A DNA stretch of 64,000 nt, taken from NCBI RefSeq assembly GCF_025602895.1, contig NW_026516212.1, positions 310,001-374,000 of the forward strand, given 5' to 3'. Source of the stretch: Polychytrium aggregatum. Lineage: Eukaryota > Chytridiomycota > Chytridiomycetes > Polychytriales. A model generated the notes under the pieces. That model ran no database searches. It was not told where the DNA came from and saw only the letters and a list, made by a program, of their open reading frames with translations. Made by a program: the position numbers and the translations under genes. Positions 1 through 64,000 of this stretch are shown here, piece after piece; the stretch's first letter is position 1, and each line of letters opens with the position of its first letter.

Positions 1-1225
1 GCGGGTTTCCGTTGTTGTCGAGGAGGTTGATCTGTGTGAGAGTGGGCAAACGCACATCGCCGTTAGCCACCGACTGGGAAACACTTGGTCATTGGCTGCT
101 GCCAGCAACGAGCCCAGACAGGTCGTCCCGCATGCCCATGCCCGTCGCCGCTCTCTGCAGAGGAGCAACACTACAGACCCAAGCAGAAGGCATACTTACA
201 TTCACCGTCAGCGACGACACAAAAATGTCAATGTAGTTCTGGGAGTTCACCGTGATGTTGACTGCAAAGCCGAACGACAAGACGAACGGACTGGCCGCCG
301 ATGCAGAACCAAGCGAGCCCAGGGTCGTCAAGCCGGCACTGCTATTCAGCAGGAAAGGGCTCGAGACGTTGATCGTCGGGAAGCGCGGATACAAAAAGTA
401 CACCGCCAGACCCAGACCGACCAGGATCAGGATGGTGAGCAGGATGGAGAAAGTGCAGCAGCCTCGCCGGGTACGAAAGCAGCAGCAGTAGCGCCTGTCT
501 TTGGGCCGACGATCATATCCAGTGTCGCTGGCGGGATCCAGCACTCTGGCGTTGGATGTTTTCTGTCGCTTATCAACCGAGGAAGTCTGGCGATGCTCCG
601 GATGCGCATACAGCCCGCGCTGATCGGGGGTATAGTCCAGCGATTTTGTGGGCACAGCTTCGTATTTGCTTCGCTGAGGCGGATACGAGGTTTGTGTAGG
701 AACGATACTGGCATCTCCATAGGGCCGCTGCGTTTGTCTTGGTGAGACAGGGTTTCGGTACTCGGTCGGCGAGGTGGGGTGGCCATATTCCGTGGGCTGG
801 CGGTATCCGGCGGTCGAGCCGGCGGCATAGGAGGCCGAGGCGGGCGGGGACTGGCTGTAATAGCCTGATCCGGACGACTGCTCATAGGGACGAGCATAAG
901 ACTGCTCGTAGTACCGGTCTGCCGGGGGTGAGGGCCCATAGTGGCTAGAGCTGGGCTGCTGGGCGTAGTAGCTGGACGGGCCGGGCTGGTGATCGGAGTA
1001 CTGGCGGACATACGGGGTGGCGGCCTGGACGGGGCTTGTCGAAGATGGGAAGTTGGACGGGGCCGCCGAGAACTGGGTGTAGGTCTGTGCTGGTTCAGGC
1101 AACGGCTTGCTTTCGAGCGGCCGCCAAGGCTTGAATTCGCCCGTCGAGCTGGTGGGCGAGGTGTTGGCCGCAGCCTTGCCGGGGACATCAGGGCGATCAC
1201 CCTTGTCACTGGGGTTGGACGACAT
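1..1225 (-). CDS. LEA2-like single-pass membrane protein, partial (C-terminus beyond window)
   Basis: Two exons are visible. Exon 1 runs 1225-200 and exon 2 runs 31-1 and leaves the window. The donor at 199-198 (AAT|GTAAGT) and acceptor CACACAG| at 32 both sit at phase 0. The start at 1225 (MSSNPSDKGD) opens a long Pro/Ser/Tyr/Gln-rich, presumably disordered cytosolic region of about 240 residues. A basic, Cys-rich stretch (RRYCCCFRTRRGCC) and one transmembrane helix (ILLTILILVGLGLAVYFLYP) follow. The outer part reads INVSSPFLLNSSAG and then VNITVNSQNYIDIFVSSLTVN|INLLDNNGN, the beta-rich pattern of LEA-2/NDR1-HIN1-like domains, with several N-glycosylation sequons. In fungi such proteins are mostly uncharacterised surface or vacuolar membrane proteins. 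An upstream in-frame Met is possible, but MSSNP begins the clean low-complexity region. The membrane topology is an inference. Confidence 0.72.
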
Positions 1226-1653
1226 GGCGGGCTTTGGGGAGTTGGCGACGAGGACAGAGTGGGTGCCTATGCAGCAGACTTGCTCTTGGATCTGGGGAAG
1301 GGCCGGATGGAGGATCAAGCAGGGCAGACGGAGAAGGCAGGACAGCGGACTGATGGAGAGCAAGTCGGTCGATGGCCGCCGGACAGATGGGAGGGAAAGA
1401 CGATGGAAACGGCCGTGTTTGTTTCAGCCGCCCGTGACCCGGTGGCGCTGCAGCTGCCAAGGCTTTGGCGCCGGGCCATGGGCGGGCTGGCCCCTGTCCT
1501 CGGGGTCGATCCAGCGTCCATCCCACGCGCAGTATGGTCTCCGGCCAATGGACAGCACCCATCCAACGGACAAGCAGCAGCGGCTGGGATAGTCTACCGC
1601 GGGTATCTGTGTATTCAAACAGCGGATGGCGATGGCCATTCGCCAAGGCGGTG

Positions 1654-4600
1654 CTACTGCTCGGCTTCATTCGATAGGGTCGCCGGCACGGGGATGCTGA
1701 CGCAATTGGTGGACAGACACAGGGTTTCTTCAGGGAGCGGCATGTAAAAGTTGTCCTTGCCGACCAGCCAGTACGTGCGCCCTTTCGCCTGGAATGTTGG
1801 TTCATCCAGCCATAGGAATGTCAGTCGCGCCGTCTGGGCTCACTGATCCAGGATACCACAACGATCCGTGCTATCTTGCGCAAATACCCGTGCCGCTCCC
1901 ACACCTCAGCTCTCTCTTTCAGGATCCAGCCTCTGATCAAGGCAACAAGCTGTAAGCCGTGCATTACCTCGGGCGGGCGGTCCGTGCGGCACACCAGCTC
2001 GTACGAGCCGTCGCGCTGCAGCAGCTTGTATGTTGCTTCGCTGACTTGGATGCGCATCGGCTGGCCGCTGGATTCCATGCGCGAGGCTTCAGTAGTTGTA
2101 CTTCCCTGCAGACCCGCAGTTAGCACCAGTGCTTGGTTAGTGAGAGGTCCTCAGTGTGTAAAGCGGATTTCAGAGCACTCGGTACTTACAAACAAGCAGT
2201 ATCTGTTCGCAGAGACCAGGGCAGCGGGTCAGTCGGGTTTCTCGATGTAGACAGGCAGTTCGCCTCACTACACTCCAGCACTGCATTCAGACCCCTCGAC
2301 AGCTTTCGGCGTCTCTCTGGCCGCTCAGTCTCACCTTGGCATTTTGAGTCCAACGACGCCGGCAACGACCGGGCCAGAGTGCATGCCGATCCGCATGCGC
2401 AACTTGAGCTCGGGGCGATCCGGCAGGCTAAAGGTGCTGATCGCCGACAGCATGTGAAGGGCCATGTCGGCGATTTCGCACGCATGACGGTCATTGTTGC
2501 GACGCGGCACACCAGAGGCAACCATGTACGAGTCGCCGATGGTCTCGACCTTGTATGCATCATATTTGCTGATGATCTGATGGGTAACGGCCGGTCAGCG
2601 TGTATTCTCCTTCGGCGATCCATGCAGGACAGTCCACCCCATTGCATGGCGGGTGCCACTTACTCCGTCGAATGTGGTGTAGAGCGAGTTGAGCAGCTGC
2701 ACCATCTGCATCGGCGTGCTCTTGGAGCTGATCTCGGTGAAGCCACAGATGTCCGAATAGAACACTGTCGCCTGATCGAATGCCTCCGGAACAATGGGCT
2801 GTCCGGCCATCAGCTGCACCTGGATGGCGGGAGGCAGCATCTGACTGAGAATATCGTCGGCCTTGGCTTTGGAGATGTCAAGCTCCTTGAGGAGGTCGGT
2901 GAGCTCGAGCCGCTTCTTTTCGTCCTTGGCACGCTGCTCATCTTCCAAGCGAACCTCCTCTGTGAGGTCGCGGATGATGCCGGTGAACAGATGGGCGCCC
3001 TCCTGGATAGATCCAAGAAACCGGAGTGAGACCATCGAGTTTGATACCATTGGAGGTGAGACATCAAGTGTGATACCATTGGTGCTCTAGGCCACAGCTC
3101 GGCAGCCAGAAAACAATGGCGATATTCATGCCAATCACCAGGACGGTGCTAGTTGATCATGCGGCATATGCCCGGAGATCCTGCAGCGAGCGTATGCTCA
3201 TGCAGCGTTGGCATGGTCGCGCCTTTGGGCATGCTGGAGTGACTCCGGTATTTCACCGGAGCATCCTCCGTGATTGGCAGGCCTTTGCTCACCTCAAGCA
3301 CTTCCGAGACCGAGATATGCACCGGGAAGGTCGTGCCGTTCTTCTTCATGCCAAAAGCGCGTCTGCCAGAGCCGATGATTCGGGCAATGCCAGTTGTGAA
3401 ATAGTTGTTCAGGTAGCCGTCGTGCTGGTCGGCGATCTCGGGAGGCATGAGCATCTTGATGTTGCGGCCAAGCACCTCGTCGGACTTGTATCCAAACATG
3501 TTCTCTGCGGCACTGAATGGCACATTGCCGAATCATGGGACGTTAGTTTGGTCTTACCACACTAGTACCTGCAACTCTCGCCAAGCACCGGACTTGGCAC
3601 GCTGCGATCGACCAACCCTGCGATCGACCAACCTACCGATTGAACCGAGAGACCTTTCCCTTGGGATTGATGTTGATGATTCCATCGACAACAGTACTAA
3701 GGACCGAGTTGAGCACCCGTCTCTCGACCAGCATCTTGGCTTCGGCCTCGTGCACGGAGGCCTCCATCTGCACTTCCTTGGCCTGGACCGTCCGCAGTGC
3801 CTCGAGATCTCTTGCGTGGGCTTCGCACAGCTCCCGCAGCTCGCAGGCCTGGTTCTCTTCGAGCTCGCGCTTTCGCGAGCCGATCTGGACCTCGAGCTTG
3901 CTCAGCTCGGTTCGATACATCTCCTTGAGCGCCGCAATGGCGTCCTTGTGCTTGCTCGAGAGCTTGCGGATGACATCCACTGCGCTGCTTTGGAGCCTGT
4001 CTTGCGTTTCGTTGTCGTCGCCATCGTAATAGTCGCTTTGGTCATCGATGGTGCTCGAGTCAGCTCCGTATGGGCTTCGTCGACCACGGTTACTGACTGT
4101 GTCTGACTTTGAATGGATGTCATCGTCATCGAGGGTAGAGATGGTCATGCGGCTTTGGTGAGCATGCTGGCCCTGTTCGGCACGGCTCACAGGCCCTGGG
4201 TTAGAGCTGTAGTGGACCTTTACGGCACGGAGTCTGAATAAAGCCACAGGAAATCGCCCAGGTTGGATTCGGGTGAGCTGAAAGGCGCCAGGATGAAGAT
4301 ACTAGGTCTGTGATCTCACGGACGAGACTGCAACACAATCGTACTTGCCTGTGCTCTTGCTGGACACGGAGCTGTCTCAGTTGGTCTCGGTGTCCCAGAG
4401 CGAGCTTCTTCATGTCGACAACGTGGCGGGCCTCCAGAATGGTCAGTTTGGTCTGCTCTCGCTGGGAAATCAAACGCTCTTTCTCGGCGTGCAGATCGGC
4501 GGCCTGGGCTGCCGTCAGCTCGCACACGCCTTTGACGTGCATGGCCTTGAGGTTGTGGATGTCTTCGTAGGACTGGAACTCGAGGTCAAAGTTTTCCTTG

Positions 4601-5558
4601 GTATGCTTCAGCTCCATCTGCTGGATTTCACGCAGCTGGTCGGCCAAGCGCTTGTCGACGGATTTCTGGTGAGTCATGAGAACCTGGAACTTTTTCTGCA
4701 TCGTCCTCTTGATTTCGTCCTATGGTGGGATGGACCCCGACAGAGTGCAGTTCGATGTGAGCTCGTGCTTGCGTGCCGAGATGCAGAGACATGAGCAGGA
4801 GCTGGCATGTGCACAGGGCGTCGGATACCCTTCGCGCACTCGGCAAGGCACCGGCTGTATGCAATCCGGTTCTCACGGATGTTCTCACGGATGTCCTCAC
4901 GGATGTTCTCACGGATGTTCTCACGGATGTCCTCACGGATGTCCTCACGGATGTTCTCTCATCCATTCTCACACATATCTCCACGCTCGCTGGCAGCTAC
5001 TGCACCACATACCCTTTCGTGTGCATACTCCATATTGTTGATCATCTTCTCGTACTGGATCTTGCGGTCCTGCGCGGCGTAGAGCTGGCGGCGCTGCTTG
5101 TCGTGCTTGTTTTCGAGGTAAGCGAGGAGGGCATCAAACTGGGCGCGCTTCATGGTCAGAGTCGACTTGACCCGAGCGGCTTCCTTGGAAGCGGCCTCCT
5201 GCTCCATGATGATGGCATCACGCCGTTTCATGTCCCGGATGGTCTGTCTCTCCAGCTTCTTTGCCTTCTTGCGGGCATCTCGCGCAGCAATAAACTTTTG
5301 GAAGGCAAGCTTCTTCTCGGCGACTTCGTCCTGGTGCAGTTTCTTCAGGTGCGAGATCTCGGCGTCGTGGCGGTGCATCAGATAGGCTTCCTCCTCCTTG
5401 CGCAGGACCTCGTTCTCGGCGCCTTTCATACCTTCTTCGATCTTGAGGGCATCGGTTCTCATCTGAAGAAAGATTTTGTTTCCTTGGCCAGGAGCGACGG
5501 CGGCCGCAGCGGACGCAGCCACCGCTGCCACATCGGGCCTGCGTGACGACTGGCTCAT
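1654..5558 (-). CDS. Coiled-coil/PAS/class III guanylate cyclase
   Basis: Nine exons: 5558-5013, 4719-4349, 4233-3637 (or start 4206), 3512-3293, 3002-2664, 2576-2335, 2202-2190, 2105-1968, 1788-1654. They join to 866 residues with every phase consistent. The order is a long coiled coil (about 25-470), a PAS domain (about 495-595, with [20 protein letters not shown] and [13 protein letters not shown]), a linker helix, then a cyclase catalytic domain (about 645-840). Metal-binding Asp residues lie in YSDICGFTE (about 662) and [12 protein letters not shown] (about 706). The GTP-type specificity pair is present: Glu in KVETIGD (about 702) and Cys in RYCLF (about 774). No membrane segment is seen, so it is probably soluble and should make cGMP from GTP, with PAS sensing a ligand or redox state. 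Oddities are a 13-nt exon, a GC-AG intron 4348-4234, and [11 protein letters not shown] where FGDTVNTASRM is usual, which replaces the transition-state Asn by Thr. Catalysis is therefore not certain. Confidence 0.88.
4871..4957. repeat. 12-bp tandem repeat, 7 copies, in cyclase intron 1
   Basis: CACGGATGT recurs exactly every 12 bases, starting at 4874, 4886, 4898, 4910, 4922, 4934 and 4946, with TT/CC variation between units. It lies inside the first intron (5012-4720) of the guanylate cyclase gene. The unit is a multiple of three, so it makes apparent repetitive ORFs on both strands, which are artefacts. Confidence 0.95.
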
Positions 5559-5664
5559 TGATGGGTGTTGGTCGATTGAGACGGCGAGAGATGGGATATC
5601 TGTTGGAACGCAGCACTGAGGTGGCCAAAGCGCTGCCAGCAAGCCCAGGCGAGCGGCGACAGAC

Positions 5665-5670
5665 TATATA
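5665..5670 (-). promoter_or_regulatory. Candidate TATA box of the cyclase gene
   Basis: TATATA on the minus strand (context CAGGTATATAGTC) lies about 107 bases upstream of the cyclase start at 5558. Spacing is compatible with a TATA box plus a short leader. It is a motif call only. Confidence 0.4.
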
Positions 5671-6554
5671 CCTGTCCCCGAGCATACGCATCCTTCCAAG
5701 GCGTGCGAGAGCACTGGGCAGTGCGGAACAACCCAGTTACCCGAATTCTTCGAGGCTGCAGGACATGTCAACAAACGCGTTCTGTGGACGACATTGCGAC
5801 TGTTTCTAGAACCAGTCGAGCCAGCATGATTGAGAGCGCATCGACCGGGCTGCATACAGCCGCTGTGGACTCTGTGCCCGCAGGAACCGGAACCATCTTT
5901 GCTGCGACCGAAGGTTTCCAGCAGCATCTGCGGCTTTGAGTTTGCCTGAGAAATCCAAACAGCCGAAAACGGCTGTGGGGCGGACCCAAGGTTGCGCTTC
6001 GGCAGGGAGTCTTGCGACCACCGAGGCGCCGATGTAGCAGACGGCCTTGATGGATCTTCGAGAAACCGGCGATGGATCAGTAGTACACAGGGAGACGGGC
6101 GGAGCAATCGCATGTTTGTCCGGTTGCTGCTGGGGCGATGGACCGAGGCGACGCAGCAGGCGGCGGTCGTTAGTGGGAGCAGAGCCGACACATCTGCATC
6201 TGCATCTCCATTTCCATCGATTGCATTGCGTTGGGTATTGCGCAACGACAGGACACCAACCCCCTTTCCAGCCGCAGTCACGGTCTTCTGACCAGCACCA
6301 GCCCCCCGCCCTTGGTGTTTTGGCTCCGTCGCGAGCGGGTGCCCCACCTGCAAACACCGTGGGCTGCCGAGGTGGCCCCCGTCCATGTCGCCTTGGCGCT
6401 GAATGCGCTCCGAATGGGCTCGTGGCTGGCACGACCATGGCTCCTGGCTGCGGCGACTTTCCCACCCGGGCTCCGACCATAAAAGCCATCGCCCGCCTGT
6501 CGCCTTCCCCGGCCTTCCTTCCCCCTCGTCCCGCTGCATCCACCCGCCCGAGCC
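5671..6554. other. Divergent intergenic region, cyclase / aminopeptidase
   Basis: No convincing coding exon was found. Open frames here, including a 371-codon one on the minus strand, have no recognisable protein character and overlap each other on both strands. A TATA-like CCATAAAAG at 6478-6486 lies about 70 bases upstream of the aminopeptidase ATG and is its probable core promoter. The region should hold regulatory sites of both genes. Confidence 0.5.
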
Positions 6555-9500
6555 ATGACCCAACGAGAAGTCCTCCCAACCACCGTTCGGCCTGTCCACT
6601 ACCTGGTCTCCCTGACCCCTGCTCTGCAGGCTCCCTTTGTCTACTCTGGATCGGTCGTCATCAGGTACGATCGCGCTGCAGCGATCATCGGCTGTACCGT
6701 CCACCCGTCTGGGCCCGATCGCTCGCCTTTCTTTCTGATCCGAGACGGCAGCTTCATGTAAGCTCACCCGATCCATCACTCCTGGGCGACAGACTGCATG
6801 TCAACGAGACAACCAGCAGCGTCATCTGCAATGCCGACAAGCTCGCCATCTCCTCGGCCTCAATCAGCGGCGTCAACCTCAAGACCGAGTTCAGGTACGG
6901 CAGGACTCTGCGCGTCTGAATTGCTCAATCCTGTCTCGGCCGTGCCGAACCAGTACCAGATCGAGATCCTCGGTGGGGGCTCGACCAAGCAGGCGGTCTC
7001 CTTGCCGACTTGGATGGTTTACCTCTCAGAGCTTGACGCAGTCGAAACACGCACCTTTCTCCCATCGGAGCAGCCAAGTGGCGACCTCAATCTCTTACGA
7101 TGAAGCCCTCCAGCGAGCCACCTTCACTTTTGCCCAGCCGCTGCAGGCCGGTACCCAAGCCGAGCTCAAGCTGATCTTTACCGGCGAGCACAACGATCAA
7201 CTCAGCGGCTTCTACCGCAGCACCTACAAGGATCAAGATGGATCGGACAAGTAAGTAGCACACAGCCCGGGCTGGTATCGAACATGGCATGGGATGCGTC
7301 AGGCCAGTGGTAGTTTCTGGTCAATACTCGCGGCGAGTGTCTGCAGCAAGCATTTGCAGTCAGTGTTCTAAAGGTCTCCAACCCCGGCCAGATTCTTGGT
7401 CTCGACTCATTTTGAGCCTGTTGGCGCACGCCGAGCATTCCCCTGCTGGGACGAGCCTGGTCTGAAGGCCAAGTTCGATGTCAAGCTCACGATCGACCGC
7501 GAACTCTCCGGCCTGTCAAACACCCATGTCGTTGCCGAGAAGGATGTGGTCGTCGATGGCGCTCCCAAGCGCGAGCTTTCGTTTGCCACTTCCCCGCTCA
7601 TGAGCACCTATGTAAGACCTCAGGCGAATGTGGGCTCGCAAACCGTCCGGTGGCCCGCCAAAAGAGTATGGAATAGCACATCGATGGAGTGCCCAGCCCC
7701 TGACCTTGTCGTTATCCTGTTCTAGCTGATCGCCTTCTGTGTCGGCGAGCTGGAGTTTATCGAGGCCATCGCCCATCCCACCAAGCCTGCCGCAGCCAAG
7801 CCTGTGACCGTCCGGGTCTACACCGTCCCTGGCAACAAGGAGACTGGCCGATTTGCCCTGGAGCTCGGTGCGCGCACGGTCGAGTATTTCTCGGAGGTGA
7901 GTAACCGCACGTGGCTCTTACTGCGTCGCCAGCAAGCGACGATCGCCCTGAGACAGAGAATGTGTGCATATTGGAGGCCAGGTCACCACAGTCAGCGGTT
8001 AATCTTGTGCTCACGCCTTGCTCACCGCACTTCAAACTCCCATCTCGGTACACCCCCGCAATATGTGGGACGGGCTCCTGTCACCTCTGATCAACTGGGG
8101 TGCAGTACTTTGACATGCCCTACCCTCTGGAGAAGGTATATACCTGTGCTGAGTGTTCAGCAGCACGAGCCAGATTGTGCCAAAGACACCCCAGGCTCTC
8201 GGTTGGGCCTTGCGAGCCTGTGCTGACCCCGGTTTTCATGCGGGCTTTCTAGCTCGATCTCATTGCCATCCCAGACTTCCCCATCGGCGGCATGGAAAAC
8301 TGGGGCTTGATCACGTTCCGAACCTCGGCTCTACTCTTTGATCCCAAGGCTTCGACTGCGACCAAGAAGCAGATGGTGTCCTCTGTTGTTTGCCACGAAA
8401 TTGCCCACATGGTGAGTGGCCCTCTGTCTCGGCCACAAAAGACCGAGTCTGTTTACCGAGTAGTCTGGTTCCGCACATCCATTCCGAGCAATACCAAGAA
8501 ACGCCCGCTGCTGACTGACACATGCATATTTGGTGTTACAGTGGTTCGGCAACCTGGGTAAGTACATACTTTCATTGAAAGCCTCTACCGATCGATGGGC
8601 ACTGCAGATCAGCTGGCGGATGTTCAGAGATGCTCAACCGACCCCTCCATGGCCTTGTAGTTACTATGGAATGGTGGTCTGATCTCTGGCTCAAGGAAGG
8701 TTTTGCCACCTATGGTGAGTGGATCTGGGCTCATCAGCAAAGCTGCACGCAGAATATCGGAGCAAAGCTGGACGAAAGGTCCTGCTAGCGGAGATTAACG
8801 AACGACATGCTAACAAGAATCCGGCATCTGGCATCTGGCATTGCTGTTCAATCTCTGATGCGCGTGCACTGTCCTGTCAGTCGGAGAAATGGCGGTCGAT
8901 CACTTCTATCCCGACTGGCACATCTGGTCCGAGTTCTTGGACAGCTTCCTCTCTGCTCAGAAGCTGGATGCCCTTCGTTCCAGCCACCCGATCGAGGTCC
9001 CAGTGACCAAGGCCAGTGACATTGCCCAGATCTTTGATCAAATCTCATACGAGAAAGGCGCCTCAATCATCCGTATGCTTGCGAGCTTCCTCGGCCGTGA
9101 GACGTTCATGAACGGTGTTCGCGCCTATTTGAAAAAGCACCAGTTCAGCAACACTACGACCGACGATCTCTGGAGCTCTCTGAACGACGCCTCTGGAAAG
9201 GACGTTCAGGGCCTGATGCATGCCTGGACCCGCCGTGTCGGCTATCCCGTCGTCAGCGTCCTCTCGGAGAGCTACGATCCCGTCAAGAAGGAGCTGACGA
9301 TTCATGTGCGACAGAACCGCTTCCTCTCCTCCGGAGCCGCACCCGAGAGCGAAGATACTACCCTGTGGGCGATTCCTCTTTTGATCGTCACCCATCTTTC
9401 GCCCAACAGCCCCACCCAGCACGTTCTTGCCGAGCGCGAGGCGGTCATCACCCTGCCCTACGATGACTCGGCCGACAGCTTCTTCAAGCTCAACTACCAG

Positions 9501-10956
9501 ACCACATCATTCTTCAGGACCAACCTGCCAGCATCGTCGATCGAGCGTCTTGGCTCGGCTATCGCAAAGAACATCGACGCCATCTCGGTCGACGACCGCA
9601 CTGGCCTTCTCAGCGATGTGTTCGCCTTGGCTGAGGCCGGCTATGTTCCTACGACCGACGCCCTCCGTTTGCTCGAGAACTTTGACAAGGAGAACAGCTT
9701 CATGTAGGCAATCTGCGCTTGTGTGCACTCGCAGGGGCCCTATCGCTCTGCACCACCGATGCTCATCCAGTTGCTTGTCGGCTTTAGCGTCATGGTCACC
9801 ATCGTGGACAAGCTCGTGCTCATCAAGAATGCATTCTACCGCGAGGATCCCGCCATCGTGGCTGCCCTTCAGAAACTACAGCTCCACATCTTCGCCAAGA
9901 AGGCTCGCGAGCTCGGCATCATCTACTCGCCCGATGACAGCCACATCACCACCCGCACACGAACTCTTGTCATTGGTGCCGCCGTTGGTGCCGGCGACGA
10001 AAGGTATGGCCGGGCGCGGTTGCAGATAGCAGGAATGTATCCTCGCGGGTCGGTGGATATACATGGATGCTTTACGGGCCAATGCAGGATCCGCGTGAAT
10101 GCTTTTGCTTGCAAACATTACTTGAGCCTAACCAAGCACTCTCCATCTCCGCATCCATCGCTTGGATTGCCTTCTCTACCGTCACTGCTTCGAATGGTTT
10201 CGTCGGCAACGCTATCATCGGCTGTGGCTTTGACTATGTCTCATGCTGGCCTCTGTGGACTGCGTCGCTGCGCATCTGCCATCGGTGCCGCATGCGTCCC
10301 CGGCGCCATTCAGCCTGCGCAAGGAGTACGAGCGACTCTTTGAAGAGTACATCGGCGGCAACACTGAAGCCATCCCTTCCGATCTGTTGCCCGGTGTCTT
10401 TGCCGTCACGCTGGCACATAGCAAGCACCCGGAGCGCGACTTTGAGCGTGTCTTCAATTTGTTCCGCACCACCAAGTCAGACGATGTTCGTCTCGCCGCC
10501 CTGCGCGCCTTTGGTCACCCGACCGAAACGTCCCTCATTTCCAGGGTCCTCGGGTATACCCTCGACTCTGAGGTGCTCCGTTCCCAGGATGTCACCCAGG
10601 TGATCGCGACACTCGCCCTTCGAAACAACAACCCCCTGGTTGCTCGACCCCTTGTCTGGAACTGGATTGTGTCGCAGTGGGAGGCCATTTACGAAAAGTT
10701 CTCGGCCTCGCACGCATTGTGGGCCATCTTTGGCTTCGCTATCGAGACTCTGATCGGTGACGAGTACGTCAAGGCCATCTTGGACTGGTCCGAGGGTGCA
10801 GATCTCGCTCCCGAGCAGCGGGCCCGCCGCCAGGAGCAAGTCCAGAAGATCCAGATGGTGCTGAACCAGAAAATCGAGACCATTCGTTCTACGACTGCAT
10901 ATGTCGACAAGAACCGGGAGGGGCTCTTGAAGTGGGCTCAAGAGGCTCGAGTCTGA
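6555..10956 (+). CDS. M1 family zinc aminopeptidase (Ape2/Aap1, puromycin-sensitive type)
   Basis: Twelve exons: 6555-6664, 6793-6894, 7074-7250, 7392-7611, 7726-7896, 8106-8135, 8253-8411, 8542-8557, 8661-8714, 8881-9703, 9788-10003, 10314-10956. They join to 906 residues, the usual size for this family. The N-terminal beta saddle ([17 protein letters not shown]) is followed by the substrate-binding loop GGMENWG (282-288), the zinc site HEIAH (318-322) with the third ligand Glu 341 in LWLKEGFA, the catalytic-Tyr region [12 protein letters not shown], and the ERAP1-like helical C-terminal domain. It removes N-terminal residues from peptides and is expected in the cytosol, since no signal peptide is seen. 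Exon 8 is only 16 nt and codes the WFGNL stretch right after the zinc-binding histidines; exon 6 is 30 nt. The start at 6555 has a good context (GAGCCATGACC). Confidence 0.93.
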
Positions 10957-11415
10957 GCCGCCATCTGATCTTGGCTTGATCCTTGATCAGCAATCACTCG
11001 GAACCCCAAGGGAACCGTTATAAGAGGCCCGGACTCCTGCGACGAATCCGCTCGTTCCGAGATCCACATTACCCCATCGTCCTTTCAAGCGCTTGAGACG
11101 GCCCGCAGTGTTTGCAAAAGTGATGTTCGATTGTCAGGGATGCAATATATATTGAACTGAATGTCGAGTGCCACCAGTGATGGTCGTGGTCTGGTACGGC
11201 TCTAGAGTACTCTATGGTTTCTTTCATTCTCGATGCAACCACCAATGCAGGACAGAGACTTGCGGGTGCTACCAGCCCTGGCTGTCGTCCGTGGCATCGT
11301 CGAATGCTGGTGCGCTGTTGCGAATCAATGCCACTTGGGTGTTAGCACAAACGCCACCGGCTCAACCGAAGACAGCCCAGATGCAGTATCCCGAGCGTGC
11401 TGCCGGATACATATC
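10957..11415. other. Convergent 3' region, aminopeptidase / OFD1
   Basis: Both neighbouring genes end here. No exon with coding character was seen; a TATAAGAG at 11020 has no obvious gene to serve. It probably contains both 3' UTRs and polyadenylation signals. Confidence 0.4.
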
Positions 11416-14400
11416 CTACCTCACTTCGGTGTCGCCCCCACCAAAGTCCACAGATGAAATGCTGGCACTCATGGGCTCGGCCGCCGGGTTCTGGATGCAG
11501 GGGCAATGCGCAGTGAGAAGGCTAGCCAGCCAGCCAGCCAGACTATGAGCGACCAGATGTGCTTTGATCGGTGCGCTGTTCCTACCCGGGACGACTTGCC
11601 CGCCGCTTCAAAGGAATCAAAGATGGTCCTGGGTCTTGGGTTGGTGCTCTCCTTCTCGCGCTTCTCCTGGACCAGCGCCATGTACTTTTGCATCAGTGGG
11701 TCCTGCTGGATGACGTTCAGTCTGTCGTCCTCGATGCGCTTGAGTCTTTCGGCTTCCTCGCGCTCCCTGGCTTCATGCTCCAACCTGATCTGCTGCTCGC
11801 GTTCTTCGGCTTGCTCGCGCTCACGTTTGAGCTTCTGCTCTTGTTCATGCCGCTCAAGCTCCTCTTTCTCACGGCGAACTCGCTCCCTTTCTCGCTCCTC
11901 TTCCTGACGACGCTCCTCGGCGCGCCTGAGCCGCTCTAGCTTTGCTCTTTCCCACTCCAGCGCCTCTTCGAGCTCGGCCTTTTTCCGCTGCTCCTCTGCA
12001 TGTGCATTCGCCTCGGAATCGTTCTTTTCGGAGATCGAGCTGTTCTTGGCAAGACTGCTGTCTACCACAGACTGAGACTCGGCTGTGATGCCCTGGAAAC
12101 CGGCGACCGACTGCTGATGTGCGGGAAGTGGGGTTTGTGGCTTGCCTGTGCTGGCTCCAAGCAGGCCGGACTCTGCCTGGGTCATCGCTGCTTGATCGCA
12201 TCTCTGTATCGCAGTCCCGATATTGCCTTGGTATTTATCCTCCTTCAGAGACAATTCTCGGTCTCCGAGTTCATTGCGAAGTACTTTTGCTGGCTCTGCG
12301 CTGGTCGGTGCTGTTGATTCATCGTTGGGCTGCACATGAGCACTGCTGTGGTGTCGGGTGGATGCGTTCATCAAGGCCGCAGTCTCCCCGGCGTGTCCAG
12401 CCTCAAGAGTGGGAGTCACATTATTTGATGAAGGGAGTGGCACCACGGCATCTGGCAGTCGTCTCGACTGCGAGGCAGCCACAACATGCGAGATATCCGG
12501 TGGACGATCTCCTTGGTTTGAATGGCCGCCGATGATACATGCCGGATCATCATGTATGTCGTTGGGATGAGTGCGGACTGGGCTTTCCTGATGCGTGAAT
12601 AGCGAGTGGGTATACTCGACTTGGGCCTGCATGCGCTTGACTTGCTCGAGGTCGTCCTTGATCGAGGAGTGAAGCCGAGCCGCCGTGGTTGGCGAGCCGT
12701 GATTGCTGTGGTCGCGACCTGGGCTCTGGGACCAGCCCCAGGCTGGATCGACTCTGCGCTCCCTCGGCACCGGAGACTCGGCCATCAGATCCATATGGGC
12801 GTGCTTTGGAGACAGCCTGTCGAACATGCCAAGGTCGACAGGATTGGGGAGGTAGTGCCTGCTATGGGCAAAGGTGGTTGATCAGTGTGCAAGGTGAGTA
12901 CGGAGGCAACACATCTTCAAACGCATGTGGATCCTGCTTGGCTGGAGGGAACCGGCTAGCGACTGGTGACTACTGTTCCGAAGTGTGGTCGGAGAAGGAC
13001 CGCTGCATATAGCGCATGAAGGCACGCAAGGGTTGCAATCCGCACCTTGGCTGGGGTGCATCCAGCAGTGTGGGCATCTGTGAGTTCACTTCGCTGGTGT
13101 GTAGCTTCAGCTTTAGACTGGCGATCTCGCGTCGGAGCTCCCTGCCCTTGAGAATCTCATCGTCCAGTTGCCTTTGGAGTTCTTCGTTTTGCGACATTTC
13201 CTGGTCGAGGCGAACAATGAGCTGTTGGCACTCGCGTTGCCATTTGCGCTCCGACTTTTTGATCTTGGCGAGCTCCTTCTGCTCGTCTTCTTTGGGGAGC
13301 ATGAATGTCTTGAGCAGGGCCTGATACTCTGTATCAAATCAAAGATGAAACAGCGTGTTGACAAGGCGGATGAGCATGCACAGCTATTGGGACCAGGCTG
13401 TTGGCATGCTGATGGACGTTACATCCCTGAATCGCATCCATATCTCACCTTCCTGTCGTCTCTGGGCCGTAAGTTCCGCCTCCAGGAGTTGTCTGGGCGG
13501 CATTAGAGAGCACCATAGAGCACAATCAGCGAAAATACGGGCGATTGAGATTCGCTCAACGACACTCTAGAGCGCATTGGTGCGGAATCCATCTCTGCGT
13601 TGGGCATAACTGCGATGCCGTCAGGCAGCTACAAAGCTTACTTCTTCAGACTCTGCAGCTCAAATTCCAAGGCAGTTGAGTTTTCGAACGAGCTAACCTG
13701 TGGATACGCAAGAAGTGGGATCAGCTTGGCACTGAATACCGTGGAGTCTTTTCGGCAATGAGGCTCGCTTGGCATTCGGCATTGCAAGTAGACCAGATGC
13801 CGGTGTGGTCGTACCCGCAGCTCAAGATCCTTGCACTTGACAATGTATTCGTCTCGGGCCTTGGCCGTTTCGGCGAGATCCTGCTTGGCCTGTTTATAGG
13901 ACTCCCGCAAGCCATCGAGCTCCTCCTGGGATGCGGTAACCTGCTTCATGATGTAGTCGACGGCTTTTTGGCGTTCTTTCAAGATCTCCCACTCGGCTGC
14001 AGCGCGGGTATTGGCAAATTGAGTGCGGTTGTTCCATTGAGTCCAAGAAGAGAGATTGTATCAACTTACACGAATGCATCAGTGCCCATACGAGAAAGTG
14101 TTGACTCATGAGCCGTGCATGGGTCAGATCATCGTCGCCGCTGTTGGGGGAGGGCAGGCTGGTCGTCGATAGCCGCTTGATCGACGACGCCTGGCACTTT
14201 CGCTAGGGCATTGCACTACTTGAGATTGTCAACCATATCTTGCGATCGACTCACCTTCGATCTTTGTTTTCTCGATCTTGACGCTCGAGAGCTGTTCTGC
14301 GTGTTCCTGGTTCAGCTCCACCTTGTATCTTGGTGTGAGAAAGCGACGGCGTTACTCCCGCGGTGCAACCTTGCAGCTTAGAAGCAGTGTTTCTGGCGGA

Positions 14401-16650
14401 GGTGATCTTCTTGCACCACTGGATCAGCAAGAATAGCCGACCAAAGACCTACTGCGCCATTGTCTCCTGCATTTTGAGAGTGTATCTCTCTTTGAACTCC
14501 TGCAAGTCCTTGACGTGTTCCATGGCCTGCTCGTATCGTCTGTTGAGGCTCTCATAGTCCAGCTTCATTGCCCGCGCCTCCATTTCGGCCTCGTTTCGAA
14601 TCTTTTGCTCTGTGAAGATCACACGGTTGCTTTCTTCCAAAAGCCGTTGTCTCAGCTCAATGTTTTGGCGCTCCACCTCCTGCCAGGACAGAGCATCGGG
14701 TTGACGACCCGCGAGTCAGTGACCTATTTGTGCGTTGGCAGCTTTGCCATCGGCATCCGATGCTCTGGTTGCACTCAAATCTGCTGCCCCCAGCGACCCA
14801 CGCGCGATTCAGGGCAGATCTCATTAAACCCGCACCTTCTCCCGTGCTTCGACCCGCTTCTTCTCGTCCTCTTCCCATTTCAGGATGCTCTGAGTCTTCT
14901 CAAGGTTAGCCCTTTCGAGCTCGGCCCGCAAGTTGGCTGCGTCCTGCTGATATCTTGCCTTCTCCTCCAGCCGCATTTTGGCAAGCTCGACTTCTTTGAA
15001 CTTGGACACCTGTGCAGTCATGTTCCATGAATCCGTGCGTGAGCGGCATTCGGGTACGCTTGGACAGGGTCATGTTCTCAACGAGAGACAATCAGTCGAT
15101 GCCCATACCTGGTCTTGCACATCCTGCTTCATCCGGTGCTCCAGCTCATCTTGATACTTGAGCAGTCTGTTTTCCAAGGCATTGATCTGCGCTTTACTGT
15201 CCTCCAGTTTCTTCTTGTGAGACTCCTCATCCAGCTGTCGAAGTTTGATGTCTGCCGATGCACCGTGTTGATGATCCAGAGGTTGAATAGATTGAAGGGA
15301 TGCGGCGGGGATGAGTGATCAGGAAGAGGCAGTGGCTTTGTGTTCGACGCTGCCATGAAACGATGCGCTTGACTGCAATATGACTTTGCGAGCATATTGG
15401 TGCACCCTGGGCACATTCCGATAGATCATGGCATAACCGCCATGATTTGCTACAGCCTCACCGCGGCCCCGTGCCCTTTCGGCGCAGCGACTCACCCAAT
15501 ATATCTTGGAACTCAAAGTCGGTCTGCATTTCCTTTTCGACAAAGACAATGTCTCCGGCTCTCGAGAGCCCGTGTAGGAGCCTCGGAAGCAGCCCTGGAG
15601 ACGGCATGGTGGTTGATGGTGAGAAAGCGCAGAGTTGGCTGCGGCTGGTTTCGTGAGCACAGCCAACGACGATCGAGCCACCGAATGATGCTGCAGGCCC
15701 GCAGTGACTTGGGCTGACCTGCGTCCTCGGTTTCGATCAGGGGTCTCTGAGATCCAGTGAGAGATTCAGCGAGAGATTCGTGTCAGGACTACGATCGTCT
15801 GTGTGCCGTCATGCGGTGGAAGGAGTTCATCACACTTGCCAGATTTCGGAATAGTGCAGTCGGATGGTCAATGTTCAGAACCCGGATGATATCGTCCTTC
15901 GAGAATGCCTGTGGGCCACAGACGGCATGCGGTCAGTGAGATCCAGTCGCACCAAAGGTCCAACGACTGGAACATCGCCGGCCAAGCTACCGGTGTCGAG
16001 AATGAGACGCCGATCTCTGGATGGCTGGACGGAATATCCATTGATCGTGCCCTGCACCACGCCCTTCAGACGTCGATCAGACCACCATCGAGGCACATGG
16101 CATTGCACTTGCACCGCAGTCTCCCTTGCTTGCCTGGCCGGCTTGATCGAGGCCGCATTCCGGCAGAAACACAGAAAGAGTGTAGTCAAAATCGCGGTAT
16201 CGGAGATACTCGAGGATCAGACTGTCGATCGCCCTATTGAGGATGGTTGACTTTGGCGAGCCAGGGTCGCAACAGTGCTGGGCCCGCGCTGTCGAGGGAA
16301 TCCGCAGCTTCAGCTCCGAGACGATCCTGGATCGCAGCTGCGACTGCCGGCCAGAACACCAGGCCAGTGTCCCAGACGGACGAAAGTGGGGCAAGAAACA
16401 GAGTCAGTCTCTGTCAGCCTTCATGCATCATCTGCGGTTGATCAGGTGCCAGGAATGAAGTGAGTGGCCGGGGCGATCAGGGCAGCAGGTCCGAGTCGAT
16501 CAGGGCAGCAGGTTCGAGTCGATCAGGGCGGCAGGTCCGAAAGCCGTTGGAGACCACCTTGAGCTTATCCGCAACGCCGGTCTTCCGGAGCGACTCGAAC
16601 AGCCTGGACCTGAGCTCAAAGCTCGACAGATGCTCTGGATCAGACTGCAT
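11416..16650 (-). CDS. OFD1: OFD1-like centriole / basal-body protein
   Basis: Fourteen exons: 16650-16558, 16337-16113, 15908-15836, 15594-15496, 15251-15109, 15009-14836, 14679-14453, 14328-14255, 13996-13815, 13697-13642, 13492-13449, 13328-13046, 12858-11586, 11490-11416. They join to 1006 residues, close to human OFD1 (1012). The N-terminus (SFELRSRLFESLRKTGV) is followed by a LisH motif (about 66-95, YRDFDYTLSVFLPECGL; human OFD1 has YEYSLSVFFPESGL), the EKEMQTDFEF stretch matching the human METQT region, and then near-continuous coiled coil. Close to the C-terminus DPLMQKYMALVQ (about 944-955) matches human NPLEKYMKIIQQ. Family knowledge: OFD1 caps distal centrioles, controls their length and is required for ciliogenesis. 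Exon 2 appears to end at a GC donor (GGT|GCAAGT). The exon 3 donor (GTGTGA) and the last 24-residue exon are the least certain parts. Confidence 0.88.
16478..16545. repeat. Imperfect 23-bp tandem repeat in OFD1 intron 1
   Basis: Three near-copies of a unit containing GATCAGGGCAGCAGGTCCGAG follow one another inside the first OFD1 intron (16557-16338). The middle copy has GGTTCGAGTC, which mimics a tRNA B box but is not in a tRNA context. Confidence 0.75.
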
Positions 16651-17001
16651 ATGCGAGGGGCACGGTGTGAGGGCGAAGCGGGGCTTTGTATTTCTTGGGA
16701 AGCCGATGGATGACAGGCGAGCAGCAAAACCAAAGTCAAAATCAATGCTCAGATTCCAAAAAAAAAAAAAAAAAAAACTGGTGGCGAAAGCAACAGCGAG
16801 CCATCAGCGGCACTGCATGGATGGATGGGGCGCCGTGGCCATGAGGCTGCTGGCAAGGATCGGCGGGAATGCTGGCGGACTGAGCGACAGGGTCCTTTGG
16901 CGGGCAAACGACCGGTGCAATGAGGTATTCCATGTGTGCGCCTTGGGGAATCGCTGCCGAAGATCCTGGCTGGCTGGCTGGCTGGCTGGACTGCACAAGG
17001 A
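16651..17001. other. OFD1 upstream region with poly(A) run
   Basis: This 350-bp stretch separates the end of the F-box gene from the OFD1 start, both on the minus strand, so it holds the F-box 3' UTR and the OFD1 promoter. An uninterrupted A run of about 19 lies near 16757-16776, and a GGCT-type short repeat near 16966-16988. No gene was seen. Confidence 0.5.
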
Positions 17002-19685
17002 TCAGTCGTCGCCATCGTCGCTAGTGATGGAGGAGATGTCGGTGGAGCTGGAGCCTGAAAGCTGGCTGGAGCCTTCGTCGAGGTCGTCGCTTTCTGTGAA
17101 CGTAAAATCCCATTCAAGCAGCGACCGATCGAATGAGCTCGAGAGAAGCTTGTTGCGAGTAAAGCGCAGGCTCCAGACCTGCGACCCCTCCGACCCAGAT
17201 ACAGCAAAGTTACAGTACTTGTGAGCCAAGACTTTGAGCACCATCAAGCACCCGACACTCGACTCTGATCCCCTCCACGCTCTCTGCAGAACAGCGAATC
17301 CTTAGTTCTCGCCGCCGCCTCGAGCCCATCGATTCAGCCGAGATGTCCACCGGAATCGTACCGTATCCGAGTGCTCCTTGAGGGTGTAGAGACACTGGCC
17401 CGATGCCAGAGTCCAGACCTGGAAACAGTCATGATTAGTTCGCTTTGTCTTGCTCGGCATCGGGCAAGCGCTGTATCGGTGGGATATGGGAGAGAAGAGG
17501 GGCAGTTGGAGGCCCTGAACCCCCTCCAAGCTGCCGGGGCACTCCTTTGGGATGCGACTTTCCCACGGCCCCATCTCCCATGTTGCTTTCTCGTCTCACC
17601 TTGATCGTGTTGTCAGAACTGCCGCTGACGATCTTTTGCTTGTCAAACTGCAGACAAACGACACCGCCGAGATGGCCCTCAAGCGTGCGCTTGATTTCGC
17701 CTGTGGCCACGTCCCAGACCTTGATGGTCATGTCGTCGCTCCCAGAGACGATCAGCGAGTCATCGAACTGGACGCAAAAAACGTTGCCGCGGTGGCCACG
17801 CATCGTCCTGACCAAATGGGATGAGGCTTCGGACGAGCCTACCAAGGCTGGATCCATAGCCAAGTCGGTGCTCCAGACACGGATGGTGTGGTCGGTGGAG
17901 CCGCTCACGATCGTGGATCCACAGGCTTGGAGGCAGCAGATCGCTCCGGTGTGACCCCGGAGGATGTGAGTGCACAGCCCGTCGTAGAACCGCCATACCT
18001 GCCGCGGTGTTGAGGTCGGCAGCCAGAGTCAGGAGACAGGACACAATCGTGCGTATGAAACCCCATTTCGAGTCTGCGTCGCTGGTTTGCGCCACTGTCA
18101 GCTTGAGCAGTCGGACCACATCCATACCCTGATGGTCTGATCCTCTGAGCCCGATACGATCGTGGCGCCGTTGCTTTGGATGCAGCTGATTTCTCCAGAG
18201 TGGCCATGGAGGATTTTGACGGTCTGGCCCGTCATCGAGTCCCATATCTTGATCGTACGGTCAGCACCGCCGCTGATGACATGCTGTTGGGCGAACTAGA
18301 GCGCATATCGATGAGTCAGAGCAAGTGTAGAGACGCGGCTGTTGGCAAATGACACATCCAAGCGTGGGAGAGCAAGCCTCTAACCTTGACAGCCGAAACG
18401 AATCCCTGGTGGCCGTGCACCTTGAATTGACTGTGCCCAGTGTGCATGTTCCACTGGCATGAGTGAGTTGGAGTGTCGCCGTGAGTATCGGGACGGAGGA
18501 GGCTGGGCCAGGTTTATCCCAGTCCAGAACAATCAAGATTAACGAGTCACATTCGACAGACAATCGGACACGGCGAATCGATCGAGCTCCGCCGTCCCGA
18601 GATGCCTGTTTAGTTCATCAGACATACCAGCTGGATGTTTCCCTCTTCACCGTTGACCACCGAGACAACCCAGGCATCGTCAAAATGAATTGCGAGGTTG
18701 CCACGACCTGTTGGAGCCATCATAGCCCGTATCAGCAACGATTCGATTCAACAGCGAGATCAAGTCCACAAATCCTTGGATAAGCGTACACCAGCTCTAC
18801 GACTCAATCTTCGCGGTACACCGGATGGCGACGACCCCTCGATTTTATCGTTTTCCTGTACGCTGCTGCTGCCAAGACCTCACCGTTTTGATTCGGGGCG
18901 ATGCGTCTCGTGCGGTAGTGGCCCTTGGTCCAGTTGATGGCCGTGAGGTAGTTCTCCTTATAAACCTTCCGCCATGGCCAGCTGTAGATCAAGCCGAGAC
19001 TGGACGAGAACGGCGAGCCCACCAGCGTTGTTTCCGAGAGAGGCCCTGGGTCCGAGAAGCGTATCGGATTGCGCTCGCGCCAGGAGAAGAAATGCAGGAG
19101 CTTGTGTCGGTCGCCGGAGGAGGCATCGAGGGAGATGAAGCCCCGGGCGCGACAGAGCCGCTTCCAAAGGATATCATCACGAACGACCTGGTTCCAGTGC
19201 CTGGATACGGCCGAGGCAGTGGCCAAGGCCGAGGGCGTGGAGTGGAGATAGGTGAAGATGTGAGAGAGGACTTCGTTGGGGAGATCGGAAATGGTGGGCG
19301 GCAGGCCGAAGTGAAAGCGCCGGGGAGCCGACTGAGCCCGGCCCGACGGATGCGATCGAGGGTGCCGATAGAGATTCTGCCGCATGTGGTTGTAGACCCT
19401 TGTGAACTCGTCGCCGTTGAGGCAGTTGTGAAGGATGGAGGCCACAACGACCATGCGGTCAGAGCTCGAGAGCAAGTCGAGGGTATGCATCAGCTTGGTG
19501 CAGAACCAGTCCAGGTGCTCGATGCTCAGCTTGCCGTCATCACAGGGCGGCGAGCTGGGGCCGGCGGCCGTCGAAGTGAAATCAAGCTCAGAGTGGTTCA
19601 TTGACAGGGCTTGTTTCAGATGGGTCTGCCAGTGTGTGTTGCAGTGGTGCTCTTGGTGCAAGCCAAAGGTGGATTGTTCATGCAT
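17002..19685 (-). CDS. F-box/WD40 protein, SCF ubiquitin-ligase substrate receptor (Cdc4/Fbxw7 type)
   Basis: Seven exons: 19685-18884, 18707-18628, 18453-18385, 18295-18128, 17998-17600, 17418-17362, 17178-17002. They join to 583 residues. The F-box lies around 130-180 (ISDLPNEVLSHIFTYLHS ... WNQVVRDDILWKRLC). At least seven WD40 blades follow, with clear repeats such as HVISGGADRTIKIWD, TIVSGSEDQTIRVW, LIVSGSDDMTIKVWD and KIVSGSSDNTIKVW, then a short acidic Ser-rich tail. Role by family: the F-box binds Skp1 and the propeller binds phosphorylated substrates for ubiquitination. It cannot be assigned to Cdc4, Met30 or another subfamily by eye. The first ATG after the TATA-like element is 19685; an in-frame Met at 19601 (MNHSELDF) is an alternative and would give 555 residues. 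Confidence 0.88.
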
Positions 19686-19990
19686 GGCAGCGTGGGAATC
19701 GCAGGCGAGTCGAGGAGCAGAGCGTCGGGGTTGGTGGTGGAGCAGTCGAGATTGTCGTCAAAGTTGACGCCGAGGCTTGCCGGAGAGATGAGCTTGGCGG
19801 GCGGGATGTCCTTGAACTATATATACTGCACGGCCGGAGGTTGGATAGAGCCCGGCACCGACAGTCGCTGGAACGGACCCTCGAAGATGCGCTTGGTTGG
19901 CCAAGCCGTCGCTGCGGGCGGCTACGGGTTGAGAGCAAGACAGAACAAGCGCGGTCAAGAAGGACGATGCCGCAATCGATTTTCCAGAGG
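19616..19990 (-). pseudogene. Protein-like decayed ORF segments upstream of the F-box gene
   Basis: On the minus strand two stretches read like protein but do not join cleanly. One has a signal-peptide-like hydrophobic run (SSFLTALVLSCSQPVAA) with no ATG. One base out of frame comes TAWPTKRIFEGPFQRLSVP up to a TAG inside TATATATAG. After that FKDIPPAKLISPASLGVNF continues with aspartate-, serine- and proline-rich sequence to a TGA at 19616-19618. This could be a secreted-protein remnant, unrecognised exons of a short gene, or chance open frames in GC-rich DNA. It overlaps the 5' end of the F-box gene. Confidence 0.25.
19818..19825 (-). promoter_or_regulatory. Candidate TATA box of the F-box gene
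   Basis: TATATATA lies about 133 bases upstream of the first ATG at 19685. It is palindromic, so orientation is taken from the gene. The same bases could instead end in a splice acceptor (TATATATAG|TTCAAG) of an older gene; see the decayed ORF entry. Confidence 0.4.
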
Positions 19991-20265
19991 CCACGATAGT
20001 GCAAGGAACGGCGGCAGAATTCTATGATTGAAAAGGGGGTCCTCTGTTGAACCGGGGCGACACAGGAGGGGCAGCCTCCTAGTTGCTCTCGTAACTCGCG
20101 TGGGATGAGGCACCGTTCTCCAGATTTCTTGATTCGGGCCGGGACAGGCCTCCATCAGCGCAACGCAGGTACGCCCTCGACATCAAAATGACATGGTACG
20201 CCATGCGACACAGAGTAATCAGGATGCAGGTGGGATATATTGCTGGGGCGTGTGCAATGTGCAGA

Positions 20266-20378
20266 GTGCAATGTGCAATGTGCAATGTGCAATGTGCAAT
20301 GTGCAATGTGCAATGTGCAATGTGCAATGTGCAATGTGCAATGTGCAATGTGCAATGTGCAATGTGTAATGTGCAATG
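20266..20378. repeat. 7-bp satellite (GTGCAAT)n, about 16 copies
   Basis: Near-perfect tandem GTGCAAT units with a single change (GTGTAAT near 20366). It lies immediately downstream of the GH16-like gene end at 20422. Seven is not a multiple of three, so the open frames across it (CAMCNVQ and the like) are repeat artefacts. Confidence 0.97.
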
Positions 20379-20421
20379 CATCATGATGACCGCTATCTCC
20401 AAGGAGCACTCGACGAGGCAG

Positions 20422-21393
20422 TCAGAGATGGGGCAGTATCAGTGTCGCCAGCAACACGGCGAGATGGCATATCCACGATGGCCCAGGCAGCGTCCCTATC
20501 GAGGAATAAACCCGGACATGATCGATCAGCAGCTCGCCCCAGGATGCCGAGCCGTTGGGGCCTGCCCCGCCTGAGCCTGGGTCGCTTGAAACGATGGCCA
20601 GGTTCAGCACTAGAAAGTAGTCGATCAAGCTGGGCGTAAAGGCATTCGTGTCGGTGTGCTTTTCTCGACTCAGAAACCGAGGGACGGCCCACATATGGTT
20701 GGTAAAGGTGGTGATGTTGTCGATGCCAAAGACGACCAGGTTGGGAGACCACTCGAGCCAGTAGAGGTGAAAGTCATCCGAGAGGTCCGCATCTGACGGC
20801 GAGTAGATGCTGCCTTGGATCGCCGAGGCACTGGATAGCGAAAAGCCATCGTTGGCCCAGATCGCGGAGGCCAGGCTGTTGGAGCTCGAGTTGACGATCA
20901 TGACATCCAGCTCGCCATAGGCGGCCGGAACATTGAGCTGCGCGGCCCGGGTGCTGTTGATGAGCAACCAGAAGGCCGACAGGGCGCTGGCTCCCGGTGG
21001 AACCTTGGCTCGGAGCTCGAAGCGACCCATGTTGAGCGAGAACTTTGTATCGGTGTCGAGCCAGGCCGAGGCAATCGAGGCACACGCGGTGTCGACGCAG
21101 AGGGACTGCAGCCGCGGCCGAATGACCAACGAACCGTTCGAAACAAAGACGACAGAGGGGTCGTCGGTGTAGCAGGCGACTCCGTTCCAGCGGGGGTCGT
21201 TGCAGGTGGAGCGGACGTTCCATTTGGTGGTGTCGATTTGGTCCGAGTCAAAGTCGTCGCTGAAGACGAGGGTGTTGCTGGGGACTGGTGGCAGCTGAGC
21301 GTGAGAGACGACAAGACACAGCGACAGCCAGAGGAAGAGACTCAGGGCCCGCCGGTATGGGACCAGCAACGGAACGCGGGCCGGAAATGACAT
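20422..21393 (-). CDS. Secreted GH16-like (concanavalin-fold) protein, probably GPI-anchored
   Basis: Single exon, 323 residues. An N-terminal signal peptide (LSLFLWLSLCLVVSHAQ) leads into a GH16-type jelly roll: LVFSDDFDSDQIDTTKWNV, SLVIRPR, FELRAKVPPGASALSAFWLL, then GELDVMIVNS at the active-site strand and FHLYWLEWSPNLVVFGID. The C-terminal hydrophobic run (WICHLAVLLATLILPHL) follows a small-residue region, as in GPI-anchor signals. GH16 enzymes cleave or transfer beta-glucans using E-x-D-x-(x)-E. Here the first Glu and the Asp are present (ELD), but the acid/base Glu is replaced (VMIV). It may therefore bind rather than cleave glucan, like GH16-derived beta-glucan recognition proteins. 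Function is inferred. Confidence 0.8.
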   Translation of the reverse strand: MSFPARVPLLVPYRRALSLFLWLSLCLVVSHAQLPPVPSNTLVFSDDFDSDQIDTTKWNVRSTCNDPRWNGVACYTDDPSVVFVSNGSLVIRPRLQSLCVDTACASIASAWLDTDTKFSLNMGRFELRAKVPPGASALSAFWLLINSTRAAQLNVPAAYGELDVMIVNSSSNSLASAIWANDGFSLSSASAIQGSIYSPSDADLSDDFHLYWLEWSPNLVVFGIDNITTFTNHMWAVPRFLSREKHTDTNAFTPSLIDYFLVLNLAIVSSDPGSGGAGPNGSASWGELLIDHVRVYSSIGTLPGPSWICHLAVLLATLILPHL

Positions 21394-21896
21394 CTAGATG
21401 TATTGCCGGAAGTGAGGGCGGGATGGAGGGACTGGAGCTGAAGGCATCGACCATTGCAGCGGATTGCAGGCGTCGGCGTGGGGAGCGTGAAAGTATCTCT
21501 GTCGAGGACAGGGCCGGAGAGATAGGCGATTCAAGACAGGCAAGGAGGTGACGTCGAAAGCCGGCCCCAATCACACCGCAGCGCAGAGCTGTTTGGGCTT
21601 GCAGGAGCGAGGTACAGGAGGCCATGCAGCAATGGGGCGTGAATTTGTGCAGAGGGCAGGCTGGCCGTCGTGCTCTGGGGCCTCAGCGAGTTATCAAAGA
21701 CTGTGGAATCCGTTGTGCATTGGCACTTTTTGCATCATGTGCTGTATTACGAGGGAGGGGGGGGGGATTAAAGCAGCATCAGCACGGCCTGATTGTGCTG
21801 AACATGGGTCTACACGAGGCTGCAAAAGACAAGATCAGGGAAACGATAGAGGGCGAGCGACGGGGAGTGGAAATCGAAAGAGGTTCCATGACACGC
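21394..21896. other. Intergenic region upstream of the GH16-like gene
   Basis: No coding exon was seen. CATCTAG directly precedes the GH16 ATG on the minus strand and could be a splice acceptor of a leader intron, but no matching donor is obvious. It also holds the 3' UTR of the small secreted gene. Confidence 0.4.
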
Positions 21897-22488
21897 TTAG
21901 TTCTTGGCGGACTTGCGGGACTTGGTCTTGGGGACCTTGGACTTGGTGGGCTTGGGAGCCTTGGTCTTGGTGCTGTGGGCAACCTTGGTGCTCTTGGAGG
22001 GAGCGCCAACGCCGTAGTAAGGAGTGCAGAGCTGCAGACGAGGAGCAAAGGCAGGGACAACGATGTGAGCATTATCGTATCAAGGCTGGCGGGACGGATT
22101 GAGCTCGGGGTCTTGGGTCCTGTCCTGCAAACACACTTGGCCCAAGAACATGCCCCGATATGCAGCAGAATCGAAGGCGGGACACATACAATGCGGTCGG
22201 CGCGCTGGGGGTTGGGGCGACAGACGGAGCCCTGGGGGCAGGACAGGGAAGTCAGCTTGCTGCCTGCAAGAACAAATAAGAGTTCGAGTAGTGTTAGTCG
22301 AGAGAAGCGACCAGCCGGAGAGGAATCGGATAGCAGACATCGTTTGCAAGATCCCGAGACGTACCAAAGTGGATGACATAGTCGCCGCTGACACCAGCGT
22401 TAACACAGCCCTCAACGGGGGGGCTGCTGACGGCAGCGAGGGAGGCAGAGACGAAAGCGAGGAGAGCGACGGCCTTGGCGATGAACAT
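21897..22488 (-). CDS. Small secreted Cys-containing protein with Lys/Pro-rich tail (CBM19-like)
   Basis: Three exons: 22488-22365, 22263-22190 and 22031-21897, giving 110 residues. A clear signal peptide (MFIAKAVALLAFVSASLAAV) is followed by a short module with four cysteines, including SLSCPQGSVCRP and ILCTPYYG. This spacing resembles chitin-binding CBM19 (CPxGTVC...C), but that is pattern recognition only. The C-terminus is a basic KTKAPKPTKSKVPKTKSRK repeat. It may bind chitin or other anionic polymer at the cell surface, but no function is established. A TATA element lies about 100 bases upstream. Confidence 0.75.
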
Positions 22489-22588
22489 GGCTGGAGATGT
22501 GCAGACAGAGGGATGTGCTGGATGCGCTGGAGCTGTGCTGGAGAACTTGTCACGACGGATGCAGAGCCAGACGTCCGAGGTCCGGCGC

Positions 22589-22593
22589 TTATA
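22589..22593 (-). promoter_or_regulatory. Candidate TATA box of the small secreted gene
   Basis: GATATAAGC on the minus strand lies about 100 bases upstream of the ATG at 22488. It is a motif call only. Confidence 0.45.
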
Positions 22594-23783
22594 TCCTGCG
22601 CCAGCACCAGGGCCGCCGTGGCAGACGAGAAAGCACGGATCGCCGCACATGCCCTCGTGACGGGCCGCGCGCGACGGTGCGACCCACGCGAGCACTGTCA
22701 CGTGTGCGGGCAAGGGCTGTGCGCCGCAGCTGGCGTGGCACAGCGCAGCAGTGCGTGCGTGTGTGCGGCAACACGGGAGCAGGGGACGGGGCCCGGGCAG
22801 CACAGGCCGAGTGGGCGACACCACAGTCACACTCAGCACATGTCCTCGCACAAATGGGTCGCACAGTGCGCCCCGACGCGGTCGCGTGCAGGCGTGACGC
22901 GCCGACAAGCCTGTGGCGTGGCGTGGCGGCCCCCTTGGCCACCCCCACCCTCGTTCTCGGCCCAGCGACCCGCCTCTCTTTCGTTTCTGGCTTCTGGCTT
23001 CTGGCTTCTGGCTTCTGTCGCCAGAGAAGATCGACGGCACTGGCCTTGCGTATCTCCCTGCACATCGACGCCGATCGCCCTCAGCCGCGGGTCCTCGTCT
23101 GGCCTGCTCGTTCTGCTTCCGGTCCCTGTCCGGCACTTTCCTGTTTCCCGACTTTCTTCCTCGGGCCAATCGCAGCATGCTGCTGTGGTCGCTGGCGGCC
23201 GCACGTTTCTCGGCCACGCGGTGGGGATCGCTCCAGCAAAGGCCTTCTGCACGCCTCGCCCAGTTGTGCTGCTGGCGCCAGAGACAAATTTGCTTGCGTT
23301 GCCCTGGGGCCGAGGGACAGGCGCCTGCTGGTGACCGCCAGAACCCCCCGCCAGACCAAGCGGCACAAGTTCCGTCCGTTGCCGTATCGCGCTCTCGTCG
23401 CCGGCTATCTCTGCCGTATCAAAGCCCGTCCCGACATCCAGCTTTCCCCCCTTGCTTTTGGCGTTGAGCACCGCAATCGTCCAAATCAAAAGCGCGGATC
23501 AGGTTTCATTCAGGCGGTATGAGCAGTTTGCACAGCGCTTGGCGCCATGCAAGGCTTCAGATGCTATATTTGATATGCTTTGTCGTCGTTGCTGGGAATG
23601 GATGACCCGCGGCTGCGGGCTCGGCGCACACAGATGCGCTCATCCATTTCGCCTGCAGATCGACGACTTCACACCTTGACGCAGTCGGGAGAGCAGGGCC
23701 CATCCTTTCTGCAACAAGTCGACCCCGTGCAGGCCAGAGTTCATGTACACAAGAGCCACCCCACATCCAGCAGGCCACGCCGC
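22594..23783. other. Intergenic region with (TTCTGGC)n repeat
   Basis: About 1.2 kb of very GC-rich DNA. It is open over long distances in several frames on both strands (ORFs of 411 and 307 codons), but with no recognisable protein. A 7-bp TTCTGGC repeat of about five units lies near 22983-23018. It includes the promoter of the small secreted gene and the 3' UTR of the methyltransferase gene. Confidence 0.5.
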
Positions 23784-25313
23784 TTAGGCCTGGAGACGGC
23801 GAGAGACAAACTGCGCGCGGTCAAACTTGTTCAGGTTCTTGTGGCAGACGATTTGGTAGGCCGTGGCGCTTCCCTGGCGGGCAATGATGGTCGACCAGGC
23901 CAGGAACAGCTCCCAGCAGCGGAACCACCGGACGCCGTACTTGTTGGTCATCTCGGTCTTGTTGTTCATCCAGTTGAGGTACCAGCGGTAGAGGGTGGCC
24001 GAGTAGTGGACGCCAATAGTGTCCGTCGACTGCACCTCGAATCCAGCGCGCTCGAGCTGCTCCAGGACCCAGTTCAGGGGAGGCGAGGCGTCGGCACCCG
24101 GGAAGACGTACTTGGCCATGAACAGGCCCCACATCAGGTCCTCGTACTGCCAGGCGCGACGCAGACCGGCAATCTGCAGGAAGAAGATACCGTCGTCCTC
24201 GAGCATCTCGCGGACCTGGATCAAAAAGTCCTGGAACTTGCGGATGCCGACGTGCTCGGCCATCTCGAGGCAGGTGATCTTGTCGTACTTTTCGTTGGGG
24301 ATATCACGGTAGTCCATGCAGAGGATGCGGACACGCTCCGAGACACCGGCCTCCTGGGCCTTGCGCATACCCCACTCGGTCTGGTTGCGGCCGAGGGTGA
24401 CACCGGTCGAGTTGGAGCCCTTCTTGGCGCAGTGGACGGCGAGGGTACCCCAGCCACAACCAATGTCGAGGTGGCGGTCGCCCTCCTTGAGACGGATCTT
24501 TTCGGCCACGAGGTTGAGCTTGTTGTCCTGGAGCTGCTCGAGGGTCTCGACCTTGGACTTGTCGGCGATGATACCAGAGGTGTAGACCATGCGGTCTCCG
24601 ACTGGATTTGGCGGATGGGAGAGCGAGAGCAGAGGAGCGTCAGCAGAGGCCGCGATCGCTGCGGTGGCGGGCCGCCTCGATAAGAGAGGAGGATCTGCAA
24701 CGGCCAGCTTTGGTTTTGATGGATTCGGACACGACAGGAGGCGCTACTTACGGAAGGAGTAGTAAAAGTCGTCGCCACGATCGTAGTGCTCGCGGACCTG
24801 GTCCTCATCTTGCTTCTTGGAGTGCCAGAGGGTCTCGGGGATCCACTGGGTCAGGAAGAACTTGGCCTGGCTCAGGGTAAAGGTAAAGTTGGCCCAGTCA
24901 TAGCGGTTCTCGAGCAGCTCGAGCATATCGACCTTGATGTCGATCTTTTCATCAAAGTAGGCCTCGAAGAAGGTCTCGATGGGGATCTTGTTCTTGCCCT
25001 TGTAGCCGCTCAGCTCGCTCGACTTGATCTCGAGGTAGTCCTCGATGTTGCGGCCAGGGAGACCCTTCTGCGGGCGGACGGGCTTGGCGATGGTGCAGAA
25101 GATGACGTTGAAGATCGCAAAAGTGGGCAGGGCCAGGATGACGAGGAGCAGCGGGTACCAGCGGAGCGAGATGGGCAGGATCACGTTGACGACAGCGGGG
25201 ACGCCGACGATGGCCGAGATGAGCTTGGCATTGGAGAACGTCAGCGAGCCGGCACCCTCGACAAAGTGAAGCTGGGGAGCAACGGACTGCTTGGCAGTAT
25301 ACTGGGGAGCCAT
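23784..25313 (-). CDS. MTS1: Sphingolipid C9-methyltransferase
   Basis: Two coding exons, 25313-24752 and 24601-23784, give 459 residues. Two N-terminal membrane helices (AKLISAIVGVPAVVNVILPI; WYPLLLVILALPTFAIFNVI) precede a cyclopropane-fatty-acid-synthase-like SAM domain: FLGDRMVYTSGIIAD (formed across the splice), the SAM loop LDIGCGWGTLAVHCAKKG, and EMAEHVGIRKFQDFL. The fungal C9-methyltransferase signature AWQYEDLMWGLFMAKYVFPG follows, then GVHYSATLYRWYLNWMNN. Family knowledge: it adds a methyl group from S-adenosylmethionine to C9 of the sphingoid base of glucosylceramide at the ER, a modification characteristic of fungi. A leader intron ends directly at the ATG. Confidence 0.92.
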
Positions 25314-25497
25314 CTGTAAGCGGGGAAAGCCAACACGACGGAGCGATGGCGTGCAACAGAACAGCAAGTTCAGCAGGGGGGGGAAAGCAGAGAGAACGAC
25401 GAGCCGATCAGTAAAAAGCACACAAAGCAGCGGCAGGTGGCAAAAAAAGAAAATATGCACAGATCGTGCTATGGCCTCGGCTGAGCAGAGCCAGATC

Positions 25498-25534
<37 letters not shown>

Positions 25535-25825
25535 TCCCATAGCAGGGCCCGCCGCATAATGGAGCTGAGGCACACCGCCGGAACCAAGCGCGGACGAGCG
25601 AGCCTGATCTCAACGAAAGGCAGCTGAGCCGGAAGAGGGATGCCGCGGCATCGCACCGGTCGCAGATGACCTCCATCGAGCCACGGGACCCAGCGAGCCA
25701 GAGCGAGGCAGCGGAGCAGCACCGGGGGTGCGTACCTTGGATGCGACCTGAGACGGCTAGCGACAGCAGCGACGGTGGTGGTGGATGAGAAAAAAAAGGA
25801 GAGACCGGAGCGAAGGGACTTTATA
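25314..25825 (-). promoter_or_regulatory. Leader intron and TATA box of the C9-methyltransferase gene
   Basis: TATAAAG on the minus strand (TATAAA at 25825-25820) is followed about 85 bases on by a donor CCAAG|GTACGC (25736/25735). A strong acceptor CCGCTTACAG| abuts the start ATG at 25313. This implies a 5' UTR intron of about 420 bases (25735-25314) carrying a run of about eleven CAG/CTG triplets at 25498-25531. Leader introns of this kind often raise expression. The structure is inferred from splice motifs. Confidence 0.65.
25498..25531. repeat. CAG/CTG trinucleotide repeat in leader intron
   Basis: About eleven perfect CAG units, within the inferred leader intron of the sphingolipid methyltransferase gene. 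Confidence 0.95.
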
Positions 25826-26741
25826 GGACGGGGACGGGGGGGGCGAGCGGCCGCGCTGGCCCCTGGTGGGAACCAGCCGCAACAAGGCATGGGACGCAAG
25901 GCCAGCCGGCCAGTCGCACCTGTCGGCTCGATATACACCACCACCGGGTCTTGTCTTGCAGCTTGGCTCTGTGTGTCCGCGGCCCGATTTGGACGGGCAG
26001 ACGGGCGCGGTGCCGCACGGTTCGCAGCCGCGCCCAAAAAGGCAACCGGCGCCTTGCTGGGCCGGCGCGGCGTTGCGAACACACTGGCGTGGCAGCACTG
26101 TCGACAACAGCAATCTGCCTCGCCAACAACGGCAATATGAGCAGCAACAACGGCGCCGAGAATAGCAGCAGTAGCATGTGGGTGCTGGTGACGCTTGGGC
26201 CTTGACATTTGCTCCAATCGCAACCTCAACCGCAACCGCAACCTCAACCGCAACCGCAACAGAGACGCCCGCAATAGCAGCACCGACGAGCTTGCCAAGC
26301 TCCGACAAGCTCGCCAAGCACAAGAGCCGCCCTCCCCCACTGCGCGCGCGTCTCTGGGGCGTCCTGCACACTCCGCACCGTCACACAGCGACGCGCCACC
26401 GCACGCGGTCTGTGTTGCCACTGCACAAACCTTGCTGCTGTCTGTGCTGCGCTGCTGGCCGTCCAATCGGATGCCTGTGCGCGTGCGCGTCGCACCGCGG
26501 CCAGGCGCCTTGGTATTGCATGTTGTGCAACCAAACAGTTCCGCCGCGTCGCGTCGCGTGCCAGCCCTTGCCCTTGCCCTGGGTGCCGCCTCCTTCCCCT
26601 GTTCTTCGGATCGGCTGCGGGGCCACCACCGTTGTTCCCAGCCCCGATCTCGGCCCTGTGCGTGTGGCAAATCGTGGGAGCAGAGTCTGTATTCGCTCGC
26701 GGGCCGATGCCATATCCCTCAATCCAGGCCTATGCGCAATC
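25826..26741. other. Intergenic region with CAACCG-type repeat
   Basis: No supported gene. A 420-codon minus-strand ORF crosses this region and the leader intron, but it is Arg/Ala/Pro-rich and resembles no protein. A short imperfect repeat (CAACCTCAACCGCAACCG units) occurs at about 26219-26260. Confidence 0.45.
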
Positions 26742-28647
26742 CTACTCGTTGTACCCCGTTTCCCCGTCGATCGCGTTCGGTTCTTCAGAGCAGTCCTCGA
26801 TGATCTGGTGGATGATGTGGTTCAGCGCCGCAACTCCTCCGTCCGACAGGCTGAAGATCGAGCTGCCCGATCGAGACAGAGTGCGTTTGGAACTGGTTCG
26901 GTCCCGCGGACTCAGCAGTCTTCGGGCGCCGTCGCCAGTGCTGCCTGCTCCCGCGACCTGGAGCTCGCCCTCGTAGCTCAAAGTCTCCGAGACATAATCG
27001 CTGTCTGGACAAGACTCTGCGCCCTCCTCAAAATCAGCGTCCAGATCAATAGATGATTTAGACTCGCTGAGCGCGTCGCTGCTGATGGGCAGGGACGCAC
27101 TGGATATGCTCGCTTCTGCCATTGCTGCGCCGTGCGTCGTGGAGGGGCTGATATCGCTCTCGACGGCTGCTTCTGGCTGTGATGGCGCTGGCGAGGCTTC
27201 GAGGTACCGACCAGCCAGCACACGCGAAAGTGTCGGGCATGGCTGATGTGCTTGACAGCGGGCACATACAAGAAAGTGCGTGACGATCGAGATGTTGAGC
27301 TCAGCAACAGCGAGATGGTAGTCCGAGACAACCTGTTCGAGGGTGTGCCAGATACATGTGTGCGAGATAAGCATGTGGCAATGGACTGTGCTAAGGACGT
27401 GCATTCCTCGGCAAACACGACCGGCCAGACGATCTGAGCAATGGAGATGATGTGGATCCCAACGCTGCGCGAGCAATGGTTGCAGTGCGCTTGACATGGA
27501 TGGCATGGGCTGTGCGGGTCCCTTTGCCCCAGCGTCGATTTGCTGCACATATTGCAAAGCCAAGGGTCACTCACCAGTTTGTAGTTCAGCCCGCCCAGGT
27601 TGTTGCGGTACATGTTCTCAATGTCCACCAGCGACACCGATTCCTCGCCGTCCTTCATGCTGCACACAAAATGGCCCGTAAACTCAGCAAAGTACTCCTC
27701 TTCCCACTCCAGAACCGAGTCCAGATAGCCGATCAGCTGCAGGGCAGCCTCCTTGCTCCACTTGGATGTGAGGCTGCGTGTGAACAGCGCTGCGACCGAT
27801 GCCGGCTCGTTGATCAGCAAGAATGCAACGCACAGACCCAGTTGCGGGCGCAGCGTCCATCCCTTCGAGATGTGTGCAAACACGATTCCGGCCAAGTCCG
27901 GGAGCCAGTCGGCAAAGACAGTTCGAAGCAGCCGGCTGACCGATTCGATCTTCCAGCCTTTGATGAGCCACGACAGCCCGCACGATACCTGGCCGAGCTT
28001 ATAGTCCTTCAGCAGCGGCGCCAGGTGTCGGGCGATGCAGTCGGCGTTGTTCTCGTCGCGGACAAAATGGTAGAACGAAGCATTCCACAGCCGATCCATG
28101 GTCTTCATGCTCCAATCCGTGTCTGGAGAAGAAACACATCGGACTGAGCCATGTGCCAGCCTTGTCATCTGGGTGTGCGTGCCATGCAACAGCTGTCACA
28201 TTCCTCTCCGATGTACCCTGTATCATCCTTACCAATGTGCGAGATGGACTCTTCCCAGTCCTGTGTTGGATCGACCTCTTTGTCTCGGTCGCTGGACCCA
28301 GGAGCCAAAGGAGATCCGCCATTGGCGGCTTGCGAGTTGGCCTGTTTGATGTCGGAAACAGCATCGGGGCCTGGCTCGCTGCTCCGGCTGTCTGCGGTTG
28401 ATAGATTGCCTTGGCCGTACACCCGTCGAGCGGTCTCCCGCTGCCGTTGGTGGTCTCGGGCCTGTCGAATCTCGGCAATGGTCCGGCATTCAGGATGCAG
28501 TCCTGCCGTGCGTGCGCTGTACAGCGGGCTGTCGCCCTGAGTCGGGACATAGTTCTTCCAAGGGTTGCGTCCAAGGATCTCGAGCGGGATGTCCGAGTTT
28601 TTGAGCACGGCGGAGAGTGTCGAAGCCTTGAGCTTTCCTAGTTTCAT
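26742..28647 (-). CDS. Unrecognised protein, three visible exons
   Basis: Exons 28647-28233, 28122-27575 and 27332-26742 join in phase to 517 residues. I do not recognise the family. The first third is polar with a short N-terminal motif (KASTLSAVLKNSDIPLEILGRNPW). The middle (about 139-330) is a helical, aromatic-rich region with FYHFVRDENNADCIARHLAP, GLSWLIKGWKIESVSRLLRT and TSKWSKEAALQLIGYLDSVL that looks like a folded ARM/HEAT-type domain. The last third is Ser/Glu/Asp-rich and disordered. No signal peptide or membrane helix is seen. The start is uncertain: the frame stays open upstream of 28647 to a possible acceptor near 28806, so a further 5' exon may exist. Confidence 0.65.
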
Positions 28648-29804
28648 GGCGTCCAAGTGAGTTTGCAGCGCCTGGCGCTTGATGAATGTGCTGCGAGCGG
28701 GAGCAATGACAATGTTCTGCTGAAACTCGGCGGTGGTTGATGCGGCTGTTCGGATGCGCCTGGCGGTGAGCACGAGTGACTTGATATTGGCGGTCGTCGA
28801 TCGGCCTGCAGGATATTCGGCTTAGAGCGGACTTGCTTGATGCGAGCTGTAGCAAATTGGCCAGCGACAGCACACAGATTCTGCGGCGGTATCGTCCGTC
28901 CCGATTGCGAGTATCGGCAATGACCATCAGGATTGCCCACCATCGCCAGCATAACGATGCGTGGCAGGGAGAAAGCTTGATGGTTAGCGATGAATGATAT
29001 GCCGGTATTCAGAGAGCCGGGAAGAGCCAAATGAGTCGGCCGGATGCTCCTCCAGCAACTCTCATGGGCATCCGGCGAGTCAGCCATGACTTTGCTGATG
29101 TGCTCGTTGCCGACACAGGAATGCCTCGCTGTCAAGCAGTGCCAGTCACACCGTACCCACCTGTGCAGGCTCCAGGCTTGCCGGCCTGGGAGGATCAGGA
29201 TTCGTAGCTTCTTTAATAGCATACTCGCAGGGACTCGCAGTCTCTCGAGGAGCCACTGCCTCTGCGGCCTCATTCACTGTGAGGGTGCTGCTGGGGTGTT
29301 GCGCAACAGGCCTCCTCGCCGGAATGTTTTTGTTTTGACGACCCTGTTCTTCTCGGAACCATCGACTCCATCCTCGCACACCAGCCGAGGGGTGATATAT
29401 AGAGTGAGCGGAGGGCGGAGGCTGGGCGGGAGTGCTTGGGGGCTCGACAAGCAAACAGCTCAGGGGCTCTCCAGGTGGGCTCATGGCCAGCCTCCGGCAT
29501 CGAAGCAGTATCCAGTCCAAGAGCCCGAGTTTCACCACCGCACCGGGGCGACCCGCACTCACTTTTGCACAGCGACGAGCTCCGGAGCATGATTGGCTGT
29601 TGCGTCAAGCAAACAGACGACATCACCCCTGAGATGATCTCGCCTCTCACGCTCATTGGCCGCGCCTGCTACCTGACTCCAGCACCATCCGATCTTCACC
29701 TGGGCAGCCCACTCCATTCCAGTTCGCCCCGTCCAGTGGGCGGTCCCTTTCCTTGCGTCTTGTTTCCATCATCGGCGCATTGGCAGCATCACAAGCAAAC
29801 ACCA
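28648..29804. other. Divergent intergenic region (unknown gene / F-BAR gene)
   Basis: Apart from the possible N-terminal extension of the minus-strand gene (to about 28806) no exon is supported. TATATAG at 29396-29402 is a candidate TATA box on the plus strand, about 400 bases before the F-BAR start, which would imply a long leader. Confidence 0.4.
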
Positions 29805-32800
29805 TGAGCAGGGTACGTAGCCCATGCTGTTGCTGTGCTTCCAAGTGCATAACGTCGCTGCAGAGACTCGACTGACCCCACTGCAGGAGTACCGCCGCTA
29901 ACAAGGGAAAGGACTGTCCACAGAGCATTGATATGGTCTTTGACCGGTTCGAGGAATGTCGGAAGACATCAGCGGCCTTGGTCCGGTCAGCGAGCGAGCT
30001 GTGAGTACAGGCCCGACTCGCCGTGCTTTGCGACGATGCATCTCCAGAGTCTTTCACCAGAGGGCCCAGAAGGCCCGAGCCACAGCGACATCATTGACTA
30101 ACCGTTCGGCGACCACACTGAACTCTTGGACCAATTGCTCGGACCTGCATCGAACCCATGCCTCTGACCCACATCCCACCAACATCCCACCAACATCTCA
30201 CCAACATCCCACCAACATCCCACCAAATGCAACCAAATGCTGCTTGACTCAACCTGCCGACAGCACAAAGGTCATCCGCAACTTTTCGTGGTCACCCGAG
30301 CGGCCCGTTCGCGAGTCTCCCATCTTTGACCAGCTCTTGAACATATCCGGTCTGCTGAGATCGACGCTGGATACAACGTCTCTGCAAATATCGTGTGATC
30401 TTGAAGAGTCTGCCAGAGAGATCATGACATACGAAGACGAGCTCGGGCGGATGGTAACGATCGCGGGATGGTTATCGCCATCATCCGTGCAGATGTGAGG
30501 GGGAGACGGCGTTTACCCACAGTCGTGTGTTGATCATATGGGCTGTGCAAACTGGTGGACGACTGCTGAGTGGCATGGCTTGCCCGATCGATTCGCAGAT
30601 CGAAGACCGCCATTTCAGCTACGTCAATAGTCTGCAGCAAATCCAGTACAACATACAGGAGGTACAGAATCAGCATCGGTGCTTCTGTCGCTGCTCAAAC
30701 GGCAAGCTGGAGTGGTACACTAGTGAAGCCCATGCACGCATGCCATTGATCGTCCTGTGTGCTTGGGGCCTCTGCCCACGCTAGTGCTCTGAGGACTATG
30801 TACTCAAATGCAAGCGGCTCAACATGGCCAACGAAAAGTTTGGCCGAGCAGGCCCATCGACGCCCTGGAGCGAGCGGAAGAAGGTATTTGTCGTCGGGCG
30901 TGTTCCCGGGTCCAAGTTTGGATATGGAAACCGGCTGCATCTTTTGGCTGGGCGGCCATATCCACAGTCGTGAGCTGTACTGACCCAAAGTGCCTGCGTG
31001 CTGCAGATCAAGCTTACTTGGAACAGCGCCAAGGAAGCCTGCGACGAATCAGGTCAGAGACAAATTGGCTCTTGTTGAACTGTGAGCAGACCCGTCTGGT
31101 TGTATCTGACGGAATGGCCGTCTCACGACACTTGGCATCTCTAGAAATCGCATACCGTCTGTGCAAGGGACAGTTGCTCGAGCTCAACGAGCAATGGGCC
31201 ATCCAGCTAGCTGAGCTTGAAGAGGTGCGTGTGCCCCCTTGGCTGGGCTGTGTTTGCTGAATGGAAGACTGCAGACACTGGCCCCGCAGTGTATCGATGG
31301 CGACGGAAGGACGGATGGACGGATGGACGGATGATGTGACGCCGGCGGCCAGAGTTTGTGGCCGAATCCCACGACTGCTACGCTCGCTCTGTTGCTGACT
31401 GATCGGCCTCCTCCGGGACTGGCGAAGCAGAAAGTCAAGCAGATGGAGAGCTTCCGAGACAACGTGCTTCAGAGCTGCCTGATGAGGATCGCCAATGTCT
31501 TTGCGAACAGCTTTGCAAGACCCATGGAGGAGTCGATCGGGCGGTGGTATCGATGCGGGTCTATCCCAACGACGCCGTTTGCGCCTCCGGTCCAGCCGCC
31601 ACTCTCAGCGCAAATTATCCCGGGCAGCCCCTTTGCACGCAAGAAGCCAGGGTCACTCTTGGAAATGGATCTGCTGACTGCAACACCAAGCCGGGTGGCT
31701 GGAGCGGGCCCAGCCTCGCCAGCCAGGCCGAGTGAGCGGCCAGCAGCGGCCTCGCCTCCAAAGCCAAGTCGTGATGTGGCCCGACCAGAGTCGTCCATAC
31801 TCGAGCCGCCACACAAAGGGAGCTCTAATGAGATGAGGTCTCAGCCGAAACGAGATATGGCAACAGCGACACCACAGTCGCGCGGAGGCTCTCGTGGCGG
31901 CGACATTGATCCCTTGCCCGCTGGCAGGATGGCAGATGAGCGCAACAAGCCCGCACAGCCAGGGACGTCTCGCCAGGATGCTGCCCGCTCGCTCAATCTC
32001 GACCAAGGAGAGAGTCTTGCGGCTCCTTCGCCCTCTGAACGCTCTGGTGCGGTCGCTCGTCCACCGATCGAGTCACCAGTCAGCTACTGCTCCGATTCGG
32101 ATGATCAGGAGGATCGATGGGCCAAGCCGGAGGTCCAGACCGTGAGTGCCCGCCCGTCGGGGCGGCAGTCCGAGTCGCCAAAGTCCGGATATGTGCCGTA
32201 TCCCATGAACTCGGCGACACTCTCGGGGTCGCTTGCGATGTACGATACAGCCACAATGAAAGGATGGATCAATTACCACGTGGTTCTGGCCGAGGGCTAC
32301 CTGTGGCTGTACTCGCACAAGTAAGTGGGAGTTCGTGAGTACCTCACAAGGAAGCGCTTCCACCTGGACGCTGCGTTGTCGCATATTAGCGCCCGGGTAT
32401 CGCTGGCGAGTGAGGTTCTGATCAAACACCGTGCTCCCAACAGGGCCTCACGAGCACACACAACCATGATCAACGTCTCCAGAGGAATTGTCGAGCTGGG
32501 CATCCAACCCGAGAACGCTGTCCAGCGCGCCGGTCCCACGAACCCGAATGTCTTTACGATACGGGTGACGCCCAAGCGGTGAGTACCAAGCCACGACCAC
32601 AGGGCAACGGAATGGCCAGTGCTTGTGAATCGGCACATATGGACGAGACTTGCTGATACTGCTTCCGGTCCCAGACGACTGCTCGTATGTGCTCCGTCAC
32701 AGACGGAGATGTGGTAAGCTTGCCTTCGTGTGGGTCGACTATGCACGTTGCTTCTCTATGAAAGTGAGTGAACGGCGGGCTGCAGCACGGTGCTATCCTC

Positions 32801-32897
32801 GGTTCTTGGTCCGAATCAAGGGCTGACCCGATCGCCTGTAATCGCATTCAGGAAATGGCTCGAGGCACTTGGATCGCTCAGGACGGGCCGACGATAG
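29805..32897 (+). CDS. F-BAR and PH domain protein
   Basis: Eleven exons: 29805-29813, 29924-30000, 30264-30453, 30599-30661, 30785-30883, 31007-31052, 31145-31224, 31431-32320, 32444-32578, 32675-32713, 32852-32897. They join to 557 residues. An F-BAR-like helical domain fills about 1-235 (MVFDRFEECRKTSAALVRSA; HFSYVNSLQQIQYN; DYVLKCKRLNMANEKF; KLTWNSAKEACDESE then IAYRLCKGQLLELNEQW). A Pro/Ser-rich linker follows. A PH domain begins at MKGWINYHVVLAEGYLWLYSH and ends in RLLVCAPSQTEMWKWLEALG. It probably senses or shapes curved membrane, for example at endocytic or cortical sites. The first coding exon is only 9 nt (Met-Ser-Arg). The donor at 31053 (GTCAGA) is weak but is the only one that keeps the F-BAR frame. 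Confidence 0.78.
30172..30227. repeat. 11-bp tandem repeat in F-BAR intron 2
   Basis: CATCCCACCAA units, five copies with one change, inside the intron 30001-30263. Confidence 0.9.
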
Positions 32898-32972
32898 CCG
32901 GACGAATACACTGCTTCCGCTGGCAATGATGTGTGGTGTGGCGCTCTTCCCTGAGACATTCCTCCGAGCCAA

Positions 32973-34135
32973 CCATGGCCGACGAGCAGCACCAGGCGGA
33001 CTGGCAACGCGCTCCTGTCGCACACACCCAAAACGCGCTCGCTCGCTGCGCTGCGCAGCTGGTCAAGTCGGTGTCACCTGATGTCGTCCACGTGGCACGA
33101 GTCGGTCAAATCGGGATCGGTGCTGGCGTGCCTGCTGATTGCCCATCACCAACGATCTAAAAGAATGCCCCAGCTCAAGCGATACAGCGACCCGCGAAAG
33201 GTCGATGGTATGGTGGATGCCCAAGGCCGTGTCTGTCTCGCAATATCGGTGCCCCTGCCGCTTCCAGCCCTCGCTAATTGCGTCTGCGGCACATTCCCGC
33301 AACTTGCGTCTCTTCTGCCAGCCATTGTGCCGTTCCAGCTCGCCAGATCCGAGAGCGACGACGGAGCCAGCGTCGTTGGCATCGCCGCCATCGTCCTCTG
33401 TAAGTCGCTTCGAGCAAACAGGTTATCTGCAGATGGATAGATTCAAGGGCTCCTCCAACCGTTTCCTTGGATAGCGCTGCTGCCCACTGTTTGGATACCG
33501 AGTCTGCCCCTGGCACGCCCACCTCGCGCAAGCAAGCATCCAGGCTGATGTGGGCGCTGCCTGGTCCTGTGTGGCATGAGAAACGCATCCTCTGACCTCT
33601 GTGATCGCTCTGGTCTTGATTGAACCCGTCGCCTGTGTCAACATCCGTCCGTGGTCGTGTGCAGCGATTGCTGGTCTGATGGTCAAGGTAACTCGCTACC
33701 CCTAGATTGCCGCTCCTGCACTCGGCGATCGGGTCCTTGGTCGCCTCGTTGATTGTTCAGCACTGCCTGGCCCTGGAATTCACATCTGCCACTGGAAACG
33801 GTGCTGCTGCGCGAGTGTGGCTCGATACGATGCTGCGTCGTGGATGAAGCTGACGACCATCACCAACCTCGATCCGTTTCAGCAAAAGGCACTTTCCCTG
33901 ATTGGCCTCCTGTTCGCCATCGATGCCACCCTCAACTCGCGCCACTCGGACAGCGAATCTAAGGGCTACCAGAGCTTGATGTGAGTATCGGGGCATCGGC
34001 ACGGGCACCATTGATGGTGCGGGGCGACTCTGCTAACGCCCGTCGGATGGTCCATCGCGCAGGTTTGTTTTTATGGGCCTCGTCATGACCTACACTCAGG
34101 ACTACCAAAAGTACCTCTCGGCTAACAAGCAGTGA
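32973..34135 (+). CDS. Probable small membrane protein gene, exon structure unresolved
   Basis: Certain parts are the last two exons, ending at 33980 (TTGAT|GTGAGT) and spanning 34063-34135 to a TGA. They encode KALSLIGLLFAIDATLNSRH and, across the splice, GYQSLMFVFMGLVMTYTQD, so at least one hydrophobic segment. Other probable pieces are SVVGIAAIVL before a strong donor at 33400 (CTCT|GTAAGT), and AGLMVK after a GTGCAG acceptor near 33664. An ATG in perfect context (AACCATGGCC) at 32978 may be the start. I could not join all pieces with confidence. A TMEM50/Vps68-like four-helix protein was considered but not established. Confidence 0.4.
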
Positions 34136-34724
34136 AGACGCCAGAGGGACAGGAGCGTCGCGCGGTGCTCGGCCGGGCATCGCTCATCCTCATCTCTGCC
34201 TTCTGCCACTTGCCGGACTGTCGCTTCGCTGTTGCCGTGCCGGCCGGATACATTCTAGAGCCCGAGGGACGGCATGGCACCGTCTGTTGGCAATACATCG
34301 CCGTCCATGCCGCACCATGCGTTGCCGAGAACAGCGTATGTCCGTCCAGGCCAACGACTCTGTTCGACATTTGGAGAGCCTGGATCGTCCGCACGCAACA
34401 GATGCCCCTCCGGCACTCGTGCTCTATGAAGACGTACCTTCCCTCCGCTCGGCCAACTGGAGTGGACCGACCGGAGTGGACCGACTTGACGGGCCTCGTG
34501 CGGGTGACAGCTCGCACGGCCCTCGAGGTTGCGGCTCTGTGTGGAGAGCTGGACTGGTCGTGGCGCAGGATGGCGTGCTGCGCTTCCCACCCCAGAACAG
34601 GCCTTGACTGATACAGTGCGCAGCCCCGGCTGCTGGTGGCTTTCCCGCCGGCCCATCCAGCATCGGTCGCCCGTCGTCCATCTCCATCGCTCTCCAGACC
34701 TCTGCCCTCTGTGCATCGACTACA
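34136..34724. other. Intergenic region upstream of PRO3
   Basis: Long open frames occur on both strands (305 codons on the minus strand) without recognisable protein. It presumably holds the 3' UTR of the preceding gene and the PRO3 promoter; no TATA box was seen. Confidence 0.45.
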
Positions 34725-35984
34725 ATGACCCTCGACGTCTCCAAGCGCATTGCATTCATCGGTGCGTTCCGCCGAGACAGCGTCCTGAAATCGGCCAGTG
34801 CTCGGCTCATCTGGATTGTCCAGATTGCGAGATTGCTGAGATTGTCCAGATTGCCGGTGTTGCTTGAATGGGTGCGGCACCGACTCTGGGATGCACGCAG
34901 CGATCCGCTGCTTGGCTTGCTCGTATTGCTGCTGACTACAACTGCTCTCTTGGGCCTTTATTCTCGTCGTGCTGCTGTGCGATCGCCGGTCGGCTCCAGG
35001 CGGCGGCAACATGGCTTCGGCCATCATCGGCGGCCTCATCGCTGCTGGCTACCCCGCCTCCAATGTCTCTGTTTCCGAGCCCTACGAGGAGCTGCGAAAG
35101 AAGCTCAGCGCCACCTACGGTGTCTTCACCACGTCCAACAACTCCGAGGCCATCGCCCACGGCCCCGCCGACATTGTTATCCTGGCCGTCAAGCCCCAGG
35201 TGATGCGCGGTGTTGCCGAGGGCATTTCCGAGGCCGTCAAGACCCACTCTCCCGTCGTGCTGTCGATCGCCGCAGGCATCCTCGCCAAGGATCTCGAGCG
35301 ATGGTTGATGGCCCACTCTGCCGGCAAGGTCCCGTCGATCATCCGATCGATGCCCAACACCCCCGCGCTCGTGTCCCAGGGAGCCACCGCTGCTTGGGCC
35401 TCCGAGACGGTTTCGCAGAGCCAGAAGGATCTGGCCTTTGGTATTCTTGCTGCCGTTTCCAAGAAGACGTACTTTGTCGAACGCGAGGAGTTGCTCGATG
35501 TGGTCACTGGTCTGTCAGGTAGGATCAGCGGTCGGCGAGAGGATGGGATGGGATGGGCTCTGTGGAGCGGGGGAGTTGCTGCTGGGTCGCCCATAAGCTT
35601 GCCATCAAGTGCGCTGCAAACCTCGCCCACTTATCAAAGCCGCTGCTTCTCCGTGTTCCTACCCTCTGCATAACAGGCAGTGGCCCGGCCTACTTTTTCC
35701 TCCTGATCGAGTGTATCGAGCAGGCCGCCATCAAGCTGGGCCTGCCTGCTGATGTCGCCAGGGGCCTTGCTGCCCAGACTTGCCTCGGGGCCGGAACCAT
35801 GGCCGTTGCCACAGGCGAAGACCCTGCCGATCTGCGACGCAAGGTCACCTCCCCCAACGGAACCACCCAGGCCGGCATCGAGAGCGCCGAGGCGGCCGGG
35901 GTGCGACAGCTGTGGGAAAACGTTGTTATTGCGGCCACCAAGCGCAGCGAAGAGCTCGGCGCTATCCTGGGCAAGGACAACTAA
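34725..35984 (+). CDS. PRO3: Pyrroline-5-carboxylate reductase
   Basis: Three exons, 34725-34761, 35000-35518 and 35677-35984, give 287 residues. The N-terminal Rossmann loop IAFIGGGNMASAIIGGL is formed across the first splice. DIVILAVKPQVMRGV and SIIRSMPNTPALVSQG follow. The C-terminal dimer domain has GLSGSGPAYFFLLIECIEQA (formed across the second splice), LAAQTCLGAGTMA and VTSPNGTTQAGIE, the P5CR signature. It reduces 1-pyrroline-5-carboxylate to proline with NAD(P)H, the last step of proline synthesis. Length and motifs are typical. There is no targeting signal, so it is probably cytosolic. Confidence 0.96.
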
Positions 35985-36283
35985 AGCTGTCGGAGCATCA
36001 GGGCCGTTGCACCCGGAACAGGGCCGGCACTCGAATTGAATGCTGAGCAATGCGAATCGGGACACTGCTTCTGGGTTCCCCGGAGTGATGTGTCTGGACC
36101 GTGAATACATCCGCCCATCTACAGCATTCTGATATCTATCACCCTGCTCGGAAATGGCCGGAAATTGGCGTATCTGCTCGACTCTATTGAAGTATTTTGC
36201 GCGTCCATCTCCGTCAAGGGCCATACTGCTGGAAACGCCATGGCATCCCAGGCATGTCAGTCCGTCCGGTTCAATGCGGTACT
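35985..36283. other. Convergent 3' region, PRO3 / URA3
   Basis: About 300 bases between two stop codons of converging genes. No coding signal was seen. Confidence 0.5.
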
Positions 36284-37105
36284 CTAGTTCTTCGAGCCAA
36301 CCCTCTCGAGGTACGCAGCCCAGCCTGCCTCACGGTACGTACGGGCCTTCTCGGCGATATCGCCGCCACCGTAGATGCCCCGGCCGACAATGATGACGTC
36401 GCAGCCGCTCTCCAGGATAACTTGACGCGGCGTGCGGTACTGCTGACCCAGGCTGTCGCCTTTGGCCTCCAATCCGACACCGGGGGTCATGTAGACGTAG
36501 TCTTCGTCGCCCTCCTCGTCGATCTTGTCTCCTTCACCGTGCAGAGGCAGGCGCCGCTGGCCAATGAAGCCAAAGACAAAGTCCCTGTTGCGGCGGGCCA
36601 TGCGGACCGCCTCGGCCGTGTACGATCCCTTCGCCAGCGAGCCAGCGGACGACATTTCGGCGAGCAGCAGCAGTCCACGACCCAGTGGCAGACCGACTTC
36701 CTTGAGGCCCTTGACGATGCCCTCGCCGGGAAGCGGGTGTGCGTTGGTAATGTCGGACCACGAAGCAATGTGGTAGACGCCCGAAGCGTACTGGTGCTTG
36801 ACGGTGTTGCCAATATCGGCGAACTTGCGGTCCTCGAAGATCAAAAAGTCGTGCTCCTTGGCAAGGGCGACGAGCCGGTCGACGAGATCCTGGTCAAAGT
36901 CGTCGACAATGTCGATGTGGGTCTTGAAGACGCAGATGTACGGGCCCAGGGCCTCGGCGATCCGCAGGAGCTCGGCCTTGGAGGTGACATCGGCAGCGAC
37001 CGAGAGATTGGTCTGCTTGCGGTCCATCAGCTCGAGCAGACGCTTGGCGGTGGGGTTGGCATGCAGACTGGCGCGCTCGGCATATGTCTTGGTCAGGAGG
37101 CTCAT
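36284..37105 (-). CDS. URA3: Orotidine 5'-phosphate decarboxylase
   Basis: Single exon, 273 residues, start [18 protein letters not shown] as in fungal Ura3. The catalytic Asp-Lys-Asp array is present in [17 protein letters not shown], preceded by [26 protein letters not shown], the [20 protein letters not shown] loop and the phosphate-binding GRGIYGGGD close the active site. It converts OMP to UMP, the last step of de novo pyrimidine synthesis, in the cytosol. No intron, unlike nearly all neighbours. It is divergently paired with RIO1 across about 380 bases. Confidence 0.97.
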
Positions 37106-37483
37106 TGTGGACGCTGGACTGGGATGGTCGGATGGCGGGATGGTGGGTCGGATGTCGGATGGTTGGATGGCGGGATGGTCGGATGGTGATGAGGCAGTCG
37201 ACCGATCGATGTGATCGTGTTGGCCAGAGGCGAGGCCACGTGAGCAGACGCGCAGCCGCAGGCGAGAGCCAGCGAGGACTGGCGAGGACTGGCGAGGACA
37301 CCTGCCGAGAGCCCGGTCTCGGTTTTTTCTTCGGTCGCACAGCGGATCGGCTTTCGCACACCCAGCGGATTCCCTTCGGGCTCGCCATTCCCTGGCCAAG
37401 AGCAAGACCGCCGGCACCGGCATCATCAGCGCTCGCTGCACACTCGCCCACCGCTTGCGGGACAAGAGTATCGACGCACCAGC
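37106..37483. promoter_or_regulatory. Shared divergent promoter region URA3 / RIO1
   Basis: 378 bases separate two divergent ATGs. The URA3-proximal third (about 37125-37195) is an imperfect GGATGG/CGGATGG repeat. No TATA box was recognised. Co-regulation of UMP synthesis and ribosome biogenesis from one region is possible but only an inference from layout. Confidence 0.45.
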
Positions 37484-40400
37484 ATGTCCTCCGCGAACCA
37501 GCCCGCGGCCATCGAGGGCCAATTCTCCGATGCCGAAGAGGATCAGAGCCTCCGCCACCATGATGACGCTGCCGCGGCCGATAGCGAGCTGTCCGGCAGC
37601 CGCCAGCAGCTCGGCGACAACTCGAACGACAATCTCGCCGACGTCGACCAGTTTGACGACGAACGGCCCGAATACGAGGAGGATGATGACGATACCTCTC
37701 TGCGGCCCGCATACCTGCGCGATGAAAGCGGCAACGCTGGTAACGACGAGGAGCCCGACGACAGCGACATGGACTTTGACGACGATTTTGACGACGATGA
37801 TGATGATGACGATGCCGACGATGCCGACGACGGCGACCTGGCTCTTAATTATGGCGACCAGTGGTTCAGCGCTACCGGAGGTAATGCATATCACACAAGC
37901 TCAGCGCTGGAACAGCATGCATGACCAAGCGAGTGCCGTGCAATGAGCATGGCCGCAGAACCATGGGCAGACATACTTGCCCAGGCCCGATACATGGTTC
38001 AGGCGGTGCTCTCTCTGCAGTTGAACGACCTGCCTCTGTTCATGCTATCTCCATGCGTGGAACAGCGCACTGCCAGCCGCTAGATACGGTTGTCGTGACT
38101 AGCTAACGCCGATGGTGTGGATCGCACGATTCCCCGCGACCAAAACGCATCCAGATTTCACAAAGCAGTACAATCGACTCCGCGAGCAGCTCCAACCCTC
38201 GAGCTCGGCAGCACCAGCGACCGGCAAGGTAGTACCCAAAACATCCACGGCCCCATCTGCCAACAAATCCCAGCCCAAGGTCGTGGTCAAAGGGCAGGCT
38301 ACATCGCGGGCGGCACAAGGCGCCGATGCAGCGGATGCCCTCGATGCCAAGTATGCTGGGCGGATCCGGCTCGATACAGTCGACAGACAGCTTCCCTCTG
38401 CCACGAGTGCCTCGGCCTCCAAGAAGGGACAGGGCGACAAGTACGTTCATTATACACCATCGCGCCGCTGGCTTCGTCCGGACGCCCGCTTATGGAGCTC
38501 ATGCCGATCGCTGGATGCGCCTGAGGTCGATCCCGATGGACTGATTGACCGAGCTGTCGGCCACGTAATTGCATCGATTGGCGATTGCTCCCGTGGGTGC
38601 AAACAGCTCCTCGCACCACCATTGCCGTCCAACTCACGCATCCCAATTCGTTTCGTGGACATTCTGCTCTTGCTTGGGTTGCACCCTGCAGACGGCGAGA
38701 AACCGACAAGGCCGACCGAGCGACCGTCGAACAGGTCCTTGATCCACGCACGCGCATCATTCTCTTCAAGATGCTCAATCGCAACATCATCTATCAGGTC
38801 AACGGATGCATCAGCACGGGAAAGGAGGCCAACGTCTATCACGCCATTACCGAAGACGGCCAGCATCGCGCCATCAAAATCTACAAGACCTCCATCCTGA
38901 CCTTCAAGGATCGCGACCGCTATGTGACGGGTGAGTTCCGGTTCCGCCACGGATACAACAAGAGCAACCCGAGAAAGATGGTCAAGATCTGGGCCGAGAA
39001 GGAAATGAGAAACCTCAAGCGCCTGCAGCTCGCTGGTATTCCGTGTCCAGAGCCGATACTACTCCGGATGCATGTGCTGCTGATGAGCTTCCTCGGAGAC
39101 AAGACTGGCTGGTGGGTGCCATACGCCTTGCCTTTCCTCCACCCAGCAGTTCGCATAGCCAGACTGTTGCTGGCCCGATCGAGCACTGCTGATTCCTTGC
39201 GCGGTCATTCCCGAATCCACCAAACAGGGCGGCTCCTCGACTGAAAGATGCCGAAATTGACGACCCGGAGGCATACCGGGACCTGTACTTCAAGCTCGTC
39301 AAGATTATGTGGAAGCTCTATCACAAGTGTCATCTCGTCCATGCCGATCTGAGCGAGTACAACATCCTGTATGTCGACTGTTGCCACTGCTGGGCATCCG
39401 TACATATGACGCCGTAGCGCTCCACTCACCCGAGCCGTTCGAACACAGATACTACAAGAAGACCCTCTACATCATCGACGTGTCGCAATCGGTCGAGCAC
39501 GACCATCCACATGCGCTCGAGTTCTTGCGAAAGGACTGTTCGAACGTGATCGACTACTTTGGCAAGCGCTTCCCGGAGCACTGCTTCACAGTGCGCGAGC
39601 TATTCGACTTTGTCGTCACGGATTCAAAAGCGATTCGCACCAAGCTGGGGCGAGACCCCGAGCGCCCTGAAGAAAGGGCTGCAGTCATTCCCGACGATGA
39701 AGAGGAGGAGCTGGTCAACACTTGGCTGCACCAGCTCCATGAAGGAATCGCCGATCGGCCAGCCGGATACCTGCAGCAGGCGGATGTCCAGATCGACGAA
39801 GCTGTGTTCAAGCAGGCGTACATTCCCCGCACTCTTGACGAAGTCGTGGACATTGAGCGGGATCTTGAGAAGGTCAAGAAGGGCAACGTTGACGATGTGG
39901 GTATCTGGCTGGTGGGATGGCGGAGGCGCTGTCCGGTCGGCCGGGATCGGGATCGGGATCGATAACATCGTTCCTTGATGGATTGCCACTTTGGCGAGAG
40001 ATCTGTGCCTGCCGTGGATCTCGCTTTGGTGTGGGGGGCTGCCTTATGGACCATGCTTCGCTAGCGACCTTTGTGTCTTTTGGTTGGCCATAGTTCTGGA
40101 CGACGCTTTGCCATGCTAATCCTATTCACCATGTGCGCCTGGCTAGCTCCTGTACAAGAATGTAACGGGCATGGAATCGCACATGCAGCGGCTGCAATCC
40201 CCGGCGGCACCGCCTGCCAAGCCTGCCAAGCCTGCCGTCAAGTCAATTGCGTCGTTCCTCGCCAACATCCCCATAGCTTCGTCGTCGGCTCCCAAACCGG
40301 CCCCGACCACGCCGAGCAAGCCTGCTCAAGTGGTGCCTCCAGTCGCTGCGCTCAAGAGACTGACGATATCCCAGCCTGCTCAGGGCATGAAGCGCATCGA

Positions 40401-40842
40401 CAGCGATGGCATCGAGCGCGATGAAGAGGCCGAGGAGAGAGCCGACGAGGCGGACGACTCCAATCTCGAGTCGGCCTCGGTCAGCGGCACCTCTGCCATC
40501 GGACAGTCAGAGCGCGCCATGGAGGCTGACGAAGAGGATGCAGACGAGCGGGCCAAGCCTGGGGACGACGACGACAACGATGGAGACGACGACCAGGACG
40601 AGAGCGGGGACGACGATGACGATGACGACAGCGACGGCGACGGCGACGACAGCGATGGCTCGGGCGACCAGCATCGCGGGTCCAAGAAGCAGCAGAAGAA
40701 GGACGAGGACAAGGCCGCCAAGAAAGAGCGGAAGCAGGCCGCCAAGGAGGAGAAGCGAGAGAAGCGGAAATCCAAGGTGCCCAAGTCTGTCAAGAAGCGC
40801 AAGCAAAAGGTCGCTGCCGAGCGGGGCAAGGGCAAGAAGTAA
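37484..40842 (+). CDS. RIO1: RIO1 atypical protein kinase/ATPase, 40S ribosome maturation
   Basis: Six exons: 37484-37880, 38155-38440, 38692-39111, 39228-39368, 39449-39896, 40147-40842, giving 795 residues. [17 protein letters not shown] opens the kinase, followed by the P-loop [11 protein letters not shown] (about 269-279), [13 protein letters not shown] with the catalytic Asp (about 408), and the metal-binding [15 protein letters not shown]. Family knowledge: Rio1 binds late pre-40S particles and drives final 18S rRNA maturation. It is long for the family (yeast about 480, human about 570), because of a very acidic N-terminal region (aspartate runs at about 100-120) and a C-terminal tail that is acidic and then strongly Lys/Arg-rich. 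Confidence 0.95.
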
Positions 40843-41296
40843 ACCTGTTGCGGGTATACGGGCGTCAGTGTCTCCAGCGAACAGCTCGGGCGGTGTGGAT
40901 GTTGTATTGCTGGGGTGCTGAATACATCATTGGCACGGACGCACTGTGGCATTCCACGATCTCGGGACTGGCACCCACAACGCAGCGATCTTGTTATCGG
41001 AAAGCCTGTGGTCTGCATTCCACCGATCGGCGCAGCCAACTTTTGGGGTCGCGATCGACTGGTGTCATGGGGCGTCATTTGGGGGAGGACGGCATTTCCA
41101 ACGCCTGGTGGCATTCAGGGACCATTGCCAGCGCACATCATTTGGAGTCATCTCTGGCGTCCAGCCGACCCTGCGACGATATCAGCCGACCCTGCGACGA
41201 TATCAGCCGACCCTGCGACGATATCAGCCGACCCTGCGACGATATCAGCCGACCCTGGCTGCTGCCTCCGATCTCCCGCCAAACCCGCCTGCCGAA
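40843..41296. other. RIO1-ligase intergenic region with 21-bp repeat
   Basis: Contains no recognised exon. Positions 41163-41257 hold about 4.5 exact copies of a 21-bp unit (GCCGACCCTGCGACGATATCA), ending 40 bases before the ATG of the acyl-CoA ligase. It therefore lies in the leader or core promoter of that gene. Confidence 0.85.
41163..41257. repeat. 21-bp direct repeat just upstream of acyl-CoA ligase
   Basis: Exact period of 21 with no differing bases between the full copies; the units abut without spacers, which rules out a CRISPR array. Perfect identity points to recent expansion. Confidence 0.95.
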
Positions 41297-43988
41297 ATGA
41301 CCATCATCCAGTCGCCTCTGTCCGACAAACCCATCCCAATCTGCTCGATCTCCGACTTTCTGTGCCGGCCAGATCTGCACACCCCTGTCGACCGTCCGGC
41401 CTTGGTCGATGCCGAGACTCGTCACCAGCTCTCGTATCCCCAGTATGTCGATCTGGTTGCGAAGGTGCGATCCCGACTGCTCGCCCGGCCAGGGTTCTGC
41501 AAGTGGGACGTCGTTGCCATCTATTCCCGGAACTCAATATGGTTTCCAGTCGTCTCGATGGGTGTGCTCCAAGCAGGTCGGTGCAGACAGCAACGATTCT
41601 TGCGATCACCGGGGCCGCTGAATGCCTTGGCTGCTGCTGGACGGGATACATAGCTCACCCTTCGCATCTGCTGATCATTTCCGCTCGTAACTGCCCGTCC
41701 GTGCATCCCCTATCTGCCGATCCTGCATATCCTTCCTCAGGCGGAACAGTCACGCCCGTGAGCCCAAACTACACCCATTCCGAGTTGCGAGGTATGGCCA
41801 AGCGAAGCGGCGGATCGCAGCATGCTGTACATCATAGCGCCTCTCTTAACAGACTCCTTCCCGCTCTTGACACTCAGGCCAACTGGCTGACTCGGGAGCA
41901 AAGCTCCTGTTTACGACAAGAGAGCTGCTGCCTGTGGCTCTGGAGGCCATCCAGGGACTCGATGCCATCGCCGTCCAGGATATTGTGTTGATGGACGGCC
42001 TTGGTGCCATCGACACATCAGGTCCTGCTTCCTTGCACGATTGGCTCAACGACTCGGATGGCTCGGTCGCTGCTGTAAAGTCTGGGCCGAGCTTCTCTGA
42101 GGAGGAGCTCAAGACCCGGCCGGCCATCCTTTGCTATTCCTCGGGGACCACGGGACGCAGCAAGGTATGGACGATACGCTGGCTCCTCGTTGCTCTGGCG
42201 AATACGACCCGGCGGTCCAATAATCTCGCATCCATGACCCCAGGGCGTCATGACAAGCCACTTCAACATCGTCGCTGATATCGTCATGAACATGGCCACC
42301 GAAGAGACCGACTCGAGCGAGACGCCCGATCGCATCTGGGTGGCCCCGCTGCCGATGTGTCATATCTTTGGTGAGTCGCGGCCTGCTCGAGCAAAACAGC
42401 GATGCGAGACTCAATGATCGAAGGATCGCATGTGCCGGCTCTATGGCTAACCCGAGCCTGGACAATCCGACCCGAACAGGCATGCACAATATCCACATGA
42501 GCATGGCACTGGTAAGCGCCCCACTTGCTCGATTCATGAGCGGCCTCATGTCGAGGGCTTGGCGATGTCACTAGCTGCAATGGAATCCCTCTATGGATCT
42601 GTGGCCTCCGTGCGATATTCCTATCCGCATTGAGACCATGAAGCGGAGAATTTCCCTGATTTGCGCTGTTCCCGAAGCGCCAATCTGACCGTAATTGCAG
42701 GGCGCTACGCTCGTTGTGCTGCCACGATACGAGCTCCATGCTTTCTGTAGGACCCTCCAGGACTTCAAGGCCACCCGCGCATACGTTGTGCCGCCGATCA
42801 TCCTGGGTTTCCTGCGCAACCCCGGCATTGCTGCCCAATACGACCTGGGCTCCGTCCGGCTGTTTCGCTCGGGCGGATCAAGCATCGGAAGAGAGACAGT
42901 CAAGCAGTTTCGGTCGACCTTTCAGATTGGACTGTCGCAGGGATTTGGAATGACCGAGCTGAGTCCCGCATCCATTATCGTACCCGATGGTTCGTATCTG
43001 CTGCTCCCAGAGCAGAACCGTGTGGCTCTGCGGGCCTGAATGCAATCCCGACTGCATCTTAATCCAAATCGCAACATTCCGCTGACCACAGGCAACAACC
43101 CTGTGTACGATGGGACCATCGGCATTCTGCTGCCCAACCAGCAGGCCCGCATTGTGGACCCAGATTCCGGACGAGGTATTTCCCATGCCATCTCGGCTCA
43201 GCGTGGCAGTGTTGCGTTGGATCAGTGCTCAGACCGTAGCCCAATGTCTGTTTCCAGATCTTGATCGCTGGGAGACTGGGGAGCTCCTCATCCGGGGTCC
43301 AAATGTCATGGTTGGATATCATCGTCGGCCTGAGGAAACGCAAAACACCATCACCACCGACCGCTGGCTCAGAACAGGTTGGTCGGCCGCGATTGTTGCA
43401 TGCTCGCGCTGTGTGCTGTTAGGATGACGAGTCAGCGCAAGGAGCTCATCGCTGACATCCAACAGGGGATCTTGTTCGGCGTGATGATCACGGCAACTTC
43501 TGCATCGTGGACCGCATCAAGGTAGGCGCCGTGGGCCAACCGAGAATTTATGGGGGCTCGGACAGGACAGATCCAGCTGTGCGTGAGAAATGTGGTATGC
43601 TCGATGTATGGCTTACCATTTGAACGATTGTCAGGAGCTCATCAAGTACAAGGGGTTCCAAGTGGCCCCTGCTGAGCTTGAGGCGGTTCTGCTGACCCAT
43701 GCCTATGTTGCCGACGCTGTTGTCGTCGGCATCCCCGACCGGAACGCCGGCGAGCTCCCCAAGGCATTCGTGGTTCTCAAGAACCGCAGCTCTGTTCATG
43801 GCATGCCCCTGAATGCTGCAACCGTCTGCGAGACGATCAGGGCGTTTGTGGACAGTCAGGTTGCCGTCCACAAGCGTTTGCGCGGCGGAGTGGCCATCAT
43901 CAGTCAGGTTCCCAGGGCGCCGAGCGGCAAGATCCTGAGGCGAGTGGTGCGAGGGTGGATCGCCGAGGGGCCACGCAGCAAACTGTGA
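41297..43988 (+). CDS. Peroxisomal acyl-CoA synthetase / 4-coumarate-CoA-ligase-like enzyme
   Basis: Ten exons: 41297-41576, 41741-41791, 41878-42164, 42244-42370, 42480-42511, 42701-42989, 43092-43175, 43258-43377, 43466-43521, 43635-43988. They join to 559 residues. The ANL-superfamily core is complete: P-loop LCYSSGTTGRSKGVMTSH (about 196-213), LSQGFGMTELSP (A5), TGELLIRGPNVMVGY (A7), GDLVRRDDHGNFCIVDRIKE (A8) and APSGKILRRVV with the catalytic Lys (A10). The last three residues are SKL, a textbook PTS1 signal. It activates a carboxylic acid as acyl-AMP and then CoA thioester, probably inside peroxisomes. The precise substrate (fatty acid or aryl acid) cannot be read from sequence. Exon 5 is 32 nt. 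Confidence 0.93.
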
Positions 43989-44283
43989 GAGGCAGCGCTG
44001 TATACTGTCTGGCGTTGATCTGACTTCAATAGAACGGACGAGTTGACCAGAGCCGATGCGGGGGATTGAATGGGAGGCGGCACCGTCCCTTGGAGGCGGG
44101 ATTTGATATCTCCGCCCCACGGAGCTGGAGGATCCACATCCGCCATCGCTGTTGTCATCGCCGTTGCCTCGCATCGGATGTTCGATGGTTGCCCAATCGG
44201 CGCCTTTTTTCCGCTCGGATTGGCGATATATGACCGGGCTCCGCTCTCTCCTCCCCTGCTCGCAAACAGATCTCCCCTCGACA
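43989..44283. promoter_or_regulatory. Intergenic region with TATA-like element for the DUF1295 gene
   Basis: GATATATGA at 44225-44233 lies about 55 bases before the ATG at 44284 and is a fair TATA candidate. Nothing else was recognised. Confidence 0.4.
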
Positions 44284-45443
44284 ATGCCCCAAGTCTTCAA
44301 CACCCTCGATCCTTACGCCTCGTCGCTGGTGGCTGCCTTCGTGGCCGACTTTGCCGTCCAGTTCGTGGCCTATGTGCTGTCGGCTGCGTTGCAGACCGAG
44401 AAGCTCTTTGACCTATCTGGCTGCGTCTCCTTCCTTGCCTCGGTTCTGGTATCCGCCCTGTTGCGTCCGGACGGCGACAGGCTTGCACCTCGACAGATCA
44501 TTGCCGCAGCCCTGCTTGCGGTCTGGTCGCTGCGGCTCGGCCTATTCCTGTTCCAGCGAGTCCTGAGTCGGCCCGACAAGGTGAGCCACCAACCGTATAC
44601 AGCGTCGGAGTCGCTGCGAGACATCAAGCAAGGCGATGCAAGCTGATGTTCCTGGTCTGTTTCAGCGATTCGACGAACTCAAATCCAGTCCCGTCAAGTA
44701 TGCAGGCGTCTTTGTGATGCAGTCGGTCTGGGTCTTTCTGTGCCCGCTTCCTGTGTGGATCGTGCTGGCTCTGTACGGTCCAGAACAGCGTGCCATCCAA
44801 TGGTCCGATATTGTTGGCATCGCTATCTGGGTTGCTGGTTTTGCGATCGAAGCCATTGCCGATGTCCAAAAGTCGGCATTCAAGTCGAAGCACCCAGACG
44901 CCTTCATGAGCAGCGGGCTCTTCCGATATTCGCGCTGTAAGTTGGCGAGGTAGGGAGGAGCTGCCCGGGGCCGCATAAATGGCCTGCACCATTGTCGGAG
45001 CCGTGGATGGCTGGACAGCATTGGCTGCCCACCGATAGCTGACCCGTGGTCTCTGGATGCTCCAGACGCCAACTACTTTGGCGAAGTGACGCTATGGTGC
45101 GGCATGTTCGTGCTCTGCGCATCGGGCTTCACAAGCGGTGTTCAGTGGATCAGCATCATCTCGCCCGTCTTTGTCTACTGCCTGATTGCCTTTGTGTCTG
45201 GCATTCCGATGCTCGAGAAGAGCTCCAGCCAAAAGTATGGGCAGCTGCCAGGTGAGCTTGCTGTCGCATTGCTGCGTCGAGTGCCTGAGTTGTTTGGTGG
45301 CTCTGGCGGCGATGGTGTGCATCCTGGATCGATAACGAATACTCCAACTCCCCCTGGCTGTAGAGTACCAAGACTATGTCGCCAGGACGAGCAAATTTTT
45401 CCTCTGGCTGCCAAAGAAGCAGGCGGCCACACCAGTGCCTTGA
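44284..45443 (+). CDS. DUF1295 / steroid 5-alpha-reductase-like membrane protein
   Basis: Four exons, 44284-44580, 44666-44936, 45066-45251 and 45364-45443, give 277 residues. Several hydrophobic helices are visible (SLVAAFVADFAVQFVAYVL; YAGVFVMQSVWVFLCPLPVW; IVGIAIWVAGFAIEAIAD; ISIISPVFVYCLIAFVSG). The family signature is present: RFDELKSSP, DVQKSAFKSKHPDAF, GLFRYSRYANYFGEVTLWCG (usually SRHPNYFGE, so His-Pro is Tyr-Ala here, across a splice), and a C-terminal YQDYVARTSKFFLWLP. Members are NAD(P)H-dependent reductases or uncharacterised ER proteins; the substrate is unknown. It sits 295 bases after the peroxisomal ligase on the same strand, but fungal neighbours need not be functionally linked. 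Confidence 0.88.
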
Positions 45444-45626
45444 CGCAATCGCAGCCTCGGCTCTCGCAAATTGAAACCAGCAGCCCCACCTTGCATAGCC
45501 AACAGCGACTGCTTTTCATCCGAATACACCCGCTGATCTATCATCCTCGCTGCATGGTGTGGGAATGGCCGACTCGGCGTGGCTGTTGCTTACGCCTCTC
45601 CCTCGGATCCCAACGAGAGGCAGAAA

Positions 45627-48600
45627 ATGCCTTCCCAGGGCTACACCCCAGCGACTCCAACTGCAGAGTGGAAGTGCCAGTTGGAATATGACATCCACGA
45701 TGTGTTCATCAGGCGGGCGAGCCATCGCATATCTCATCGGACCCACTCGCCACCAACTGACTCCTCACACGTTTCGCAGCTATCGAGTCAGCAGTGACGC
45801 CATTAACACCATGGCCCTGCATGGAAGTCTTGCAGTTAATCCACGAGACCAGATGCAACTCCATCCATATCTCGACAGCCTCTGTCTTTGTGACGGCGCT
45901 GACTGGGAGCAGGGTTTCATCAACGGGCTGTATCGATCGAATGTGATTGTCTTGCTGCTGTCGGAGGAGGGACTGAAACGCACCTTCGAGGCCCACCTCA
46001 AGCCAGACAACCAGTTGCTCGAGGTAACTAGTGAGTCGACAGCATCGACGCTGCAGGAGTAAACCAGTCCAATCTCATTCACCATCACTCATCCACTCAC
46101 TCACTCACTCACTCACTCACTCACTCACTCACTCACTCACTCACTCACTCACTCACTCACTCACTCACTCACTCACTCACTCACTCACTCACTCACTCAC
46201 TCACTCACTCACTCACTCACTCACTCACTCACTCACCCATCCACTCATCCACTCACTCACTCACCAAACTCAGACTTGTCCCCAACATCCGAAACCTGAT
46301 CACCAAGACCAAGACTGCTGCAGACCAAGGATCAACATACCACAAGGATAGCCCCATCCAGCTCACAGCCAAACAAGACTTACTCCTGCGACTCCTCCTC
46401 GATCCCATCGACTCGGTCTCGGACAGACGTGCACTCGAGGATCTGTATGTCGAGGTTACCCGCCAGTGGCTATTCGATAAAACCACCGACTGGGTCAACC
46501 AGGACACCACCGACACTGTCCTGTGGGTCAATGCCGTTGCTGGAGTGGGCAAGTCTGTCGCTACTGCCCAGATCGCCAACATCCTCACAGCCAGCAACCA
46601 GCTGGTGGCGGCGTTGTTCCTCAAGTACAACGACACCCGCAAGAACAACCCTCGATCGGTGCTGAACACGATCGCATATGGACTGTGCAAGTGGCACTCG
46701 CCGATCGGCCGCAAGTTGCTCGAAACCAAGGTGAAATTAAAGGTAGAAGCAGCGAAGACTAATGACGGAGATCAAGAATCAATCTCGTCTGAGAATCCAC
46801 CAGAGGAGTACATTGAGCGACCCATCACCAAGGACATTCTCGACAAGATGAACATCCCCGATCTGTTCAGGGCCGTGATCGAGGAGCCACTCAAAGCCAT
46901 CGGCGACTACAGACCCAAGGGATCAGTGATGATCCTGGTGGATGCACTCGACGAGTGTTCTCCGCGCGACCAGTTGCCCAGTCTGCTTGCCGTGCGCTTC
47001 GTCGAGCTGAACCAGACCCGTCCGTGGCTCAAGTTGTTGCTGACATCCCGACCCGAGGAGGACATCAAGGCAGCATTCGATGGAGTACCGACCAAGACAA
47101 TCGAGCCCTCGAGCAAGAACAACATCCGTGACCTCGAGGTGTTCATCCGCCACCGACTGCGAGTGTATGACACTCTCAATGACTCGGATCGCACCGAAGC
47201 AGTCGCCATCCTGCTGGACCAGTCCAAGACATTCGTGTGGATCAACCTGATCCTCAACACCGTCGACATCGAAGCTATGGATGGCCCAGTGACACTCGCC
47301 ACAATCAAGGACATCAACGACAGCGCCGCCGATGTCGGCCAGCTGTACCACAAGACATTCGCCAAGATCCACTCGCAGTCGAGCCACCCGACCGAGCTGG
47401 TCACGGTGGTGTCGGCGATCGCCACATCGCTGACTGGCCCTCACACCCGAAATGATTTCCAAGATCTTCTTCCAGGACCAGGATTACCATTACGCTCTCA
47501 GCATCGTGCATGAGTGCTTGAGATCTCTCAACCTTGTTCTCAATTTCCGTGGCGAGAAGTCGGCAGATGACAGCGAGGTCAAGTTCAACCACAAGTCGGC
47601 GGCGGACTATCTCCTCGGCGACGCATCGGCTGGCCATCCGTGGCATGTGTCGAGTTCGTTCCACACGGTGTTTGCCAAGGGATGTCTCGGTGTGATCCTC
47701 TCGCACAAGCCAGTGATCAACATCTGCGATATCTACGACTTTCGCATAACGACGCTCGATTTGGATGCGCTTCATGCTGTCGGCATTTATCCTGAATATG
47801 AGGAAGAAGATCCTCAGGAAGCACACTATTTGAGCATGATTGGTGAAGGTGACGATTACCTTCATGAGTTCGCCTCAGACTATGAAATTGACCCTGAGGA
47901 GTTTGATGATGATGATGTAGAGAATGAGGTAGGCGTTGATAACCACGAAATGAGTGGAAACTGCACACATAACCCATCCAGAGCTATGCCCAATCACATC
48001 TTGCCGGTTTACAGCTCAGTAGTTCCGCAAGCAGTTGCCGATACCCGAGAGCATTCCTAACAGCAGCTTTGCTCCACAGATTGCGTATTCGGATTACGAT
48101 ACCGAGTTCAGTGATCCGAGTGCAAGCAGCTCTATTGCCGATGATGACGGAGAGGGATCCGACTCCGGCGAAAGTGCGAAATCATTTGGCTTCAGCAAGA
48201 AAGCCTCCAAGAGAATCTCGCAGCTCCTCCGATATTGTGTCGCTCACTGGATCACGCACTTTGTGTGCGATCTTGATGAAGTGGACAAAACGAGCCCGAT
48301 CTGGCGCTCACTGGAATTCAAGGAATTGAGTCCGGTCCTGGCCAAGTTCATGTCAAGCCACGTGTTCTTCTGGATTGAATGCGCATCCCTCATACGTGTC
48401 CTTGATTCCGTTATTGAGCAACTGGCTCAGCTGAAAGCAGCTATCGCCAAGGCACCAAAGGGCATCTTCGATAGTACCACGAGGAAGCTGGTGAAGCATA
48501 CGTATCGATTCATCCGAGAGTTCAAAGATCCGATAATCCAATGTCCGCCCCAGGTGTACAACTCGGGATATGCATTCACCCCGAAAGAAACAACACTCTA

Positions 48601-49425
48601 CAAGACCTATGCCGCTCAGCTCGAGGATAAGATCCCGTTTCGGGTCACTGGCGGCGTACGACCCACCTGGGATTCGCGCGAGATGATATTTGCCGAAGAT
48701 GATCATTTGCTACGCTTTCTCGATGGCAAGTTCACTGCCTCTATCTCGTCCGACAAGAACATTGAAATCCGGGACGCTTCAACGGATGATGTTATGCGCA
48801 TCCTGAAGGGAACAAACGACAATGTGACCGCCATAGACATCTCCGATGACGGCAAATGGATCATCTCCGTCTTGGATGAAAAGACGATCAAGTTGTGGGA
48901 TGCAGCCACGTGTAAAATATCTTACACCCTCGAACGCCACAAGCATCCTGTCACGGGCGTGACTGTGACATCTGATGGCCGATACATCATTACTCGCGAT
49001 AAGAGTAGTCGGGTCATCGTATGGGTCAAGGATGAGGACAAGTTTACTCCATTCTCCAAAAAGTCTCCAACCTTCGATTCGTTCCATGCACAACTCGTTT
49101 CTCATCGATGGGAACACAAGGAAACGTACAAATCCGTTCATGGATATGAGAGCAAATATGCCACAGGTTGGATCCGTCATGGCAAGCATATTGTCAATGT
49201 GCGAAAGAATGAGCCATCGGACTCACTTCCCGAGTTTATTGGGTTCACTCCCTCTGGTGGAACGATTCTCTGTGGAGATTCGTATCGACCGATTGTCATC
49301 GAGGTAAGACGAGCCCATCCAAACCCTGGAGACACCTCCCTTCCGCCATTTCTCTTCCTGACAGTTCTCCTCCTGCCATCTCTCTTTCGCAGTACAATTT
49401 CCCGGATGTGTCGCAGGCTCCATAG
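45627..49425 (+). CDS. TIR-NACHT-WD40 (NLR/STAND-like) protein, with a frame change in the central exon
   Basis: Exons 45627-45712, 45780-46030, 46324-48018, 48080-49303 and 49393-49425; about 1095 residues if one extra base near 47438-47440 is skipped. The N-terminus is a TIR domain (about 20-105): HDVFI|SYRVSSD across a splice, PYLDSLCLCDGADWEQGF and NVIVLLLSEEGLKR. Glu 72 (45907-45909) aligns with the NADase glutamate of SARM1. The NACHT P-loop NAVAGVGKSVATAQI (about 183-195), Walker B MILVDALDEC and the LLLTSRPEED sensor follow, then an acidic linker and a degenerate WD40 region (WIISVLDEKTIKLWDAA; YIITRDKSSRVIVW). The role by architecture is a nucleotide-controlled self/non-self or danger sensor whose TIR consumes NAD+. 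Intron 1 needs a GC donor (AG|GCGGGC). Without a frame correction the product stops at about residue 510. Confidence 0.82.
46084..46262. repeat. (ACTC)n microsatellite in intron of the TIR-NACHT gene
   Basis: About 180 bases of almost uninterrupted CACT/ACTC tetranucleotide, broken only near 46235-46250 (CACCCATCCACTCATCC). It fills most of the intron 46031-46323 between the TIR and NACHT coding parts. Serine/threonine/leucine ORFs over it are artefacts. Confidence 0.97.
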
Positions 49426-50010
49426 ACCAAAGCTCATTCGTTTGATAAACAAAGTCGCGATAGTAGTGTCCTGTTGCTTCCGTCAAAGTCTGTGCGAAGC
49501 ATCGATGTGTTGTTATGTTTCTTCCTTTCCGACCATATGTCCTCAAATCCTCGTCGCATTCGTGTGAACAGAGCCAACTCCGTGCTCTCCCTGAGGACCG
49601 CCAATATGATCCGGGCAAATTTGCCGACACCACACACGCCCCAGTGAGACACCCAGGCTCACCCACCATCGGTTGTGGAACGGCCGCGGCACCCAGGCAG
49701 CCACGGGGATGGCTGGGCTCAAGGACACCAGGCCGCCCACTGGCGGGCACCGTGGGTGCTGTACAACGGCCTCGCCCCCCCGCCCATCACGCGACCGCAC
49801 CGGATGTTCCACCAACGTCCGTTCCGCGCGACGCGGCTGTGCGATCGGCGGCCTGACCCCACCCGCGCAGGATATCCCGCCGGCCGGTTTGCATTTCGTC
49901 GCCCCCATCTCCATCTCCCCCAACTCGCTCCGGCCTCTTCGTCTCGCTCCAACCCGCAGACCAGCCATCCTCCATCCGCTCTGCTGCACCGGCTCGGCCT
50001 CCTGTCCACC
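49426..50010. other. Intergenic region, TIR-NACHT gene / hexosaminidase
   Basis: No exon recognised. Base composition changes from near-even AT/GC before about 49660 to very GC-rich after it, marking the change from the TIR-NACHT locus to the GH20 promoter. Confidence 0.45.
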
Positions 50011-52556
50011 ATGCTCCTTCGCTCCGTCGCTGCTGGCGCTGCCCTCCTCTCCCTCGTCTCGGCCACGACCCCCGCCTCGGCGGCCTCTGCAAGTGTCCAG
50101 GCCACCCAGCGCCCCCGTCCCACGACCCCACTTTCATACTACCTCTGGCCTCAGCCCTCCAGCGTAAGCATCGCGCAGATGGTTCAGGATTCGCTCGGCG
50201 CCAAGTCGGCCCGGCGGCGTCGTTTCCATCCGCCCAGTCTCACATCTTCGTCTGCATATGCCTTCTCATCCTTCATTCGCACAGATTGTCGATGCCCAAA
50301 AGGTCGTTGATGTCTCCGACTCGTGGCTCGATTTCTCCTCGCCCAACACTCAGCTCGAGACCGTGATCCAGTCGGCCTATGACCGCTTCGCCCATTCGCT
50401 CGAGGTCAAGCGTGCCAACATCGAGTGGAGCGGCTCGACCTTCCGTGTCCAGGTTGTCATCAGCGACCACAGCACCAAGGGCCCTGCTTCGCTCGTCGGC
50501 ATTGATGAGTCCTACAAGGTCCAAGTCACCCAGAGCCTCGCCACTGTCACCGGTATGCATCTGTGCCAGCCCCAGACATGTCGTCATCCCGCGAGCAACA
50601 ACAGGACGGCCGGAGTCATGTGTCCGGTTTCTCTGTGAGCCCCTTGGATCCTGGAGAACCGGTGCCATGTCAATGTACTCGGCCGGCCAGTTTCTCTCGG
50701 TGTACCTGGGGCCAGTCCCGGATCGCTTACATTCACGCTCTTGTTCGTCCCGCACCACACCAGCCAAAACCCAGGCCGGTGCCGTCTACGGACTCCAAAC
50801 CCTCTCGCAGATGATCACCAAGGACGGATACCTGCGCCTCGGCACCATCACCGATGCCCCTCGTTTCTCCTACCGCGGCCTTATGCTCGACACCGCCCGC
50901 AACTTTTTCCCCGTCGAGGACATCAAGCGCATTCTCGATGGTCTGGTTTACTCCAAGGTCAATGTCCTGCACTGGCACATCTATGATTCTCGTAAGTAGG
51001 ACTCTAATCGGGTCGGGTGGGTCTGGGCCGTCCGAGTTGCCCATTCCGCTGCCGCGCTGTCGGTCCCCATGGCCCACCCTGTGCATGGTCATCTGCCAGA
51101 GATGCGATCATCGCGGCACCGCTATCCATTCTACAGAAAGCTCGCCATCCCCGGTTCTGTAATCGGGGCGCACTAACGCTCTCCCCCTCGCCCAGAGTCG
51201 TTCCCGATCAAGTGGGACCGCTATCCCCAGATGCTCGACGCCACTTACAAGTACGACGACGGCACGCCGAAGCTCTACACCCAGCAGGATGTTGCCGACA
51301 TTGTTGACTATGCCTTCCAGCGCAACATTCGCGTCATCCCCGAGTTCGAGGCGGCCGACCACAACGCTGTCTTTGGACACATCAACGCCAGCTACATTGT
51401 CGGATGGAACCACTCTCCCTGGGACGGTCGCAACGGACAGTACATGAACTCCACCGACCAGCCCGACCCTGCCAACCCCACCGCTGCGCTGTGGTGGGGC
51501 GGCCAGTACTGCAACCAGTTCCCTTGCGGCCAGCTCGACATTCGCAATCCCGACGCCATCGCCGTCCTTGACCATCTCATCAGCGACATTGGCTCGTGGT
51601 TCCCCGACCCCGTTCTCCATGTCGGCCACGATGAAGTCAACGCCCGAGTCTACGGCCTCGTGCCCGACAGCTGGGATGTGGCCCCCAGCGACCTGATGTA
51701 TCCGCTGTTTGCAAAGTTCGAGCCGCATCTCCTGCAGACCCTCTCCAAGGCCAAGAAGCAGTATGCCGCCTGGGACGAAGTCATTGACACCTTCAACATC
51801 CAGGGTATCCTCCCCAAGAATGCCCTGATCACTCAGTGGCAGCAGGGCGCCAACAACGACGCCGATCGAGTCAACGCCATCGCCGCCGCCGGCTTCTCCA
51901 ACATTGTCGTCTCTCCCTCGGACTACTGGTACCTCGACTGCTCGCCCTCGCAGAACTGGTGCTCGACCGCCTACGAGCAGACCGTGCCTGCTTTCCAGTA
52001 CAACCTCACCGGGTACCTGACCTACCCCGGCCAGTGGCACAACTGGACCTACATGTACAGCTACGATCCCCTTTGGGGCCTGACCCCCAACGCCAGCCAG
52101 GCTGTCAAGGGTGGATTCGGTGCCATGTGGTCCGAGACCCTCAAGCGCCACAACGTCGATCACTACATTTTCCCTCGAATCTCTGCCATTGCCGAGCGAC
52201 TGTGGTCCTACAACAACACCCAGTGGAACGACCAAACCACCCCGCTTCGACTGGAGCGTTTCCGCGAGTCGCTCATCAACGAACTCAACATTGATGCCGC
52301 TGCGCTCGACTATCTCGGCAACCAGGAGGGCACGACCTTCAAGACCGAGGCCTGCGACGGCGCTGGCCTGCATGCCCCTGGTCAAAAGACCAGCTCCTGC
52401 ACCGACCCTGGCTGCCCCGTCCTCGACAGCAAGGGCAACCCCGTCGTTCCCCCAAGCTACTTTGCCGCCCTTGGCGACTACTGCGACATTGCTGCCACTT
52501 ACAAGACCAACTCGTTCGCCCACACCAACCCCTCGCCCGTCCCTTACTCCTTGTAG
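50011..52556 (+). CDS. Secreted beta-N-acetylhexosaminidase, GH20
   Basis: Four exons, 50011-50163, 50285-50552, 50764-50991 and 51196-52556, give 669 residues. A signal peptide (MLLRSVAAGAALLSLVSATTPASA) is followed by the GH20b domain (YYLWPQPSS|IVDAQKV ... YKVQVTQSLATVT|AKTQAGAVYGLQTLSQ). The TIM barrel begins at APRFSYRGLMLDTARNFFPV, with NVLHWHIYDS|QSFP, RVIPEFEAADHN, and the catalytic Asp-Glu pair in VLHVGHDEVN (usually HxGGDEV). WDEVIDTFNIQG, GGFGAMWSET and ERLWSY line the active site. It releases terminal GlcNAc from chitin oligomers or glycoproteins outside the cell. Codon use is highly biased to C-ending codons, which suggests strong expression. Confidence 0.95.
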
Positions 52557-53193
52557 ACGGTCCAGCGCCACCCGGCCGGCTGGCTTCATGCTTCTGAGCC
52601 TAAACCATCAGCCCGTCGCATAACTGTGCCGGGCCACAAGTCCACTGATCCTGATCCTGATCCTGATCCGCGCTGCGCGGACACCTCGCTGACATTTCCT
52701 TAACCCGCCGATGCTTCTATGAGAAACCCCCCCCCTATGTGTGTGTACTTTTATAACGATATGACATGCGCCTGCCCGCATGTTTCTTAAACTTCCAACA
52801 AAGAAATGAAAAGAAAGAGCTCTCCTCGTCGATTCCTCGCATCTCTGTCCACGATTATCCCTGGCGCCTCGAGATCAACTGCAGGGCTCCCTGAGAGCGC
52901 TGCTTCTGAGACATCCAGACACTTTGGTGAAACCAGGGGGCCCTGCGCTGCCCCATGCCACCCGCCAAGCCGTTGTGCTCCATGCACGCCATCGCCGGGT
53001 GCTTCTCGGGCTTGGCGGGTCGGTTGGGTGGATGTGCTCTTGGCGGCGCGCAGCCTCAAAAAGGGCGTGTTCGCCCCGGCAACAAGCGGGATGCTTGTCC
53101 TCTCATCGCCCGTATTTCTTCATCCGCCTCCTTCTCCAGCCCCCCTTTTCCCTTCCCCCCCCCCATCAATTCCCTCGCTGAAAATCCTCCAAA
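52557..53193. other. Intergenic region with CTGATC repeat
   Basis: Contains four CTGATC units at about 52646-52669 in the GH20 3' region and a T/C-rich stretch before the SPEC3-like ATG. No exon was supported. Confidence 0.5.
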
Positions 53194-54160
53194 ATGGCCA
53201 TTGGTGACGTGCCCCTCGTTCCTCCTTCCACCGCCGTCCTCGTTGCTTTCGTCAACATCTTTGCTCCTGGTAAGGACCGCTCCCAGCCCCTTTTTCTCCG
53301 CCAGTCGATCCCAAGGCGGTGGCGTCGTCGTCGTCGTCGTCGTCGTTGGGGTAAATGGCCCCAGAGGGCCCAGCTGCCTTGACAGCCGATGGCGAGGCGA
53401 GCATGCGGGTCTCCGCTACGGCACCACCGTCTCGAGCGTATCCAGCAGCAGCAGCAGCAGTAGTGGCTGTTGGTGGGCTGCCTTGACAGACAGTGCATGA
53501 TTTCAAGGCAGGAGATCTGTGATGCTCTACTGACCGTTTTTCGTCCCTCCCTCCCTCCCTCCATTTTTCATTCAATGGCTCGACTCCTGTGATGCCGCCG
53601 CCGCCGCTTGTAGGCATCGGTACCCTCATCCTCGGCTTCTCCCGAAACAACAGCGATGTCGTTCTGACCGGCATCCTCCAGCTCCTGGGTGAGTCGACCG
53701 CCTCCTCTGGCATTCATGGCTGCCGAGCACGGGCAATAGCAATCGCAACAGCAACAGTTGTGGGCGGTAATGAACAGACACGAAGTGGACCGCTGCGATA
53801 ATGTGCTGACCAATCGGGCTTTGCTGCTTTCTCCAAATGGACGATCTCATAACTATAACTATGCTTGCGCACTTGCCTGAACCCCCTCAGCCACCTTCCT
53901 GGTAAGCAGAGCAGCGCAGGGTGGGCAGAGAGGATGAAATGCCCCGTGACTGAGGACTGCTTCGGTTGCATGGAGCAAATGGACAACTCCGTCTCTGCAG
54001 TCGCAGTGGACGACTTGACATCCATCATCCATCCGGACGGGTGCGTGCGAAACAACCTAACACATCCTCCCGCTGTTACCAGGTCTTTGGCTGGATCTGG
54101 GCCATCGTCTGGTCCTGGTTCCTCTACACCAAGTCCAAGAACGTCATTGAGCTTCTGTAA
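53194..54160 (+). CDS. SPEC3/STUM-family small membrane protein
   Basis: Four exons, 53194-53269, 53614-53688, 53891-53901 and 54083-54160, give 79 residues. Sequence PPSTAVLVAFVNIFAPGIGT, LILGF, then LTGILQLLATFL and VFGWIWAIVWSWFLY matches the SPEC3/Stum pattern (PLAVxCxxLNxxxPGxGTxxxGF ... GxxQLLTxxFxxGWIWSIxWG). It has two hydrophobic hairpin segments. SPEC3 was described in sea urchin cilia and Stum in mechanosensory cilia of Drosophila, so a flagellar-membrane role is plausible here. Exon 3 is only 11 nt (completes Ala, then Thr-Phe-Leu), with perfect splice sites on both sides (CCTCAG| and |GTAAGC). The introns are large (about 345, 202 and 181 bases) for so small a gene. Confidence 0.85.
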
Positions 54161-55920
54161 ATGCCCTCTGGGCTCCCCCCCCTCCCCACGTCTTGTTTTC
54201 ACTCTCCTCCGTCTCAAGGAACCACATATTCAATCACCCGTGCGGCCCAGCCTGTCTGTCTACCTCGTATCGTCTCTCTCTCTTTCTCTCTGTCTTGAAC
54301 TCGATAGCAAGTGCGCAACCTGACCAAACGTGGGTTTGAATACAGCTTCTTCCGTGACCAACTCAGCGGATATTCGTTGCCGATTGCTTGTTGGCACGTT
54401 TCTGGCGCAATACCCACGCATTCAGAGGGCATCATGTCCAAGCCAGCTGGTTCGTCCACCCTCGCCACCGCCAACACGTGAGCCCGGCACGATCTTCGGT
54501 CTCACCCAAAGAGCGAGGCAGAAGCAGGAGCACCGTCTCGTATTGGCAAAGTTTGGCAACAAGATGAGGTGCTTTACTGTACAAAATTTTTTTTCTTTTG
54601 CAAACGGAAAGAGAGGGGAGGGGCAGGTTGGTCGGGCTCTTCATTTTCGGTAAAAAATAACTCCTCCCCAAGTACTTTTTTTGTGATTTTTTTTTTTTTG
54701 ACTTCCATATGTGCAATGCCAAGAAACTCTTGCCACAACCCCTTTTGGCCTTGCCATTCCATCATCTCCCACTCTCACCTCCATCCGCGTGTGTCCATCC
54801 GCCAGCGCTAATTCGGATAAGAGTCAAGATCGACCCGGTCCGGGGCAAGCTAAGCGGAGTGACCATGGAGCACGGAGAGAAGTGGCGAGGGAGCGACGGG
54901 GACAAGAACGCAAACTCAGGGATCGTGGCAGTGGATCTTTGAACCACAGTCCCAGACGAGTCAAGTTCACACAAACGAGGAGAGCATAAAAGCAAAGCAA
55001 GAGAAAGGTAAAAACGAAGGGATAGAACGAGAAGGAAACAAGAAAGACATACTGCACCGAGACCGAAGCATTGAGTGTCAAAAGCGACGGACAAGGCCGG
55101 ATCGAAAGGAAAGAAAAAGATCGTCCAGGCAACGAACTCTGGAGCACCCATCATGAGCGAGCGAGCAGCGAGAGAGAGGGAGAGGGAGAGAAAGAAGAAA
55201 AGAAAGAAAGGAGTGGTAACGAGACATATGTATATCTAGGGCGGATATCCAAAACGGTGACAGAGGTGACGACGAGTCTCGGGATTCCAGAGAGGGAGGC
55301 GGGAGAAGAGCGTTGTTGGAAAAGGGAGGAGGAATAGGAAAAAAGAAGGGGGGGGGGCAGCGGAGGAAACGCAAAGGTGCATGATGGAGCGCGGGAGGGG
55401 CCAGGGCTTGAGGCCCCCACAAGAGTTTGACAGCACAGCAGAACAGAATTGCAGAGTCATGCAGAACGATGGTGTCGAGGGCAATCAAAGTAAATGGCCG
55501 GCAGGGACGGAGCAGGGCTGCCAGAAGCAAGGAAGAATGCAGAGGCCCGGAGCAAAAGGCCTCTTTGGAGAGGATGGTGAACAAGAGTCGAGGGGGCAAG
55601 GACCGGGAATGGGAACAAAGGGCCGCTGCTGGTGCCTTGGCCTTCCACAAGTCAAAAGGGCGAAACACAGGGGGCAGGGAGCAACGAGGGGAGGATTGGG
55701 AATCAAGGGGCTGTCGGTGTGCATTCGACAGCCAGACAGATAGACAGACATCAGACAGTGAGAGCGAGCAGACAACGAGCAAATGCAGACAAGGAGAGAG
55801 AGAGAGAGAGAGCAAGGGAAACGATAAGAAACTCAGCGCACAGAGGCTGAGGACGACTGAGTGTCACTTGAGGGGCTTGGTGCGGCTCCACCGCTGCCCG
55901 AGACCCGGGTCGCTGCAGGC
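54161..55920. other. Convergent intergenic region with strong strand asymmetry
   Basis: About 1.75 kb between two converging genes. From about 54820 to 55830 the plus strand is strongly purine-rich, with GA, GGA and GAA runs (for example 55160-55215 and a (GA)n near 55794-55812). Short T and A runs occur at 54588-54705. ORFs of up to 245 codons on the pyrimidine strand are Leu/Ser/Pro-rich artefacts of composition. No gene was supported. Confidence 0.6.
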
Positions 55921-57823
55921 TCAATCACTCTTGGAGTTGTCCAAGATCTTTGTGACATCATCCACGAGCTTGAGGTCTTCCAAAAACGGTATCAGATCCA
56001 AGAGTTCGGTGTCGTTCGGATCACTGAACCAGCTGGTGATTGGGATGGCGTTGCTGGGATGGAAGATGTAGGATGCCGGAGAGTTGTCGAGGATGATGAC
56101 GTCTCTCAGGTCGCGTCCCAGTTGGCCGAGATCCTGTTTGGTTACGACAGAGCAGTCAGCACGGATGCCGTTGTGCCGCCCCGGCTGCGACATCCGGCTG
56201 ATCGTCCCCCAATGGATCGACGAATGCAGACAGCCCCACATCGCGATCAGAGGGCAAGAAAGGTGGAAGGAAGCTTACTTTGACGTAGTTCCCCTTGTGG
56301 TGGATGCACGCCTCTCTGAACAGTCTATGGTCGACAACCCCATATTTGTCGAGCTTGTCTAGAACAGGGTCGGCATACTGGCAGAGTTGGAGCACAAAAA
56401 AAGAAAATGCAGGCGTGAGGACACAGCAGCTCAGGCACCGATTGGCGGCTACCAACAGATCGAGCACAGGCTGGTACGACGTACCTTTGCCAGACTAGCT
56501 GTGAACACAACAATCTCGAACTGGGGGCCCAGCCGCTGCAAAAACACATCGACTCCAGGTCGCTTTAGCACGTAAACATTATGGACTTGATCATCAATCT
56601 CAACGGGGATAATGAAATCGGCTTGAGGCACCGGCTGAGTGTTGTGTGGCCAAAGGGAAAGGCGCGGTACGAGAGGAGAGCAAAGGTCCCGTGTGAGCGA
56701 ATGAATGAAGGGCGACGATGGCAGCGTCGAGCAGAATCGATCTGAGCGGAACTAAGCAAAGCACACTCCAAGCAGACAGCTGCTCGGGGCGGCAGGTACA
56801 GGGCGCCGGAACAAGAAAGCGGCGAGCCAGCCATAGAATGCCAGCGCAGGGCCACGTCAGCTCGTACCTTGAAGGAACTGTGGACCAGAGTTTCATCCAG
56901 GTCCAGAACCAGACATTTCTTTCCGTTGTCCTCGTCCTCGAGCGGCGGCAAGAGGTACACCTTTGAGTTGGATAGCTGGCGTCAACAGAACAGGAGGGCA
57001 GTATGTGGAAATCAGTGCTTGCACACGCACATCGAGTCTCGGGTCAAGACAGATGAGAGACAAACAGCCCGCCCGGTATTGGACCAACGGAGAGAGTTCG
57101 GGCACAACTACGCAACCACAGGGTCAGCGGAACTGTGTCGAATGAATGCATGGACAGGACATACTGTTGGGCTCGGCTTGGGCTTTGGCGATGGGGTTGG
57201 TGCTGTTTTGATGATGGCCTTTGCGACTGGGGCAACAGACGGGTCATGGTCCTTCTCGTCGAGCTCGGCCTCCATGTCCCGCAGTCCACAACGGCAGCAT
57301 GAGAATATCGAGTTGAAGGAAGACTTCCACTGTGACGGTTTTTTGAATCGAAATGATGAGGTCCGCTTGGACGGTTCGACACTGTTTCCAGCTGGGGACC
57401 AGGAAGGAGCGATGAAGCCAAGGTGTGGGAAGGGACGCGAATACGAGAGGGAGAAAGAGAGAGAGAGAGATGAAGAGCACTGAGTCAGCATCCGGAGATG
57501 TTTCGCTTCACGGCCCAAGGTCGAGCCACCTCAATGGAGCCTGTCCGCGTGGCAGCGCATTTTGCCGCACCCAGACGGAACAGGCCGTGCAGCGTTACAA
57601 GACAGCCCCGGCGGACGAGGGGTGCCGTTTGGGCCGGAGGCCGGTACCGACCGTTTTTCTGCTGGGAGGGAAGGGACGACGATCGATCCATCGGAATAAC
57701 CGGGGGCAGGGATCCTCCGCCAGCGATGCTGGGTTTGACTTGCGTGATGATGCCAGCCAGGCTGGACTCCTTGTCGATTCCCGGAGGAGCCACCTGGGTG
57801 ATGAGGCTTTCTGGGGCCGTCAT
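55921..57823 (-). CDS. SCP/PSR-type HAD phosphatase (CTD small phosphatase family)
   Basis: Six exons: 57823-57652, 57391-57165, 56975-56868, 56634-56485, 56377-56279, 56133-55921, giving 322 residues. The N-terminal half is polar with a Cys cluster ([10 protein letters not shown]) that could be palmitoylated as in Psr1. The catalytic FCP1-homology domain starts at [20 protein letters not shown], with the [12 protein letters not shown] motif (nucleophile Asp). [53 protein letters not shown] and [20 protein letters not shown] follow, all typical. It dephosphorylates Ser/Thr, for example the RNA polymerase II CTD (SCP) or membrane stress-response targets (Psr1). The exon 1/exon 2 junction has an alternative donor 8 bases downstream. 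Confidence 0.92.
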
Positions 57824-60064
57824 GCTCAAGTGATCTGGGGTTTGAGAGTGTGGGAGGGATTGGGCGTCCGGATGGAGGAGCACGGTAGGGCCAAGCTGCG
57901 CTTCTGGGTTGACACTGCTGCGGATTAAGCTCTACGAGATCTGCGACACAGCAGCGGGATGGTGGACAAGACGAGATCGAGCGGCAGCGGGCGTCAGCAA
58001 CGGCTTGGGGATCGAGGGACCGAGCGAGCGACTTTATGGTCGCGATCGGGCGGCTCGCCTGGAAACGAAGACAGCGCAGACAACCGGCGCAGTCGTCCAG
58101 ATGTCTCCATCAACGACTTCCAGTGCAAAGCGGAGCAATAAGAAGGGGGGGGTCCCGAGGAGATCGTGTCCGGCTCTGCGCGAGTCCCGAAGGAAAATGC
58201 TCGTTCGCGCTGGAGGCACAGCCCAAGAACGACGGCGGTGGACCAGAAGCAAGTCCACAGACGACGGCCGAGCGGCGGCCAAGCAAATTGCGGAGGCAAG
58301 GACCTACCCCTGTGAGGCCAAGACGGTGTCGGAGGGTTTGAGAACAATGCGCAGGGCAGAAAGGCAAAAGACAACCCGTTAGGGACAGCGCAGGGATCCG
58401 AGAGCCAGGGGGGAAGGGCGATCACACGCCTTGGCTTCGCTCAGCATCGGCCAAGTAGTCTCGGGTCGCGGATATGCACGGAGGCCGCACGAGAGACATG
58501 TTTCCAGGCAATCCACGCCTATGAGTTTGCGGGAAGAGACGCAGGGGTCGCCCAGCAGCAGAGTGGGCTGGTGGCAACGAAGCCGGCCAGGACCGACGCT
58601 GAGAGCGTGTGGACCGCCATCGTCATGGTCTTGGCGAGACAGCCCAGGCAGCCCAGGCAGTCGAGAGAGCAGGCCGCCAGGGCTCAGATGGCGGCCACGC
58701 CCTGTGTTTGCCCGAGATGCATCCGCAAACAATCGAAAAAAGAGCTGCTTTGCCGTGTTGGCCGCCAGGAGCAGGAACAACAGGGCGAGCAGATCGATGG
58801 CAGGGGCCTCCGGAGACGGATGTAGGCCGACGACACGGCGACAGCGACCGTGTTTGTGCCTACCAGAGATTGGATGGCCTCGATGAGACGGAAAGCCGGC
58901 TCGAGAGGGGGTAAGGAAGAGGTAGAGGGCTGCTGGGGGCTCCTTGGACAGATGCGACCAGAAAGCAGGTGAGGGAAAGGCGAGGAGACGGCGCCAGCAC
59001 GAGGGGGGAGGCGAGGAGCAAAGCCGAGAGGGCAGTCGGCCCAGCGAGCAGCGAGAGCGGCGAGGCGCGGGGAAAGTAATGGCGAGATTTAAGGGGGCGA
59101 GACCGAGGCCGACAGACCGAGAGACCGAGAGATATTCGGACCGACCGACCGAGAGGCAGATCGGCTCGCAGCGCTGTTGTGCAAGTGCGAGTGCGAGTGC
59201 GAGTGCGAGTGCAAGTACAAGTGCGAGTGCAAGTGCAAGTGCAAGTGCAAGCGCGAGTGTGCTGCGGTGGTGGTGCAGTGGCACTCAGCAGCACTGGGCG
59301 AAAAGAAAGAAAGCGCCGGCCTGGGATGAGGGTGGTAGGACAGGGTCGTGCACAGAGTGGTGGACACTGTCGGGCACACTGTCGGGCACACAGCGGCCAA
59401 CAGAAATCCATCAGTCGACCAAAGGACAGTTGCACAGGCCGAGCCGCCATGGGCCGTCGCTCTCCCCCCTCTGGCCGCTCGCAATGCCGTCTGTGCGCGT
59501 CGGGGCCGACCAAACAGGGCCGCACAAGAAAGCCGTGCAACAGACCTGCGCGAGGCGATGGTCCTTGGCGCATGGCAAGACCCGTCCGGGTGCACTGCCG
59601 TCGCACCAGCGCGCTTCCGGCCGCGCTCTGGCTTTCCTCCCTCGCGCGTCATGGAAACTGGACCTGGGCGGTATCGGCGGTGCATGTCGTTGATGCCATC
59701 CATGCTATCCATGTCATTCACGCCATCCATGCCATCCATACCATGCATGTTGGCCGTGTCCGAGGATTGGCGTTGCCGATTCACGCATGCTGCCAGAGTG
59801 GAACGCACCAATCGGCCGCAGAACCCCACGACGCTGGCCGCTGCTCGCTGCGGCGATCGGGACCATCCGTTCAGCCTGCCAAGCTCCCAGGGTGACCCGC
59901 CATCCGACCACTCTCCAGCCACACTCCAGTCGCTCTCCATACAATGCCGCCGAATCGTGGCCCACTTCCTTGGGGTTCCGGCTGATATTGTTGTTGCTTT
60001 TTTTGTATTGTGCATCTAGTGTGCGGCGGCTCGGATCGCTTGTGGGTCGGGGCGGCCGCGGCGC
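57824..60064. other. Intergenic region with (GTGCGA)n repeat
   Basis: No exon recognised over 2.2 kb. The part 57930-59100 is again purine-rich on the plus strand. A hexamer-like GTGCGAGTGCGA/GTGCAA repeat lies at 59182-59262, and a CATCCATGCCATCCATAC-type repeat near 59692-59745. Low-complexity minus-strand ORFs (Leu-Ala repeats) come from these repeats. It should hold the promoter of the phosphatase gene and the 3' UTR of the ARID gene. Confidence 0.55.
59182..59262. repeat. Hexanucleotide repeat GTGCGA/GTGCAA
   Basis: About 13 units of a six-base repeat with G/A variation and one GTACAA. It encodes Ser-Ala or Leu-Ala repeats in apparent ORFs and is not thought to be coding. Confidence 0.9.
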
Positions 60065-63000
60065 TCACGAGTTGATCAGAAACAGGAGTTCGGCCAGCTG
60101 CTTGGCAATCTCCTCGCTCTCGATCGCGTCGGTGTCGATCCCGGTTGCTCCTCCCGTCGGGCCTGGTCGCCGACTTGCGCCAGGCTGCAGTTTGCTTGGA
60201 GTCGCCAGAGGGCCACGTCCGCCTCCGCTACCGCCTCCGCCTTGGCCCGACAGGACCAATTCGCTGCTTCGGGCTGCTGCCGTCCGGCGACCTTCTTCGT
60301 GCACCATGATCGCCAAGATGTCGTCCTCAACGCCGTTCAGCTTCATGGACTTGCGGTTCGGTCTGCTGCGCGCCAGCTCCATCATGATCTGGATGATCCG
60401 CAGCCGGATCGAACTCGTCACGCCGATTCCGCCCGCATCCATCCGCGACCGCCCTGGAGCGAGGCCGTCTGGCGTCGGAATCAGCGAAACGAGGTACCGA
60501 AGGACATGTGTCTGACTTCCAAGGCGCTCGAGCAAGCCTTGCGCTGGGCTGCGGCTTTGGCTCCTCGCTGCTGTGTCGTCGTGGCCTGGGGTTTCGGTCG
60601 GCGACATTGCGCGGCCCTCGTGGCCATGGCCGATCAGTAGCAGGCTATGGATCACCATCAGAGCACATTCAAGCCGCGCCTGCTGCTGTTCGCTTTGCTG
60701 GGTAGTGGTCCCAACCTCGGTCCGGCCGCGCCCGATTTCCCCCGGGCCAGGAAGGAGCTCCACAACCCGATCCAAAAGTCGACAGAGCAGGCTGGTGTCT
60801 GCACATCGCTGAACAGATTCTTGGTTGCTTGACACCACGAGAGTCTTGGCAAGGGCATCCAGGGCAACGCCGGCGTAAAAGTCGTCGTCGTCTCCAATAT
60901 CAGCCTCGCAATAGTCTGCGATCAGCTCCAAAATTGCCTTCACTACCTTGGCTTCGCGGCCCGGCGGTGCATTCGTCGAACCAGGGGCATGGATTGATGT
61001 GGCCGAATGGGCGCCGCCGGTGATCGCACCATTGACTGCAACAGGAAAGGGGTCGCTCGGAGTGGATTTGTGATGACTGCCTGGCCCAGGGATGTGCTGC
61101 AGACTTGGATTCAAACGGAGCTGGGTGCCCAAGTTGGACAGGACAACGACCGCATTCTGCCGATGCTCGACCAGTCGGGCAGCGGTGATGCAGTTGGTGC
61201 GCAAAACGGCAATGCGTTGATCGACGCTGCGGTCGTCGTCGTCGTTGTCGTCGCTATCGCCTTCAGATTCTCCGCCATATCGAAGAAAACTAAACACTGG
61301 AAGCTCATCGTTGTCGTCCTCGTCTTCATCTTCGTCCTCGTCCTCGTCCTCGTCTTCGTCCTCGTCAAGACCGAGATTCGCATCATCCCCATCGATTTTT
61401 GCGCGCGTCCGCTTCTTGTATTTTCTTGCCAAGCGTGAGCCATTGTCGTTATCGAGGCACCTGCCGCGCACGCTGGTGACCAGCGCCTCGATGAACCGAG
61501 GGTGCCGGGCAAGGTACCGTTGGTTCTCGGGAACGAATGACAGGTTACGGACAATGTTGCTGATGGCGTAGGCAATCTCCATTTTTTGGCGATGCTCATG
61601 TCCGCAGGCGTTGTCGTTCCAGTCGCCGCGCCGCATGATGAAGCCGTTCGACAGATCGACGCCCAGAAGGCGCTCGGGGGTGTCACGGTGCTCCTTGGTC
61701 CGCGGCCGATGAAGCGCCGTCGATAACGCCAAGGATTCAGCTGCAAGCTTGGTCTCAGCCCCATTCCTTGAGCCGGAATCGATCGTGCGCTTCCGATCGA
61801 TCTGGACACCTTCATCAATCCCATTCTCCACTTTGACAACCACGTCGCCGCGTTTCCGCTTGCGGCCTGGAGGCCGCAATGATGAGTCCCGTGCGACGCC
61901 ATTGCACTCTGTTTCAAAGCATCGGATCCACAGCTTGAGCAGCTCGTCCGCAAGGAGTGGGCATCGCTCGAGGTAGAGAATCGGGTAATCGTTCTGACTT
62001 CCATCCGTCGAACTGATGACCGAAAGGACATTGAGAGCGTACGCGACGGCAATGTCCATGCCACACTTGAGTTGCATCGTCAGTGTGTATATCTCTACTG
62101 AGCCTGCAAGGCAAATTCATGTACAAGGCGCATTAGCGAGGATCACCCAGTTGCGAACGGCGCTCACTCTCAGCATTCCAAAAGTTGCGGCCAGAAGCAT
62201 TTTCTCGCCACGCAACAGGTCCTCGGGGCTCATGTACCAAATGTGGTGGCCGCTGATCAGATCCGTCGTCTGTCAACAGACACCTCGGCCCCGGTCCTGA
62301 GTTCAGGCAGCCCATACTAGCAGGCCTTGTCAGCAAAACACCCAGCCAAAACGACTTACCAAGCTGCTCTTTCGACATTGGATAGTGATGCTTGAAGTTC
62401 GCAAAGAGATCGACGTTGATGCCAGCGTATGCGCTGTCGATACGACCGCTCGCCGGTGTTTGCAGGTGTCGAGATCCATGGGCCATCATGCCCCCCTCGC
62501 CTTCGGAAGGGAACGAGGCATGAGCCGGATGCCCCTGCTTCAAGCCGGGCTTCATCATGTGCGGCATGCCCTTGGGAGGGGCCACAGGGTACAAAGCCGG
62601 ACCAGCCGAAGGAGCAGTCTGCGCAGCGCCAACCGCACCCGGCTGAACGCCATAGACCATTTCGCCAGGGCCCTTTTGCATCGAGCCGACCAAATGCCCG
62701 GCCGCTGGAGAATATGGGAGCTGCGACTGGAAAAGCTGCTGTTGAAGGGGGAAGGCGTGCGGCTGGGGCGTCATCAACGGAAGCGGTGGATGCTGACCGA
62801 CCATAGAAGTGTGGACCAACGGTGATGGCACCTGTTGTTGCTGCTGCTGGTGCTGCTGCTGCTGCGGTGTTGATGGTAGCTGCTGTTGCTGCACCAGGCG
62901 AACAGGAGTTGAAAATACAGGCGGTGTACCTGGACTTTGTTGTGCAAACTCAGGGGCTGCACCAGGTTGCGTTTTTACATCGGAACGGCCTGGCTCGCCA

Positions 63001-64000
63001 AGTCCAGCGACGGCCGGAGGCATCTTGATTCCAGCTGCATTTGCTGATGGTGTGTCCGTCCCGGGAGCTGCGTGCTCGGCGCGATGCTGGATGGAAGCTG
63101 GACCGTGCAAAGCCGATGGATCCATTGTTTGAGGGACGGTGGCAGTGGCGGCAGTGCTCGTTATGACAGGGGATCGACCAAGCACCTCCGCACTTGCGTG
63201 GGAGAGTGCGGGACTTGCAATCTTGGAGTGATCCAGCGGCAGTCCATCTGCATGACTACCGGCGCCGTGAGGATAGGGGCCACCAGAAGCTGCTCCAGCG
63301 CTTGTGACATTGGTGCCTGCTGCCGAAGGTCGACCATGACCAGCAGCAGAGCCCGATGCCGGCTGGGTCCTGTCCACCAATACGTTTGCCATCGCCTGAA
63401 CAGATGCACTCCGTTCGTGAGCTGCCATTAGCTTCTTGTTGCCGAGGATGAACTGCTCAAACTCTCGGAACCAAAAAATATACAGATCCCGGATCTGGAT
63501 CGGCTGAATGGCACGAAGCCCGAGTTTGGACGTGATCAGCGACCAATCGGGTATCTACAGGAACGGCGAGGCAGCCCGTAGGGCAGATGTGGTCAGCAAC
63601 CAAAGCAACCAAAGCAGCCGTGATAGTCGCGGATCAACCTCATCGCTCGCAGGTGTCGGTAGATCGATGGCACGAGACGCTGTGATCCGACCTCGCCACA
63701 TCCTGCCACAGATTCAACCGGTGTGCGAGCTCAGGGGTACAGCCGCGACTTACATGCTCGCAGCCTCCATGACCAATCACGAGCCTGCACAGCAGGTGCA
63801 GATCGACGGTGCATCCTTCAAAGCTGACAAACGAGGTGAATGGCGTCGACTTGCGCTTCTCGAGGATGGCGTATCTCTGCCGCAGCGCCGGATCGGTTGA
63901 TGGTGGCATGACGGTCTCGCTGATGGCCTTTTGCATCCGCTTCCAGAACACGGAAAAGATCCGGTCAAAGTCGGGACGTGCATTGATCGAGGAAATCGAA
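60065..64000 (-). CDS. ARID domain protein, SWI/SNF subunit (Swi1/ARID1 type), partial (N-terminus beyond window)
   Basis: Visible exons are 64000-63752 (5' end outside), 63554-62360, 62269-62168 and 62103-60065, all in phase, about 1194 residues so far. The ARID domain spans the first junction: FDRIFSVFWKRM, then CTVDLHLLCRLVIGHGGCEH|IPDWSLITSKLGL. A Pro/Gln-rich region with poly-Gln (QQQQHQQQQQQ) follows. The C-terminal half resembles the Swi1/BAF250 armadillo region: TMQLKCGMDIAVAYALNVLSVIS, IAYAISNIVRNLSFVPENQRYLARHP and VALDALAKTLVVSSNQESV, interrupted by a long Glu-Asp repeat (about 61310-61365). Family knowledge: it is the DNA-binding, activator-contacting subunit of SWI/SNF remodellers. 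Exon 62269-62168 is the least certain part. Confidence 0.82.

Follow-up and report, generated by a model that had tools for sequence, protein, structure and literature searches.

Bacterial TIR-STAND defence proteins combine a TIR effector, a STAND switch and a repeat sensor, and the gene family described here follows the same general plan. Among the closest described systems are the HNWD/NWD genes of Podospora anserina (het-e, het-d and het-r), which encode HET-NACHT-WD40 proteins and in which WD40 codons 7, 9, 25 and 27 are reported to be under positive selection (PMC1805685; also PMC2873952). Another is SARM1, the animal NAD+ hydrolase with the layout ARM-SAM-SAM-TIR, homologues of which are reported from choanoflagellates with the glutamate retained (PMC6040629). 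TIR domains have been reported in NLRs of Chytridiomycota and TIR-like NLRs in Pezizomycotina (PMC9815663), and fungal cell death has been reviewed (PMC12881547). In a 2014 survey chytrids yielded no NLRs, for which loss, or divergence that escaped detection, was given as the reason (PMC4986451).

We analysed a stretch of 64,000 nucleotides (the window) containing a locus with TIR, NACHT and WD40 segments, together with its relatives in the same genome. The explanation that we favour, and consider probable, is that the window copy is a pseudogene belonging to a large family of SAM-TIR-NACHT-WD40 receptors, and that its intact relatives most likely act as intracellular non-self sensors. The family resembles Podospora HNWD/NWD in the effector-NACHT-WD40 order, in its tandem 126-bp WD40 repeats, in the repeat codons that vary (7, 9, 25 and 27 among them) and those that are conserved (8 and 26), and in forming a gene family with pseudogenes, but it carries SAM and TIR domains instead of HET and has many more loci. 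With SARM1 it shares a SAM that adjoins the TIR domain and a glutamate that aligns with the catalytic one, and SARM1 supplies the only TIR domains matched by the family profile in the PDB. It differs in having NACHT and WD40 where SARM1 has ARM repeats, an asparagine in place of the tryptophan, SAM sequences nearer to those of EphA and Caskin, and tens of loci, whereas SARM1 is typically present once per genome according to PMC7075850. The TIR-NLRs of Chytridiomycota and Pezizomycotina are likewise fungal NLRs with an N-terminal TIR domain, although the accessible part of that account (PMC9815663) does not mention SAM domains, family size or WD40 diversification. The initial annotation had held canonical TIR to be rarely reported in fungal NLRs, a statement that was incomplete since TIR-NLRs of Chytridiomycota were already in print (PMC9815663).

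Organization of the window copy

Translation and Pfam searches place a TIR-like start, a NACHT-type NTPase and WD40 repeats in that order on the + strand at 45627-49425, as the initial annotation had proposed (Table 1). The NACHT region corresponds to a match to NPHP3_N (E 2.7e-25) above the Pfam cut-off, and the WD40 match (E 2.5e-9) is composed of two stretches, compared with eight in the closest relative, C42. The profile searches that had been suggested thus recover NPHP3_N and WD40, while the TIR segment matches TIR_2 at E 0.031 and 15.2 bits, below the Pfam cut-off of 28. This TIR signal is nevertheless more than chance, because the TIR exon has 125 matching places across the genome. The assignment to STAND/NLR-type receptors holds, with a NACHT-type NTPase bearing Walker motifs and a WD40 sensor; Walker A is readable as GVGKS, and the B motif, LVDALDEC, is only Walker-B-like.

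Table 1. Features of the window copy, in positions of the window.
Feature	Position	Strand	Basis or remark
Leader directly before start codon	45603..45626	+	Common to the SAM-less relatives L021/L022
Exon 1: start and first TIR strand (..HDVFI)	45627..45712	+	Manual model; exon present in most examined loci
Intron 1, GC donor (relatives: GT)	45713..45779	+	Manual model, comparison with relatives
Exon 2: first half of TIR domain	45780..46023	+	Manual model, genome search, SARM1 alignment
Glu 72 of the initial annotation (DWEQGF)	codon 45907-45909	+	Inside exon 2
Glu aligned with the Glu of SARM1 WxxxE	codon 46021-46023	+	Last codon of exon 2
Fused remnants of introns 2 and 3; TIR exon 3 deleted	46024..46273	+	Comparison with C42, L013
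35 TCAC units	46097-46236	+	Within fused introns 2/3
NACHT/NPHP3_N exon, first reading frame	46274..47433	+	Matches at 46458-46736, 46836-47051
NACHT end in another frame after break near 47434, then acidic stretch	47434..48059	+	Translation, relatives
Post-NACHT part and short WD40 sensor, third frame	48060..49303	+	WD40-like match about 48722-49024
Putative intron (GTAAGA..AG) before putative last exon	49304-49392	+	Sequence reading; inferred
Putative last exon with stop	49393..49425	+	Sequence reading; inferred

Loss of a TIR exon from the window copy

Labels C42 and L001-L058 denote loci of the same genome, of which 50 were examined in detail, the window copy included. Of these 50, 49 contain exon 3, which encodes the second half of the TIR domain; the window copy is the sole one without it and so lacks a complete TIR domain. 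Comparison with C42, whose TIR exon is 84% identical, and with L013 shows homology through exons 1 and 2 and on into intron 2; there, inside TCAC-type repeats, the alignment skips ahead to where intron 3 ends. In C42, exon 3 is 269 bases long; in the window copy it is gone, and 35 TCAC units are present instead. The second half of the TIR domain was probably lost through a deletion between the TCAC-type repeats of intron 2 and those of intron 3.

Downstream of the deletion, splicing exon 2 onto exon 4 (NACHT) at the sites homologous to those of the relatives leads to a stop after 25 codons. The NACHT frame shifts near 47434, where C42, L040, L041 and L042 all stay in frame, and there is a further change of frame before 48060, which could be an intron. 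The copy is thus very probably a pseudogene, judging from its sequence and that of its relatives. The description of the locus as one gene stands as to domain order but not as to intactness, given the missing exon 3, the broken frames and the GC donor. At the 5' end, L021 and L022 are 93% identical to the window over 45603-45717, and the similarity of other close relatives to the window begins only at 45641.

A SAM-TIR-NACHT-WD40 family

The window spans 310001-374000 of contig C2 in a eukaryotic assembly that comprises 64.7 Mb in 418 contigs. Searches with the TIR exon match at least 125 places at E <= 1e-3 (the window included), with at least 96 matches for exon 3 and at least 106 for NPHP3_N, some of them split; these counts are lower bounds for large families and include alleles, so that the haploid family is probably about half as large. 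Judged by position and strand, both exon 3 and NPHP3_N lie downstream on the same strand at 90 of the 125 TIR-exon places, which answers the call for a count of paralogues in the genome. Exon 3 alone follows at three places, neither at 30, and NPHP3_N alone at two, namely the window copy and C46:364624. Conversely, nine NPHP3_N matches out of the 106 are not preceded by a TIR exon of this kind, and some of the nine lie near TIR_2 matches.

The family has the features of fungal NLRs, namely a NACHT-type NTPase, Walker motifs and a repeat sensor; C42, for example, matches NPHP3_N at 2.5e-27 and WD40 at 2e-83. Among the 20 examined loci of at least 5 kb, 14 keep a single frame between Walker A and WD40, the exceptions being L042-L045, L047 and L054, and an appreciable share of the family may therefore be dead. 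No PADLOC or NCBIfam model matches the TIR or NACHT domain of C42 at E <= 0.01. A search of the genome for HET gave no match, as did the controls of the same search. We also note a Sel1-repeat frame just 3' of the WD40 exon in C42 and L053.

The genome contains 26 matches to chitin synthase domains, and the flagellar gene IFT57 is present on two contigs. These fit a zoosporic, chytrid-like fungus whose assembly carries allelic duplicates, in agreement with the early-diverging fungus proposed at the outset. A recent bacterial or viral origin of the family was considered and rejected: pattern scans of prokaryote and viral contigs gave 47 and 10 pattern matches respectively with no confirmed relative, by a narrow method that leaves distant relatives possible.

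In the 49 loci L010-L058, introns 1 and 2 have GT and AG ends at homologous places with few exceptions: the first donor of L025 is one base short, and L024 and L025 have TG instead of AG before exon 3. The exon search did not find exon 1 in L042 and L043. L041 has a stop inside exon 3, and L054 is a broken or split locus with exon 3 in two pieces.

Most members also encode a SAM domain, with a SAM exon upstream of the TIR exons in 42 of the 50 examined loci. None was found in the window copy, L013, L021, L022, L024, L025, L042 or L043 by a search that used pieces of one gene and may overlook divergent SAMs. The initial annotation listed TIR, NACHT and WD40 correctly and missed the SAM of most family members because the window copy has none. 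A SAM query of the whole genome gave 38 places, all 38 of them, as assessed by eye, just upstream of TIR exons. After splicing, the SAMs of C42, L020, L034 and L039 score above a Pfam cut-off. L036 has two SAM-like modules, the first of which passes SAM_2 narrowly (21.1 against 20.5 bits), and the second falls under the SAM_1 cut-off (20.7 against 23).

Identity of the TIR domain and its conserved glutamate

All 12 spliced members match TIR_2, with a best E of 4.9e-6, and the first member scores 22 bits against the cut-off of 28. A profile built from these 12 spliced TIR domains was run against all PDB sequences and gave 21 matches at E <= 10, of which 17 are SARM1 chains (best E 5.4e-4). SARM1 chains are the only TIR domains among the 21; the remaining matches, three to VCAM and one to NAD synthetase, were judged spurious. 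The match to SARM1 is not common to every TIR of the genome, because L001, a TIR-only protein, weakly matches bacterial TIR structures (best E 0.0055). A single family member run against the PDB gave no match at all, and a SAM profile gave 14 matches there (EphA, Caskin, Anks and tankyrase) with none to SARM1; the module is accordingly best described as SARM1-like in its layout, with a weak likeness in sequence. Membership of SARM1 itself was rejected, given the different architecture, SAM-TIR-NACHT-WD40, and these SAM matches. Searches by phmmer with the single TIRs of L006 and C42 led nowhere, and an AlphaFold2 model of L045 read through its introns was unusable (pLDDT 42.5, pTM 0.40).

The alignment places the family sequence LLE-IQHAL, at the end of exon 2, on WVHKE-IVTAL of SARM1, and DWEQGF on KFEDKL. 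The E of WVHKE is one that we take to be Glu642 of SARM1. A ligand-binding tryptophan (71) and the catalytic glutamate (75) are described as lying four residues apart, as they do in WVHKE (PMC7075850). In this one alignment to SARM1, a glutamate is found at the WxxxE-equivalent site in 49 of the 50 loci, with glycine in L019, and the site of the tryptophan four residues before it is asparagine in all 50, so that catalysis may differ or be absent.

Glu 72 had been put forward as the glutamate required for NADase activity. Its equivalent is kept in all 50 loci, and it aligns with the Glu of SARM1 KFEDKL, outside the NADase site, an alignment result that the initial annotation had named as refuting; in the more distant, intronless TIR of L006 this position is Gln and the exon-2-end site is Glu. 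Glu 72 was therefore rejected as the catalytic residue, and by alignment its place as the putative catalytic glutamate is taken by another conserved one, encoded by the last codon of exon 2.

A constrained putative effector and a diversifying sensor

TIR exon 2 is under purifying selection, with a median dN/dS of 0.173 among 21 distinct members (168 pairs with dS > 0.05, the window copy left out). Within one subfamily of 12 loci, exon 2 is identical at the DNA level in 66 of 66 pairs. These loci are L044-L058 without L047, L054 and L055, which are likely alleles or broken, and further allele pairs may remain among them. Mean identity in the subfamily declines from 99.4% in exon 3 through 98.4% in NACHT and 96.5% in the post-NACHT part to 69.2% at the start of the WD40 region, where repeats that are out of register may exaggerate the divergence.

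L049 contains 126-bp units in tandem (11.2 copies, 81% matches). Across 111 WD40 repeats the most variable of the 42 positions are 6, 7, 9, 25 and 27, while position 26 is Asp in all and position 8 is Val in 92. Four of these five (7, 9, 25 and 27) are the codons reported as positively selected in Podospora NWD genes. The ratio of pN to overall pS at codons 6, 7, 9, 25 and 27 is 1.46, 1.65, 1.42, 1.49 and 1.25 respectively, and at most 0.87 elsewhere; this pN/pS comes from counting and is no likelihood test. When the pS of each codon itself is the denominator, codon 27 is just below 1, and codons 21, 35 and 39 rise above 1 with few synonymous changes. The codon counts derive from 94 repeats (66 distinct) in loci of at least 5 kb, compared in 526 pairs of at least 75% identity, and took only repeats with Asp 26 and a GH motif, because of which codons 3, 4 and 26 are fixed or nearly so in these counts. 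The variability measure on 111 repeats applied no such filter to codons 3, 4 and 26.

Function of the family and alternative explanations

In the intact relatives, the WD40 propeller would bind a target through the fast-evolving residues of its top surface, upon which the NACHT domain would switch and oligomerise. Its assembly would bring together the N-terminal SAM domains (apparently two in L036) and TIR domains, and the assembled TIR would probably cleave NAD+ or a related nucleotide, with an activity that may kill or arrest the cell, as with SARM1 and TIR-NLRs. It is reasonable to infer from these sequences an NAD+-consuming switch, as initially suggested, for the intact relatives and not for the window copy.

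A second account also treats the intact relatives as NLR-type receptors, but with a TIR domain that serves as a scaffold and signals by assembly without cleaving NAD+. The asparagine at the tryptophan site in every locus fits such a scaffold, as does the report that the conserved glutamate is not always tied to enzymatic activity (PMC7075850); that 49 of 50 loci, and the distant TIR of L006 as well, retain the SARM1-equivalent glutamate argues for catalysis, and we regard the scaffold as somewhat unlikely, while giving it real weight. Another alternative, that the family arose in a burst of gene copying driven by repeats and has little function today, would accommodate the identical exon 2 sequences of the twelve loci, the stop in L041, the split L054 and the broken window copy, and the six of 20 long loci that are not in one frame. 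It is nonetheless improbable, given the constraint on exon 2 between diverged members, the focusing of amino-acid variability on five WD40 positions, and the 14 long loci that do remain in frame.

For the window copy itself, an intact gene was abandoned as an explanation in view of the missing exon 3, the out-of-frame junction of exons 2 and 4, and the NACHT frame break. GC-AG introns are able to splice, and the copy has a start codon and leader in common with L021 and L022. A functional product might be made by splicing of an unusual kind, or errors in the assembly might explain the absent exon and the frame breaks, and the genome showed no second allele of the flanks for an assembly comparison. 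This would, however, have to account for several independent lesions (exon 3, the exon 2-4 junction, and the frame changes near 47434 and before 48060), and half a TIR domain would be without the strands encoded by exon 3, which together make a functional window copy very improbable.

Implications

With the window copy read as a pseudogene and its intact relatives as probable non-self sensors, the main worth of the locus lies in the family to which it belongs: in a likely chytrid, SAM-TIR receptors whose effector is nearly constant while their sensor diversifies. TIR-NLRs of chytrids have been mentioned in print before; the scale of the family, the SAM-TIR module and the sensor pattern look new, and no description of a fungal SAM-TIR-NACHT family was found in a literature search that covered titles and the openings of abstracts, few subscription papers among them. 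In contrast to the 2014 survey, there are 90 TIR-NACHT places here, alleles included, in a genome with chitin synthase and a flagellar gene. The overlap in repeat positions with Podospora suggests that recognition uses one and the same binding surface in both, coupled to a different effector domain.

Tentatively, and as a possibility to which we would not yet commit ourselves, the full picture may be of a flagellated fungus with some tens of NLR loci per haploid genome, which combine a near-constant, SARM1-like, NAD+-cleaving SAM-TIR module with NACHT and with WD40 sensors that diversify at the codons of Podospora allorecognition. If true, a SAM-TIR death module would serve receptors as their effector beyond the animals, among organisms from which NLRs were once reported to be absent. 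Both a single origin of SAM-TIR in SARM1 and the fungal receptors, and immune-type cell death in zoosporic fungi, are now testable.

Structural variation among the TIR-NACHT-WD40 genes

Loss of TIR exon 3 from the damaged receptor copy in the window was likely mediated by its TCAC repeat, and the TCAC runs in intron 3 of relatives are shorter, as seen by comparison with the closest-relative gene, C42 (L059+L010). By-eye reading of their translations suggests that the genes flanking the damaged copy include one for an AMP-binding enzyme, one of membrane reductase type and one for a hexosaminidase of the GH20 type.

Features and their coordinates
Feature	Position	Strand	Basis
TCAC run, 35 units	window 46097-46236		
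Neighbours of receptor copy	window 42700-45300 and 50200-52600		by-eye reading of translations
TIR-STAND gene of a second kind	L006:1432-1935, contig C46	-	

The SARM1-equivalent glutamate is replaced by glycine in a single copy among 50 loci, L019 (contig C66:32775). At L006 the TIR is intronless and is followed by the P-loop GMGGIGKS, both lying in a single 612-codon frame. Additional TIR genes are seen at L001, a 402-codon frame encoding only a TIR with weak matches to bacterial TIR, and at L002, L003 and L007, where a NACHT or P-loop region lies near the TIR_2 gene.

In C42 (E 7.2e-28) and at locus L053, Sel1 repeats lie downstream of the WD40 exon and share its strand; they are possibly C-terminal exons of those same receptor genes. 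At 15 loci on several contigs (L044-L058) the WD40 arrays are very different, whereas the adjoining promoter-SAM-TIR part is near-identical, a contrast for which gene conversion, a recent burst and sensor swapping are all options.
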